From: Methanoregula sp.
GTDB lineage: Archaea > Halobacteriota > Methanomicrobia > Methanomicrobiales > Methanospirillaceae
Reading direction: 5' to 3'
Length of the DNA: 64,000 nucleotides
NCBI GenBank assembly: GCA_030694985.1
Contig: JAUYTV010000037.1
Location: 62,001-126,000, forward strand
Part shown: positions 1 through 64,000 of the stretch, one piece after another
Position numbering within the stretch: the first letter of the stretch is position 1
Layout of the letters: the number at the start of each line of letters is the position of its first letter
Notes under the pieces: generated by a model
The model's database searches: none
The model's input: the letters and a program-made list of their open reading frames with translations, nothing else
Told to the model about the DNA's origin: nothing
Made by a program: the position numbers and the translations under genes

Positions 1-300
1 ACCCAGGATCACCAGGATACAATCAAGAAAGCAGAAGATCGTGGATACATGAACGCAGCAAACTGGATCCGCGAGAATGAAAGAGCATACAAGATCGGAT
101 TTGCATGGGGTTTCGAATCAGAGGGCGATGCACCGCAGGGAAACCTTCGGGATATCCCGGTTAGGGAAGCACCTGCACCCAAACGTACAATATCCCGTCC
201 TGCAACCCTGCAACCCCGCTCTGGAAAGAAATCATCCGGCTCAGGCAGCTCCGGCGGAATTATTGCCGGCATCAAAAACTGGCTGGGCAAATATTTTTAA
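1..300 (+). CDS. C-terminal end of a protein starting upstream of the window (TQDHQDTIKKAEDRGYMNAANWIRENERAYKIG...)
   Basis: Frame 1 is open from base 1 to the TAA at 300; the in-frame Met at 49 is internal to a continuous open frame. Confidence 0.6.
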   Translation, partial: TQDHQDTIKKAEDRGYMNAANWIRENERAYKIGFAWGFESEGDAPQGNLRDIPVREAPAPKRTISRPATLQPRSGKKSSGSGSSGGIIAGIKNWLGKYF

Positions 301-537
301 TTATCTTTTCCTTTTTTAGCAACAATCCTTACCGGCACAAAGGATATTGTACGTTTAATAACGAACACAGAAGTATATGCCTGCCTGTGAGGATTGTATC
401 AGTTATTTACCGATCACAAAAGAGAGTGGAACCTGCCGGATCAATGGTGAGACCACACCGGATCGTGAAAGCGAGCGGTGCCCTTCACGCACGTTTATTC
501 CAAAGCCGGTGAAATGATTGATCAGGACAACGATACC

Positions 538-885
538 ATGCCACGGGAACTATCAGAACGAGATATTGAAATCTTAAAAAAACTTGCACCGGAATGTGGC
601 GACCTCACCTGTTCAGGGTCGGGACATCAGTTTCACTCGATACTGCCACCGGTCTCCAACCACTTTTCTGAGGACAGCAATGATTTTATCCAGCGGATAA
701 ACCGTTTGACAGATGAGGAATTAACCTACTTAACCGATATTATTCAAAAGGGAGAAGAGAGCATGGGTTGTCTTCCTGTTGAAGATGTCGAAGCGTTTGT
801 GCAGATCGTGCATGACCGGCTCTCTGAAGAAGTTGCACAGAAGGTCATATCCGCGTACGAATCCGGCTACGAGTGCGAGCATTGA
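538..885 (+). CDS. hypothetical protein, acidic/helical
   Basis: ORF 478..885 (GTG); ATG at 538 (MPRELSERDIEILKKLAPECG...) looks a likelier start. Confidence 0.55.
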   Translation: MPRELSERDIEILKKLAPECGDLTCSGSGHQFHSILPPVSNHFSEDSNDFIQRINRLTDEELTYLTDIIQKGEESMGCLPVEDVEAFVQIVHDRLSEEVAQKVISAYESGYECEH

Positions 886-904
886 CCAGATACACCCTCG
901 TTTT

Positions 905-1372
905 ATGAAAGATTTTAAGACCCTTGTAATCGATCTGCGTGCGTCCACGGTAAAAAAACGCCGGGCTGCCGCAGTGGAACTCGGAAAATCCGGCAATCTT
1001 TCTGCAATTGAGCCGCTTGCCGCTGCCTTTTCAGATCCCCATCCGGCAGTTCGTTCTGATATCGTGCAGGCACTCGGGCGGTTGGGTGATTCAGATGCGG
1101 TACCAATCCTGATAACTGCACTTAGTGATCCTAAACCCGGCATCCGTTGCGCCGCGATCGCTGCACTGGGAAATGTAAAGGACCGGGCTTCAGTAAGTCC
1201 GCTCATTGGCTGTTTACAGGACAAGGATATGACTGTGAGAATCGGTGCGGCTGAAGTGCTGGGGAAATTGGGAGACTGCCGGGCAATTGAACCGCTCATG
1301 TCCCTTGAAAGAGACCGGTTCTCTGATGTAAAAGAAGCTGCGGGTGATGCAATCCGGCGACTCGGAAAATAA
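905..1372 (+). CDS. HEAT-repeat (PBS lyase-like) protein
   Basis: Repeats such as AVRSDIVQALGRLGDSDAVPILITALSDPKPGIRCAAIAALGNVKDRASVSPLIGCLQD. Confidence 0.8.
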   Translation: MKDFKTLVIDLRASTVKKRRAAAVELGKSGNLSAIEPLAAAFSDPHPAVRSDIVQALGRLGDSDAVPILITALSDPKPGIRCAAIAALGNVKDRASVSPLIGCLQDKDMTVRIGAAEVLGKLGDCRAIEPLMSLERDRFSDVKEAAGDAIRRLGK

Positions 1373-1727
1373 GCAGCTTCACATCATATCCGTGGAAAAC
1401 CCGTTCAATGTTGCTCCTTCCGGATGCCTGAACGTCCCTTATATTACCCCGACAACGTGACCTGTATAATGATCTGACAGGAGCAAAATTACCGGAATAC
1501 AATAAAGTCACCGTTTGAAAGAAAGAAGGCAAACAGGTACCGGTTGGGTGCCCATCGATGTACAGATCGATGTGCAGAAATAAGAATTCAGGAAATGACA
1601 GGGCTGAACATTTACACAAATGTTAAATATTTTTTAAGAGATTTTATTGTAACCGGCAATGTATCCTCATCAGCGATTTTCGTTCCGGCTGATCCAGGGA
1701 TACCCCGGAAAATCTGGGGGCATTTGT

Positions 1728-3425
1728 ATGAACAAGAACAGCATTTTTCTGACAGGAATCATCATTCTTTTCCTCTTAAGTATGGCAGTACCGGTCTCTG
1801 GCACCATGGCCACGGCAACCGGGAGCGGTGTCAGCAGGGGAGATTACAACACGCTGGCTATCCTTGAAGCCAAGGACACATTCAAGAAATCTGAAGGATC
1901 GCAATATGTAACCCCATGGGTGAGTATTGCCCCAGGATCCGAGATAGCATGCAATGGCGGAACAACACTCTCATATCGCTACCGCCTCCTTGCACCGGAT
2001 GGAACAAATCACGACCAAGTCATGTACCAGAACTCGTATAATGCCGGAAACGGCCTGTTGCTGAGTGCAAACGGTCACTTCTTCACAAAGAACAATGCTG
2101 TGAAGTGGTTGAAGGTCAGCGATCTCATCAACGCTGCCAACAAGAAGGGATTTGCCTGGCAGGGTCCCTGGACCATGGAATATTATTTTGGGGATTATGA
2201 CTGCACGAAATACGATTACACCGGTTATAATCTCGTGGGTACCAAGACGTTCACCCTCGTAGATGATTCGGTTGCAGCAACACCTGCTGGGGTAACAACC
2301 GCAGCCACTACAACGGCTCCAAAGCCAGTAACCACCGCAGCCTCCGGGCAGGTCCCCAAGGTCGTCGATTATGGGGTATCAGCAAACGGTGTCGGTTCCA
2401 AGAAGACCATCTGGGGCACTGGCGATTCAGGTCAGAACCTGGTTGCATGGATAAAAATCTCTCCCGGCAGCGAGATCTCAGGGGGCCAGGAGCGGTATAC
2501 CGTACGGTACCGGCTGATAAAACCGGATGGAACAGCATATTATGACAACTTAAACAGGGGTAATGCCATATCATTCAATCCCGATGGTTCAGCTGATATG
2601 ATCCAGTACCCGGTATCGGAATTCCTCGCATATCCCGGCAACTGGAAGGTAGAGTATTACATCTATGATGCTTCCACCGGGACAACAACCCTGGCAAATA
2701 CACAGGGTTTTACTATCATATCCGGTGCAGGAACCGCGACACCGACAACGGTTGCGACAACTAGGGTTACTGCCGTACCAACACAGCAGACCCGGACTAC
2801 AACCGTTTCTACACCCGGAGTAACGCAGTCATTGACGCAGTTTTCGACATGTTCCGGCACCGGGACATCGGTCTATGCAGAAGACCGCACCATGCAGCAG
2901 GGATCCACTGTGAAGATCCCTATTATGGTCTGTAATGCAAACGACCTTGCCAACATGGACCTTACAGTGAACTATGATACGTCGATCCTTAAGTTCAGAA
3001 CTGCGGAGAAAGGTGGACTTAACGCAAACTCACTCTTTGAGAGCAACGAGGCAAACCCGGGGACCATAATGATCTCGTTTGCCTCATCCACCGGTTCTTC
3101 GGGGTCAGCGTCGATCGCCATACTGACCTTTGATGTAATCGGATCAAACGGCTCGAGCTCTCCAATAAAAATTACTGTAAAGACCGCAAGCACGAGCTCC
3201 GGGTCAACCATTCCGGTCAGCGTAGCGCAGGGAACATTCACGACCGGCACTCCAGCAAAGGTCACGTTTGACGGAGGACCGGTGACATCTCGCGATGCCC
3301 TTGCAGCCCTCCAGATGGCAGTCGGGAAGATCCCGATAGACATGAAATACGATGTGACCAAGGACGGTTCGGTCAATTCAGGAGATGCCCGGGCTATCCT
3401 GAAAATTGCGGTGAGTTCACAGTGA
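1728..3425 (+). CDS. secreted cohesin- and dockerin-domain protein with two N-terminal related beta-type domains and Thr-rich linkers
   Basis: Signal peptide MNKNSIFLTGIIILFLLSMAVPVSG; cohesin-like SVYAEDRTMQQGSTVKIPIMVCNANDLANMDLTVNYDTSILKF; dockerin-like KYDVTKDGSVNSGDARAILKIA at the C-terminus. Confidence 0.8.
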   Translation: MNKNSIFLTGIIILFLLSMAVPVSGTMATATGSGVSRGDYNTLAILEAKDTFKKSEGSQYVTPWVSIAPGSEIACNGGTTLSYRYRLLAPDGTNHDQVMYQNSYNAGNGLLLSANGHFFTKNNAVKWLKVSDLINAANKKGFAWQGPWTMEYYFGDYDCTKYDYTGYNLVGTKTFTLVDDSVAATPAGVTTAATTTAPKPVTTAASGQVPKVVDYGVSANGVGSKKTIWGTGDSGQNLVAWIKISPGSEISGGQERYTVRYRLIKPDGTAYYDNLNRGNAISFNPDGSADMIQYPVSEFLAYPGNWKVEYYIYDASTGTTTLANTQGFTIISGAGTATPTTVATTRVTAVPTQQTRTTTVSTPGVTQSLTQFSTCSGTGTSVYAEDRTMQQGSTVKIPIMVCNANDLANMDLTVNYDTSILKFRTAEKGGLNANSLFESNEANPGTIMISFASSTGSSGSASIAILTFDVIGSNGSSSPIKITVKTASTSSGSTIPVSVAQGTFTTGTPAKVTFDGGPVTSRDALAALQMAVGKIPIDMKYDVTKDGSVNSGDARAILKIAVSSQ

Positions 3426-3438
3426 GGTTGTGATAACA

Positions 3439-3975
3439 ATGAAGAAACTCTCAATTATTTTCCTCGCCCTGATGGGACTTTTACTCATCGGCACGGCAAG
3501 TGCAGCGGCAGTCATAGTAACCATCCCTTCAGGTTCAGTAGGAGCCGGGGCCAAAGCGACCATCCCGGTGACAGTCTCCGGGGCGTCAAATCTTGGCGCT
3601 ATGGATCTCACGATCACGTATGATCCGGCAATCCTGAAATTCTCACAAGCCAATCTTGGGGATCTCTCGACCAATGGCATTGTGGAAGGAAACGAGATCC
3701 AGCCCGGCACTGCCAAGATCAGTTTTGCCGATACGAAAGGAATTTCGGGTAGCGGGACAATCCTCACGGTCACATTCGATGTAGTGGGTGCAAAAGGTGC
3801 ATCAACAGCCTTGAATGCAGGAGCCAAAGCATACGGACTTGACCTAAAAGACATTCCTACGACTGCACAAGGAGGTACTATCACCGTTTCCCAACCCAAG
3901 TCCGGCATTGAAACATTAGTCATTCTCCTTGCTATCGGTCTTGGGACGATTGTCTTTGCCAAAAGAAAGAACTGA
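3439..3975 (+). CDS. cohesin-domain protein with signal peptide and C-terminal membrane anchor
   Basis: MKKLSIIFLALMGLLLIGTASA signal; cohesin-like GAGAKATIPVTVSGASNLGAMDLTITYDPAILKF; C-terminal TM IETLVILLAIGLGTIVFAKRKN. Confidence 0.8.
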   Translation: MKKLSIIFLALMGLLLIGTASAAAVIVTIPSGSVGAGAKATIPVTVSGASNLGAMDLTITYDPAILKFSQANLGDLSTNGIVEGNEIQPGTAKISFADTKGISGSGTILTVTFDVVGAKGASTALNAGAKAYGLDLKDIPTTAQGGTITVSQPKSGIETLVILLAIGLGTIVFAKRKN

Positions 3976-4186
3976 ATATTCTTTCCTCTTTTTCATTTCA
4001 TTATAACCCCATCATGATCCCGCCAGTACACCTACCAAAGAGAACCTCTCTTTGAACATACAACACGATGGAAGATGGTAATCGGTGCAATCGCGGGACA
4101 CAAATTCAGCACAGAAAGGATCAGACTAACTGCTTTAGTTTGTCCAGCTGCATGAGAAACGCAATGTCGAAGTTGAAAAACTCTAA

Positions 4187-4420
4187 ATGGGGATGAAACG
4201 GGGGCTCACACTTGCCCGGGCCTTTGTCAATAACCCCGATCAGTCTCCAGTACTTTGCACCGGCCATCCTGCCGCTCACTCACCTCGTTGCCATCATGCG
4301 GATGTTCACGCTCCCTGCGTTTTTAGTTACAATCCTTCTGCATCTCGCATGGATTATGGCAGCGACTGCGATTTTTTTTGTATTGTGGCAATTAACCTGA
4401 TGAGGAAAAGACTGAACGTG
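4187..4420 (+). pseudogene. remnant of an ABC-2-type permease C-terminus, frameshifted
   Basis: TPISLQYFAPAILPLTHLVAIMRMFTLPAFLVTILLHLAWIMAATAIFFVL in one frame continuing as AINLMRKRLNV in another. Confidence 0.4.
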
Positions 4421-4427
4421 TGTTCTT

Positions 4428-4979
4428 TTAATTCCGGATAATCCTCATCACATACAGGTACTCATCCTCAATTTTTTGTTTTAGTACAACATCGGATTTG
4501 AATCCCTGGCGGGAAAATAAATCACTTACTTCCGCAAGCCCCGTGAGCGATGAGATCAAGAGCAGGATCCTTCCCTCCGGTGCAAGCACACGTCCCACTT
4601 CAGCAGCAAACCGCTCAATCACCACCCTTCCTGTATCACCGCCATCCAGTGCATATTCAAGCCAGTCATCGATCCGCTCTTCTGGTTGTGTGGGAAGATA
4701 GGGGGGGTTGAAGAGGATTAACGAAAATGTGCCCCGGATGCCGGCAAAGAGATCGCTTTGCACCACGTTTACACCAGAACAACTGGCACAAAGTGCAGCG
4801 TGAGGATTGATGTCTGTGGCAACAACATCAGATACCTTTGCCAGCTCACTAGAGATGAGTCCGGAACCGGTCCCGATTTCCAGTACCCGATCAGAAGGTT
4901 TTACTTCTTTTTTCGCCGCATCGAGCAGGAGGTACGTATCGGCTTCTGGCTGGTATACCTGCGCTGGATCGTGTGACAT
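4428..4979 (-). CDS. HemK/PrmC-related class I SAM-dependent methyltransferase
   Basis: VLEIGTGSGLISSELA and NPPYLP motifs. Confidence 0.85.
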   Translation of the reverse strand: MSHDPAQVYQPEADTYLLLDAAKKEVKPSDRVLEIGTGSGLISSELAKVSDVVATDINPHAALCASCSGVNVVQSDLFAGIRGTFSLILFNPPYLPTQPEERIDDWLEYALDGGDTGRVVIERFAAEVGRVLAPEGRILLLISSLTGLAEVSDLFSRQGFKSDVVLKQKIEDEYLYVMRIIRN

Positions 4980-5229
4980 GCAATAATGCTCGTACTATGG
5001 TATGTGCTCTGTGTCTAAATCATAAGATCCTAACAAAACATCCACCGGGACTTTTTGCCGATGAAATCCGTAAATTACCGGCAATAGGGATCGGGCATTG
5101 TTTTCATACCCTGATATACGCGGATGTGATCTTCTGCAAATAAAATTTTTATAAGGATGAGTTTCTGCGATCGAAAAAAGAGTATCCGGGTTTTTCCGGT
5201 TAAACGAAATTTTAAAAAAGTGGTATTCC

Positions 5230-5625
5230 TTATGGCTTCTTGCGGTAAGCCAGCTCTTTTACCGATTTAACAGGATACTGAGTTTTCTTTCCCTCTGAAT
5301 TTTGAAAGTCGTCCAGCTCGTTTATCGATTTCCTGCTATCCTTGGGTTTTGTCCCTGTTGTTTCCTGAGGCTCTAATAAACTTTTCATGGTACCCCAGAA
5401 TACCATACCAAATCCGATTACTGCAAGAAGGATAACCGGGGCTTTGGCAATGACCATTTTTACCGCAGGGTTATAGCTGATGCCAGGAATAAGGGCATTA
5501 CCATACTGGGTTAGTAATGAGTCAACCAGCGGGAAATAAAGAAACTCTCCTGGGAGCAGAAACCCGATTATTCCTGCAACCAGTGCAACCAAACCGACCC
5601 CTGTGATAAGACGTGCCAGACCCAT
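5230..5625 (-). CDS. hypothetical membrane protein
   Basis: 131-aa ORF with two hydrophobic segments. Confidence 0.6.
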   Translation of the reverse strand: MGLARLITGVGLVALVAGIIGFLLPGEFLYFPLVDSLLTQYGNALIPGISYNPAVKMVIAKAPVILLAVIGFGMVFWGTMKSLLEPQETTGTKPKDSRKSINELDDFQNSEGKKTQYPVKSVKELAYRKKP

Positions 5626-6087
5626 ATCGTCACCAATGGTTGATTATTTGTCACAGGAAAAATATATTGCTTCTTATCGATTGGGGACCCGCGTGACAAT
5701 GGTAAAATGACATGGATTATTACCCCAGAATCCCTGACAGAAACCCGATAGATTTGTTGGAGTACGTGAGGCAAAAAGGAATCCCCCCCGTAAGTAACTA
5801 TAGTTCAGGACATATTTTCTCTGAGTACTAACACAAAATGCATTGGTTTTTTCGTATAATACTGGCGGGGTTAACCGGTAATTGTCATTTAGCTTTTTTG
5901 ACCTTTGAGACATCCAATCCTATTCATCCAAATTTTCGATAAATCTGGAGGAGTCTACTTTTCTGATCTACTGGCAACAGGCACCGCTCATGTCATAAAC
6001 TCACCGGCAGTTAAAATCAAAAAAGTCATAAATTTTATCCTCAAAACACCAAACTGGCATGGGGAGTCGTCAGCACACGAAAAAAAT

Positions 6088-7314
6088 ATGCGCACACAGG
6101 CAGAGCAGGCACAGGAAGGAACAATCACGCCGCAGATGAAAGGCGTTGCCCGGACCGAGGGCATAGACCCTCAAGTACTCCGCGAAGGAATCGCTGCAGG
6201 AAGTGCTGTGATCATGCAACGCGGTACACGGTATACCGGCATAGGAAAAGGCCTGTCAACCAAGGTCAATGTCAATCTCGGCACATCATCTACTAAGGTT
6301 TGCCTGGACGACGAGATACAAAAAGCCACCATTGCTGAAAAATTCGGGGCTGACACCATCAGCGATCTCTCAATGGGCGGGGATATCAACGCGATACGAA
6401 AAGAGATTTTTTCTCACACCACACTTCCCATCACCACTGTTCCCATCTACCAGTCTGTAGTAGAAAATGGCCTGAAGCGGATGACTGCTGAAAACATCAT
6501 GGAAACGTTCAGGATGCAGGCGGGACAGGGCATCAGTTCGGTGGTCCTCCACTGTGTCAGCCGCGAGATGCTTTACGAACTTAAGAAGAGGAAACGGCTG
6601 CTTGGCATGGTCTCAAAAGGCGGCTCTATAACCAGTGCGTTCATGCTGATGAACCAGTGTGAAAATCCGTTCATCGAGCATTTCGATGAAGTAATCTCCC
6701 TCTGCAGAAAGCATGATATCGTTCTATCGCTGGGCAACACCGCCCGCAGCGGATGCATTCATGATCGAAGGGATCGTATGCAGCTTGCCGAGATCCGGCA
6801 GAATGTCGAGCTCGCACACCGTGCCCGTGCTGCGGGTGTGCAGGTGATCATTGAAGGAGCCGGCGGGCATATCCGCAGCGATCGTATCGCACCGATGGTA
6901 AAATATTACAAGAAGAAGTCTGTGTTCCCGCTCTTTGTTGCAGGACCGTTGCCCACCGATGTTGCAGTTGGCTACGACCATATTGCCGGAGCTGCCGGAG
7001 CCAGTATTGCAAGCGCTGCCGGGGCAGATTACCTCTGTTACATCACGCCTGCTGAGCATCTCGGTCTACCGGGTCCTGCTGCAGTAAAAGAGGGCCTGAT
7101 TGCGTTTCGGATCGCTGCACATATCGGCGACACTGTAAAGTATGGCAAAGATGCAGAGGACACAAAGATTGCCCAGCTGAGAGCGGCTCTTGACCGTGAA
7201 GGCCAGATCTGCTGTTCCATGGATCCGGAGCGGGCCCGGGAATTGTCTGATGGTGATGCTGAGTGTACCATGTGTGGCGAGTTCTGCGCAATCAAGATCA
7301 TGCGGGAGTTCTGA
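6088..7314 (+). CDS. thiC: phosphomethylpyrimidine synthase ThiC family
   Basis: GADTISDLSMGGDINAIRKEI, GNTARSGCIHDRRD, C-terminal CTMCGEFCAIK cluster motif; ATG at 6088 preferred over the ORF-track start. Confidence 0.9.
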   Translation: MRTQAEQAQEGTITPQMKGVARTEGIDPQVLREGIAAGSAVIMQRGTRYTGIGKGLSTKVNVNLGTSSTKVCLDDEIQKATIAEKFGADTISDLSMGGDINAIRKEIFSHTTLPITTVPIYQSVVENGLKRMTAENIMETFRMQAGQGISSVVLHCVSREMLYELKKRKRLLGMVSKGGSITSAFMLMNQCENPFIEHFDEVISLCRKHDIVLSLGNTARSGCIHDRRDRMQLAEIRQNVELAHRARAAGVQVIIEGAGGHIRSDRIAPMVKYYKKKSVFPLFVAGPLPTDVAVGYDHIAGAAGASIASAAGADYLCYITPAEHLGLPGPAAVKEGLIAFRIAAHIGDTVKYGKDAEDTKIAQLRAALDREGQICCSMDPERARELSDGDAECTMCGEFCAIKIMREF

Positions 7315-7371
7315 TTAAAAAACACATTTTTTTATGCTGAATCATCGTGAAAAAATGTTGATATTTCAGCA

Positions 7372-7983
7372 ATGGACTTGCACTTTGTGACTGTATCTCT
7401 AAAAAGTACCTGAAAATGGCGATCCAAGGTCAAAATGGTGTCTGTTTCCCGGAAATGCTGGGCGGTCGACCGGCCAGTTTAGAGGGTTTTTTGAGTCATT
7501 TTTCCGGAAGTTCCTGTTTTGGCCTCTGAATCGGGAACCGGCTATTTTAGAGAGAGAAAAACCGGCCTGTTTGGAGCTGTTTGGAGAGAGGATCGGATGG
7601 AAAGTCAGGTTAACTACAGGAAGGGGTGTAAAAGAGCCTGAATCGGTGATATGATTTTTAGTTTTGATTTTTAGCTATGGACCTGAACCCTATGACTGTA
7701 TCTCGAAAAGTTGCTGAAAAGGGGTGATCCAAGGTCAAAATGGAGTCCATTTGCCGGAAATGCCAAACGGTCGACCGGCCTGTATAGAGGGTTTTTGGAG
7801 TTGTTTTTCCGAATGTTACTGTTTTGGGCTCTGATTCTGGAACCGGCTGATTTATGGCGGGAAAAACCGGCCTGTTTGGAGCTGTTTGGAGAGAGGATCG
7901 GATGGAAAGTCGGGTTAACTACAGGAAGGGGTGTAAAAGAGCCTGAATCGGTGATATGATTTTTAGTTTTGATTTTTAGCTAT
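7372..7983. repeat. two tandem ~305-bp imperfect repeat copies (7372-7676, 7677-7981)
   Basis: ATGGACYTG...GACTGTATCTC...GGTCGACCGGCC...CGGCCTGTTTGGAGCTGTTTGGAGAGAGGATCGGATGGAAAGTC...TTTTGATTTTTAGCTATG occurs twice at a spacing of 305. Confidence 0.9.
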
Positions 7984-8155
7984 GAACCTTGTTTTCGCCA
8001 ATTGCTTTTTGATCCACTAAACGCAAAAAAGCCAATCCAATTTTGATCCACCTCATCAAAAGTTCCACCCAACAGTGATATCAAACGAGGTGGGACGTGA
8101 GGTAAACTACGGATGAGAGACCGCAACCAAAAATTTACAAAAGAACTCTGACCTC

Positions 8156-8920
8156 TCAGGCCATATTACTGATCGTTGCGAAATCCTCTAAGTACAGCGC
8201 CTCAGGACGACTCTTTAAGATCTCTTCTGGCAGGGTCGCAATCACCCGCTGCACCCATGCAGGATCGAGTATGCCGGCAGATCCTTTCAGACAGTTACGG
8301 ACAGTCTTTCGCCTGTGCATAAAGAGACTTCGGACAACATCCGCATAGCGCTTCCGATCTTCAATAAAGAAGATGGGATCGCGGGGGAAGATCTTCACCA
8401 CCGTTGAATGCACCTGCGGACGTGGAGAGAAACACTGTGGCGGGAGTTCAAAACACCGCTGCACTGCCGCATAGGTCTGGACCATGATAGATAACCTGCC
8501 ACAGTCCTTGGTGCCGGCTGGTGCAACCATCCGGTCCGCAAACTCGCTCTGGTACATAAGCACCGCGACCCGAAACCCGCACTCGAGCAGGCGGAACGTG
8601 ATCTTCGAACTCGCAGAATAGGGCAGGTTGGATACAGACATTTCAAACGCAGGTAATTCGCACTTTGTGACATCGCCCTGCTGCACGGTAAGCTGACCGC
8701 TCTCAATTTCATCAAAAAAAATGTCAGCGAGTTGCTCACAGAGATTCCTGTCGAGTTCAACTGCGTGGACAATTGCACCCCGTTCCAGCAGGGCACGGGT
8801 AAGTGCCCCGTTGCCGGGCCCGACTTCCAGCACGCGTTTTACTTTAACATCCTCAAGGTCTGCGATCCGCTTTACCGCATTGGGATCGATTAAGAAATGC
8901 TGGTCGTGATAGGCTTTCAT
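8156..8920 (-). CDS. ksgA: 16S rRNA dimethyladenosine transferase (KsgA/Dim1)
   Basis: YHDQHFLIDPNAVKRI, VLEVGPGNGALTRALLERG, SNLPYSASSKITFRLL; start at the ATG overlapping the upstream gene by 4 bp. Confidence 0.9.
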   Translation of the reverse strand: MKAYHDQHFLIDPNAVKRIADLEDVKVKRVLEVGPGNGALTRALLERGAIVHAVELDRNLCEQLADIFFDEIESGQLTVQQGDVTKCELPAFEMSVSNLPYSASSKITFRLLECGFRVAVLMYQSEFADRMVAPAGTKDCGRLSIMVQTYAAVQRCFELPPQCFSPRPQVHSTVVKIFPRDPIFFIEDRKRYADVVRSLFMHRRKTVRNCLKGSAGILDPAWVQRVIATLPEEILKSRPEALYLEDFATISNMA

Positions 8921-9480
8921 CTGGTGGTAAACACGTGGTATTTGGTTTCCTTGACCTCGAGCTCTTCGATGATCCGTGCCTGGATCATCTTCTCCGGGTG
9001 GGGGATCGATTTTATGCGAGCCGATATGTCTGCTAAACTTGCAAACGGTTTCTTGTTGCGCTCTTCTAATATCTCCCACATGAGTTTCTTTCCTATACCC
9101 GGAAGAAGGTGAAGCATATGAAGACGGGGCGTGATCGAGATCGCCTTGTTAAAGAAAGAGACAAAATCTGCCTCCCGCTCCTTGATAATTTCTGCAATGA
9201 TAAACGGAAGTTCGCCGCGGGCAGTAGGTGTGAGTTCCTCATACCCGATCCTGCGCTTTACTCGCTCAATCTTGACCCGTTCGGAATCCCCGATATAGAC
9301 ACGTTCATGAAGCTCGATAAAAACCGAGGGCTTAGGTACCAGTTCAAGAAGCTTGAACTGTTCAAGACCCATTGCCTGCACGATGGGCTCCCGCTTGAAC
9401 TGGGGGCGGGGGTCATCAACATGGCCCTTCATCAGCACATCCAGTACGATCGCATTGACCTCTTTTCTCTCGGCCTTCAT
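8917..9480 (-). CDS. DUF655 family RNA-binding protein
   Basis: Characteristic archaeal DUF655 sequence with HhH-like LHLLPGIGKKLMWEILEERNKKPF, in the rpoF-ksgA context. Confidence 0.85.
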   Translation of the reverse strand: MKAERKEVNAIVLDVLMKGHVDDPRPQFKREPIVQAMGLEQFKLLELVPKPSVFIELHERVYIGDSERVKIERVKRRIGYEELTPTARGELPFIIAEIIKEREADFVSFFNKAISITPRLHMLHLLPGIGKKLMWEILEERNKKPFASLADISARIKSIPHPEKMIQARIIEELEVKETKYHVFTTR

Positions 9481-9491
9481 AAAACCACACC

Positions 9492-9854
9492 TCAGAAGTG
9501 TGTCATCACCAATTCGATGATATTGTCGACTTCTTCAGGAGAGAGCGTGAACCGCTCTTTAGCATAGATCGCCCTGACTTCATCGCGGGTCTTTGGCATG
9601 ATATTGGCAATGCGATAGGCGATCTCCGGCTTCATCTTTTCCAGTTTAATGAGATCAGCTACGAGTGCCTCGGATTTTTCCGGCGTATTCTTTGTCAGCT
9701 TATTCGCATGCTCAATACATCGCCGGAACTCATATGACATCTCCTTTTCAGTGGCAATCCGTTCCGACTCCACCCCTAAAAGGACTCCACGCATCGCAGG
9801 AAGCGTAACCTTCTCTTCGCTAATTATACCCTTAACTTTCATGCCAATCACCAA
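9492..9854 (-). CDS. rpoF: DNA-directed RNA polymerase subunit F (Rpb4-like)
   Basis: Sequence and archaeal neighbourhood L21e-rpoF-DUF655-ksgA. Confidence 0.85.
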   Translation of the reverse strand: MVIGMKVKGIISEEKVTLPAMRGVLLGVESERIATEKEMSYEFRRCIEHANKLTKNTPEKSEALVADLIKLEKMKPEIAYRIANIMPKTRDEVRAIYAKERFTLSPEEVDNIIELVMTHF

Positions 9855-9863
9855 AGATTGAGT

Positions 9864-10154
9864 TTACTTTTGTGCTTTTAGATGTTGTGGTCTGGAGATA
9901 ACGATCTTGTCGGCATCTCCATCGCGGATAGTGAGCATCCACGCACGACCGCGCTGACCGATAACGGTTCCGGTCTTTCCGTGGAACCTGCGGTGGGGCA
10001 TGCCCTTCTGGATGCTCGGTTCAACAACCACGTGCACCCTGTCACCGATCTCGAATTTCTGGATAACGGAGGTTACTGGCGGCAGCCCGCGCTTTCTTAA
10101 ATCTTTCTTGAACTTATACCGGGTTTTCTTTCTTGGACCATTGTGATGTGCCAT
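9864..10154 (-). CDS. rpl21e: 50S ribosomal protein L21e
   Basis: GDRVHVVVEPSIQKGMPHRRFHGKTGTVIGQRGRAW. Confidence 0.95.
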   Translation of the reverse strand: MAHHNGPRKKTRYKFKKDLRKRGLPPVTSVIQKFEIGDRVHVVVEPSIQKGMPHRRFHGKTGTVIGQRGRAWMLTIRDGDADKIVISRPQHLKAQK

Positions 10155-10157
10155 TTT

Positions 10158-11390
10158 TTAATCTCCCTCCTTCATTCCTTCTACCTGTGTTACGTCGAGG
10201 CTGGTAACGCGGGCCGTTTTGTTCAGGATCTCGGCAAGACTCGGACGGGTTCTGCCGGAGTCCCCGCTCACGAGCTCTTTTATGTAGAGGCCGGCTTCGC
10301 CCAGGACTTCGACAACAAATTTGCCGTCCTGTTCCCCCACATGCTCGATAGCAAGGACTTTTCGCTCCCGGATCTTGTCTGCTCTCCGGTGAGCGACCCT
10401 TTGGGGCGTGCGCTGTTGTATTGTGACGCCCTCCAAGGTTTTTACAGCATTTGCGAACTCATCCGCTAATAATGCGCCGTCAACCTCGACCAGGATCCTG
10501 TATTTTTTATGCGCTTTGTTTGATTTAAGGGTTTCCACCTCAGCCCGGTCCGTCCAGCGTTTCAGTTCTACAAAAACCCGCCCGTCCGCCGTCCGGTTGA
10601 TCTCAGATTCAAGTTCCTTGAGATCCAATGTGCGCCGTTTCGGCTCAACAACTTCAAGGATGAACGGACGCCCTGTGCCAACCATACGGGCATCGATATC
10701 TTCCCTTCCGGCTCCGTGCAGCACGGCATTTGTCGCATCGAATGCGGCAATAACCGGTCTTCCGATCAGCTCTTCAACGGAATCGAGATACTGGGCTCCC
10801 GTGAAATTGCACTTCTCGCAACCCCTGCCCCTGCACTCCCGGCAGTCCCAGTGCGTCTGCGGAATACCCCGCTCAAACTTCTGGTACCGCCCGTAGAAGA
10901 AGACCGAGTTAACCGTTACTTCAGTATTGCCGGTTGACGGATTGAGGATGATCACGATCTGGGGATTTTTAAAGTCCACTATCTTGCCCACACGCGCAGA
11001 CACGGCTTTTCCCACTTCACGGTTCACTTCTGACTTAAAGGGTTCGGGCTCGGATAATGAAAGATCGCTCCAGACCATCTCCTCATTCTCGGCAATCAGC
11101 GGGGGTACGCGACAGCCGATTAAAAAATTATCAAACGATAAGCCGTTGGTTGCGGCGATCACGCGATCTGCCCAGAGCGGGACATCGGAAAAAAAATTCC
11201 CACACACCCAGCAGGTTGCGCTGAATTTCTTATAGGGCACGTTTGCTATGATCGCTTTTGCAATTCTCAGTCCCTTTCCGCGTTCATCATTGCTCAGCCC
11301 ATGCGAGCGTTTGCCAAAGAACCGCCCGAGGCAGTGATCGCAGCAGTCGCCATATTCAAGGATCTTATCCACCTGTTCGTTTACGTCCAT
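10158..11390 (-). CDS. pus10: tRNA pseudouridine(54/55) synthase Pus10
   Basis: GREDIDARMVGTGRPFILEVVEPKRR and N-terminal Cys motifs. Confidence 0.9.
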   Translation of the reverse strand: MDVNEQVDKILEYGDCCDHCLGRFFGKRSHGLSNDERGKGLRIAKAIIANVPYKKFSATCWVCGNFFSDVPLWADRVIAATNGLSFDNFLIGCRVPPLIAENEEMVWSDLSLSEPEPFKSEVNREVGKAVSARVGKIVDFKNPQIVIILNPSTGNTEVTVNSVFFYGRYQKFERGIPQTHWDCRECRGRGCEKCNFTGAQYLDSVEELIGRPVIAAFDATNAVLHGAGREDIDARMVGTGRPFILEVVEPKRRTLDLKELESEINRTADGRVFVELKRWTDRAEVETLKSNKAHKKYRILVEVDGALLADEFANAVKTLEGVTIQQRTPQRVAHRRADKIRERKVLAIEHVGEQDGKFVVEVLGEAGLYIKELVSGDSGRTRPSLAEILNKTARVTSLDVTQVEGMKEGD

Positions 11391-11959
11391 TGGCTCTTTC
11401 TCCTGTCCAGTTCGTTTTGCAGCACCGTCATTGTATGATCGGCATGCAGGCAGTCTGGCCCCACGGAATACCGGGGGCAGTCTTTTACCAGTATCTCTTC
11501 AGCGTCTGTGAAGTTCAGGTGATCGGAGAGCAGGAATGCACCGGGAAGGGTGCCTGACTTCCTGACATCCGCACCATTCTCATCCAGCACCGCAAAGGTG
11601 TGCTCGGTCATGAGCCGCTCAAGACCTCCTTTGCGCACCCATATGCCATCTGCCGCCTCGCGAAACTCATTTCCGCAGACGGTATCGAGCGCCTTTTTTA
11701 TCAGGGCGCCGGCACTCCGCTCATCCGGGGAGAGCGATCGTATCGTATCCCCACAGAACTTCACAGTCTTTGGTCCTGAGGGTTCACCGCAGAGCACAAG
11801 GTAACATTCCACATCCCTGCGGAGATCATGCGAGAGAAAGAATGACGCATTCACGCACCGGCAGAGCACATCCATCCGCCCGCCACTGCCCGGCAGATCA
11901 TTTAACGAATAGCCCCCATCAGTGCGGGCAATATGCCCGACAATCGCAAACACCGTCAT
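11381..11959 (-). CDS. trmY: tRNA (pseudouridine(54)-N1)-methyltransferase TrmY
   Basis: SPDERSAGALIKKAL, GAFLLSDHLNFT; coupled to pus10. Confidence 0.88.
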   Translation of the reverse strand: MTVFAIVGHIARTDGGYSLNDLPGSGGRMDVLCRCVNASFFLSHDLRRDVECYLVLCGEPSGPKTVKFCGDTIRSLSPDERSAGALIKKALDTVCGNEFREAADGIWVRKGGLERLMTEHTFAVLDENGADVRKSGTLPGAFLLSDHLNFTDAEEILVKDCPRYSVGPDCLHADHTMTVLQNELDRRKSQWT

Positions 11960-11968
11960 AATAGTGTC

Positions 11969-13300
11969 TCACTGCTGGCCGGAGAATTTTTTCATCAGGC
12001 GCTGCATATTGAACTTCCCGCCGCCTGCCCCCGCACCACGCAGACCTTTTAAGGTGCGCTGCATGGTCTTGAAGTACTTGAGCAGTTCACGGACTTCATC
12101 AGGAGTCGATCCAGCGCCATGGGCAATCCGCGACATCCGGGAGCTGTTGATGAGGGTGGGATCATCAAGTTCATTTGGGGTCATCGAATCCATGATGATC
12201 CGGTAGCGCACCATCTTGACGCTCGTAACATCTAAAACACCGTCAGGAAGCTCCATATTGCCCAAGGGGAGCATGCCCATGATCTGCTTTAAGGGTCCCA
12301 TCTTGTTGAGCGCTTCAAGCTGCTTGTACATATCGCGGAGGGTGAACTTGCCCTTCATCATTGCGTTGACGTCCACGTCTTCAGCCTTGATAGCTTCTGT
12401 GGCCTTCTCGTAGAGGGCCTTTAAGTCACCCATACCAAGCAGCCGGGAGATGAACCCGTCGGCATCGAACCGTTCGAGATCCTCAATTGTCTCACCGGCG
12501 CCTATGAACGCAATCCCGCTCTTGGTCTCAGCAACTGCAGACATGGCGCCACCACCTTTTGCGGTACCGTCCATCTTGGTGATGATCACGCCATCGATCC
12601 CGATCGCTTCATGGAATCGCTTGGCCTGCTCACTTGCCTGCTGGCCGAGTGCGGCATCGATGACAAGCCAGCGGTGCGTGGCTTTTGTTAGGAGATTGAG
12701 ATTAATGATCTCCTGGATCAGATCGGGTTCAAGGGCATGCCTCCCTTGTGTATCGACAATTATCAGTTCATGTTCTTTGAGTGCCAAAAGCCCCTCACGG
12801 GTGATCTTAATGGCATCCTTTTCCTGCGGATTACCAAAGCAGGGTACATGGACCCTGGTACAGAGTGTGGAGAGCTGGTCATATGCACCCGGCCGGAACG
12901 TATCGGCACAGATCACTGCAACTTTCATCCCCTTCTTCTGGAAGTAACGGGCCAGTTTAGCCGTAGTTGTGGTCTTACCACTGCCCTGTAAACCTGCCAT
13001 GAGGATCGTCTGGGGTTCAAGCCGGACTTCGGTTGATGCCCACACAAGCCGGACTAACTCCTGGTAGACAATCCGAAGTACATGTTCACGCACATTGGTG
13101 CCCTTTGGCAGCTCCTCATCAAGAGAACGGGTGCGGATCGCTTTACTCAGATCCATTACCAGCTTCACGTTCACATCTGCAGATATGAGCGCCCGCTGGA
13201 GATCTTTTACCAGCTCATCGACCGCAACACGGTCAACTACCGTCTTTCCGGCAAGTTTCTTTAACGCATCTTTTAACGAGGACGAGAGATTATCGAGCAT
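11969..13300 (-). CDS. srp54: signal recognition particle 54 kDa protein
   Basis: [29 protein letters not shown], Met-rich C-terminal M domain. Confidence 0.95.
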
Positions 13301-14337
13301 CAGGCACCATCCAGCAGTTCATCAACAACACCCGCAGGATCGAATGGGATGATGTCATCATATCCCTGACCAACCCCGAGGAACATGAGCGGTTTTCCAA
13401 TCGTGTGAGCGATCGAGATCGCTGCCCCGCCACGGGAATCCATGTCAGCCTTGGTGAGCACAATCGCGTCGGCTCCAACCGTTCTGTCAAACTCGGCAGC
13501 CCGGATCACCGCATCATTACCGGCAACGGCTTCATCGACATAGACCACAAGATCCGGTTTCATTACACGTTTGATCTTCTCAAGCTGGTTCATTAAGTTT
13601 GACTTGGTGTGGAACCGCCCGGCAGTATCGGCCAGCACAACATCAATTTTATGTGAAATCGCGTACTGCACGGTATCATACAGGACGGCAGACGGGTCCG
13701 CTCCTTCCTTGTGCTGGATGATCCTGATACCTATCCGACCGGCATGTACCGCGATCTGTTCGATCGCGCCTGCCCGGTAGGTGTCTCCAGCTCCAATCAC
13801 TACAGAAAAACCCTGTTTGTGGAGATACGAGCCGATCTTTGCAACACTCGTGGTCTTGCCTGTCCCGTTCACACCGGTAAAAAGGATCTTGACCGGGCGG
13901 GGGTGGGTGGTGATGTATTCTTTGAGATCGAAACCCTTGCCCAGAACCTGAAGAAGTGCCGCTTTCAAGGCACTGACTACCATCGCATCAACCGATTCAC
14001 CGATCTTCCGGTGTTTCCCGACAAGACTCTTCCGGACATGTGCTATGATTGCATCGGTAACAGGCAAAGCCACATCACTTTCAAGCAGGGTGAGTTCCAG
14101 TTCAGAAAGGGCATCTGCGATATTTTTGTCCGATACGATCAGTTCCCGTTCGAGAACAAGGACCTTGACTTTGTCAACAAAACTGGGGGCTGCCGATTTT
14201 GCAGGTTCCTTAGAAACATCGGGTGGGGCAGGGGTAGTGACAACAGGCTGATCGGCCAGGGGTGCAACAACTGCTCCTATGCTGCTGCTTAACCGGTTTC
14301 TTGCGGCCTGCAACCGCTCCCTGAGCCCCTCAAACAT
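13300..14337 (-). CDS. ftsY: SRP receptor FtsY
   Basis: [55 protein letters not shown]. Confidence 0.95.
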
Positions 14338-14350
14338 GAGAAAAGACTCC

Positions 14351-14803
14351 TTATTCCTCTTCCTGACGCCCGGCCATAGACTTCTGGTACCCGTACTCAA
14401 GTCGTTTATTGATCTCGTTCATCTGGCCACGCAGCTTGTCAAGTGTCTCGGATACTCTCTTTTGCGAGGCTTCCATCTCCATGATCCGCTCTTTTAGGAA
14501 TTCCACTGCATCTTTATTGGAGCGTTCTACTACAACTTCTGCACCGATAGCGACAAGAACCTTTTCGGGTTCGAGCACCTTTGCCCGCACGCTTGCCCCG
14601 CCGCCAATCTGGAGAAGAACGGTATTGTCATCAGCAACAACCATTGCTTCGAGTGCTTCAATGGCAGCAAACGCCTCCATCCTGCCATTCTCTAAAAGGT
14701 TTAACTGCTCGACAAAGATCTCGGCCTGTTGTCCGTAGTCTTTGAGGTATTGCTGGAGCATCATCAGTTCGCGCTGTTCTGCCTGTTGCGTATTCGTTGC
14801 CAA
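14351..14803 (-). CDS. pfdA: prefoldin alpha subunit
   Basis: Prefoldin-type coiled coil with central IGGGASVRAKVLEPEKVLVAIGAEVVVE; adjacent to ftsY. Confidence 0.9.
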   Translation of the reverse strand: MATNTQQAEQRELMMLQQYLKDYGQQAEIFVEQLNLLENGRMEAFAAIEALEAMVVADDNTVLLQIGGGASVRAKVLEPEKVLVAIGAEVVVERSNKDAVEFLKERIMEMEASQKRVSETLDKLRGQMNEINKRLEYGYQKSMAGRQEEE

Positions 14804-14933
14804 AATCTGCCTCTCCTGATATTGTCTGATTTAAATAATCCTGACTCCTGATATGTTTGTCCTCCGGTATCATAAATACATCATGGTGTAGCTGGGAGAT
14901 TGTGCATTTTTTATTGCGTAAGATTTTTTTGCC

Positions 14934-15416
14934 CTACTGTTTATGTGCCACCATCTCGATCTCGACTGTTGCTCCCTTTGGTAACCCTGCGACCTGCACG
15001 GTCACCCGGGCCGGGTACCCTTCTTTGAAATACGACCCATAGCACCCGTTGACCGTTGTCCAGTCGCTCATGTTGGTTAAATATATCCGCGTCTGGACCA
15101 CGTCTGCAAACCCGAGGCCGGATTGCTGCAATATGGCATGCAGGTTCTCCATTGTCCGGACGGTCTGTTCCTCAGTGGTTGCAGAAAGATTACCGGTCGC
15201 TGGATCGATACCGATCTGACCGGAGGTGAACACGAAATTTCCGGATTGGACGGCCTGGCTGTACGGCCCGATGGGGTTTGGTGCCCGCTCAGAAAAGACC
15301 ACCAGTTTTTCCGGGTGAATGGGTTGGGGAGCGAGGAGTCCATAGAGCACGCAACCGGCCAGAAGTCCGCAGGCAAACACCAGCACAAGGATTATTGTAT
15401 TTTTATCAGCAGCCAC
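14934..15416 (-). CDS. RidA/YjgF-family protein with N-terminal membrane anchor
   Basis: APNPIGPYSQAVQSGNFVFTSGQIGIDPATG...QTRIYLTNMSDW...YPARVTVQVAGLPKGATVEIEMVA; N-term IILVLVFACGLLAGCVLYGLLA. Confidence 0.9.
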   Translation of the reverse strand: MAADKNTIILVLVFACGLLAGCVLYGLLAPQPIHPEKLVVFSERAPNPIGPYSQAVQSGNFVFTSGQIGIDPATGNLSATTEEQTVRTMENLHAILQQSGLGFADVVQTRIYLTNMSDWTTVNGCYGSYFKEGYPARVTVQVAGLPKGATVEIEMVAHKQ

Positions 15417-15524
15417 CAGTATCCCTTCTGAATTGTTTTAGTAATGGGAGTGGCGTGATTCCATGATAAGGGTTCCTTTAACCTCGCTCGTAAGAACAGT
15501 GAAATAATCCCATGAGAAAAAGAG

Positions 15525-15747
15525 TTATCGGAATTCTCGTTTGAAATCCTCAATCCCGATCCCTGCCTGCTTGAGAATCCCTATAAGAGTGCCTTTCTTT
15601 AGTTCCCTATGAAGGGGAACAAAAAAAGACCCGCCACTCTTTCTGGACGATAACGTGACTCGAGGTCTGCCGCTTGGCATCAAAATCATGGTTCGCGAGG
15701 TACTTGACGAGATCCTCTCCGGAGATAACCGGGAGTTTATGCGACAT
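15525..15747 (-). pseudogene. hicA: HicA-like toxin, frameshifted
   Basis: MSHKLPVISGEDLVKYLANHDFDAKRQTSSHVIVQKE in one frame, then FFVPLHRELKKGTLIGILKQAGIGIEDFKREFR* in the next; a 7-A run at 15621-15627 lies at the switch. Confidence 0.8.
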
Positions 15748-15961
15748 CTGCCACTTCGAGCTTTGAGATCTCCCGATGTAGCGCGGAGGAGGTCTTGTTC
15801 AGCTCTTCCCGCTGCACTTCCAGAACAAGTTCTATTGCTTCTTTGATATTGGCAAGCGCTTCTTTACGGGTCTCACCCTGGCTGATCGCACCAGGGATCT
15901 CCACACACTGAACTGTGAAACCTCCCTCTTTTTGAGGTTCAAGCACTACCGTATATTTCAT
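15737..15961 (-). CDS. hicB: HicB-family antitoxin
   Basis: MKYTVVLEPQKEGGFTVQCVEIPGAISQGETRKEALANIKEAIELVLE. Confidence 0.9.
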   Translation of the reverse strand: MKYTVVLEPQKEGGFTVQCVEIPGAISQGETRKEALANIKEAIELVLEVQREELNKTSSALHREISKLEVADVA

Positions 15962-16110
15962 GAAAATTACATTATCCTTTGAGACTATACATTTTTTCTC
16001 TTACAGCAGATATCACCCATTTCAGGTCTAGCAATCCCGATAGAAATTACAATCAGGGTTCTAAATGTATGGGCGGGTGGAGAAAAACCGGACGCAGACA
16101 TTACAGTTGC

Positions 16111-17170
16111 AAAGTTGTTTTTGCCAATTCCTTTTTGATTGTTTTTAAAAAATTCCTTTTTGGTCCACTATACGTGAAAACAATCAGATTTTTCAGGGTT
16201 CCATGTCAGCGTCGATGCCGACGGTACCGGATAGTGTATCTCCTACCCACGAATCCGGGCCTTTTGCGGGCTTGGATTCCCCCTTTCCGGAGGTGTTTTT
16301 GCCATATTACTGCAAAAAAGTGTACACTTTTACACACTATTTTAAAATACGCTGTATTCTTGAGATTCGGGCCAAACGGGGTGTTATCCTTTGAGTTATA
16401 AAACGCTATTGTACGCTATTGGGAGGCAAAAGTCAGGAAGCATGATGGGTAACAGCGTCAATGAGAAAAAAAGGGCTGTTTTGGGGTTTCTGCCGGGATC
16501 CTTGTTTTCGCCAATTCCCTTTTGGTCCACTAAACATGAAAACGATTAGATTTTTCTGGTGTCCGTGTCAGCGTCGATGCCGACGGTACCGGATAGTGTA
16601 TCTCCTACCCACGAATCCGGGCCCTTTGCGGGCTTGGATTCCCCTTTTCCGGAGGTGTTTTTGCCATATTCCTGCAAAAAAGTGTACACTTTTACACACT
16701 ATTTTAAAATACGCTGTATTCTTGAGATTCAGGCCAAACGGGGTGTTATCCTTCGAGTTATAAAACGCTATTGTACGCTATTGGGAGGCAAAAGTCAGGA
16801 AGCATGATGGGTAACAGCGTCAATGAGAAAAAAGGGCTTTTTTGGGGTTTCTGCCGGGATCCTTGTTTTCGCCATGTTTTCGCCAATTCCTTTTTGGTCC
16901 ACTAAACATGAAAACGATCAGATTTTTCAGGGTTCCGTGTCACCGTCGATGCCGACTGTACCGGATAGTGTATCTCATACCCACGAATCCGGGCCCTTTG
17001 CGGGCTTGGATTCCCCTTTTCCGGAAGTTTTTTTGCCATATTCCTGCAAAAAAGTGTACACTTTTACACACTATTTTAAAATACGCTGTATTCTTGAGAT
17101 TCAGGCCAAACGGGGTGTTATCCTTCGAGTTATAAAACGCTATTGTACGCTATTGGGAGGCAAAAGTCGG
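16111..17170. repeat. three tandem ~362-372-bp imperfect repeat copies
   Basis: GTCGATGCCGACGGTACCGGATAGTGTATCTC...AAAAGTGTACACTTTTACACACTATTTTAAAATACGCTGTATTCTTGAGATTC...GCTATTGTACGCTATTGGGAGGCAAAAGTC at three positions (offsets 362 and 372). Confidence 0.95.
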
Positions 17171-17665
17171 AGTGTCTGGGGGGTAGCACGGTCGCGTGGA
17201 TTAGAAGGGCTGTTTTGAGAGGTTTTTTGGTATCAGCAAAATGGCCGGGTGTGGGAGTTCTCTCATGTGCACGCAGGGGTATCCACACAGAACCCCTGCT
17301 CTTCCGGATGAGAGAGGCTACTTCGGGTATCTGTCCCGGCCCGGACCGGGTATCTTCCCCTGCAACCATTTTAAAAAAAGATGGGACATACCCCCGGATT
17401 CCAGATGCTCTGACCCGCCTAGGAAACTCTCCCATCATAATCATTAAGACAGCACGCACCCTTTCATCACGTACTGATACCTGCGATAAAATAAAAATGA
17501 GATTCCATGACAAATCCGTGGTGATATGTGACGTTTTAGCGTGGGTTTACTCCTGTGATTAAGAGCGCACAGGAATATATGCAGTTTCTGTATATTGGAA
17601 TTTTTCCGCGGGATATTCAAACGGGCAGATGCCCGCATAAAAAATCTTAAAAAAGGTGTGTAACG

Positions 17666-20600
17666 ATGAAAAAATCAGACGACTTCTCCACCGAAAAGAA
17701 AGTCAGTACAGGAAATGACTGGTCAAGTCCGAAAAAAGCCATGACTGCCCGTAAACAAAAAGCCCGGGCTGATCAAAATGACACGGGCACCACTCCCTGT
17801 GAAGTAAACTTTCCCATTGTCGGCATCGGCGCGTCTGCCGGCGGACTCGAAGCGTTCGAACTCTTCTTCAAAACCATGCCTCCTGCGAGCGGCATGGCAT
17901 TTGTCCTCGTCCCTCACCTTGACCCGGGCCATGCCAGCATGCTGTCAGATATACTCCAGCGGAACACCACGATGCCCGTCCATGAGGCACAGGACCAGAT
18001 AAAAATCCAGCCCAACCACGTCTACATCATCCCGCCGGGCAAGGACATGGCGATCTTCCATGGCGCAATCAGCCTGAGTGTTCCGGAACTGGCCCGGGGA
18101 CTGCGGTTGCCGATCGACGCATTCTTCCGGTCACTGGCCGAAGATCAGGGTGAACGGGCGATCTGCGTGATCCTCTCCGGCAGCGGATCGGATGGCACTC
18201 TCGGGCTCCGGGCCATCCATGGTGTTGGGGGTGTCTCGTTTGTGCAGGAACCCACCACCGCAAAATATGACGGCATGCCTTCAAGCGCTGTCCAGAGCGG
18301 GCTTGCCACCTACGTGATGCCTGTCGAAAAGATCACTGAACAGCTGGTCGCCTATGTAAAGACCATTGCAGATACCGGTATTCCTCCTGCCCCGCCGGTT
18401 CCTGCGGCATTGAGTGCCATGCGGCGCATCGCGATGCTCCTGCGGACAAAGACCGGCAATGACTTTTCCCAGTATAAGCAGAGCACCATCCGGCGCAGGA
18501 TCGAACGGCGGATGGTGGTGCACAACATCGCGGATATGGATGCCTATGCCCGGTACCTCTCTGAGACCCCACCCGAGGTCCATATTCTTTTTAAGGAACT
18601 GTTAATCAACGTGACCAGTTTTTTCCGGGACAAAGAAGCGTTCGATGCGCTGAATAAAGAGGCGCTGCCCCTCCTGTTTGCGGATAAACCGGAGGACTAT
18701 ATCTTCCGGATCTGGGTGCCGGGGTGCGCCTCCGGAGAGGAAGCCTACTCGCTTGCCATGCTCTTCCGCGAGTACATGGACCAGATCAAACAGGAGTTCA
18801 GGCTCCAGATCTATGCAACTGATATCGATGACGATGCGATTGCAACCGCACGGGCTGGGTTATACCCGGCAAATATCGCGATCGATGTTTCACCCGAACG
18901 GTTGCGGCGGTTCTTTACCAAAGAGGAGGCCGGCTTCCGGATCAAAAAAGAGATCCGGGAGCAGGTCGTCTTTGCGATCCAGAACGTGATCAAGGACCCG
19001 CCGTTTACAAAGATGGACCTGATCAGCTGCCGGAACCTGCTCATCTATCTCGATGCGGAACTCCAGAACCGGGTGATTCCGGCGTTTCATTACGCGCTCA
19101 GGCATGAGGGCGTGCTCTTTTTAAGTCCTTCAGAAGGTATCGGGAATTTTACCGATCTCTTCGGACCGCTCGATAAGAAGTGGAAGGTCTACCGGATCAA
19201 ACCCTCATTATTATCTGCCCGTTCACTGGTCGCCCAGCGCTTTGCGTGGGCCGGCGAACAGATTGAGAAGTTATCTGGTGAGGTTGCGGGAAAGACAGAA
19301 AAGATCGACAAGACAAACTTTGCCGAGCTCACCAGACGTGTACTCCTCCAGTCATTTGCCCCACCGTCCGTGATTACCGATGCGAAAGGAACTATCATCT
19401 ACGTGCACGGCAACACGGGAAAATATCTCCAGCCGGCACCGGGCCAGCCCAGCAACAATATCATCGATATGGCACGCGAAGGACTCCAGCTGGATTTACG
19501 CTATGCCCTCCAGAACGTTGCTACGCAGAAGAGACCATGGGTTGTAAAAGACCTGCCGGTCAGGACTAATGGCGGCATTCATGGCGTTGACTTAACGGTA
19601 CGGCCCCTTGCCGACCCGGAGGCAACCCGGGAACTGCTGCTGATAAGTTTCCAGGATGCCGACGTGCACCCTCCAGAAAAACGAAAGACCGCAAAGCGTG
19701 CAGCCGGAAAAAGCGAATCAAAGCGCGTGGAGGAACTCGAGCAGGACCTTGCGTATACCAAAGAGAACCTTCAGGCAACGATCGAGGAGATGCAGGCAGC
19801 CAACGAGGAACTCAAGTCCACCAATGAAGAACTGCAATCCACCAACGAAGAGCTCCAGTCCACCAATGAGGAACTCGAAACATCCAAAGAGGAACTCCAG
19901 TCGGTGAACGAAGAGATCGTGACGGTGAACGCCGAACTTCAGGCAAAGATCGAGCAGCTTACAGATATCCAGAACGATATGAAGAACCTGCTCGAAAACG
20001 TCAATATCGGTACGATCTTTTTAGACGAACATCTCGCGATCAAACGCTTCACCCGCGATGCCACAAAGGTGTTCCGGCTTGCGGCAACGGATACGGGACG
20101 CCCGCTTGCCGATATCCGGTCGCTGATTCCGGATGTGGATCTGGTCATCGATGCACAGGCGGTCCTTGATTCACTCATACCACGGGAGAAGCAGGTGCGG
20201 TCTGCAGATGGCCAATGGTATCTGGTCCGCATCATTCCCTACCGCACGCTGGAGAATGTGATCGATGGCGTGGTGATGACCTTCACAGAAATCACCGCAT
20301 TAAAAACACTGGATGCTGAAGTCCGGCTTGCCCGTGATTATGCAGAGAGCATTGTGAACACGGTCAGGGAACCGTTAGTTGTCTTAAACGGAAAGTTTGA
20401 AGTGGTCTCGGCAAGCCGGGCGTTCTATACGACCTTCGAGGTGAAACCGGAAGAAACGCAGGGCAATGTGCTCTACAAGCTCGGGAATAACCAGTGGGAC
20501 ATTCCCCTGCTCCACGAGCTGCTGGAGAAAGTGCTGCCCAAGAACCGGTCGTTTGACAATTTCCTCGTTGATCACGCATTCCCCGGCATAGGACAGAAGA

Positions 20601-20740
20601 AGATGCTCTTAAACGCCAGAGAGATTATCGGGCATGAGGGTGCACCCCATCTCATTCTTCTGGCTATGGAAGTGATCGCACCGGTCAGCAATACGGAAGA
20701 AAAGGGTAAATCCGGCCGGCAGGAAAGAGAGAGGGACTAA
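17666..20740 (+). CDS. CheB-CheR fusion with coiled coil and PAS domains (no kinase domain seen)
   Basis: CheB: VGIGASAGGLEAFELFF, ILSGSGSDGTLGLRAI; CheR: SFFRDKEAFDAL, VPGCASGEEAYSLAML, CRNLLIYLDAELQ; then STNEELQ heptads and PAS-like regions. Confidence 0.93.
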   Translation: MKKSDDFSTEKKVSTGNDWSSPKKAMTARKQKARADQNDTGTTPCEVNFPIVGIGASAGGLEAFELFFKTMPPASGMAFVLVPHLDPGHASMLSDILQRNTTMPVHEAQDQIKIQPNHVYIIPPGKDMAIFHGAISLSVPELARGLRLPIDAFFRSLAEDQGERAICVILSGSGSDGTLGLRAIHGVGGVSFVQEPTTAKYDGMPSSAVQSGLATYVMPVEKITEQLVAYVKTIADTGIPPAPPVPAALSAMRRIAMLLRTKTGNDFSQYKQSTIRRRIERRMVVHNIADMDAYARYLSETPPEVHILFKELLINVTSFFRDKEAFDALNKEALPLLFADKPEDYIFRIWVPGCASGEEAYSLAMLFREYMDQIKQEFRLQIYATDIDDDAIATARAGLYPANIAIDVSPERLRRFFTKEEAGFRIKKEIREQVVFAIQNVIKDPPFTKMDLISCRNLLIYLDAELQNRVIPAFHYALRHEGVLFLSPSEGIGNFTDLFGPLDKKWKVYRIKPSLLSARSLVAQRFAWAGEQIEKLSGEVAGKTEKIDKTNFAELTRRVLLQSFAPPSVITDAKGTIIYVHGNTGKYLQPAPGQPSNNIIDMAREGLQLDLRYALQNVATQKRPWVVKDLPVRTNGGIHGVDLTVRPLADPEATRELLLISFQDADVHPPEKRKTAKRAAGKSESKRVEELEQDLAYTKENLQATIEEMQAANEELKSTNEELQSTNEELQSTNEELETSKEELQSVNEEIVTVNAELQAKIEQLTDIQNDMKNLLENVNIGTIFLDEHLAIKRFTRDATKVFRLAATDTGRPLADIRSLIPDVDLVIDAQAVLDSLIPREKQVRSADGQWYLVRIIPYRTLENVIDGVVMTFTEITALKTLDAEVRLARDYAESIVNTVREPLVVLNGKFEVVSASRAFYTTFEVKPEETQGNVLYKLGNNQWDIPLLHELLEKVLPKNRSFDNFLVDHAFPGIGQKKMLLNAREIIGHEGAPHLILLAMEVIAPVSNTEEKGKSGRQERERD
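19799..19920 (+). repeat. 21-bp coding repeats encoding STNEELQ-type heptads (coiled-coil linker)
   Basis: ELKSTNEELQSTNEELQSTNEELETSKEELQSVNEEI. Confidence 0.9.
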
Positions 20741-20745
20741 ATGAA

Positions 20746-21180
20746 ATGGCTGCGGGAAAGAAACTGACAAAAAAGAGCGGTACAGGTCACTCTCCGGCAT
20801 CCCGCGAGACCGTAGTGTCGTTAGTCCCGCCCGCACTACCGGGGGATCTCCGGTCACTTATTGATGCTACACGGGTCCGGGTCGCTTTCGGTATTAATAC
20901 CGAGATGGTCCTGCTCTATTGGGATATTGGCGAGCGCATCCGAAAAGAGATTCTTAAGGATGAACGTGCAGCGTATGGTAAACAGGTAGTCAATACCGTA
21001 TCCGATCAACTGACAATGCAGTATGGTCGTGGATTTACGAGAGCAAACCTGTTTCATATGCTCCATTTTTTCGAAACATTCCCTGACCGGAAGATTGTCT
21101 ACTCACTGAGTGGACAATTGAGCTGGACTCATTTCAGGAACATTATTTACATAAAAGACTCCCTTGCACGGGAAGGATAA
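20746..21180 (+). CDS. truncated DUF1016 N-terminal domain (YhcG-like) protein
   Basis: LRSLIDATRVRVAFGINTEMVLLYWDIGERIRKEIL...AAYGKQVVNTVSDQLTMQYGRGFTRANLFHMLHFFETFP...LSWTHFRNIIYIKD then stop. Confidence 0.8.
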   Translation: MAAGKKLTKKSGTGHSPASRETVVSLVPPALPGDLRSLIDATRVRVAFGINTEMVLLYWDIGERIRKEILKDERAAYGKQVVNTVSDQLTMQYGRGFTRANLFHMLHFFETFPDRKIVYSLSGQLSWTHFRNIIYIKDSLAREG

Positions 21181-21185
21181 CTAAC

Positions 21186-23183
21186 ATGACTGCGGGAAAG
21201 AAAAAACCAGAAGAGAAGAAACCGGACATCTCAGGCACCGGGCATTCGTTGCGGGATGATGCCGAAAAGCAACTCGCCCGCTCCCCAAAACCTTCTCCCG
21301 GTTCACCAGTGCAGACCGCAGAAGCACTCATCCACGAACTCCAGGTCCACCAGATCGAACTTGAGATACAGGCAGAAGAACTCCGGAAATCGAAGATCGC
21401 ACTCGAAGAGTCGCGGGACACGTATCTTGACCTCTATGATTTTGCCCCGGTCGGGTATCTCACGCTCAACGACAAGGCACTGATCACCGGGGCAAATCTC
21501 ACCGGTGCGAAGCTCCTTGGGCTGGAGCGGAGCAGGCTTATCAATGCACCGTTCAGTAAATTCGTTGAAGAGAAAGATACCGGTGAGTGGCGCTGGTATT
21601 TCATGAATGTGCTGAACCAGGAGGAGAAACGGACCTGTACGCTTATGCTCAAACGGGGAGGCGGGCCGTTGTTCCCTGCTCAGCTGGAAGCGATCCTGAT
21701 TCCCAATAGTGATGGGGCGAACACGGTACGTTTGGCGATTATTGATATTACCGAGAGCAGGCGGGCGGAAGAGGAGCTGCGGGAGAGTGAAGCACGCTTC
21801 CGGAAGATTCTGGAAATGGCCCCCTTGCCCCTGTGCTATGTGAACGTGAACGGCGTGATCACTTACAGGAACGAGCGTTTTGTTCAGATTTTTGGATACA
21901 CTGCAGATGATGTACCCACCCTTACCGAGTGGTGGCAGCAGGCGTATCCCGATGCGCACTACCGGCAGTGGGTGACTACAACATGGGATGCAGCGGTAAA
22001 ACATGCGACCGAGCATGGCATTGATATCAAGCCTGTCGAATACACGGTGACCTGTAAAAGCGGGGAAGAGCGTATCATTGAAATCTCCGGGATCACGCTG
22101 GGTGACGATTTTCTGGCAACTTTTATTGATCTGACCGAGCGCAAAGTAGCGGAGGCGGCACTGAAGGAGAGCGAGGAACGCCTCCGCACCATCATTCTCT
22201 CGATGCAGTTTGGCATAGTCATCATCGATGCACAAACCCATACGATCCTCGAAGCGAATGACAAAGCGCTCGAAATGATCGGAGGTACCAGTGAATCGGT
22301 TGCAGGTTCGGTATGTCACCGCTTTATCTGTCCTGCCGAATTGGGTAAATGTCCGGTCACTGATCTCGGCCAGAACATTGATTCCTCTGAACGAGTCCTT
22401 CTCAACCTGCGAGGGGAAAAGTTACCCATCCTCAAGAGTGTTATCAGGATAACACTGGGGGGAAAGGATGTACTGATAGAATCCTTCATTGACATCACAG
22501 AACGGAAAAAGGCAGAAGAAGCGCTTGCGCTTGCCAGTAAAAAACTCGCTCTTCTCTCTGGCATAACCCGGCACGACATCAACAACCAGCTCACGATACT
22601 GATGGGATACCTCATCATTCTGCAAAAGAAGCAGCCCGATCCTTCATTCAGCGATTATTTCCAGAAGGTATCAACTGCTGCACAGCGAATCTCCTCGATG
22701 ATCGAGTTCACCAAAGAATACGAGAAGATCGGCGTCAAGGCTCCCGCATGGCAGGATTGCCGCATACTTGTAGACACTGCCGTAAAGCAAGCCCCGCTTG
22801 GACAGGTAGTGGTGAAGAACGATCTTCCTACCGGTGCGGAATTATTTGCCGACCCTCTGATAGTAAAGGTATTTTACAACCTGATGGACAATGCGGTGCG
22901 ATACGGCGGGAAGATCACGACCATCCGGTTCTTTGTGCAGGAACACGAGGGGAATCATGTCGTGATATGCGAGGATGATGGTGATGGTGTCGTTGCACAA
23001 GAGAAAGAGAAGATCTTTCAACGGGGATTTGGGAAGAACACCGGGCTTGGGCTGGCGCTCTCGAAGGAGATTCTTGAGATTACCGGCATTTCTATAGCAG
23101 AGAATGGCGAACCGGGCAAAGGAGCACGGTTTGAGATGGTGGTGCCGAAAGGGGCGTGGCGGATGACAGGGAAGGGTGCATGA
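21186..23183 (+). CDS. multi-PAS sensor histidine kinase
   Basis: PAS/PAC repeats; ITRHDINNQLTILMGYL His box; HATPase FYNLMDNAVRYGG, EDDGDGV, GLGLALSKEIL. Confidence 0.92.
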   Translation: MTAGKKKPEEKKPDISGTGHSLRDDAEKQLARSPKPSPGSPVQTAEALIHELQVHQIELEIQAEELRKSKIALEESRDTYLDLYDFAPVGYLTLNDKALITGANLTGAKLLGLERSRLINAPFSKFVEEKDTGEWRWYFMNVLNQEEKRTCTLMLKRGGGPLFPAQLEAILIPNSDGANTVRLAIIDITESRRAEEELRESEARFRKILEMAPLPLCYVNVNGVITYRNERFVQIFGYTADDVPTLTEWWQQAYPDAHYRQWVTTTWDAAVKHATEHGIDIKPVEYTVTCKSGEERIIEISGITLGDDFLATFIDLTERKVAEAALKESEERLRTIILSMQFGIVIIDAQTHTILEANDKALEMIGGTSESVAGSVCHRFICPAELGKCPVTDLGQNIDSSERVLLNLRGEKLPILKSVIRITLGGKDVLIESFIDITERKKAEEALALASKKLALLSGITRHDINNQLTILMGYLIILQKKQPDPSFSDYFQKVSTAAQRISSMIEFTKEYEKIGVKAPAWQDCRILVDTAVKQAPLGQVVVKNDLPTGAELFADPLIVKVFYNLMDNAVRYGGKITTIRFFVQEHEGNHVVICEDDGDGVVAQEKEKIFQRGFGKNTGLGLALSKEILEITGISIAENGEPGKGARFEMVVPKGAWRMTGKGA

Positions 23184-24738
23184 TAACATTGATATCTCAC
23201 TCAGGCAGACACCCCGGAATAAAACGTGTAGAGGTAAGAAACTTGTGAAACAGGATATCCAGTGGTGGCAGATCATCGCAGTATGCATCCTCATCGCCGG
23301 TGTAATCCTCACCGTCTGGTCCGCCCAGCAACAGGACCAGACAATGCGCAATGATCTGATCCTGAAAGCCAACATTGCAAATTCGGGAATCTCAACTGCA
23401 CAAGTTGCATCACTGAGCGGGACTGTTACCGATATTACTTCTCCGGAATACCGTGCATTGAAAACGCAGCTCGAAAAAATACGGGCATCCGACCCTGGGA
23501 TCCGTTTTGCGTACCTGATGGGGCAGCGGACGGACGGAACCATTTTTTTTTATGCAGATTCGGAATCCCCGGAATCAGAGAACTATTCTCCGCCCGGACA
23601 GGAATACCCTGAGGCATCGGTTGTTCTCAGAACCTTGTTTTCAAACGGGGAGAAGGCAACCGAAGGACCATTGTCGGATCGCTGGGGAGATTGGGTGAGC
23701 GGGTTTATACCGGTCGTGAATCCCGCAACCGGGCGGGTTATTGCCGTCTATGGCATGGATATTAACGCACAAAACTGGAACACCGCAATTTTCAAGGTCA
23801 GTCTGCCTACGCTTATTGCAACCCTTCTCATCGTTCTGCTCGTACTGGTATCTGCTTTTTTTCAGCGCCGTAGTAATGAACATGAACAGGGATTGATGCT
23901 GTATTCTGCCCAACTGTCAAACGAGATTACCGAACGCAGGCGCATTGAAGATGAGATCAGGACAATAAATCAGGAACTGGAGACAAGGGTCAGGGACAGG
24001 ACCAAAGAACTGGCTGAAACGGTGCGGAATCTACAGGATGAAAATACAGAACGGAAACGGGTAGAAGAACTCATTCGCCTTGCTAACCGTAAACTTGCCC
24101 TAATGAACGAGGTGAGTTACCAGGATATTCAGAATAAAATCACCGCTCTCCGTGGCTTTGTCAACATCAGCCAGAAATCTGATAATGAAGAAGTAAGGCA
24201 GGAATATTATAAAAAAGAAGAAAATACCCTTAAAACCATCCATAACCTTATCAAGAATACAAAGGATTACCAGAAACTTGGCGTTGAAAAGTACCAGTGG
24301 GTTGACATGGAAATGGTAGTCAGCCGGATTAAATTACCACCAGATTCGGGGGTATCGCTTTCAGCCGACCTCCACGGGCTCTTTATCTATTCCGATCCCC
24401 AGGTATCAAGGGTATTTGAACTCCTTGTTGACAATGCGGTAAAACACGGTAAAAAAACCACCCGCATCTCCATCTCCTGCAGGTGTACTACAGAAGATAT
24501 CACCATTGTCTACGAAGATGACGGGGTTGGTATCTCTGCCGGAGAAAAGGATCGGATATTTGAGCGGGTCGTTTCGGGTGAAGGAAAATTCGGATTATTC
24601 TTCGTAAAAGAACTTCTAAATCTGTCAGGCATCACAATTACCGAAACCGGTGATCCGGGCAAGGGAGCACGGTTCGAGATTATGGTGCCAAAAGGGGCGT
24701 GGCGGTGCCTCATTGACCATCACACTCCACGCCAGTAA
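23176..24738 (+). CDS. membrane sensor histidine-kinase-like protein lacking a canonical phospho-acceptor His
   Basis: Two TM segments flanking an extracytoplasmic domain; HATPase ELLVDNAVKHGKK, YEDDGVGI; the dimerisation-box region reads SYQDIQNKITALRGFV. Confidence 0.88.
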   Translation: MHDNIDISLRQTPRNKTCRGKKLVKQDIQWWQIIAVCILIAGVILTVWSAQQQDQTMRNDLILKANIANSGISTAQVASLSGTVTDITSPEYRALKTQLEKIRASDPGIRFAYLMGQRTDGTIFFYADSESPESENYSPPGQEYPEASVVLRTLFSNGEKATEGPLSDRWGDWVSGFIPVVNPATGRVIAVYGMDINAQNWNTAIFKVSLPTLIATLLIVLLVLVSAFFQRRSNEHEQGLMLYSAQLSNEITERRRIEDEIRTINQELETRVRDRTKELAETVRNLQDENTERKRVEELIRLANRKLALMNEVSYQDIQNKITALRGFVNISQKSDNEEVRQEYYKKEENTLKTIHNLIKNTKDYQKLGVEKYQWVDMEMVVSRIKLPPDSGVSLSADLHGLFIYSDPQVSRVFELLVDNAVKHGKKTTRISISCRCTTEDITIVYEDDGVGISAGEKDRIFERVVSGEGKFGLFFVKELLNLSGITITETGDPGKGARFEIMVPKGAWRCLIDHHTPRQ

Positions 24739-24784
24739 AATTCAAATATTGAGATGAAAAACAAAATAAAAAGGTAAAAAAAAA

Positions 24785-24985
24785 TTACTCAGCCGTGATG
24801 GCCTTAACCGCATCAACCTTGATGTACCTGCGTTTTAAGTTGTGCTTGCTGCCGATCACCGCAAAGGTGCGTTCTGTTGCCTGCTTTGCATTGGGGGCCG
24901 CGATAATTTTTGTGTACGGCGCCCAGTCTTCGCCCATTAAAAAGGTTCCTTTAACCTCAAACTTCTGATTTTCCATAATTATCAC
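24785..24985 (-). CDS. rplX: 50S ribosomal protein L18Ae/LX
   Basis: [50 protein letters not shown]. Confidence 0.9.
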
Positions 24986-25644
24986 TCCATAAATCCAAAT
25001 ACGTCTTCAATCCTGCCAAGCTCAAACCCGCTCGTTGCATTCCCGGCAAGGTAACCACTCTCGTTAACCATCAGACCGGTACCGACAAGTCCGCTGCCCA
25101 TATTGATCGACCCGGTACCGACTGGCACCTTTGCAACCTCTTCGATCTTCTTGATCTGGGCAGCAGTAGCCCTCGGGTGCACAATGACTCCCTTGTTCGT
25201 GGCAACGCCCGCCATACCGACGGTCTTGACCCCGCCAAGAACAAGAGTGATCACCTCAACTCCAAGGAAATCGCCGATCTGTTTGATCACGCCTTCGGGC
25301 ATGTCCGGGTGGACGGCAGCAAAGGTATCGTTTGCCATGATCACGTTGCCCGCGGCATTCATTGTATCACTGAGCAGGAACACCTCGCGGTGCTTTGAGA
25401 TCTTCTTGATCTCTTCATCCGTTGCCAGACCAGAGACAATAACGCCCCGGCTGTTACCGGCAACTAACGAGCCGATGATCGCGCTTCCCTGGATCGTAGT
25501 CTCAATGACCTCAACGTTGAGCGCTTCTTTTACTGCATGCTTAAATTCCGGTGTGGAATCCGGCGGGATTATTGCGATATTTCCTACCACCCGGGCAAAA
25601 ACCCCGATGTTCGGATCGCCTCCAAACGTGATCGTCCTTTCCAT
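24982..25644 (-). CDS. eif6: translation initiation factor 6 (aIF6)
   Basis: [37 protein letters not shown]. Confidence 0.95.
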
Positions 25645-25911
25645 CTATGATTCCGGTGCAAGTTCAGCCTGAACCTGCCCGTCCTCCATTTTCATTGCGC
25701 GGACCCGGATTTTTGACGGTGGCTTCTCTGCGCCCCGGTACCACACCTTCTCGTTTATGCCCTGATCGATCTTGACATCCTCGCTCTTCATGTGCTTGGC
25801 GAGAAACTTCTTGATATCCTTCATTGCGCCGTTGCATCGCTTCCAGCGCGGCATCCGCTTTGCATTTCGCAGAGGGATGACATATACGTGTTCCTTCATT
25901 ATTTCAGCCAT
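25645..25911 (-). CDS. rpl31e: 50S ribosomal protein L31e
   Basis: [33 protein letters not shown]. Confidence 0.95.
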
Positions 25912-25914
25912 GGC

Positions 25915-26067
25915 TCACACCTTTAACTGGCTCTTGCGCCAGTTTCTTCTCTTCGGGTGCGCAACAACACCGCGCTTGGTCCTTACCATTACCCACTGGG
26001 GCACACGGCGGTTCTGGTCGCATGCCTTGGCCATCCGGATCTTCCTGCCTTTACTTAATTTGCTCAT
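25915..26067 (-). CDS. rpl39e: 50S ribosomal protein L39e
   Basis: [32 protein letters not shown]. Confidence 0.95.
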
Positions 26068-26068
26068 T

Positions 26069-26671
26069 TCACTCACCAGAAATTTTTGCCTTTCTCCCGA
26101 TGACCAGAGACTGGTCATGGTGTGCCGGAAACAGGGGGGCTGATTCTATTCCGCGGGTGCGGAACGCCTCCCTGATCTCGGCCTCGTAATCACCGTTCTT
26201 TATGGACCCGGTCTCCCCGTATTCCACGATAAAAAACCGGTCCACCAGACGATCGACTTCTGCCTTTACAAAGCCTAACAGGGGTCGCACATACGAACAC
26301 CCGGTCCGGTTTCCAAGGCTTTGGACCTCAGCACGGGTCAGCACCGGGACACGGTCATTGAACCTTGTTCCGTCACCGACGACTTTATACTCCCTGCTGA
26401 GGGTTTCGACCGCGATATGATGGATCCGGTTGATTGCGTCATTCGGGTACCCGCATCGCACAACCTGGTCCACCATCTCGTCTTTCAGTCCTTCCCGAAA
26501 CACACGTTTTATTAATGGAAAGCCTAATGCCCGTGCCGCAGCCTCCAGCGATGGGATCTGGCGGTTTGGGTCGAGCACGAACGTATTGAGTTCGACCTCA
26601 TAATACGTACCCAGCATTATTGCTGCAAGGGAACTGTCCTTTCCGCCGCTGTATAGCACGCCGGCTTTCAT
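26069..26671 (-). CDS. N-type ATP pyrophosphatase family protein (DUF7411-like)
   Basis: N-terminal [19 protein letters not shown]-loop; sits in the L39e-PDCD5 context. Confidence 0.8.
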
Positions 26672-26997
26672 CTTCGTGTGATCGAGTAATCACGTCTCGC
26701 TGGCGCAAGCTGCCTGAGCAGTTCTTTGAGCTGCGCGTCCGTGATCTTGTTCTTGAGTCGCCCGCTCTGGGCGAGAGCCACCAGCTGTTGTTCCACCGAA
26801 GCGGCAAATTCCGCTTTGGTCAGCTTGATGGTGTTCAATCGTTCCCGGGCATCCGGCTCGAGAACCTGCATGAGGAGCATCTGTATCTGAGATTTCTGCT
26901 TCTGCTGGCGTTCAAGCTCTTCCTGCTGGTCGCCAGCCTGCTGCTGCACTTGCGCCATTCGCCGTTTGCGAAGTTCACTCAGTTCGTCGTCTCCCAT
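26668..26997 (-). CDS. PDCD5/TFAR19-like DNA-binding protein
   Basis: LRKRRMAQVQQQ...ILEPDARERLNTIKLTK..VEQQLVALAQSGRLKNKITDAQLKELL. Confidence 0.92.
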   Translation of the reverse strand: MGDDELSELRKRRMAQVQQQAGDQQEELERQQKQKSQIQMLLMQVLEPDARERLNTIKLTKAEFAASVEQQLVALAQSGRLKNKITDAQLKELLRQLAPARRDYSITRR

Positions 26998-27006
26998 GAT
27001 CAAACC

Positions 27007-27603
27007 TCATTTGGGGGCTTCTGATTTCTCTGCTTTCTTGGCTTTTGGTGCTTTCTTCTCGGTCTTGGCACCATCTGCGCCTTCGACAGCCTTGTCGCCA
27101 CCCTTTGCCTTCTTGTCACCCTTCTTGGCATCTGCCTTCTTGGGCTCTTCGACAACAGGCACGACACGTTTTGGTACCGGTGCCGGCGGAGTAATCTTTA
27201 CTTCCTGCGAAAGGTTGTCCAAAAAAGACATCCCTGCAGGGGATACTTTACGGCCGGTCTTGTCGTGGATGATCAAACCTGCTGCTTCCAGCTGCTGGAG
27301 AGATTTTCTCAGGATTGATCCACTGCCCTTGCGAAACGCATTGGGTCTTGATCCACGGTTCTTCTTACCACCGTAAAAGCTTCGCATCCTCTCGACACCC
27401 AGGGGGCCATCGACATAGACGCGTCTCAACACTGCTGCTGCCCGTATGAACCACCAATCGGGATCCTCAGGCGGCATCTCTTTGTGTACCCCGGTCTTTG
27501 CAAAAGCAGCCCATTCCGGTGGAACAATTTCCTTCCGCTTCTTGAGCTCCTCTGCGACCCTGCGAATAATATGGTCGGCGGGGACATCGTATACTGTTGT
27601 CAT
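27007..27603 (-). CDS. rps19e: 30S ribosomal protein S19e with Lys/Ala-rich C-terminal extension
   Basis: TTVYDVPADHIIRRVAEELK, GVHKEMPPEDPDWWFIRAAAVLRRVYVDGP, SFYGGKKNRGSRP; tail EEPKKADAKKGDKKAKGGDK... Confidence 0.93.
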   Translation of the reverse strand: MTTVYDVPADHIIRRVAEELKKRKEIVPPEWAAFAKTGVHKEMPPEDPDWWFIRAAAVLRRVYVDGPLGVERMRSFYGGKKNRGSRPNAFRKGSGSILRKSLQQLEAAGLIIHDKTGRKVSPAGMSFLDNLSQEVKITPPAPVPKRVVPVVEEPKKADAKKGDKKAKGGDKAVEGADGAKTEKKAPKAKKAEKSEAPK

Positions 27604-27712
27604 CTTAAGACCTCACTGCTGAAATTTTTAATAACAGTCTTTACTTATTTGTGAATAAGGTTTTTATATATTTCGAGAAGCAAAATGCCAATTTGATCGA
27701 AGAAAAACGGAT

Positions 27713-27964
27713 TTATTTTTTAATTGTCTGCTTTTTATCTGCAAGCACCATCGTCCGTCCACGTGTTTCTACCAGTTTCGCACGCGCTTGCAGGGCAATG
27801 GCTTTCGGATCAACTTCTACAGACTGAAGCCATTTTACCTTGATCATCTTTCTGTTCTTGAGCTGGGAGACGATCTCTTCGATCATTGTTTCGGTACAGC
27901 CCTGTTTGCCAATCCATACGGTTGGCTTTAGATCCTGCATTAGTTTATTTGCGTCATCCGACAT
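27713..27964 (-). CDS. YhbY/CRM-domain RNA-binding protein
   Basis: LKPTVWIGKQGCTETMIEEIVSQLKNRKMIKVKWLQS. Confidence 0.85.
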   Translation of the reverse strand: MSDDANKLMQDLKPTVWIGKQGCTETMIEEIVSQLKNRKMIKVKWLQSVEVDPKAIALQARAKLVETRGRTMVLADKKQTIKK

Positions 27965-28304
27965 GAGGTTTCACCACACGGTATCTTGTATGCTTATTGC
28001 AGGTGCGACAGGTGACAACTACATTGCCACGGTGCACCCGCACCCGCATATTACTTCCCGGAACGAGGTAGGAATTGCAGTGATGGCAGTACTGGCGGCG
28101 CAATTCCCGCGGGATCCGGATCCGCTGGCGCATGGCAATTTTGCGCGCGAGGAACACATAACGATCGCTTAAATCCGGAAACTCTGCAAATGCAAGCCGT
28201 GCCTGTTCAAACAGGATTTCAATACGCTCCCGTGCAATCTGCTTTGTTGCAGGATTTTTTGATCGCTCCTTCATTGCCTCGTCACTTGGCTCCCGGTTGT
28301 GCAT
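27954..28304 (-). CDS. rnp4: RNase P protein component 4 (Rpp21-like)
   Basis: ARERIEILFEQA.., RRQYCHHCNSYLVPGSNMRVRVHRGNVVVTCRTCNKHTRYRV zinc ribbon; start codon ambiguous. Confidence 0.88.
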   Translation of the reverse strand: MHNREPSDEAMKERSKNPATKQIARERIEILFEQARLAFAEFPDLSDRYVFLARKIAMRQRIRIPRELRRQYCHHCNSYLVPGSNMRVRVHRGNVVVTCRTCNKHTRYRVVKPHVG

Positions 28305-28390
28305 ACTATTCGCGTGCCAGATAAAAAAGTCGTGGTGAACAATAAAAACCCTCAAACGTCTGGTTTTTTTGAATCAATCGTTCAGGATCC

Positions 28391-28993
28391 TCACAAGACC
28401 CGAACCTTACGGCCTTCAATCACAAGCCGATCTTCGCAAAAGAGCCGGATTGCTTCTGGCAGGCATTCATGCTCGTGCATTAATATCCGCTCTGCAAGCG
28501 CATCTTCATCATCCGTCTCCAGCACCGGTACACACTGCTGCAGGATAATGGGGCCCCCGTCCAGGCTCTCATCTACGAAATGCACGGTACAGCCTGATAC
28601 CTTTACTCCATATTGAAACGCCTGGCGCTGGGCGTGGAGACCGGTAAAGGCGGGCAGGAGAGCCGGATGGATATTGATCATCTTTCCAGGAAAAGCTTTT
28701 ACTATCGATGCGCCGAGTATGCGCATGTAACCTGCAAGTACAAAGAGATCTGCGTTGACATCCTGCATGGTGGCAAGAAGTGCGCGCTCGTAGACTTCCC
28801 GCGAAGGAAATGTGGCATAATCGATAATCCTGCACGGGATACCAGACATCTTCGCCCGTTCAAGGGCATAGGCTTTCGGGTTATCCGTAATCAGGGCTAC
28901 GCATTCGGCAGGCACCTTTCCATTCCTGATGGCATCGATGACTGCCTGGAAATTTGAACCCCTGCCCGATGCAACCACTGCAATACGTTTCAT
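28391..28993 (-). CDS. purN: phosphoribosylglycinamide formyltransferase
   Basis: VVASGRGSNFQAVIDAI, LAGYMRILG, INIHPALLPAF. Confidence 0.95.
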   Translation of the reverse strand: MKRIAVVASGRGSNFQAVIDAIRNGKVPAECVALITDNPKAYALERAKMSGIPCRIIDYATFPSREVYERALLATMQDVNADLFVLAGYMRILGASIVKAFPGKMINIHPALLPAFTGLHAQRQAFQYGVKVSGCTVHFVDESLDGGPIILQQCVPVLETDDEDALAERILMHEHECLPEAIRLFCEDRLVIEGRKVRVL

Positions 28994-29026
28994 AGTCTTC
29001 CTCGTGTATGGAATGTCTCTGCCAAA

Positions 29027-30307
29027 TCACTCTTTACGATTAGTATCCACTGGCGCCGGATGGACCACAATTTTCACTTTTACAATCCTGCGCCCGTGCA
29101 TCTGCATAACCACGAGCGTGATACCATTACCAATCGCAATCTCGGCCTTCTCGCCGGGATGCTGCGGAAGGTGCCCGAGCCTGTCGATGATGAGACCGCC
29201 AACAGTCTCGTAGGACTCGTCTGTCGGGAGTTCCAGTCCAATCCGATCGTTAATATCCTCAACCCACATCTGGGCATCGACCACATAGACACCCGGTGCA
29301 AGTTCCTGCACTTCGGGCTCTTCCTTATCGAACTCATCCATGATGTCGCCAACGAGTTCTTCTAATATATCCTCGACAGTCACGATACCAACAAAACTGC
29401 TGTACTCATCAATAGCAACAGCCATCTGAACCCTGTGCACCTGCAATTCCTTTAACAGGTCATCGATCTTCTGGGTTTCGGGTACAAACATCGGGTCGTA
29501 CATCACTTCTTTTATTGCAGAGTCCTTACGCCGTGAGACCATCGCAGAGAAGACATCCTTGACATTTAAGATACCGGTGATATTGTCGATATGCTCATGA
29601 TAGACGGGAATGCGCGAGAACCCGGTTTCGTTAAAGATCCTGATTGCCTCTTCAAAGCTGACCGTATCTTCCATAAGGATGACATTGACCCGGGGCGTCA
29701 TGATTTCACGTGCAGTTGTATCTGCAAACTCCAGCACCGAGTAGAGCATGTCCTGCTCGCCCTGCTCGATCGTGCCTTCCTCTTTGCCTACATCAATCCA
29801 TTCCTTAATCTCTTCTTCAGTAACTGCCGGTTCTGCAATATCTTTTCCTATACCCAGTGTTGGGCATACCCGTTCGACAAGCCAGATAATTGGGGTTAAG
29901 AGACGGGAGAGAAAAAGGATAATTGGTGCCACAGTAAGGGCAAAGGAATCCGATGCCCGTGCAGCATAGATCTTGGGCCCGATCTCTCCAAAGACAAGGA
30001 GTACGATCACCACAAAACCGGTGGCAATCCCGACACCGACATTCCCAAACATCTGGATCGCGATCGAAGTTGCAAGTGCTGCGGCTGCAACATTAACAAT
30101 ATTATTCCCTATAAGGATGGTAATGAGCATGTGTTCAGGTGACTCTTTTAATACTGCCACTGCTTTCGATCCCGGTCTTCCTTCATTAGCCAAGGCCCGT
30201 GCTTTTGCCCGGGTAATCGAGATAAGGGCGACTTCTGTACTGGAAAAAAAAGCGGACAGGAGGATGCAGATAATAAAGAGCAGGATCTCCAAAGCGTCCT
30301 GTATCAT
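29027..30307 (-). CDS. HlyC/CorC (CNNM-CBS) family transporter-like protein
   Basis: CNNM TM region, CBS pair IMTPRVNVILMEDTVSFEEAI..., C-terminal CorC_HlyC domain. Confidence 0.92.
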   Translation of the reverse strand: MIQDALEILLFIICILLSAFFSSTEVALISITRAKARALANEGRPGSKAVAVLKESPEHMLITILIGNNIVNVAAAALATSIAIQMFGNVGVGIATGFVVIVLLVFGEIGPKIYAARASDSFALTVAPIILFLSRLLTPIIWLVERVCPTLGIGKDIAEPAVTEEEIKEWIDVGKEEGTIEQGEQDMLYSVLEFADTTAREIMTPRVNVILMEDTVSFEEAIRIFNETGFSRIPVYHEHIDNITGILNVKDVFSAMVSRRKDSAIKEVMYDPMFVPETQKIDDLLKELQVHRVQMAVAIDEYSSFVGIVTVEDILEELVGDIMDEFDKEEPEVQELAPGVYVVDAQMWVEDINDRIGLELPTDESYETVGGLIIDRLGHLPQHPGEKAEIAIGNGITLVVMQMHGRRIVKVKIVVHPAPVDTNRKE

Positions 30308-30401
30308 TGTATTTCACATCGTGCGGGTGCACGCAGTATTTGCCCATTCATAAATGAAAATTCACTACTATATACGGAAGGGAATTTAATAAAACCAGCG
30401 C

Positions 30402-31223
30402 TTATTCCATACATTCTTTCATAAACGCACAATCACGGGTAAGTACCGCAATCTTTTCTTCTGCAGATAGCGGGCAGTCAAAGTTCAGGTCTTCGATCTC
30501 CAGCGTGAGGCACCCGTCATACCGGTAATCTTTTAAACATTCCATGACCCGTGCCATCGATGCATTACGATCGAGCGGGAAATGTGCCTTGCCATGATCA
30601 AACCGGCTGATGTGTACGTTAATGAGACGGTGATGGCAGAGTTCAATATACCGGATTACCTCATCTGCTGATTTAGAAAGTGCATGTGCTACATCGAGCG
30701 TGAAAAACAGCCAGGGTTCATCATCGAGAAGCGTGCGCATCCGCTCAGGAGTACAGAGCAGCGAGTTGACAGAAGGCTCCATATTTTCCATGCCGATTTT
30801 GACTGGACGGTCTCTTGCGGCTTCCCGCAGAACGGAAACATAATGATTTAAGCGGACAAAATCCGCGTCACTGGGAGGGCGCTTTGCCGTACGCCTGCCG
30901 GGATGTACTGTAAGTATGGGGGCATTTAGCTGTTCGGCAATCCGTAATGATCTGACTGCATATTCAATAGATATCTCAGCCACCTTTGGGTTGATGGAGC
31001 AGGGATTTAAGTCAAGGATCGGTGAATGCACGGTCAGCACAGACAGATCCGGATGGACATTCCTGCACGCAATCACCTCTTCCACCGGAGAATTGCGGAG
31101 CCAGAAATGCGGGTTTTCTAACCAGAACTCCATTGCGTTTAGTCCGGTGCGGGAGACAAAGGAAAAAATTTCAGGAATCGTGTACTCATGAAAGAACATG
31201 CTTGCAACGGAGTACGAGACCAT
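30402..31223 (-). CDS. sugar phosphate isomerase/epimerase family (AP endonuclease 2-like TIM barrel)
   Basis: LTVHSPILDLNP, VKIGMENMEP, FTLDVAHA, INVHISRFD. Confidence 0.85.
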   Translation of the reverse strand: MVSYSVASMFFHEYTIPEIFSFVSRTGLNAMEFWLENPHFWLRNSPVEEVIACRNVHPDLSVLTVHSPILDLNPCSINPKVAEISIEYAVRSLRIAEQLNAPILTVHPGRRTAKRPPSDADFVRLNHYVSVLREAARDRPVKIGMENMEPSVNSLLCTPERMRTLLDDEPWLFFTLDVAHALSKSADEVIRYIELCHHRLINVHISRFDHGKAHFPLDRNASMARVMECLKDYRYDGCLTLEIEDLNFDCPLSAEEKIAVLTRDCAFMKECME

Positions 31224-31265
31224 GGTAGTACTAATTCATATGCGGTTTTTGCCTAATAGTTGTTG

Positions 31266-32516
31266 ATGGACTGGTTCAACAAACCTGATGAATCCCCCGG
31301 TGGAAAAACGGCACCCCTGCAGGTGTCGGAGCTCTCTGCCATTATCGAAGGGCTCCTTGACGATGCACGTTTACAGGGGGTCTGGGTAAAAGGCGAAGTA
31401 ACCAACTACACCCATCATTCAAGGGGTCACCGCTACTTTTCCCTATCAGAAAAAGGGGGGGGCAGTACCGCAGCAGTCATCAAATGCGTGATGTGGCGCT
31501 CGGATGCACAACACCTCACATTCAATCCCGCAGAGGGTATGGAAGTAATAGTCTCCGGTACGGTCAGGCTGTATGCCCCACATGGATCGTACCAGCTGCA
31601 GGTAAAAGAGTTAAAGAAGGCAGGTCTTGGTGAGAAGTACCTGCTCGTGGAACAGTGGAAACGAGAGCTGGCAGCAGAGGGTTGCTTTGCGTCAGAGAAA
31701 AAACGCCTTCTCCCGAAATTTCCAGAAAAAATCGGGGTTGTCACCTCAGAGACAGGTGCCGTCATCCATGATATCGTGACCGTCATAACAAGACGTTACA
31801 AAGTAGAGATCATCATCTCACCGACCGCAGTGCAGGGCGAAACTGCACATCACGAGATTGCGCAGGCAATCCGGCGTCTGGGGAACATTGTGGATGTTGT
31901 GATTGTTGCGCGTGGTGGCGGAAGCTTTGAAGATCTTTTCTCATTCAATCATCCGGAAGTCGTGCGGGCCATCGCTGCCTGCCCGGTCCCGGTTGTGAGT
32001 GCTATCGGCCATGAGGTGGATGTGACATTAGCCGATCTCGCAGCAGATCTGCGTGCACCAACACCTTCAGCAGCAGCTGAACTTGTGGTACCCGATACTG
32101 CGGTACTTCTCCTGCAGGTGCACGAACTCAAATCCCTGTTAAACGCATCCCTTCAGGGGCGAATCGCATGGGCCCGTGAAGAACTTACCGGCATGCGCAA
32201 CCGTTTGCGACCGCAACGGTTTGTACAACGGATCGAAGAGAGAAAAACCACTACAGCGGATCTCGCCGACCGGCTCGGGCGGGCATGTACAATAAGGATC
32301 GAGCGCGAACGCCTGCTGCTGGCAGAGACAAAAACTGCTCTTGAGAGCAGGAGCCCGCTTGCTGTCCTTGCCCGGGGGTATTGTGTGGCAGAGAAAAATG
32401 GCCTTATTGTAAAAAGTGTTGATGGGATAAACAGCAATGATCGGATGAAAATCCGGTTTTACAATGGAAATTCTGATGTAGTTGTAGAGAGGGTAGATCA
32501 TGAAAGAAACGTATGA
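31266..32516 (+). CDS. xseA: exodeoxyribonuclease VII large subunit
   Basis: QVSELSAIIEGLL, GVWVKGEVTNYTHHSRGHRYFSLSE, IGVVTSETGAVIHDI, ARGGGSFEDLFSFN, IGHEVDVTLADLAADLRAPTPSAAAE. Confidence 0.95.
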   Translation: MDWFNKPDESPGGKTAPLQVSELSAIIEGLLDDARLQGVWVKGEVTNYTHHSRGHRYFSLSEKGGGSTAAVIKCVMWRSDAQHLTFNPAEGMEVIVSGTVRLYAPHGSYQLQVKELKKAGLGEKYLLVEQWKRELAAEGCFASEKKRLLPKFPEKIGVVTSETGAVIHDIVTVITRRYKVEIIISPTAVQGETAHHEIAQAIRRLGNIVDVVIVARGGGSFEDLFSFNHPEVVRAIAACPVPVVSAIGHEVDVTLADLAADLRAPTPSAAAELVVPDTAVLLLQVHELKSLLNASLQGRIAWAREELTGMRNRLRPQRFVQRIEERKTTTADLADRLGRACTIRIERERLLLAETKTALESRSPLAVLARGYCVAEKNGLIVKSVDGINSNDRMKIRFYNGNSDVVVERVDHERNV

Positions 32517-32685
32517 GACAAAAACTGAACAATTAAGACAGATCATTGAAAAGATTGAAGACGGAAAGACCGGTCTTGACGAGAGTATGAGACTCTATGA
32601 ACAGGGTGCGGTGCTGGTCAAGCAGTGCGAGACCATGCTTGCAGAAGCCGAAGTGCGGATCACAACCCTCAGCCGGGACGCGTAG
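32500..32685 (+). CDS. xseB: exodeoxyribonuclease VII small subunit
   Basis: 61 aa, IIEKIEDGKTGLDESMRLYEQGAVLVKQCETMLAEAEVRI; overlaps xseA. Confidence 0.93.
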   Translation: MKETYETKTEQLRQIIEKIEDGKTGLDESMRLYEQGAVLVKQCETMLAEAEVRITTLSRDA

Positions 32686-33097
32686 CGATCAGTGTTACAA
32701 CCATTTTTTCTTCTGCAATCAGGTTTTTGATCAGTTCATCCGGGAGCGTTGCAGCGACCCGGTCCGACAGGATTCCAATCGTCCGCCCGCAGACAAACCT
32801 GCTCCTGCGCCAGACCAGATCTGATGGATGAACGAGGGTAAACTGTGATGAGCCCTGTGAATGGATCTCCACTTCAGCCTCCCCGCATACGAGCCGGGTC
32901 AGCAGGCGCGCATCATCATGTGCGAGCACTTTTCTGAATCCTGAAGAGAGCCCGGCACATCCTTTGTCTGCGGCTATTCCGATGATGCAGTTGCCGTTGC
33001 TTGTCAGGTGCACCTCACTGGTCACTTCAAAGGTTGTCGGGTGTGTGCCGGACACCAGCGGGTGACCACGGCAATGGATAATTTCCTGTGCCTCCAT
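32669..33097 (-). CDS. DUF371-domain protein
   Basis: IIHCRGHPLVSGTHPTTFEVTSE, GIAADKGCAGL. Confidence 0.85.
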   Translation of the reverse strand: MEAQEIIHCRGHPLVSGTHPTTFEVTSEVHLTSNGNCIIGIAADKGCAGLSSGFRKVLAHDDARLLTRLVCGEAEVEIHSQGSSQFTLVHPSDLVWRRSRFVCGRTIGILSDRVAATLPDELIKNLIAEEKMVVTLIATRPG

Positions 33098-33129
33098 GCT
33101 TTATCATGTGAGGGTTTCCATTATATTCA

Positions 33130-33708
33130 ATGTTTATTACCGCCCACTGTCCGGATTGCGCGGATGAGACCGAACACGAAGTAGTAGCCGAATCCCGCGA
33201 TCAGCTGGTACGGTGCACTACCTGCGGTCACCACCAGCGGGTCCCAAAAGAGCGCGAGCCACAGTCCCTGCTCATAAAGACAATCATCTCCCGGGAAGGG
33301 ACATCGATGGTTGGCGCCATTGAACTTGCAAAAGATGATGAATGCAGCGTTGAAGATCACCTTGTTGCAGAATGCGGGGATGATGCATTCGGCGTGCAGG
33401 TTGCCTCCATTGAATTGGCCGGCGACAAGCGGGTGCAACGGGCAAAGGCAAAGGATATCCTTACCCTCTGGACCCGGGCCATCGAGCAGGTGGTAGTCAA
33501 GATCTCCATCCATGATGGCAGAAAGACGATTCCGGTGTATATGCCGTGTGATGGCGAACAGGAATTTACTGTAGGAGAAAAGTATGTGGTATCCGGAAAA
33601 AGGTTCCAGATCTCACACTTAAAACTCCGCGACGGGCCACTGATGCGAAAAGAAGGGTGGAAGACCGTAGCTCACCGTATCAAACGTATCTACGGCGTCA
33701 GGTCGTAA
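33130..33708 (+). CDS. HVO_0476-type zinc-finger protein
   Basis: CPDCADETEHEVVAE....VRCTTCGHHQ N-terminal zinc ribbon. Confidence 0.75.
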   Translation: MFITAHCPDCADETEHEVVAESRDQLVRCTTCGHHQRVPKEREPQSLLIKTIISREGTSMVGAIELAKDDECSVEDHLVAECGDDAFGVQVASIELAGDKRVQRAKAKDILTLWTRAIEQVVVKISIHDGRKTIPVYMPCDGEQEFTVGEKYVVSGKRFQISHLKLRDGPLMRKEGWKTVAHRIKRIYGVRS

Positions 33709-33720
33709 TTTTTCCTTTTT

Positions 33721-33981
33721 TTACTGATTTTTTTTTAGGGCTGCTTCGAGCGGCTCTGCATGGACAACTCCTTCCAATCGTTCCTCAACCACACCATTAT
33801 CCAAAGTCACGATAGTCGGCGTCACTTTTAACCCGTATTGCCCGATCAAATTTGGATTTTTCACTGCATCGATCTCTTCGATTTTAAGAGAGAGTTTTCT
33901 TTCCAATTCCCATTTGATCGGGGTCTGCTCCATACAACCCATTCACTCTGGCTGGTAAAAACAGATCACACGCACTGCCAT
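33721..33981 (-). CDS. thioredoxin-like protein with in-frame TGA at the first Cys position of CxxC (selenocysteine candidate or nonsense mutation)
   Basis: Frame from ATG 33981: MAVRVICFYQPE-TGA-MGCMEQTPIKWELERKLSLKIEEIDAVKNPNLIGQYGLKVTPTIVTLDNGVVEERLEGVVHAEPLEAALKKNQ*; TGA at 33943-33945. Confidence 0.7.
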
Positions 33982-34033
33982 GAACAGAAATGGACAGTGA
34001 CAATAAAAAGAGTATGGGTATGGATCACTTGTT

Positions 34034-34717
34034 TTAGTTAATTTTTACTACACGGATATCGGCAGACGGATACCCGAAATCCACTAATGCACCCTCCGGT
34101 GTTTTCCTGGATACCTCTCCAATCCGCATATATGTCAGGCTGGACTTGTTGCTGGCCATTTCCTCAGGATTGTCCCCAACACCCATTGGTATGATATCCC
34201 CCACATTGAGATCGCTTAAGTTCACGCCATTACGCATGAGCAGTTCGGGTGACCAGAGCTGGGTCATTGACATAGATGACGGAATGTTAATCCGTTTCTG
34301 CTCGTTCACCTTCATGCCAACGATGCCAGAACTCATTGCATCATATTCCGGTTTAAAAATAGCAAACTGTTCAGCCCAGCCGGAAGTGGTTGAGTACACC
34401 GGTACCGGAAAGAGCGTGCGTGCAAGCGACTGATTGGTTGTGACAGGGATCTGTTTGGAATAAAGCACAAATTTTCCCTGAGTGGCTAACTGTGTAAAGA
34501 GCGTCTGGTCAGTAGTGACGATGGGATTTCCCCCCGCGTCGTAAAGGGTATAATCGATCACAGCTACATCTCCGGGCTTTGCAACCGAAAAAGCGCTGAT
34601 CCAGCCAGAGCCCATACCTGACACTATCATAAGTACAACAAAAAGGACACAGGCTCCGACCACGACTACCTTTTTCCACTGTGCCACTGTTTTTTCTTTT
34701 TGCTTCTTTTCGCCCAT
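34034..34717 (-). CDS. membrane-anchored FKBP-type peptidyl-prolyl isomerase-like protein
   Basis: N-terminal TM; AKPGDVAVIDYTLYDAGG...GIVGMKVNEQKRINIPSS. Confidence 0.65.
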   Translation of the reverse strand: MGEKKQKEKTVAQWKKVVVVGACVLFVVLMIVSGMGSGWISAFSVAKPGDVAVIDYTLYDAGGNPIVTTDQTLFTQLATQGKFVLYSKQIPVTTNQSLARTLFPVPVYSTTSGWAEQFAIFKPEYDAMSSGIVGMKVNEQKRINIPSSMSMTQLWSPELLMRNGVNLSDLNVGDIIPMGVGDNPEEMASNKSSLTYMRIGEVSRKTPEGALVDFGYPSADIRVVKIN

Positions 34718-34869
34718 TGTTTTACAATCCTCCTTATTAAATCATAATCCAACCGTCATAAACTATTCCGCGGTTTTTAACAGAATTTTATCATGGATAC
34801 AATTAAAATAAACTCAGCCCCTCCGTTTTCAGGTGTCTTTTTTATACTCTCTCGCCAGAACCTGTAGTA

Positions 34870-35655
34870 ATGGACAAAAAGAAGGTCAAGGACTACATGA
34901 CCTACGATGTTGTCAGCGTCGATATTCATAGCACCGCAAAAGATGTAATTGACAAGATAGAAAAAACCCACCACGACGGGTTCCCGGTAATGAACGGGGA
35001 TGTTGTTGTGGGGTATATCGCTGCCCGCGATCTCCTCTTTATTGAGCCTGCGGCAAAGGTTGAAGAGGTTATGACAGATAACCTGATCGTGGCTGACCCG
35101 GAGATGGACATCAACGATGCCGCCCGGGTGATCTTCAGGTCCGGTATCCAGAAGCTGCCCGTTGTTGACGAGAAGAACCACCTTCTGGGTATCATCTCGA
35201 ACTCAGATGTGATACGATCACAAATTGAGCATGTATCCCCTGAAAAAGTCTTTAATTTTATGACCACTTTAAAAAAACTCTATGGAGTTGATCCGTCGCT
35301 TGACAGGGCGACGGTCCCGGTTAAGGATCTCCTTCCAACCCAGTCAAAAATCTATGAAGATGAACTGGAAGGAAGGATATATGAGATCCAAAAAGGTTTA
35401 GCCGAGCCAATCATCGTTGTAAGACGCCCGGGAAAGATCATCCTTGTCGACGGTCATCATCGGGCGATTGCGGCAAAACGGTTAGGAATTACAGTCCTTG
35501 ATGCCTATATCATCGATATTAAAGAGGATATGGAACTCGGGATGGAACGGACTGCACATGCAATGAACTTAAAGACGCTTAACGATGTGCAGGTGCTCGA
35601 TTATGCCCGCCACCCGCTGGTTGCAATTACACACCGGCTGGTAAAGAGAGTATAA
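34870..35655 (+). CDS. tandem CBS domains fused to a ParB-like domain
   Basis: Two CBS motifs; C-terminal VKDLLPTQ..IYEDELEGRIYEIQKGLAEPIIVVRRPGKIILVDGHHRAIAAKRLGI. Confidence 0.9.
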   Translation: MDKKKVKDYMTYDVVSVDIHSTAKDVIDKIEKTHHDGFPVMNGDVVVGYIAARDLLFIEPAAKVEEVMTDNLIVADPEMDINDAARVIFRSGIQKLPVVDEKNHLLGIISNSDVIRSQIEHVSPEKVFNFMTTLKKLYGVDPSLDRATVPVKDLLPTQSKIYEDELEGRIYEIQKGLAEPIIVVRRPGKIILVDGHHRAIAAKRLGITVLDAYIIDIKEDMELGMERTAHAMNLKTLNDVQVLDYARHPLVAITHRLVKRV

Positions 35656-35732
35656 TCTTTAAAAAAGTCATCTTTTCAGCAATTAAAAAAATACATTTTT
35701 TCTGGTTTAATCCGACAGGTTCGTATCGTTGC

Positions 35733-36911
35733 CTATGACCCATCATACCGCAGGTCATACTTGTCATTGAGCACATGCTCTTTTACAATCATCCCATCCG
35801 ACACAACTACCTCAGGCCAGAGGCGTGTCTTGGAGTGGACAACAACGCGGTCCCGCAGCACCACGCGGGGGCCAATCACCGTGTCGTTTTCAATGCTGCA
35901 GTGTTCGCCAATGTGCGTGTCATTATCGATAATACTTCCTGAGATCGTGCTGTTCGATCCAACAATAACACGGTTGTAAAGCGAAGATGAGAAGATCTTT
36001 GAATTATTCCGGATGATACACTTGTCCCCAATTGTGGTATACGGACCTATCAGCACATTGTCACCAATCGTAGTGCCCGGGCCAATTGCCACCGGGCCTA
36101 TCACCTTGGTGTGCTTTCCCAGCGTGATCGAATCCCCGAGATGTACAGGTCCCTGCACCTCTGCGCCGTGCATCGAGAGGTTCCCAATAATATCACTAAA
36201 CATCAGATCCTGTAGTTTCCAGCGCTCGGCCTGCCGGAGCGAGTGCGGGCTTCCCACATCTGTCCAGTTCCCGCGTGCAAGCCAGCCTTTGATAACAAAT
36301 CCTTTATCCATCAGTGAGGGGAAGAGGTCCCGGGCAAAATCATACCGGGTTCCTGACGGTATATGATCAAAAACCTCTGGACTGCATACATACATACCGG
36401 TACTGGCAAGGTTTGAAAAGATTTCACCGGGCGCAGGTTTTTCCTTGAACCTCTTTATCTCATAGCTCACATCTATTTCGGCAATACCGTACTCACCAGG
36501 ATCGTCAATCGAGATCAGCCCGATCGATATTGCAGCCTTCTGCTTCTGGTGCGAGCGGTAAAATTCAAGCACGTTTAAATCCGTGACATGGTCGCCACCG
36601 ACAACCAAGAAATCATGACCATCGAGATGCTTCTGGGCATTTTTCACACTCCCGGCAGTTCCTAACTTGGACTGCTCGTGGACATACGTGATCTCAACTC
36701 CAAAAAGAGAACCATCGCCGAGTGCTTCTTCTATGGCAGTCCCCATATAACCAAGGGTAAGTACCACTTCTCTAAAGCCCATGTTCGACAGGTGTGAGAC
36801 AAGATGATGAATTGACGGGCGGTTAACAATAGGAATACAGGGTTTTGGCCGTTCAAACGTGAGCGGGCGGAGCCGGGTGCCTTCGCCCCCGCACATAATA
36901 CACACCTTCAT
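35733..36911 (-). CDS. sugar-1-phosphate nucleotidyltransferase with left-handed beta-helix C-terminus
   Basis: MKVCIMCGGEGTRLRPLTFERPKPCIPIVNRP; hexapeptide repeats. Confidence 0.93.
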   Translation of the reverse strand: MKVCIMCGGEGTRLRPLTFERPKPCIPIVNRPSIHHLVSHLSNMGFREVVLTLGYMGTAIEEALGDGSLFGVEITYVHEQSKLGTAGSVKNAQKHLDGHDFLVVGGDHVTDLNVLEFYRSHQKQKAAISIGLISIDDPGEYGIAEIDVSYEIKRFKEKPAPGEIFSNLASTGMYVCSPEVFDHIPSGTRYDFARDLFPSLMDKGFVIKGWLARGNWTDVGSPHSLRQAERWKLQDLMFSDIIGNLSMHGAEVQGPVHLGDSITLGKHTKVIGPVAIGPGTTIGDNVLIGPYTTIGDKCIIRNNSKIFSSSLYNRVIVGSNSTISGSIIDNDTHIGEHCSIENDTVIGPRVVLRDRVVVHSKTRLWPEVVVSDGMIVKEHVLNDKYDLRYDGS

Positions 36912-36986
36912 AGCACATTTTTTAGCGCTTGAGTGTTTTAAGGATAGTGATGAACGCGGCATTTTTAACATTTAGGTTCACTCATA

Positions 36987-37289
36987 TTGACAACAGACAA
37001 AAAAATTAAGAGAGATGGGATCGTGACTGACGTAGATAACCGGATTATTCCGGTGATAAAAGGAAAAGTGCAGTGTCTGGCCGACAAAAAAGAGCCTGTT
37101 GAGAACTGTGGGTTCTGCGTGCATAGCCGGGAGTTCAAAGTGCAGAACCGGTTTATTACATCCCCGGCGCTCGCTTACTGTACAAAATGCAGGGTAACAG
37201 AAAAAGTTGATTTTACCAAGGCTGAAGCAGTGAAATGTGCTGACTGGCAGGGTGGGGGATTTCACAGCATCACCAATATCATCAGTTGA
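36987..37289 (+). CDS. hypothetical protein with Cys motifs
   Basis: TTG-start ORF; NCGFCVHSREF...YCTKCRVTEK. Confidence 0.6.
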   Translation: MTTDKKIKRDGIVTDVDNRIIPVIKGKVQCLADKKEPVENCGFCVHSREFKVQNRFITSPALAYCTKCRVTEKVDFTKAEAVKCADWQGGGFHSITNIIS

Positions 37290-37374
37290 TTTGGCATAAA
37301 AGCCGGAAAGCCAACTTTTTTTGGTGAACCGTAACTGAGATTTTTTATCAGGATTTTTTTAATCCCGCCAGCAG

Positions 37375-38817
37375 TTATCCGGTCAGCAGCGCAACAACCG
37401 CATCCATATCAACATGCCTTTCGAACAGGTCGGCCAGCACCTCATAAGGATCCTCGCTACAGAGGGGTATCGGCTCAAATGGCATTTTTTTCTTTTTGTA
37501 GAGAAATAAAAGGAGGGCATTTGCCGCAGACGGATTCTGGAACAGCCCGTGCAGGTAGGTGCCAAAGACAAGACCGTCTTTACTCACCCTGCCATCGCCG
37601 TGCAATGCTTCCATATTACCCCCTGACTCGGTCATTCCCATATGGATCTCATAACCTGTTACTTCTCCCATGGCTGAAAGAATGGGGGGCACTGCACAGG
37701 CAGTGCGACTTACCTGCGTGGTTGTCTTTTCATAGGAAGTAAAGCGCGTGATCCCGTCAAGCAGGCCAAGACCTTCATACGTGCCGGCTGATGATTCAAA
37801 CCCGTCATCAATGAGCTGCCGGCCAAGCATCTGGTATCCTCCGCAAATCCCAATCACAGGCACACCCTGTTTACGGGCTTTTTTGATCTCGCGATCCGTA
37901 CCGGTCTTACAAACGACTGCAAGATCCTCGATCGTGTTCTTCGTGCCGGGAATAATAATACAATCGTACCCGGCAAGCGAAGTACCAGGCGCTACATAAT
38001 CAACTGCTGCATGTTGTTCCAGCAGCTCAAAATCGGTAAAGTTTGAGATACGGGGGAGCCGGATCACAGCAATCCGCACACCCTTTTGGCCGGTTTTTTT
38101 ATCCCCAATCGAGAGTGAGTCCTCGCTTGGAAGGGGCAGGTTAAAGTACGGAACAACGCCGAGAACCGGTACACCGGTCAATTCTTCGATCTTTTTGACA
38201 CCGGGTTCAAAGATGGTAATATCCCCCCGGAATTTGTTGATAATAATGCCTTTTACCAGAGGTTTTAGTTCTTTTGGCAGGAGATGAAGTGTCCCATAGA
38301 TCTGGGCAAACACACCACCCCTCTCGATGTCGGCAACAAGAATAATTGGGATCATAAGGCTTTTTGCAAGCAAAGTATTTGCAATATCCCGGTCATAGAG
38401 ATTGACTTCGGCAGCTCCACCAGCTCCTTCGACAACGACTTCTCCATATGTGGATTTCAACCGGTGGTAGGATTCAAGTGCAACTTTAAGAAGTTCCGTT
38501 GTCTCTTTGTAATACTCTGCAATGTGAACATCCTTGTAGGGACGACCATTGAGTACCACCTGCGAGATACAGTCGCCTTTTGGCTTGAGGAGGACAGGGT
38601 TCATATCCGTATGGGGGGGCTGTCGTGCAGCAATTGCCTGCATTGCCTGGGCCATACCAATCTCACCGCCCTCAGGTGTAACATAAGAGTTGAGGCTCAT
38701 GTTCTGAGATTTGAAAGGGGCGACAGTAAACCCCCGTCTCACCAGACAGCGGCAGATCGCTGCAACGGTTATACTCTTTCCCACATGGGACGCTGATCCC
38801 ATCACAAACAATGACAT
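37375..38817 (-). CDS. cobQ: cobyric acid synthase
   Basis: [66 protein letters not shown]. Confidence 0.95.
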
Positions 38818-38979
38818 TTCCTTAACTATACTTGTACCTGCGCAGGTCATAAAAACAGAGGCTGTTACCGGGTATATTGCAAAAAATTTAAGAAAAAATA
38901 TTAAGTTTTGAGCAAATACGGGGGCAATTCTTCTGGCAATGCCAAGTAATAAATAACCTGAACCTTAAAAATACATGTA

Positions 38980-39285
38980 ATGATTGGTGGGATTTGCCCG
39001 ACGTGTGGACTACCTAAAGAACTCTGTATCTGTGAAGAGGTAGCAAAAGAACAGCAAAGGATCAATGTCAAAGTGAACAAACGGCGCTATGGAAAAGAAG
39101 TGACCGTGATAGAAGGCCTTGATCCAACTGATATCGATCTTGAAGATCTTTCAAAATATATGAAAGGAAAACTGGCCTGCGGTGGAACGGTCAAAGGAAA
39201 CTCCATCGAACTCCAGGGAAACCACCGTGACCGGGTAAAAGAGCTGCTCTCCTTAAAAGGATACAGCACAGAAAATATATCCTGA
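38980..39285 (+). CDS. translation initiation factor SUI1 (aIF1)
   Basis: [43 protein letters not shown]...[23 protein letters not shown]. Confidence 0.93.
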
Positions 39286-39426
39286 TTTTTTTCTTTTTTT
39301 ATAATTCGGCGCAATTTAAAAAAAACTAATGCACCCGGAAAACCGTCTGAAAAAATTCTGGTTTATCCCAATTATTGTGGTACGGTCGGTACACTGGTGA
39401 GCAACTGAAACCGGTTAAAAAAAATT

Positions 39427-40548
39427 TCAGATGAAGAACCGAAACGTAATCCACGCTACCAGCAGCATGATGGCAGAGTATTTCAGTCCGGAGATGAATC
39501 GCGCCTCACCCATCTGGCCGGCCACAAGTCCTGAGAAAAATCCCTGGAGCATTGCCGCGTGAGAGAAGAGCCGTTTGTAGACGAAAATATCAATAGTGCC
39601 CCCAAATCCCGTAGCCCCGGAAGCAACGGCAGTCGCCCCTGCCGTTGCCATTGTAGTGAGAAATGATGTGACAAGGATTGCAATGACAAACAGGAACACT
39701 GCAAACGAGACAAGCACGATAACAACGTAGATCATCATATTGTTACTTCGTTCCTGCTGGAGGTTGACCACTTCATAAGTATCCTTTGCTGCTGCACGCA
39801 GCACTTCGCTCACATCACCCCCGGCTTTGCTCGCCTTTGCGATCAGGTCAACGCTCCGATCTGCAAGTGGGGTTCCAAGGCCTTTACCAAACCGGTACAG
39901 TGCCTCAACAAAACCAATACCCCATGACATCTCATTATCAAGTTTTTTGATATGGGGAGTAAGCGTACCGTATTCTGCGGCAGCAACAAGGTGAACAGCA
40001 TTGGGAAGTGTCATACCGGAATCGTTCATACCGGCGAGATCCCTAAAAAAGTTCGGAAGACCATTTTCAAGGCTTGACACCCGCAATTGCTCCTTAAGAT
40101 CGAGAATGGCAAGAGGCACAATCGCGATGAGTACGGCAAAGACGGCAAAATCATCCACAACGGTGGATTTGAAAATTACCGAAATACCGTAAGATCTCAC
40201 ACTAAAGATAAATCCCCCGACAAAAACAATCAAAGCCAGCGGTATACAGACTGCCAGAATATTTATGGGTTTTTCTAAAAGCACCTTAAGAGGGTGTTTA
40301 AAAAACTTCCCGATTCCCTCCCTGGTCTTACGTTCATGCTCCAGTTTTTTGGTGATCTCCTGAAATTCTGCCTCAACTAATAGCATGTCTGCGGATTTTA
40401 CCGGAGGGGGGGCCTCAGGACCACGATTAAAGATATTTTTGAAACGATTTTTAATTCCCGTACCAGTACTCACTTCAGCGGGTATTTCTGGGGGAGGAAT
40501 GTCAGTGTCACGATGGACGATATTGTTGATGCGATCTTTGTTCCCCAT
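39427..40548 (-). CDS. type II/IV secretion (archaeal pilus, TadC-like) F-domain membrane protein
   Basis: T2SSF-like FFRDLAGMNDSGMTLPNAV...IAKASKAGGDVSEVLRAAAKDTYEV plus TM segments. Confidence 0.85.
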   Translation of the reverse strand: MGNKDRINNIVHRDTDIPPPEIPAEVSTGTGIKNRFKNIFNRGPEAPPPVKSADMLLVEAEFQEITKKLEHERKTREGIGKFFKHPLKVLLEKPINILAVCIPLALIVFVGGFIFSVRSYGISVIFKSTVVDDFAVFAVLIAIVPLAILDLKEQLRVSSLENGLPNFFRDLAGMNDSGMTLPNAVHLVAAAEYGTLTPHIKKLDNEMSWGIGFVEALYRFGKGLGTPLADRSVDLIAKASKAGGDVSEVLRAAAKDTYEVVNLQQERSNNMMIYVVIVLVSFAVFLFVIAILVTSFLTTMATAGATAVASGATGFGGTIDIFVYKRLFSHAAMLQGFFSGLVAGQMGEARFISGLKYSAIMLLVAWITFRFFI

Positions 40549-40549
40549 T

Positions 40550-41473
40550 TCAGGACTCCGGGGTCATTGAACTGATCATAATCACAAACGCGATACTCCC
40601 AAGAGGGATCATAATATAGATAACCGCATACAGGAACATCGGCCGGTTATCTCCTGAAAGCACCGACATGATCGATTGCAGGATGATCAAAAAAAGTGTA
40701 CCTGCGACCATTGCAGTAACATATGATTCTGCAATCAGCCCGAGCGTGTCTAAAAACATTTTCTGCGTCTGCCGGTTCTCGAGCGCATACTGGTCGGCTT
40801 TTGTCCGGAAATATTGTGTCAGGTTACCCCCGCTCGAGATACTCGCCATTGCACCTTGTAAGAACTCTTTCATCCGTTTACTGGGAGTAGTAGCAGATAC
40901 AAGCCGTAGTGCATCGATCAGGTCACGCCCGAAAATATCGATCTCCCTGGCAACATACCGTGCCTCAACAGAACACTGGCCATAGATGGAACTGTCCCCA
41001 AGCAGCCGGAACACTTCTGCTGGAGTGATCCCGGCAGTGGACATTGATGTGACATAATTGATTGCATAGGGCAGACTGGCATCAATATTCCTTCGCCGGT
41101 TTCCTGCCTCAATACCGGGATACAGGATGAACGCAGCATATGTAAGTCCACAAAACACCAAAAAAGAGAAGATTGTGATGAATATGGTTCCCAAGATCAG
41201 GCTGTGAGTGGACAGTACAACCAGCGGATCTGGGACTGCACCTTTGTACTTGATCAGTGTGGGCAGTTTTAAAATCCAGGTAAAGAGTCCGATGACCACA
41301 GCTGCAGAGAAACCAATGATAATGGAACTGACAAAGGCTGTGGAAAGATATGCCTCAAACGAGGTTTTGAACCGCGCAGATATGAGATCACTTCTCAGTT
41401 GTGAGTACTCCTCGCGCTTACCCTTCATCCGGTTACCGAGCAGGTTGAAACAGAACCGCTCATAACTATTCAT
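40550..41473 (-). CDS. type II/IV secretion (archaeal pilus, TadC-like) F-domain membrane protein
   Basis: LPYAINYVTSMSTAGITPAEVFRLLG...FLQGAMASISSGGNLTQYFRTKA. Confidence 0.85.
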   Translation of the reverse strand: MNSYERFCFNLLGNRMKGKREEYSQLRSDLISARFKTSFEAYLSTAFVSSIIIGFSAAVVIGLFTWILKLPTLIKYKGAVPDPLVVLSTHSLILGTIFITIFSFLVFCGLTYAAFILYPGIEAGNRRRNIDASLPYAINYVTSMSTAGITPAEVFRLLGDSSIYGQCSVEARYVAREIDIFGRDLIDALRLVSATTPSKRMKEFLQGAMASISSGGNLTQYFRTKADQYALENRQTQKMFLDTLGLIAESYVTAMVAGTLFLIILQSIMSVLSGDNRPMFLYAVIYIMIPLGSIAFVIMISSMTPES

Positions 41474-43889
41474 AGAGATCCGTCCTCACTTTCTCAATAA
41501 CCCCTTCAGGATCACGGTGATAGGAGATGAGGATCTTTGCCACATCCTTGTAGTGCCGAATCTTTTTGATTCTCATCCATTCCAGCACTTCCTGGCGGCG
41601 CTTGAGCTCTTCACGCATCCGGGCTTCATTCCACCCTTTTGCCTCCATGATCTCTTCGAGAAGATAGGATTTTCCGGAATAGGAGTGCTCGTCAGTTGCT
41701 GACCGCCACTTGAACACCTCATTTGTGATCAGCTCGTTGGTTCTCGGATCGATATCAAGAATCTCAACGATCTGCTTGTTTCGCCGGATTCGTTTTCCTC
41801 CAACCCGCGCCTGCACCTGGATGGCAATAAAATCAAGGGCTGATAGCATGTTTCGCGGAACATCCATGGGGGGATTTTCGATACGGTGCACCACACTGGC
41901 AACAGAATCTGCGTGCGTTGTGGAATACGTGATATGACCGGTACTCATTGCCTGGAAGAGTGTCTGGCATTCCTTGCCACGGACCTCGCCCACAATGATG
42001 TATTCAGGACGCTGTCGCATTGCAGCCCGCAGGAGTTCATACATGTTGATCTCCCCACGGCCGGCCGTATCAAAAGAATCTCGGGTAACACTGGGGATCC
42101 AGTTAGGGTGGGGCAGCTTCACTTCACGGGTATCTTCAAGGGTGATAATCTTTGACATGGGCGGGATGAACAGGGAAATTGCATTGAGAGCAGTTGTCTT
42201 ACCGGATGCAGTCCCACCGGCAAATATTGCGGATTTGCCGTTTTCTACACACAGCCAGATATACGCGATCGCAAGCGGTGAGAAGGTCCGCCATTCGATG
42301 AGATCTGTTGGGGTGATGGGTTCATCTTTGAACTTACGGATGGTAAACGTTGAACCGTGGGCAGTGACTTCCTGACCCAGTGTCATCTGGATACGGGAAC
42401 CATCCTGCATGGTTGCATCAAGAATCGGTTCTGCAATCGAGATGTACTTGCCAGCCCGCTGGGCAAGTTTAGTGACAAAGGAATCCAGTTCATCTGCTTT
42501 GTTATAGGAAAGCGTTGTCTTCATCGACTCATAGCTGGCGTGAAACACAAAGAGGGGGACATTGATTCCATCGCAGGAGATATCTTCGATATATTTATCG
42601 TGCATGATGGGATCGATCAGACCATCGCCGAGGAAGTCCTTGTACATGTTATAGTGCACCCTCTCTCGCTGTTCAGGAGTGAGCCTGATCCCAAAGTCAA
42701 CAATAATATCATCTGCAGAAGCCCTGAGTTTGCGCCGGGCTTCATCTTTTGAGATGTCTTTGGTATTGATATCGAGTGTATCAAAGAGACGCTCTTTAAG
42801 CTCGATTAATAACTCTTTTTCAACTTCAGTGAGGATTGGTTCGAGCACATGGTAGGTGTACTCATGGGTTGAGTGATCGTACGTGATCCGGATGTATGCA
42901 TATGGCTCATTGACCGGATACATCTCCATCTCTTCAATCCCGGTTTCAGGCCGGAAAACAATATCGACAAGGGGCCCGTGTTTCTTTGGATCGTACTCCT
43001 CGTGATCTGAAGTGATCGCCTTGAAAAGTGAGGAGAAGCTGAACTTTTTTGATTCTGTCTTGAGTTTTTGCTTTTCGATCTCCCCGTCAATATCAAGATC
43101 CTTAAAGCCGGCATCAGAGAATTCCCGTTCCCAGATCTCATTAAACTCCTGCGGCAGGGTACCGGTCCCGGTACTCTCAAATGCATTGATGCGCCCGTGC
43201 AAATTGAGTTCGTCAACTTTAAACCTGGTGCCTTTTGGAAGAATAAGCCCGGTGAGATCTGTTATCTGGTCAACGGAAATGATCTTTTCATCATATTCTG
43301 TCTCCATTGCATCAGCAGGAGTCACTTTGTTGGCAGGACGTTTCCTGATGGCGGCCTTTTTGTCATCATCTATTATCTCAACTACGGGTTTGCCATCCCC
43401 ATCCGGTCGAGGGCCGGAACTGTGTAGGAATTGAGATGAACCCGGTGCAGGCGCCGGTGTTTCAGCGGTATTATTGAGCAGTTTTCCTATGGAAACACGT
43501 ATGTCTTTTCCATTTGTATCCGAAACCGGTAGTTCCGGACTTGGAGGGGTCGCATCCGGGCTGGTTTGTGGAATGTCTTCAAACAGGTCATCAAATGTAA
43601 AAGAGGATGGCTCATCAGGATGATACAAATCGGGTTGAATTGTCAGGGAAGGTTGTTTGGGAGCGGGGACTGTTTTTTCCGGTCTCTCTTTTTTTTCAAT
43701 TCCTGTCATTTTTAACAGTGCTGAAAAATCACCCGCTTCTGCTGCATCCTTCTCTTCAGGAGGGTACTGGGGAAGGGATGCAGGATCTTTTTGCCGGGAA
43801 ATATCCTTTTTCTTGATCCCACCAATCAACTTTAACAGCGTGTTGGTGTCTTCGAGGACTTCATCGGTATCCTTGTTCAATCCAGACAT
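41466..43889 (-). CDS. type II/IV secretion system ATPase (TadA/VirB11-like) with long N-terminal extension
   Basis: FAGGTASGKTTALNAIS Walker A, TLEDTREVKLPHPNW, RPEYIIVGEVRGKE. Confidence 0.92.
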   Translation of the reverse strand: MSGLNKDTDEVLEDTNTLLKLIGGIKKKDISRQKDPASLPQYPPEEKDAAEAGDFSALLKMTGIEKKERPEKTVPAPKQPSLTIQPDLYHPDEPSSFTFDDLFEDIPQTSPDATPPSPELPVSDTNGKDIRVSIGKLLNNTAETPAPAPGSSQFLHSSGPRPDGDGKPVVEIIDDDKKAAIRKRPANKVTPADAMETEYDEKIISVDQITDLTGLILPKGTRFKVDELNLHGRINAFESTGTGTLPQEFNEIWEREFSDAGFKDLDIDGEIEKQKLKTESKKFSFSSLFKAITSDHEEYDPKKHGPLVDIVFRPETGIEEMEMYPVNEPYAYIRITYDHSTHEYTYHVLEPILTEVEKELLIELKERLFDTLDINTKDISKDEARRKLRASADDIIVDFGIRLTPEQRERVHYNMYKDFLGDGLIDPIMHDKYIEDISCDGINVPLFVFHASYESMKTTLSYNKADELDSFVTKLAQRAGKYISIAEPILDATMQDGSRIQMTLGQEVTAHGSTFTIRKFKDEPITPTDLIEWRTFSPLAIAYIWLCVENGKSAIFAGGTASGKTTALNAISLFIPPMSKIITLEDTREVKLPHPNWIPSVTRDSFDTAGRGEINMYELLRAAMRQRPEYIIVGEVRGKECQTLFQAMSTGHITYSTTHADSVASVVHRIENPPMDVPRNMLSALDFIAIQVQARVGGKRIRRNKQIVEILDIDPRTNELITNEVFKWRSATDEHSYSGKSYLLEEIMEAKGWNEARMREELKRRQEVLEWMRIKKIRHYKDVAKILISYHRDPEGVIEKVRTDLYE

Positions 43890-44070
43890 CCCCCTTGTGG
43901 ATAGCATTTTAGATCGGTTTGCATATCACAGGCTAAAAGATAATTCTGCCTTTGAGTATATCTACCCAGTGGATAGTTACTTTACACAAATTCAGACGAA
44001 AATAGTAAAATGTGCAGGATCCTATTGTGAAAAGAAACTATATACACGAGTGCAATTACATAAGAACAGA

Positions 44071-44616
44071 ATGCAACTCCCAATGGGTAATTTTTGTAAA
44101 ATTAAAAAGGCTGAACAGATCACTTTTATTCTTAACGATCTTAAGCGCACGACATTTTCTGGGATTTGCAGTATCTCATCCGACACGGTAAGCGGGACTT
44201 TTGTCTTTGGATCCGGAAATTGCATACTTGCAAAGATCCAGCATAAATCCGGAGATGAGGCCTGGGATGAACTCTTAAAAATGAGCAGTCATAAAGTCGA
44301 TGCTGCGCTCCTGAGCCTTGATGAAGCACAAGTCTCACAGGCTCTCGAAATCAACAAAGCCTGTCGGATTGTTAATGTAAGAGATACGATCTCCTCATCA
44401 GCACTGGAACATACTAACCCCAAAAACCCGGAACACCTGCCTCAGGAACCGGAAAAATCCACCCGGACAAAAGAGCCCCGTCAGGATTCAAGCAGCTTTG
44501 ATCAGGATATTGACACTTTTGACACGCTCGATATTGACAAAGTGACTGATACGATCCGCAAGGATTGCAACACAATAGTTAAACAACTGGATCTCGGACA
44601 CCTCATGGAGCAGTAA
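44071..44616 (+). CDS. hypothetical protein, DUF2226-like N-terminal region
   Basis: FILNDLKRTTFSGICSISSDTVSGTFVFGSGNCILAKIQ; the longer 43657 ORF extension overlaps the ATPase gene and is disfavoured. Confidence 0.6.
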   Translation: MQLPMGNFCKIKKAEQITFILNDLKRTTFSGICSISSDTVSGTFVFGSGNCILAKIQHKSGDEAWDELLKMSSHKVDAALLSLDEAQVSQALEINKACRIVNVRDTISSSALEHTNPKNPEHLPQEPEKSTRTKEPRQDSSSFDQDIDTFDTLDIDKVTDTIRKDCNTIVKQLDLGHLMEQ

Positions 44617-44736
44617 CAACAAGAGTGATTGAGGTATCAAAAGTTATTTTAAACTGGTGGAGATAACACAAACGTGAGTGTTTCGTGGTAATCTTATATC
44701 TATAAAACAGAAATACCGATCACCATAAGGTGTCCG

Positions 44737-45525
44737 ATGGTCAAGGTTTACACAATTGCTTCGGGAAAAGGAGGTACGGGAAAGACTACTCTTTCTGTCA
44801 ATCTCGGAACCATGCTTGCCCAACTCGGTAAAGAGACCTATCTCATGGATGCCGATATCGGAATGGCAAATGTTGGTCTTAGCCTTGGCCTGCAGGATGC
44901 CCCGGTCACCCTGCATGAAATTCTTGCAGGTAAATGCAATATCAACGATGCAATATACAAAGGTCCTGCCGGACTCAAGGTAATTCCGAGTGGGATCTCC
45001 TTACAGGGATTCCAGCAGGCTGACCAGGACAAAATGCGGGACGTGATGGATGAAATTATCAAACGCTGCGAGTTCCTGTTAATTGATGCACCTGCCGGCA
45101 TCAGCAAAGACGGTGTTGTTCCTCTTGCAGTTGCCGATGAAGTGATCCTTGTTGTTAATCCTGAACTTGCCTCCATTGTCGATGCACTCAAGATCAAAAT
45201 TCTGACTGAAGTTGTAGGTGGACATGTGCTCGGTTCGATCATCAATCGTGTCGACCAGGAGGATTATGAGATTCTCACAAAAAAGATGGAGAGAGTGCTT
45301 GGCGTTAAAGTGCTCGGTATTATTCCTGAAGACGCCAATGTGCGCCGGGCTTCCTCTGCAAAAGTTCCAATCGTCATCAAGTTTCCCACCTCACCTGCGT
45401 CAAAAGCAATCAAACGCATTGCTTCCGATCTGGCTGGAATGGCCTATAAAGAAGAGGCAGTTGCAGGAAAGAGAGGGGGTTTCATTGACCGGCTCTCAAA
45501 AGCCCTCTTTAAGAAGAAATCATAG
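44737..45525 (+). CDS. minD: MinD/ParA-family ATPase with C-terminal amphipathic tail
   Basis: ASGKGGTGKTTLSVNLG, DADIGMANVGL, IDAPAGISKDGV; tail GGFIDRLSKALFKKKS. Confidence 0.92.
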   Translation: MVKVYTIASGKGGTGKTTLSVNLGTMLAQLGKETYLMDADIGMANVGLSLGLQDAPVTLHEILAGKCNINDAIYKGPAGLKVIPSGISLQGFQQADQDKMRDVMDEIIKRCEFLLIDAPAGISKDGVVPLAVADEVILVVNPELASIVDALKIKILTEVVGGHVLGSIINRVDQEDYEILTKKMERVLGVKVLGIIPEDANVRRASSAKVPIVIKFPTSPASKAIKRIASDLAGMAYKEEAVAGKRGGFIDRLSKALFKKKS

Positions 45526-45588
45526 ATGTGCGTCATAATTCACAACTGTAATAACAAAGAGAAATTTTTTAAAAAATATACGTTTTTA

Positions 45589-46200
45589 TTACATCTCCAG
45601 GATCTTGTGTGAGCTGGACTCTAAAAACTCCACATGGAACGTAGTGAGCTGCTGGTTGCGGTCCTGCACAATAACGGCATACCTGCCGTGCATCAGCTTA
45701 AAGCCCACGCTGCCATCCTGTGTGGTTACATCACTTCCGACAACCTTGCCATCCTTTCTGAGGGATACCCGGACCCCGTTCTGAGGTTCATTATTCCTCT
45801 GGAGGGTTAAGGTAAATATCCCCAATCCGGCATTTTTTTTCCCAAATTCCGGAATTTCAGTGCGGTTTTCCTTTTTCAGGTGGGCTTTTTCAAAGATACG
45901 GCATCCGGCAATCATTGAAGTGACCAGTTCAGGACTTACACCATACAGCGTAAACAACTCAACACCCGTAATCAGCATCACGGCATTGTCACCATAGAGT
46001 GTGCCTTTTTCGTCAATGAAGATGGCACCTTCCACTTCACCGTTAAGGATGGCAAGATATTGCAGCTTCTCGTTCTCTTTAGATATCGCTATACCATTAA
46101 TTCTATCCTCTTCTGCAAACCTGATCATTTCAGGGAGCGGGAATGTTCCTGATGGTTGAGATTTTGTAAGGATTGTATCAATCATGTCCGGAATTTTCAT
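45589..46200 (-). CDS. hypothetical protein, possibly DUF2226-like
   Basis: 203-aa ORF downstream of MinD. Confidence 0.6.
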   Translation of the reverse strand: MKIPDMIDTILTKSQPSGTFPLPEMIRFAEEDRINGIAISKENEKLQYLAILNGEVEGAIFIDEKGTLYGDNAVMLITGVELFTLYGVSPELVTSMIAGCRIFEKAHLKKENRTEIPEFGKKNAGLGIFTLTLQRNNEPQNGVRVSLRKDGKVVGSDVTTQDGSVGFKLMHGRYAVIVQDRNQQLTTFHVEFLESSSHKILEM

Positions 46201-46364
46201 AAAAAAACCATCCCCATAATTTCTCCTTAGGATAAACGGTAAGACTTGATCTCCTGCTTTGTATGGCAGTTATTCGCAACCCGGATATTAGAGGGTTACG
46301 CAATTGTCTGCTGCTGCCAGCACCATACATAAGTGTTCATAAAAAAAAAGCATGTACTGATTTT

Positions 46365-47519
46365 ATGGAACTATTATACCCGATGGTGATCTCGGCAGTT
46401 GCGGTTCTTGCCACCCTGATCTATGCCTCGTATCTTGATATCAAAGACCGTCGGGTGCCGTTTAAGACATGGTATCCCATGCTCATTGTCGGGATTCCTG
46501 CATCTGTATGGCTCCTGTACATAAAGACCGGAAATTTCAGTCTCATTGCAGGCTACCTTGCCCTTGTCGTAAGTTTCTTTTATGCCAACTATCTCGACAA
46601 TCACGAGCCCGGTGTAAAGTTTAAGTTCGAATACCTTGCAGTCACCCTTGCCCTTCCTTTACTGGCTTGGCTGGTTCTTCCTGCAACATTCAGCATGACA
46701 CTTGTGCCCTGGTACGCGATGTTTGCCGGAATTTTTGCCTATATCTCCTACATTACTTACAAAAAGAAACCGGAAGGAAAGATCAAGCCGAAGAAAAAGC
46801 GACAGGAGTCCAATATTGAAGAAGTACTGAGCCGCTGGTACTTTATCCTGATTGTCATGATATTTGCAATCACATCACTGGTTCTCTTTTTTAGTAGCTG
46901 GGGAGCTCCTGCCCTCTTTGTCCTTCTCCCGGCAGTCTTCTGCGGAGTGTTTTACCTGTTTGGGAGGATGCACCTCTTTGGCGGGGCAGATGCATGGGCA
47001 CTCATCTTCATCTCATTCTGTGTCCCGACCTTTCCGTTCACCCCGCTGCTGGGAAATACACCGCTTGGATTTTTGGCGTTCTCGGTCCTGATCAATGCCC
47101 TGCTGCTCAATCTTGTGGCACCGCTTGCGATCTTTGCTGTCAATATTGTGCGAAGGAACCGTGCCCCGCTCATGTACATGTTCTTTGGGTTTCCTGTAAA
47201 GGGCGACACCATCCAGCAGGAATGGGGATTTGTGATGGAGGATTTTGAGGAGAAGAAAGGAAAAATGAGCCGAAAGTTTATCGGATTTTGGGATTCCATT
47301 AAGAGGATGTATGCAGGTGAAGGACGGATCTATACAAAGGATCTACGGGAGCATCCCGAAGAATTTACCACAGAACTTGCAGTATACAAAAAAGCCGGCA
47401 CCGTCTGGATCTCTTATGCAGTCCCGTTTATCATCCCAATCACTGCCGGACTTATTACAGCCATTGTCTTTGGGGATTTCCTTTTAGCAATCATGAGAGT
47501 ATTTGTGTCAGGGGCTTAA
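46365..47519 (+). CDS. A24-family prepilin/preflagellin peptidase
   Basis: YASYLDIKDRRVPFKTWYPMLI and FGGADAWALIFIS aspartate motifs, multiple TMs. Confidence 0.88.
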   Translation: MELLYPMVISAVAVLATLIYASYLDIKDRRVPFKTWYPMLIVGIPASVWLLYIKTGNFSLIAGYLALVVSFFYANYLDNHEPGVKFKFEYLAVTLALPLLAWLVLPATFSMTLVPWYAMFAGIFAYISYITYKKKPEGKIKPKKKRQESNIEEVLSRWYFILIVMIFAITSLVLFFSSWGAPALFVLLPAVFCGVFYLFGRMHLFGGADAWALIFISFCVPTFPFTPLLGNTPLGFLAFSVLINALLLNLVAPLAIFAVNIVRRNRAPLMYMFFGFPVKGDTIQQEWGFVMEDFEEKKGKMSRKFIGFWDSIKRMYAGEGRIYTKDLREHPEEFTTELAVYKKAGTVWISYAVPFIIPITAGLITAIVFGDFLLAIMRVFVSGA

Positions 47520-47522
47520 ACC

Positions 47523-47885
47523 ATGTTAAACCTTAAATTTGTTGATGGACTGATTCCGGTAATTGTGCAGGATAAAAAGAGCCAGAAAGTGCTGATGATG
47601 GCTTATGCCAATAAAGAGGCAGTCCGGATTACACAGGAAACCGGCTATGCACATTATTACAGCCGCAGCCGGAAAAAACTCTGGAAAAAAGGTGAAGAGA
47701 GCGGACACTTCCAGAAAGTGGGGCGTGTCTTAACTGACTGCGATGAGGACTGCCTGATCTATGAAGTGGTGCAGACCGGTGCTGCATGCCACACGGGATA
47801 TGAATCCTGTTTTTACCGTACACTTGACGGTGCCATTATCGGGAAGAAAGTTTTTGACCCGGAAACGGTCTACGGCAAGAAATAA
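47523..47885 (+). CDS. hisI: phosphoribosyl-AMP cyclohydrolase
   Basis: [42 protein letters not shown]...[11 protein letters not shown]. Confidence 0.95.
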
Positions 47886-47955
47886 CCCATATCCTTTTTT
47901 CCGGCAGGGTTTTTCTCCTGTAAATGATTATTCTCAATGAGAATGCCCTCATCTG

Positions 47956-48042
47956 TTATTTCTGCAAGTGTTTTTCTTTAAAGTGGAGCCCACATTCGCA
48001 TTCCGGTATCGCAATTACCGGGTCGTATCCCGCCTGATCCAT
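47956..48042 (-). other. possible 28-aa small ORF or gene remnant (MDQAGYDPVIAIPECECGLHFKEKHLQK)
   Basis: ATG to TAA in an otherwise noncoding stretch; CxC motif. Confidence 0.25.
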
Positions 48043-48197
48043 TTTAGAGTTGCATGGAAGAAATACTAAAAGGTCTTGGTTTTTTTGGCCATTCAATCTG
48101 AGGAATCTGCTGAAACATCAGGTTCGGAACCTTTTTTTATGCTTTTTTTTTAAATACGATGATGACAGAGATCGATTAAAAAGAGAGATTGATGTGA

Positions 48198-48866
48198 TTA
48201 TGCACCGGCAGAATCGTAGAGCTGGCAGAGGTACCGGGACTGGAAAATCATAACGGGTGCAATGAGAACAAACCCGATGATGGCTCCAATAATCGGGATC
48301 ATACCAATGATCGAGATAATGATTTCGATAACAATCACAACAACAATAAAGACAATCAGCGCGATGATGTAAGAACCCCATCCGATCCTACCGATGGTGG
48401 CGTTGATCTCCTTGAAGTTGAATGCTTCACCCATGCTGCCTGTACGGGCAAACCGGATGATGCCTATGGTAGCAAAGATCATAGTGAGGATGGCAACAAT
48501 CGCAACAACGATGAAACCAAAGAGCATACCCATGATTGCGCCCATGACTTCAGTGGGATCCTGACCTACTGTTGCCAGTATTCCTGCACCGATCGTGATA
48601 AAGAAGATGACAAGCGTGGGGATTGCCCAGATAAGAGAAACGATCAGGTACTTGATCCCGTCAATGAAGAGGGTGCCCCAACCGGTAACTTCCGGTGCTG
48701 GTCTTTCACCGCGTAAGACTTTCAATGAATATCCGAGCAACGGGATAAACAGAATAATTGTTGCAATTACGAGCAATAACCACTGCATCCACTTTCCAAC
48801 TACTGCATCCTTTGCGTACGCAAAAGAATCTCCAAGCATGTTTCCTAAATCCATTCCAATCACCAA
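48198..48866 (-). CDS. DUF4013-type integral membrane protein
   Basis: Multiple TMs; LRGERPAPEVTGWGTLFIDGIKYLIVSLIWAIP. Confidence 0.8.
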   Translation of the reverse strand: MVIGMDLGNMLGDSFAYAKDAVVGKWMQWLLLVIATIILFIPLLGYSLKVLRGERPAPEVTGWGTLFIDGIKYLIVSLIWAIPTLVIFFITIGAGILATVGQDPTEVMGAIMGMLFGFIVVAIVAILTMIFATIGIIRFARTGSMGEAFNFKEINATIGRIGWGSYIIALIVFIVVVIVIEIIISIIGMIPIIGAIIGFVLIAPVMIFQSRYLCQLYDSAGA

Positions 48867-49022
48867 TTAATAAGTTTTTTTCTGATTGATTTACATTATC
48901 ACTGGATATTATAAAAAACTTGTACCGTCCCACTTTCAGGATTCGGGGGAAGTGCATGCATATTAGTACAGGTTCTGCACCAATGCAGAACTATTAATTT
49001 CTCTTACAACTACCTCTTTTCC

Positions 49023-49379
49023 ATGACGGTTGTGTTCCAGAAAGAAGAAGTCATGGCGATCAGGATGCCCCCTTTACGACCGTACGAGATGCCGGATTTT
49101 CCTGCAACTGCACTGGATATCGAACCAGAACCAGAAGAGTTCGCAATTCCCGGTGAGAAGATGACTGCAGATGAGATCGCATATCTGGAACGATCGGTTG
49201 TTATGCCCCCGCTGCGCCCGGACGAACTGCCGGATTCGGCTGTTTTCACGCTTGTGGCCAAAGCTGACCCATCACTCGATGAACCCTCATGGGACATGGG
49301 CACAAAAGCTCCGGATATCGTGATTCGCAAAGGAAAAATGCTGCACCCGTGGGATGATGATCCGGAGGCGGAGAAGTAA
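49023..49379 (+). CDS. hypothetical protein with internal MPPLRPxExPDxxA duplication
   Basis: MPPLRPYEMPDFPA and MPPLRPDELPDSAVF. Confidence 0.55.
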   Translation: MTVVFQKEEVMAIRMPPLRPYEMPDFPATALDIEPEPEEFAIPGEKMTADEIAYLERSVVMPPLRPDELPDSAVFTLVAKADPSLDEPSWDMGTKAPDIVIRKGKMLHPWDDDPEAEK

Positions 49380-49455
49380 AAACTGCGGGCTCCCTGATGG
49401 TTTTTTTAGGATCGCTCTTTTATACGGGACCTTTGTTTTCGGCAGAGAGAACGGT

Positions 49456-49650
49456 TCAATCGTTTTTCTGATCTGCAATTTCCTCTTCGTCATCCTTTTT
49501 TATTTCAGGCAATGTCTCTATTGCCACGATCCCATAAACAAAAAGGATTACAGGAATAACCAGTGCATAGAAAAGTTCCGGTTTATTGACACCCTGTGCA
49601 ATGATAAAAAGTGCCAGTGCAATGGAAAGTCCAACATATGCAAGTCGCAT
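49456..49650 (-). CDS. small two-TM membrane protein
   Basis: 64 aa with two hydrophobic stretches and an acidic C-terminus. Confidence 0.55.
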   Translation of the reverse strand: MRLAYVGLSIALALFIIAQGVNKPELFYALVIPVILFVYGIVAIETLPEIKKDDEEEIADQKND

Positions 49651-49775
49651 GTTCTCAACTCAGGATTTTTGATGGTTTTTACAGTTTTTCATTTCGATAA
49701 ACGGGGAATTTTAATGGCAGTGTTGTACGGTAAAACAAAAAAATAAGTCCATGAATTGTGGGAGTGAAAAAGAGT

Positions 49776-50345
49776 TTATCTGAGCACTCCCGGATTGACC
49801 GTCCAGGCAACATGATAATCCGGTACCATGCTGGTCTTATTATTTGTCCTTTCCATGAAGTACACATCGAGTATTGCACCTCTGGACAAGGTAGCAAAAG
49901 AGTCAGCCGAACGAATTTCAATATAATCCCGTGCTGCTTCTCCAATACCCGGGGAGTTCAGACCGCTCCGGGCTCCAGTACCCTTGTGAGATATACCGAT
50001 TCCACCAAAAGAATTCCCGTTCGTATTGGTAAGTTTACTGAACCAGACAAACTGGCGGGGGGTTGTTCCGGTGTTTCTTGCAAGTACGTAGATAGTGATG
50101 GTCTTGTTACCGGGGTCTGCAGACGGATCAACTTCAATGCTATGGAGAGAGACTTCCATAGTATTGTTGCCACTTCCCAGAGTTACCATTCCATTCATGG
50201 GTAACACCGGATCCAGCGATGTCCTTACAGGAAACGTGGGGGCGGAAGATACCTGTCCTGATGGAGTTGTAGTTGCAGGGGTTGTTGTACAACCAGCAAC
50301 AAGCAGTACACAAACCGTAATAGCAAGGATTGCAATGTTTTTCAT
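49776..50345 (-). CDS. lipoprotein, DUF4352-like
   Basis: MKNIAILAITVCVLLVAGCTTTPATTT lipobox; NKTITIYVLARNTGTTPRQF. Confidence 0.7.
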   Translation of the reverse strand: MKNIAILAITVCVLLVAGCTTTPATTTPSGQVSSAPTFPVRTSLDPVLPMNGMVTLGSGNNTMEVSLHSIEVDPSADPGNKTITIYVLARNTGTTPRQFVWFSKLTNTNGNSFGGIGISHKGTGARSGLNSPGIGEAARDYIEIRSADSFATLSRGAILDVYFMERTNNKTSMVPDYHVAWTVNPGVLR

Positions 50346-50503
50346 TATCTCACTCTCTTATGGAACACTATTGCGCTATTATGGTAAAACATTCCGGTAA
50401 AAAATCTTTGTGATTATACGGATTTTTTACTATTCAAAAAAATCAACAGATTTTTTTTTTAAACCATACCCAACTTTTTTTATGAACACTTTTTTGTGCA
50501 GGT

Positions 50504-50740
50504 CTACGGGGACTGCGGATAATTGCCAGAAGAATATTGTACGGATTTTGTTTTCATCAGTTCAACCAGACAGAAGAATGCTGCGGCTTCTACCGGATCA
50601 TGGAAGTGTATCAGTTCTGCATCGGTTCGCTTCTCTAAACAATCCGTGAGCTTTTTTCCGTATTCCTGTTCATAGATTTTTAATGCCCGCGTGGTCTTTT
50701 TCCACCTCAGGATTACTTCATCGAGTTGCATCTTTTGCAT
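50504..50740 (-). CDS. hypothetical protein
   Basis: MQKMQLDEVILRWKKTTRALKIYEQEYGKKLTDCLEKRTDAELIHFHDPVEAAAFF. Confidence 0.5.
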   Translation of the reverse strand: MQKMQLDEVILRWKKTTRALKIYEQEYGKKLTDCLEKRTDAELIHFHDPVEAAAFFCLVELMKTKSVQYSSGNYPQSP

Positions 50741-50902
50741 AGGTTCACTGCATTCTGATGGCAGGGGCCAGGAGATGAGGGCATGGCAGGCGGGGGGTGA
50801 AAGTGTGGGGGGAAGATCCCAGAACAAAAAAAATGAAGATATGCCCAAGTCTTTTTTCCCCACCATTATGTTTACATAGGATCATGTAACACAGTGTTTC
50901 AC

Positions 50903-51316
50903 ATGGCACTCAAAGAGCAGATTATGGAAGTGGTCGGCGGGCCACACGTTCACGCTGTCGCCACACTGGATAAGAAGTTACCGGCAGTCCGGTTCATGGT
51001 GCTTGCAGGTTTTCCCGACATGACATTTGTCGGAGCGACAATGAAGTCCTCAAAGAAGGTTGAGCAGCTGAAAAAAAACCCTGACACCGCCCTCTCGGTC
51101 TGGTCGGGAAAGGAGTTCTCCGACCCGTATGTAGAGATCACAGCAAAGGGAAAGATCCACGAGGATGTTGCGACAAAGAAGAAGTACTGGAACCCGATGT
51201 TTGAGCAGTTCTTCAAAACACCCGAAAATCCCGATTTTGTTGTGCTCGTGTTCACCGCAAGCGAGATCACGTACTACGGTAAGGACATGTCGAGCATGGA
51301 AGTCTGGAAACGCTAA
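50903..51316 (+). CDS. pyridoxamine 5'-phosphate oxidase-family protein
   Basis: HVHAVATLDKKLPAVRFMVLAG.....KNPDTALSVW. Confidence 0.85.
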   Translation: MALKEQIMEVVGGPHVHAVATLDKKLPAVRFMVLAGFPDMTFVGATMKSSKKVEQLKKNPDTALSVWSGKEFSDPYVEITAKGKIHEDVATKKKYWNPMFEQFFKTPENPDFVVLVFTASEITYYGKDMSSMEVWKR

Positions 51317-51521
51317 AAAAATTTTCCGGTTTACATGATTGTGCAGATTGAATGAACGGCCCTATTATGATACCGGAAGGTGTTGGAGGAGGACTGGAAC
51401 AATTGGGAAGATTGTGCCCTAGAGTTGCTTACGATCTCATGTGTTCCTTGTAACCTCCCTCGAGATTTGTGCTGTGGGTAACTCTCTTTTGAGGTAGAAG
51501 ACGGCTGTTGAGTACATGTAA

Positions 51522-52088
51522 ATGGGATTTGAGGGACTTTTATTATATTTTAAATTCGTCTATTCCTTTATGCAGGAACCGGGATGCTATGATCAATATC
51601 CAACCAATATTGTTATCGGATCAAATCTTTTGTCATTCCTGATCTATGTGATTGGTGCATTTATCCTCTTCAGGTTCAGCCTCATCTGGGTCATCTGTTA
51701 TGTCCTTTTCATTCTTCTCCTTGAATTCCGGCTGTTGAGCGGACATTGCGTGGACTGTTATTATTATGGCAAAACCTGTGCTTTTGGTAAAGGCCGGTTG
51801 AGTTCCATACTTTTTCACAAGGGTCAACCGGAACGGTTCAACCAGATGAAGATCACATGGAAAGATATTGTCCCGGATTTTCTGGTGTTTATTGTTCCCG
51901 TTCTCGCAGGCATCTTACTCCTGATACAGGAGTTTTCCTTAACGATCCTTATCCTCATCATTGCCCTATTCATCCTGGGTTTTTTTGGTAATGCTCTTGT
52001 GAGAGGGAAACTGGCTTGCAGGTATTGTAAACAGAAAGAGATCGGTTGTCCGGCTGAGCAACTGTTTGATAAAACAAAAAATAAGTAG
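51522..52088 (+). CDS. Cys-containing integral membrane protein
   Basis: 188 aa; four TMs; GHCVDCYYYGKTCAFGKG and CRYCKQKEIGCPA. Confidence 0.65.
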   Translation: MGFEGLLLYFKFVYSFMQEPGCYDQYPTNIVIGSNLLSFLIYVIGAFILFRFSLIWVICYVLFILLLEFRLLSGHCVDCYYYGKTCAFGKGRLSSILFHKGQPERFNQMKITWKDIVPDFLVFIVPVLAGILLLIQEFSLTILILIIALFILGFFGNALVRGKLACRYCKQKEIGCPAEQLFDKTKNK

Positions 52089-52270
52089 GCATTCACAGGA
52101 GCATCCGCCACCCGGACCCGGGCCGTAACACTGGGGGTCGCCATAGTTTCACGGGATCAGGACCGACCCCCCACCCCCTTCTGGGATTCTCTGCTGCGGG
52201 CGACTCCCTTAGTAGATAGTGGGCGGGGGTGCGAATGTAGATAGGGGGCTCAGTCCATCGCTCACGACCC

Positions 52271-52687
52271 ATGCCCCAAAAATTGTGGCGGCTGAACAAC
52301 CTCTCACGATTATATGCAAAAGTCTATCAGAATGTTCCGGTAAAAAATATCTGTATGAAATGCTGGCGCGATCTTTTACACGAGTGCATCGGCAACGATT
52401 GCCCGATGTGGATGGCAGATTTTGAATTAACTGATATGCCGGGTGAGAATGCAATTGGTCTTGGCGAGAGCAAATGTGCACTGGCACTCAAAGAGAAGTT
52501 AAAGGTGTACCAGTCGATGCTGGATATTATGGAGGCTGTAGATACTGACGGATTATACGAAGATGAACTCTTCCGCCAGATAGCAGAACGTACCATGGAA
52601 CGGTCACTACAGCCCCCTACCCGTACCACGGGGACCAAAAAGGTAACCCCCGCAGAAAAAAAGCAAAAAAAACTGCCGATGAGTTGA
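52271..52687 (+). CDS. hypothetical protein with possible zinc-binding CxxC...CxxxxC
   Basis: ICMKCWRDLLHECIGNDCPMWM then helical region. Confidence 0.5.
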   Translation: MPQKLWRLNNLSRLYAKVYQNVPVKNICMKCWRDLLHECIGNDCPMWMADFELTDMPGENAIGLGESKCALALKEKLKVYQSMLDIMEAVDTDGLYEDELFRQIAERTMERSLQPPTRTTGTKKVTPAEKKQKKLPMS

Positions 52688-52957
52688 GGACCCGGTTTAT
52701 TCTCTCGCTCTTTTCTTATGGGAGCTCGCTCACGATCCACGCCCGATCCCCCCATACTCAGCGATTTAGTGCTGCGGGCAACTTCTTTGTCGTTGATGTG
52801 GAGAAGAGATAGAAAGTCTAGATTGGGAGAACATGGGAAAGAACGTTCAACATCATTATTTCATCACAAGAAAACATCATAGATAAAATAGAAGGAATCA
52901 CTCATCCCCCTAAAAGCAAAAATCGATGGAGATGTTGTTTTTGGTCCAGGAATTCCA

Positions 52958-54196
52958 TTGAAAAAATGGGAAGATCTAAAACGACGCCAGAGAAAAGAAG
53001 GCTATTCTGTAACTATGATATGTTGCAATAGTCCGGGCCATTTGAGAACCTCAAAAAATAAATTGCAGTTTTTTTATCATAAAATTAAACCGGAAAGTTG
53101 CTCATGGGCACCAGCGTCGGTTGAACATGAGGAAATGAAAAATGCAATCTATACAATATGCAAATCCGAAGGATGGGAAGCAGATGTGGAATACCCCTCT
53201 CCAGATAATTCGCCCGAAAACAAATGGATCGCAGATGTTTTTGCAATAAAAAATAATCGGAAAGTTGTTTTTGAAGTCCAGTTTAGCCAAATTAGTCAAT
53301 CTGTCCTTAATGAGAGGGAACTCAAATATACCAAATCAGGGGTTGAGTCTTATTGGTTATTGAAAGATTTTTTTGGATCTTCTGACGAAAAAGGTTTTTT
53401 TATCTACGAGAAAATCCGTTCCATTGGAATTGAGGAATCCAACAACACCCTATTTACTTCAGAAAATTCTTTGATTCAATTAAGTGATTGGGTAAAAACT
53501 TGTCTTTCCGGTGAGTATTTGGAATATCTTAACAAAAGTGCTGAAGATTTTAAACAAAAATCAAAAGAACTTGAAAAAGTCGCTTCATTGTTTGCGAAAA
53601 TAAATTACATTTCTATAGACCTTAGAAGTATCAAAGAGACATTGAGTTTCGATAAGTATCATTATTTTCAATATTTTTCACCCCAAGATACTTTTCAAGC
53701 ATGGGAATTGTTCAAAGATTTACAATCACAATATGGATTATTACTTGATAAGAAAAATCAGTTTTATTCTTCTGAAAAGTTACCAGACGGTTCTCCATCT
53801 CAAAAAAATGGAAAATTCATTGGGGGTTCTGATGACCAAATAACGGAAATTACGAAATTATTAAAAAAGTATTCTGAAACTGAATCAATATGTACATCTT
53901 TGCTAAAAAAAATGGAAACATATGCTCTCGAAAAACTCCAAAAAAATCGTGAAAATTACTCAAAAAAAATAAGTGAAAAACCTAAAAGAGATTCCATAAG
54001 TTATGGTCAGAAAGCGATTTTTCAATTTTCACAAGACCTTCCTTTAGAGAATTATTGGTTAATCGCATCAAGTGGGAATAAATATCAAAATCCCGTTGGA
54101 TGTAAATGGCCTCTAGTCGAGGCTGATGCGATAGAATTCGAGCGAAAAGGGTACGGGAAAATTGTTGAAGAATTAGTATATGTGCCAGAAGATTGA
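52958..54196 (+). CDS. CoiA-like (PD-(D/E)XK) competence/nuclease-family protein
   Basis: HEEMKNAIYTICKSEGWEADVEYP...WIADVFAIKNNRKVVFEVQFSQISQSVLNERELKYTKSGVESYWLL; AT-rich; TTG start uncertain. Confidence 0.75.
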   Translation: MKKWEDLKRRQRKEGYSVTMICCNSPGHLRTSKNKLQFFYHKIKPESCSWAPASVEHEEMKNAIYTICKSEGWEADVEYPSPDNSPENKWIADVFAIKNNRKVVFEVQFSQISQSVLNERELKYTKSGVESYWLLKDFFGSSDEKGFFIYEKIRSIGIEESNNTLFTSENSLIQLSDWVKTCLSGEYLEYLNKSAEDFKQKSKELEKVASLFAKINYISIDLRSIKETLSFDKYHYFQYFSPQDTFQAWELFKDLQSQYGLLLDKKNQFYSSEKLPDGSPSQKNGKFIGGSDDQITEITKLLKKYSETESICTSLLKKMETYALEKLQKNRENYSKKISEKPKRDSISYGQKAIFQFSQDLPLENYWLIASSGNKYQNPVGCKWPLVEADAIEFERKGYGKIVEELVYVPED

Positions 54197-54335
54197 TCCT
54201 TTCCACGCCCCACCGCCACACTTCGAACCCCTTATAAACCTATCAGTAATATATCTACCGTATCAACGATCTTCCGGTCGCTGATCCAGAATAACCGGCG
54301 CGGGCGGCTTTAAAAGGCGCTCGTACTGGTTCCGA

Positions 54336-54365
54336 GGGAATTGGCGAGCGCTCGCCGAAATTCCC
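54336..54365. repeat. near-perfect 30-bp inverted repeat upstream of the PINA-like gene
   Basis: GGGAATTGGCGAGCGCTCGCCGAAATTCCC with perfect 14-bp core GGCGAGCGCTCGCC. Confidence 0.9.
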
Positions 54366-54433
54366 GTTAAAATCCAAGAGAATAGCATAGCATAGCATAC
54401 CATAAAAACACAATACCGTGAGGAAATACAATT

Positions 54434-56422
54434 ATGATACTCGTACCTGATACAAGCGTCCTCATCGACGGGCGCATAACTTCAATGATAAAAGCCGGTG
54501 AATACAAGGGTGCAACAATAATCGTCCCGGAAGCAGTGATCGCAGAACTCGAAGCGCAGGCAAACAACGGGCGCGAAATCGGGTTTGCGGGGCTCAACGA
54601 GCTCCAGTCACTGTGCAAAATGGCCGAAGAAAAAACCATTGAACTCCAGTTCACCGGTATCCGACCAACACTCGAACAGGTCAAGCTTGCCAGTGGTGGC
54701 GAGATCGATGCAATGATACGGAGCATCGCGTGCGACAACAAGGCACGGTTTATAACAAGCGATTTCGTACAGGCAGAAGTGGCACGGGCAAAAGGGCTCG
54801 ATGTCATTTACTTAAAACCGCAGGCAGGCAACTTCGGACCGCTCGGCATCGACCAGTTCTTTGACGAGCACACAATCGCAGTGTACTTAAAAGAACGGGT
54901 TGCTCCCACAGCAAAACGGGGCTCAATCAACGAGATGAAACTCGTGCAGATCCGTGACCAGCCGACTTCTGAATACGAACTCCGGGCCATGTCGCAGGAG
55001 ATCCTTGAGCGGGCCAAGCGTGACCCTGACGGATTCATCGAAGTCGAGAAGCGGGGCATCACTGTTGTGCAGATCGGTTCCATGCGGATTGCCATTGCCC
55101 GCCGCCCGTTCTCAGACGGCATGGAGATCACCGCAGTCCGCCCGATAGTGGACGTCACCTTAAAAGACTATACCAAATCCGATGTGATCACAAAACGAAT
55201 CACCGGAGAAAAACGCGGTCTTATCATTGCCGGTTCACCCGGCTCAGGAAAGACCACGCTCGCCCAGAGCGTAGCAACGTTTTTGTCCGACGCAGGGTTC
55301 GTGGTCAAGACCATGGAGGCACCCCGCGAGCTCCAGGTACCGGACCAGATTACCCAGTACACCGCGCTCGACGGCAGCATGGCCAACACCGCTGATGTGC
55401 TCTTACTCGTCCGGCCCGACTTTGTCATCTTTGACGAACTCCGGAAGAACGAGGACTTCAATGTCTTTGGCGACATGCGGCTTGCAGGGCTTGGCATGGT
55501 CGGCGTCATCCACGCAAACGGCGTGCGGGATGCAATCCAGAGATTCTCAAACCGCGTAGACTTCTCGGTACTCTCACAGGTTATCAACACGATTATATTT
55601 GTCAAACAGGGTGTAATCTCCAAAGTCTACGATGTTGATTTCACCATCAAGGTGCCATCAGGAATGGCAGGCGAGATGAACATCCGCCCGGTAACAACAA
55701 TAACCGACAACGAAAGCGGCCAGCTCGTGCTTGATGTCTTCAGGTACGATGGCGAGACCATCGTCATGCCGGTCATTGCAGGTGCAGCAGCCCCTGCTCC
55801 AGCCCCGGTTCCATCAGCAAAAACCCAGCAGGTGCAGCAGATCGGCCAGCCCGTCGCACCTTTACATCAGCTTGTGCGCACCCCCACTCCCGTTGCACCG
55901 CAACAGGAAGCGCCAAAGAGGGAAACTGACGAACACCCCGGCTGGAAACTCACAGAAAAGGATATCCAGCGCGAGATCGGGCGCTACACCGAAGGCTTTA
56001 TCGATGTCCAGATGGTCAGCGATACAAAAGCAATCGTGTATATCGAAGATAAAGATGTTCCTGCAGCAATAGGAAAAGGCGGAAAGAACATCTCTGCCAT
56101 TGTCAACAAAATAGGGATTGGGATCGACATCAAGCCCCGCTCGGAATTCGACCGGCAGCAGATGCAAAGCCAGCCGCAGAAAACTGAAGAGGAGATGAAC
56201 CTTGGTGGCGGTGTAAAGATCCAGACTGACAAGAAACAGCTCACAATCATTGCGCCTGAACAGAGCGGAAAGATTGTCGATGTGTTTGCTGGTAAGGAAT
56301 ATCTTTTCACAGCAACCGTAAATGACACCGGAGAGATTCACCTTGCCAGAAACTCGAGCATTGCACAGGAGATGATCCGGCGTTACCAGAATAGCGAGAT
56401 CATCAAACTGAGACCGGTATAA
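54434..56422 (+). CDS. PIN-domain/secretion-type ATPase/KH-domain protein (PINA-like)
   Basis: N-term PIN VPDTSVLIDGRI; GSPGSGKTTLAQSVATFL Walker A; C-term KH DKDVPAAIGKGGKNISAIVNKIGIGIDI. Confidence 0.92.
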   Translation: MILVPDTSVLIDGRITSMIKAGEYKGATIIVPEAVIAELEAQANNGREIGFAGLNELQSLCKMAEEKTIELQFTGIRPTLEQVKLASGGEIDAMIRSIACDNKARFITSDFVQAEVARAKGLDVIYLKPQAGNFGPLGIDQFFDEHTIAVYLKERVAPTAKRGSINEMKLVQIRDQPTSEYELRAMSQEILERAKRDPDGFIEVEKRGITVVQIGSMRIAIARRPFSDGMEITAVRPIVDVTLKDYTKSDVITKRITGEKRGLIIAGSPGSGKTTLAQSVATFLSDAGFVVKTMEAPRELQVPDQITQYTALDGSMANTADVLLLVRPDFVIFDELRKNEDFNVFGDMRLAGLGMVGVIHANGVRDAIQRFSNRVDFSVLSQVINTIIFVKQGVISKVYDVDFTIKVPSGMAGEMNIRPVTTITDNESGQLVLDVFRYDGETIVMPVIAGAAAPAPAPVPSAKTQQVQQIGQPVAPLHQLVRTPTPVAPQQEAPKRETDEHPGWKLTEKDIQREIGRYTEGFIDVQMVSDTKAIVYIEDKDVPAAIGKGGKNISAIVNKIGIGIDIKPRSEFDRQQMQSQPQKTEEEMNLGGGVKIQTDKKQLTIIAPEQSGKIVDVFAGKEYLFTATVNDTGEIHLARNSSIAQEMIRRYQNSEIIKLRPV

Positions 56423-56446
56423 TACTTTTTTTAAAAAGGTGATAAT

Positions 56447-59227
56447 GTGAGCGAATTTGATCTGGGCAGATTTGAAGAAGAAGCACACGAGCGGTGGATA
56501 CATGCATTTGAATCCAACCCGTCCAATCTGGAAAAGTTTTACTTAACGGTAGCCTACCCGTACCCGAGCGGTGCAATGCACGTGGGTCACGGCAGGACGT
56601 ACATTGTGCCGGACGTGATCGCACGGTTCTGGCGGATGAAAGGCCGTCAGGTTCTCTACCCGATGGCATTCCACGTCACGGGCGCACCGGTGATTGGTAT
56701 CTCGAAGCGGATTGCAAACAAAGATGAAAAGACCATCCGGCTCTACCGCGATCTCTATAAGGTACCGCAGAATGTGCTCGATGAGTTTGTCAATCCATTA
56801 ACCATTGTCCGGCACTTTGCCGGTGAATACCAGCGGGTGATGACTGCCTGCGGGCTTTCAATCGACTGGCGAAGGCGCTTTACCACCGTCGACCCGACGT
56901 ACAGCAAGTTTATCGAATGGCAGTGGAAGCACCTCTATGAAGCAGGTCATGTAATAAAAGGCGTGCATCCGGTGCGGTATTGTACGGTAGATGAAAACCC
57001 GGTCGGCGACCATGACCTGCTCGAAGGAGATAAGGCTGAAGTTGTCAAGTTCACGCTTGTTATGTTCCGGTACGGCGATGCGTTCATCCCCACTGCAACG
57101 CTCCGCCCCGAAACCATCCACGGGGTGACCAATCTCTGGGCAAACCCGACTGTGGTTTACATCAAGGCACTTGTTGACGGCAAGGCATGGATCGTATCTA
57201 AAGAAGCTGCAGAGAAACTCGCATTGCAGGACCACACGGTTGAGATCAAAGAAGAGATCGCCGGTAAAGACTTAATCGACAAGAAAGTCTCCCACCCACT
57301 CTGCGGGGAGATCACCATCCTTCCCGCTGAATTTGTGGACCCTGATATGGCAAGCGGTCTTGTCATGAGTGTTCCTGCCCATGCACCGTTTGACTACATT
57401 GCACTGCGAGACCTCCAGCAGGCAGGGAAATACCAACAGATCAAACCAATCCCGCTCATAAAAGTCGAAGGCTATGGTGAGATCCCTGCCCAGTCTGCTG
57501 TCGAGAAAGCCGGTATCGCCAACCAGATGGACAGCCGGATGGACGCACTCACCCAGGAGATCTATTCAGCAGAATTCTCAAAAGGCAAACTCTTTGAGAA
57601 ATACGGCGGAAAACCCGTCCGGGTTGCAAGGGACGATGTCGCTGCCCTCATGATCGAGAAGTATGATTCTGCGATCATGTACGAGTTCGACCAGCGCCCC
57701 GTCATCTGCCGGTGCGGCAACCGGGTCAGGGTCAAGATCCTGCACGACCAGTGGTTCTTAAAATACAGTGACCCGGCCTGGAAACAGCAGGTGAGCGACC
57801 AACTCGGGGACATGGCACTCGTACCCGCCGAAGTCCGGGCAGAGTTCGACCGCACAGTAGGCTGGCTCAAGGACTGGGCCTGCACCCGCCGCGTGGGACT
57901 TGGCACCCGCTTCCCGTGGGACACCACCCAGCTGATCGAGCCGCTCTCGGACTCAACCTGTTACATGGCCTATTATACGATCGCCCACAAGATCCGCGAG
58001 CTCGATCCCAAGCTGCTCACTCCTGAAGTCTTTGATTATATCTTCCTTGGTAAGAAATCTGATGACCTTCCTGAGAAGAAGAAACTCGATGTGATGCGAA
58101 ATGAGTTCCTCTACTGGTACCCGTATAACTACCGGTTCTCGGCAAAGGATCTCATCTCCAATCACCTCACATTCCAGATCTTCCACCACGTCTCAATCTT
58201 TCCAAAGGACAAACTTCCGGCAGGCATGGTCGTATTTGGCATGGGCTTGTTGAACGGCGCAAAGATGTCGTCATCGAAAGGCAATGTTTTCTTACTTGAA
58301 GATGCAGTGGCAGAATTCGGTGCCGACACGGTACGCATGTTCCTGATGGGCAGCGCCGAACCGTGGCAGGACTTTGACTGGAGAAACGAACTTGTCATCT
58401 CTACAAAGAAGCAGATCGAGCGGTTCTATTCAACGATTATGGAACTAAAAGATGCCAGCGGCGAACCGCACGACATCGACAAATGGCTTGTAAGCCGGCT
58501 CCAGTCGCATATCGAACGAACCACCGATGCGCTCAATAATTTCCAGACCCGGCAGGCACTCCAGGAAGCCTGGTTCGGTATCGAGACCGACCTGAAATGG
58601 TACCGCCGCCGATTGCCCGAAAACTGCGACGGCAGCCGGGAACTGCACACACTCTGTTCCGTCTGGATCCGGCTCCTTTCGCCGTTCATCCCGTTCACAG
58701 GAGAGCACCTGTGGAAAGAGATGACAGGAGAAGGACTCGTCTCGTTTGCCCCGTGGCCGGTAGCCGATAAGAAACTTATCAGCCCGCGGGTAGAACTCTC
58801 AGAAGAACTGCTCTCCCGCACGGTTGAGGATATCGAGTCGATCATGAAGCTGATCCAGATCACGCCTAAGGCCATCACGATCGCTCTTGCACCGGAATGG
58901 AAGCACGACATATTCCGGACGATTGCCAAATCATCGGATCGCAACACGGTGATCAAGGAGATCATGAAAGACGACTCCATGAAGAAACGCGGTAAAGAGG
59001 CAACGGATGCAGCCCGGCAGTGCACCACGCTCATCCACCGCCTGCCCCCGCAGGTTGTTGCGCCACTGGCACAAGAGCCGATCAACGAGCATGCCGTCTT
59101 TGAAGCAGCACAGGCATTCCTCGAACACGAGTTTAAGGTGCCGGTGCATATCACCGATGCTGAAAACGGTATCCATGTAAAAGCAGCAACAGCCCTGCCG
59201 TTTAAGCCGGCAATTATTATTGAATAA
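56447..59227 (+). CDS. leuS: leucyl-tRNA synthetase
   Basis: [29 protein letters not shown] region; KMSSSKGNV. Confidence 0.97.
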
Positions 59228-59448
59228 CTTTCTTTTTTTATCCGGGTTGTCCTTAAAGGGATTGTTTGATGGAAGCAATAGTTGCAGTGCCAAAAAATTA
59301 TTACTCCACAGAGTAAACATCTCACACGGGTTAAAAAACACTGGAATTTTTTAGAGCGTGTGCCTTAAACGGTAAAGAAATAAACTAAAGATTATTTATT
59401 GCCCTGCAACAATCACACTTATACCAAAATTACGGAGTCATACCCCTC

Positions 59449-61596
59449 TTGAGCTTCTTTAATAAACTTCTCGGTCGCGATGAACAGAAAAGCGGGCAGC
59501 AAAACCTGCATCCGGATGAGAACGCTCCCCCTCCGGCACCGGGGGGTTTAACTGTGACTGCAGAGAATGACTCCCAAAAGGGAATTTTCTGGATACAGCG
59601 TGGACAGAACCAGTGGTCGATCGGTGACTGCAATAAGGCACTTGAGAGTTTCAATAAGGGATTAGAGCTCGAACCCGATAATGCCGATCTTCTGGTCTAC
59701 CGGGGACAGGCACTGGGAAATCTCGGACGATACCGAGACGCAATCGCATCATTTGACAAGGCACTGACCCTGGACTCTAAAAATATTAATGCTGCCATCA
59801 ACCGGGGAATTGCACTTGGGGCAGCCGGCAATTATGAAGATGCACTCGTTGTTTTTGACCAGGCAATTGCGGCAAATCCAAAAAATTCCCTTGCATTGTA
59901 CAACAAAGGTGTAGCTCTCCTTGCCCTGGGAAAAGAAAAAGACGCAGCCGTAGCATATGAAAACGCATTTGCGTTAAGCCCTGACCTTCCGGTTATTCCG
60001 AATAATATCCTCACAATGCTGAACAAAAGCGCAGTCCTTGAAAGAGCCGGAAGATATGAAGATGCACTAATTCCGCTCAATCAGGCAATTTCCATCAACC
60101 CGTATAATATTGAGAGTTTGATAAGGAAGGGACGGACGTTTAGAAAACGGGGAAAGTATCAGCTAGCCATTGATGTGTTTGAACAAACGATAAAAGGCAA
60201 CCCGGGTAATCCGGAGGTAATCAAGGAACTCGTAATCACCCTTATTGAATGGGGAAAACATGAAGGCACGATGTGGCCATTTGAAAGGGCGATAGAACTC
60301 AATCCAAAGAGCATGGATGCCTTGTGTGGAAAGGGGGATATGCTGGTGCGGCAGGGAAAATTCAATGACGCGCTTGCTGTATTCAAAACCATAGAAAAGA
60401 TCGAACCGGAAAATATTCCCATGCTCACAAGTATGGCTGATTTGTACCGGAAAAAGGGGTTAAGTGAACAGGCAGTAAAGATCTACGACAGAATCCTCGT
60501 TCTGGACCCATCCAATGCCCTGTGCTGGTACTACCGGGGAAGTATCTTGCAGGTTTCTCAAAATACTGCTGAAGCGATTGCATCCTACCAGAGGGTGCTT
60601 TCCCTTGGAATGGAAGATCCTGAGGTCTATTACGCAATGGGCTTTGTCCTTATGGACCATAATGATTACAAAGAAGCATCTGAGGCATTCACCCGGTGCC
60701 TTGAAAAGAATCCTAAAAATGTACTGGCATGGTACAACCAGGGAGTTGTCCTCCAGAAACTTGGGAAGAGTAAAGAGGCTCTTTTAGCCTACGATCATGC
60801 GGTATCAGAAGATCCCCGTAACGTTTGTTCATGGTATAACCGGGGAACGATCCTTGAAACAATGGAAGAATTTGAAGGTGCGCTTGTGTCGTTTGGTCAG
60901 GTGATTTCCTTAAACCCGAACCATGAGAAGGCACTCTATAGCAAGGGAGTTGTTCTTGAACACCTTGGCAGGGATGATGAAGCCATCCTTCTCTTTGATC
61001 GCGCTCTTGATCTTGACCCGCGGGACAAAGACACCCTTTTTGCAAAAGGTATGGTGCTCGAAAAAATCGGGAAATATTCAGAATCGCTCACGTGCTATAA
61101 TCAGGCTCTGGCCATTGACAATAAAAACGTCAGTATTCTGATGCGAAAAGCCGTGATTCTTGACAAGAGCGGGAAAAATTTTGAAGCCTACGAGTGTTAT
61201 GTACGGGCAATGGAGATCAACCCCGGGTTTTTAGAAGCGCAGGAAGAATTAGGCGCTCTGAATCCATGGATTGAGATCATTTGCGTAAGTGTTAAAAAAA
61301 ATCCCTCCGGCCATTATGCCATTGATCTGCTGATCAAAAATACCGGGAAATCATTTGCCTATAATATCAGCCTGAGTGCCAAAGGGTGTAAAGATTCCAG
61401 GAACTTAAAGCCCTTTATGGTTCCCCATGGTGAAGAGAAAGGTGTAACCCTCCAGATCCTTGCAGACCCGACATGCACAGATCCCATTGAGGTACAGGCC
61501 GTGTATTACAACAAACTGACCCGGGAGTTTGATGAGGCGATTCAGATCTCATTATCGGATGAGGGGGCCGGGGAATTATCCGGAAAAAATTTATAG
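59449..61596 (+). CDS. multi-TPR protein
   Basis: Many TPR motifs (ALAWYNQGVVLQKLGKSKEALLAYDHAVSEDP...); TTG start. Confidence 0.93.
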   Translation: MSFFNKLLGRDEQKSGQQNLHPDENAPPPAPGGLTVTAENDSQKGIFWIQRGQNQWSIGDCNKALESFNKGLELEPDNADLLVYRGQALGNLGRYRDAIASFDKALTLDSKNINAAINRGIALGAAGNYEDALVVFDQAIAANPKNSLALYNKGVALLALGKEKDAAVAYENAFALSPDLPVIPNNILTMLNKSAVLERAGRYEDALIPLNQAISINPYNIESLIRKGRTFRKRGKYQLAIDVFEQTIKGNPGNPEVIKELVITLIEWGKHEGTMWPFERAIELNPKSMDALCGKGDMLVRQGKFNDALAVFKTIEKIEPENIPMLTSMADLYRKKGLSEQAVKIYDRILVLDPSNALCWYYRGSILQVSQNTAEAIASYQRVLSLGMEDPEVYYAMGFVLMDHNDYKEASEAFTRCLEKNPKNVLAWYNQGVVLQKLGKSKEALLAYDHAVSEDPRNVCSWYNRGTILETMEEFEGALVSFGQVISLNPNHEKALYSKGVVLEHLGRDDEAILLFDRALDLDPRDKDTLFAKGMVLEKIGKYSESLTCYNQALAIDNKNVSILMRKAVILDKSGKNFEAYECYVRAMEINPGFLEAQEELGALNPWIEIICVSVKKNPSGHYAIDLLIKNTGKSFAYNISLSAKGCKDSRNLKPFMVPHGEEKGVTLQILADPTCTDPIEVQAVYYNKLTREFDEAIQISLSDEGAGELSGKNL

Positions 61597-61944
61597 TCCG
61601 GTTCAGTCGGTTCATGATTTATAAAAATTACGGTTTGAAAAATTCTTTTTTTAGGATTAATTCTGGTTCTGCTGCAGGAATAATCCCAGAGACCTGTTTT
61701 ATGAAGGCCTTATCTCTGGTTTTTCGCAGAATGAAGGAATTCAACCGAGGAGGTATCTGGGGAGAGTCTGACTACGTCTTTATATTTTCCCAGTAACGTT
61801 TCAGTAATATTTTTTACTGAATTTTTATGGAGATGGTTGAAATAATTTCCAATATCTATTGCCTGACTCAAATCCACTACCATATTTACTCACTAATAAA
61901 AAGTGCTTCTCTGTATTTAATAAGGAGATTGATTGGATAATCCG

Positions 61945-63264
61945 TCAGAAAAATTTGATCCGAACCCCGCCAGCCTTAAAGTACCCAAACGGCATTTGCA
62001 CCTTTTCGCCATAGGCGGCTTTAAGAATATTGATGAAACGATCATCCTCACCGATATGAAACTCAAATTTTCCGTCAGCGGATTGAACGGTCATAATAAA
62101 TTCGGTAAATTCTATTGTGTCTCCGTTTGGTTTCTCTTTCATATTGACAGCAGTGATCCGCACATTCTCTATCGCCCGGTTCCCGTTTGTCTCTGCCAGA
62201 GCAAGATCGGGCGGCATGGTCTCATACTTCTGGCAGTACTGGAAAGCTATGGTCATCTGGTGTGCCATCTGTTCCAAAAATCCCTTGCCTTCTGCCTTTG
62301 CCCTTTCTGCAGCTTCCCTGTAAGCGGCATTGAGCATGTCTGCTGTGAGCTGGGCTAGAATCATGCGGCGATTAGTGACCACCACCGCATAGGTATCCCA
62401 TGCAGCGTCCAGCATCTTCATCTTCCGGGCATTGCCGATCACACCGATAACCTGCTCACCGCCCTGCGGCACTGCGGGTGCAACACCGGCATTTGGGGCA
62501 GGTGGCGCTACCGTGGCGGGGCGAAAGGATGCGCCAACAGGCGCTCCACACCCCCCGCAGAATTTTGTGGTGTCATTGACCGGAGCTCCACACGCGCTGC
62601 AGGTTTTCTGGACTGGTTGGGGTTGTGCAGGTGCAGGAGCACGGGCAGCTACTGTTGCACCGCAGATACCGCAGAATTTTTCCGTGCCGGATATGGGGCT
62701 GCCGCACGATGCACAGACATAGGCGCCGGGAGCAGCTGTGGAAGGTTGCACAGGATAGCGGACCGGTGCTGCTGCCTGCGGCTGGTTATCCCGCACTATA
62801 ACAAGGCATTTACTGCAGTACTTATCGCCGGGTTTGATGATGTTTCCACAGGCTTTGCAGGTCCGGACTCCTGCAGAATCGCCCATAATTGGCAGAGGTT
62901 GCTGGGACGGTGATGGAACGGGAGCGGGTACAGGTGTATATACCGGGGTTGCTGATGGTGGGGCCGGGGGAGCCGCCGGAGCGATTTGGCCTGCGCGTGA
63001 TCCACAGATACCGCAGAATTTCTCTAAAGAAGACAGGGGGCTGCCGCACGAGCTGCAGACAGATTGCTCAACCGGCTGGACCACAGGCTGCATGGGAACC
63101 TGACGAGGCTGCGGAGGTTGCGGGGGGGACACAACCGGTGCGGGTGCAGCTACCGGTGTGGACACCGGAATGGTCTGGGCATCATCCAGCTGGGATGCCC
63201 CACAGATCCGGCAGAATTTTGCGTTCGGGGCTACGGGTTTTCCACATTCAGGACAAAATGGCAT
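61945..63264 (-). CDS. protein with five zinc-ribbon motifs and a C-terminal PH-like/unknown domain
   Basis: CPECGKP..FCRICG; CSSCGSP..FCGICG; CKACGNI..YCSKC; CASCGSP..FCGICG; CSACGAP..FCGGCG. Confidence 0.85.
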   Translation of the reverse strand: MPFCPECGKPVAPNAKFCRICGASQLDDAQTIPVSTPVAAPAPVVSPPQPPQPRQVPMQPVVQPVEQSVCSSCGSPLSSLEKFCGICGSRAGQIAPAAPPAPPSATPVYTPVPAPVPSPSQQPLPIMGDSAGVRTCKACGNIIKPGDKYCSKCLVIVRDNQPQAAAPVRYPVQPSTAAPGAYVCASCGSPISGTEKFCGICGATVAARAPAPAQPQPVQKTCSACGAPVNDTTKFCGGCGAPVGASFRPATVAPPAPNAGVAPAVPQGGEQVIGVIGNARKMKMLDAAWDTYAVVVTNRRMILAQLTADMLNAAYREAAERAKAEGKGFLEQMAHQMTIAFQYCQKYETMPPDLALAETNGNRAIENVRITAVNMKEKPNGDTIEFTEFIMTVQSADGKFEFHIGEDDRFINILKAAYGEKVQMPFGYFKAGGVRIKFF

Positions 63265-63347
63265 ACTTATCACTACAGAGTGGTTGAACGTTGTACATAA
63301 AGAGCATTCCATTTCGATCGGACAGCAACAGGAAAAAACCGGGAAAA

Positions 63348-64000
63348 TCAGAGATGGGTTGTTGCTATGGCAGGTGCATATTTTTTAACCATAGCAAGGA
63401 TTGCCGGGAAATTTTCATCGGTACAGTAAAGAACAACGGGACTTATCAGATATTTTGACCGGAAAACAATACTCCTCACACTGCGGTATACGGATACATA
63501 CCGCACCTCTTCCCACGCGAACATGTTGTTTTCCTGCGACATCGCAAGGAGCCCGGCGCCGCTTCCTGACATTGAGCCCAGCACTGCTGAACCCCCGGCA
63601 GAAACCCGGTTGAGGGTTTTTGTCGTGCTCCCGGCTTTATGGGCAACCCCCTCATCACTGATGAAAAATTCCGTCTCAAGACCCCCGCCCGTAACAATCT
63701 GGAGCACAAGCATGATGATGAGAAAGAGCACAGAAAGTCCTGCACCGATGATGAGAAACAGGGTGAGCATCGCCCATTCTCCGCCCGTGATGAGTGAGAA
63801 AAAACTGCCGCACACAATCCCGATACCCAATGGAATGAAGATACACTGCAGCACGAGATACGGGTTTGTGATCAGCGGGATCTTCTTGCTCCACGAGACA
63901 AGTCCTGCGGGTTTCACTGTCTGTTCTTCCGTAACTACGGTGCCGGAATAATTGGGGAACCGTGTGATGACAGCCCCACAGGATGTACAGAACCGGTTAC
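63348..64000 (-). CDS. zinc-ribbon membrane protein, 5' end beyond the window
   Basis: Frame stays open upstream of the GTG at 63917 to the window edge (NRFCTSCGAVITRFPNYSGTVVTEEQTVKPAG...); two TMs. Confidence 0.7.
   Translation of the reverse strand, partial: NRFCTSCGAVITRFPNYSGTVVTEEQTVKPAGLVSWSKKIPLITNPYLVLQCIFIPLGIGIVCGSFFSLITGGEWAMLTLFLIIGAGLSVLFLIIMLVLQIVTGGGLETEFFISDEGVAHKAGSTTKTLNRVSAGGSAVLGSMSGSGAGLLAMSQENNMFAWEEVRYVSVYRSVRSIVFRSKYLISPVVLYCTDENFPAILAMVKKYAPAIATTHL

Follow-up and report, generated by a model that had tools for sequence, protein, structure and literature searches.

A tandem triplicate of a dispersed intergenic repeat family in Methanoregula, with a gene pair beside some of its copies

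Introduction

Small protein genes adjoining tandem non-coding repeats are seen in type III toxin-antitoxin loci, and dispersed intergenic repeats that bear palindromes and sometimes stand in tandem are represented by the REP, BIME and ERIC families. Here we describe a repeat of Methanoregula that recalls both. Its core, which we call EL, is likewise dispersed, intergenic and sometimes tandem, but is longer (~255 nt) than REP-type repeats and is a patchwork of conserved blocks that has no conserved fold; whereas REP is linked to the REP-associated tyrosine transposase, EL is linked to a gene pair, p1-p2. Like type III loci, EL can place tandem non-coding repeats beside a small protein gene; however, it comes downstream of the genes, beyond an apparent terminator, its units (~255-390 nt) stand alone in most cases, and we found no RNA structure in it. 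The MITEs of prokaryotes offer a further comparison: EL is short, non-coding, multi-copy, intergenic and lineage-restricted, and a longer coding unit sharing its sequence occurs within the same genomes, but terminal inverted repeats and target-site duplications are not detectable and the partner is no recognised transposase (PMC10969869).

Results

The window is the whole 64-kb stretch of DNA that was analysed, positions 62001-126000 of contig C34 in genome G000 (2.49 Mb, 58 contigs). Its array sits in a non-coding gap between a HicB/HicA pair (minus strand, 15525-15961) and a CheB-CheR-PAS gene at 17666 (plus strand), and consists of three direct units, in register over 300 nt, at 16151, 16513 and 16885 (Table 1). 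Their spacing of 362 and 372 nt is that of the original prediction, and units 2 and 3 are 95% and 93% identical to unit 1 (93-95% overall). The predicted extent of 16111-17170 falls short at the 3' end, where the third core continues to 17219. Each unit carries the predicted perfect 16-bp palindrome AAAAGTGTACACTTTT, exact in all three and found nowhere else in the window when up to two mismatches are allowed (0.04 expected by chance). Also confirmed were a CGTCG-ATGC-CGACG stem altered in copy 3 (CGTCGATGCCGACG is present in copies 1 and 2 only), a direct repeat in every unit (CGCTATTGTACGCTATTG, 3/3), and local duplications near the CCTTTTT segment in copies 1 and 3, which appear as an extra copy near CCAATTCC/CTTTTTG at 16115/16140 (repeat family D2) and as a doubled TTTTCGCCA in copy 3.

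Two trivial origins had been envisaged for this organisation. The tandem copies do not look like an assembly artefact, because the three cores diverge from one another by about 3-11% and a homologous array, about 90% identical and with the same 5' flank, is present in G012:C254. Nor does anything seen point to a known protein-coding gene in decay: open reading frames that cover the unit keep a common frame in some stretches, but they are broken up and unlike between copies, and a protein-coding reading was rejected. Two genes in the vicinity appear damaged. hicA (15525-15747), beside hicB (15737-15961, minus strand), is split over two frames, so that the toxin gene looks broken, and what appears to be a truncated gene lies between two sensor kinases and the CheB-CheR-PAS gene, a 144-aa DUF1016 N-terminal fragment (20746-21180; PADLOC PDC-S02).

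Table 1. Features of the array, in window coordinates
Feature	Position	Strand	Basis or remark
EL copy 1, conserved core of unit 1	16233-16486	+	nhmmer, genus-wide family profile, E 6.5e-71; also whole-genome model R1
EL copy 2	16595-16847	+	nhmmer, genus-wide family profile, E 2.9e-71
EL copy 3	16967-17219	+	nhmmer, genus-wide family profile, E 1.4e-71
5' hairpin module, copy 1, GAATCCGGGCC..GGGCTTGGATTC	16250-16281	+	alignment of 31 copies and alignment A2
5' hairpin module, copies 2 and 3	16612-16643, 16984-17015	+	same alignments as copy 1
Palindrome AAAAGTGTACACTTTT, private to the array	16316-16331, 16678-16693, 17050-17065	none	exact matches
Most conserved block AACGCTATTGTACGCTATTGGGAGGCAA, two 10-bp direct repeats	16404-16431	+	alignment; shared by the other two copies
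Spacer between cores 1 and 2	16487-16594 (108 bp)	+	weakly conserved outside nearest relative
Spacer between cores 2 and 3	(119 bp)	+	weakly conserved outside nearest relative
Partial 5' spacer copy before core 1, with local duplication	16111-16232	+	repeat family D2; homologous to G012:C254

The core of each unit is a well-supported member of a dispersed Methanoregula repeat family. The proposed BLAST of one unit against its own genome returned further copies at C30:103699, C10:6266 and C55:4176 and divergent ones on C35, C4, C20, C50 and C36 and at C34:191759, several of them adjoining contig ends; the repeat is multi-copy in its own genome, as it is in the genus, and has a conserved core of ~255 nt, outside which conservation drops. 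DNA searches found matches in 25 of the 60 relatives, and these 25 belong to a single genus. A sequence-only model (R1, built from 27 copies) placed EL in 38 of 39 Methanoregula genomes at 1-52 copies each, with weak matches in G107, of a sister genus, and matches to a degenerate pattern of the most conserved block were confined to Methanoregula and unnamed Methanomicrobiales MAGs. We found no description of the repeat in the literature and no described family for it in the libraries searched (Rfam for DNA). A viral or plasmid origin was rejected: EL had no match in IMG/VR (two patterns) or a phage collection, and p2 had no relative among viral contigs, plasmids and phages.

Across copy alignments, EL conserves a 5' hairpin (AATCCGGGCCC..GGGCCCGGATT), TGCAAAA, TGCAAAAA, GTACACTTTTACACAC, GCCAAACGGGGC, an inverted GCGTTTT..AAAACGC, GGGAGGC, GGTAGCACGGTC, CTGTTTTGGGG and the iterated ACGCTWWTGKACGCTWWTGGGAGGC, together with direct repeats of 10-bp period, ACGCTWWTGK ACGCTWWTGG. 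The palindrome and the CGTCG-ATGC-CGACG stem, presented originally as key features, are not conserved by the family: AAAAGTGTACACTTTT and CGTCGATGCCGACG each occur in 3 of 85 copies, the palindrome being private to the window locus. The 5' hairpin is a separable module, because matches in a G001 subfamily that lacks it begin only at model position ~77. The 12-nt versions between GCGTTTT and AAAACGC were considered as a specificity block and dismissed, other stretches of EL being equally overdispersed.

Immediately upstream of several ELs, on the same strand, lies the gene pair p1-p2. p1 (~135 aa) carries the motif KDPEIPYVKFExAxRDLVCSLMERQDRMNEE; p2 has ~147 aa. At linked loci EL is always downstream of p2; a gap of 88-121 bp separates it from the p2 domain match in eight cases (L152, L155-L160, L162), and a longer one in others. 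The chance of finding p2 so close is roughly 2e-4 per EL, against 9 of 85 observed (p about 3e-22, an approximate value because the 85-copy sample mixes loci found via EL and via p2, most of its p2-linked ELs being recovered by EL searches also). Solo ELs outnumber linked ones: the flanks examined for most copies, including the window's, are free of p2, and none of the ELs that model R1 finds in G020 is p2-linked. G020 also holds two copies of a 1736-bp p1-p2-EL unit that are 97.7% identical and whose immediate flanks are unrelated, and one more copy at 81% in a different context; the unit has short CCGATGC/GCATCGG ends and no recognised transposase.

Neither p1 nor p2 belongs to an accepted family in Pfam, NCBIfam or PADLOC, and a defence system was set aside on the PADLOC result. 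p2 is multi-copy in Methanoregula; it also occurs in further genera of this family and, outside the family, in a single genome of a different one. Its AlphaFold model (pLDDT 82) finds its best Foldseek matches in the archaeal Hjc Holliday-junction resolvases (probability 1.00, E 5e-4, a modest TM of 0.38-0.52), and a PD-(D/E)XK, archaeal Hjc-like fold is predicted. Unlike Hjc, p2 has no sequence-family match, and its alignments mostly keep the Asp but show Lys or Arg at the position of the catalytic Glu of ExK, which we placed by the residue spacing of Hjc rather than by superposition. p2 thus seems to lack the catalytic glutamate and, because no complete catalytic set is obvious, is probably not a nuclease, putatively binding DNA rather than cutting it.

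Several further observations concern the surroundings of these genes. Two loci of close genomes, L135 and L161, carry different genes between p2 and EL, MNT-HEPN-like as read from the sequence, that end at the 5' edge of EL; downstream of EL in L135 (412-2497) and L161 stand at least three tandem units of ~740 bp encoding lipoprotein-like proteins of ~200 aa. Another gene family that is multi-copy in Methanoregula, with an N-terminus of MADFVQ.. and without a Pfam match, occurs near p1-p2 units, in the left flank of L147 and at L166:3-473, and the p1 reading frame of L155 resembles it at the N-terminus. At one shared site (G017:C1:1351392-1352780 and G020:C1:1280775-1282816) the flank is 95% and the 5' end of the unit 82% identical, with p1 and p2 strongly diverged.

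Between p2 and EL we read a short GC hairpin followed by a T-run, so the p1-p2 transcript probably does not include EL. This would make EL a separate unit, and with its random orientation, tandem arrays and conserved blocks it would suit autonomous small genes; EL may be an unstructured small RNA gene. We nevertheless consider it unlikely that ELs are independently transcribed small non-coding RNA genes, solo and tandem. Rfam gave no match at E<=1, single-sequence folding is ordinary (z -0.91 on the plus and 0.21 on the minus strand), and RNAalifold proposed almost no consensus structure (three pairs at -0.85 kcal/mol on the plus strand, few weak pairs on the minus strand). The covariation check suggested for the stems supported no pair above a tree-based null (best E 3.7), and a TATA-like box is not conserved, being found in 14 and 21 of 85 copies at two candidate places. 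On folding, covariation and Rfam, the structured RNA that the original prediction had allowed for is not supported, and we rejected it.

EL copies are intergenic: none of 85 overlaps an open reading frame over 300 aa, which upholds the prediction of a non-coding repeat and extends it to a family that is multi-copy across the genus. Their orientation to neighbouring genes shows no preferred class (15/12/11/9). Close tandem ELs, undercounted because many genomes are fragmented, occur at 6 of 73 loci; they are spaced 311-386 bp apart and never in opposite orientations. Of 78 ELs, 29 have their nearest copy at another locus within their own genome (shuffles averaged 6.2, with a maximum of 17); ELs have been amplified within genomes. 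The 10-bp-period direct repeats and dyads would suit a DNA-binding protein, and EL might be a regulatory or architectural site for a repressor, nucleoid or segregation protein, selectively kept at many loci. This we hold to be improbable: one orthologous site shows 72% identity in EL and 86% in the genes that flank it, so per-site selection is not strong, and ELs have neither consistent neighbour genes nor a consistent orientation to promoters.

Dispersal to intergenic sites, within-genome expansion, truncated copies and copies at contig ends are features that EL shares with a non-autonomous mobile element, MITE- or REP-like, that some transposase would move while p1-p2 are passengers or a co-opted neighbour. 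Dispersal and expansion support the mobile element that the original prediction had offered; the terminal signatures of MITEs were looked for and not found. Terminal inverted repeats score at background (mean local score 7.28 against 6.69 shuffled, 78 copies), direct repeats of at least 7 resembling target-site duplications number 12 against 10.2 expected by random pairing, and no transposase was found. We rejected a classical MITE on these grounds, and a fixed distance behind p2 would be unexpected of a passenger. Neither was a clean empty site definable at the C10 site, where homology between genomes stops near the stop codon of the gene. Taken on both sides, movement by a transposase is a somewhat doubtful explanation.

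Breakpoints between related genomes fall at EL edges (5' in L135/L161 and L331/L333, 3' in L331/L333). Homology between G021 and G008 ends at a distance of about 15 bp from the 3' end of an EL, beside tRNA-like sequences, and the DNA just 5' of EL at the orthologous site above is unrelated.

Where ELs of the same contig are separated by 1.5-16 kb, they nearly always share one orientation (G021:C5, G008:C15, G061:C22 and others), in regions that are partly orthologous, so that these counts are not independent. This orientation and the presence of toxin-antitoxin genes suggested an integron-like array, which we rejected: unlike attC sites, which delimit single-gene cassettes, the ELs of G021, G008 and G061 are separated by long blocks of ordinary genes, as read by eye. 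A replication-strand polarity, suggested in G033 alone, was dropped when G062 and G029 did not show it.

G012:C254 is the closest relative of the window array, followed by the copy on C30 of the same genome and by G012:C47, both p2-linked, and the window copies group with p2-linked ELs. The two loci differ in the stretch from a RidA-like gene to the array, which holds HicBA in the window. The array is thus older than the split of the G000 and G012 lineages and, with no p1-p2 nearby, it is an orphan today.

Discussion

We identify EL as a multi-copy intergenic repeat family of Methanoregula that is associated, at a subset of loci, with the p1-p2 gene pair. It behaves as a spreading element and, like MITEs, is a short, multi-copy, non-coding sequence, yet two of their defining features were not found in it. 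Tentatively, we favour the view that the window feature is an orphan tandem array of this Methanoregula-specific element, and that EL is a cis-acting DNA site putatively bound by p1-p2-type proteins, with binding or recombination spreading it. Binding, or recombination and duplication at EL, could account for both spread and tandem growth, and the window array may have arisen from a copy of the p2-linked type that was tripled by local tandem duplication and is now without adjacent p1-p2. That p1-p2-type proteins bind EL, and that this binding drives its spread, is what we infer. In favour of this view are the genus-wide family, its expansion within genomes, the fixed short distance behind p2, the grouping of the window copies with p2-linked ELs, the p2 fold model, the repeated unit of G020 and the breakpoints at EL edges; against it are the many ELs that have no p2 in the flanks examined and the modest TM-scores of the Hjc match.

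A bolder form of this proposal, about which we are rather doubtful, is that Methanoregulaceae possess in p1-p2-EL a selfish or maintenance module that is lineage-restricted: the catalytically degenerate Hjc-fold p2 would recognise the adjacent EL, favour both its dispersal and its tandem growth, and leave orphan arrays behind.

EL is a repeat family borne by every good-quality Methanoregula genome examined and, given its presence at several contig ends, it may contribute to the fragmentation of Methanoregula assemblies. p1-p2 is a linked two-gene family undescribed in Pfam, NCBIfam and PADLOC as searched. If p2 does bind EL, a resolvase fold would have been put to new use, as partner to a DNA element that spreads.
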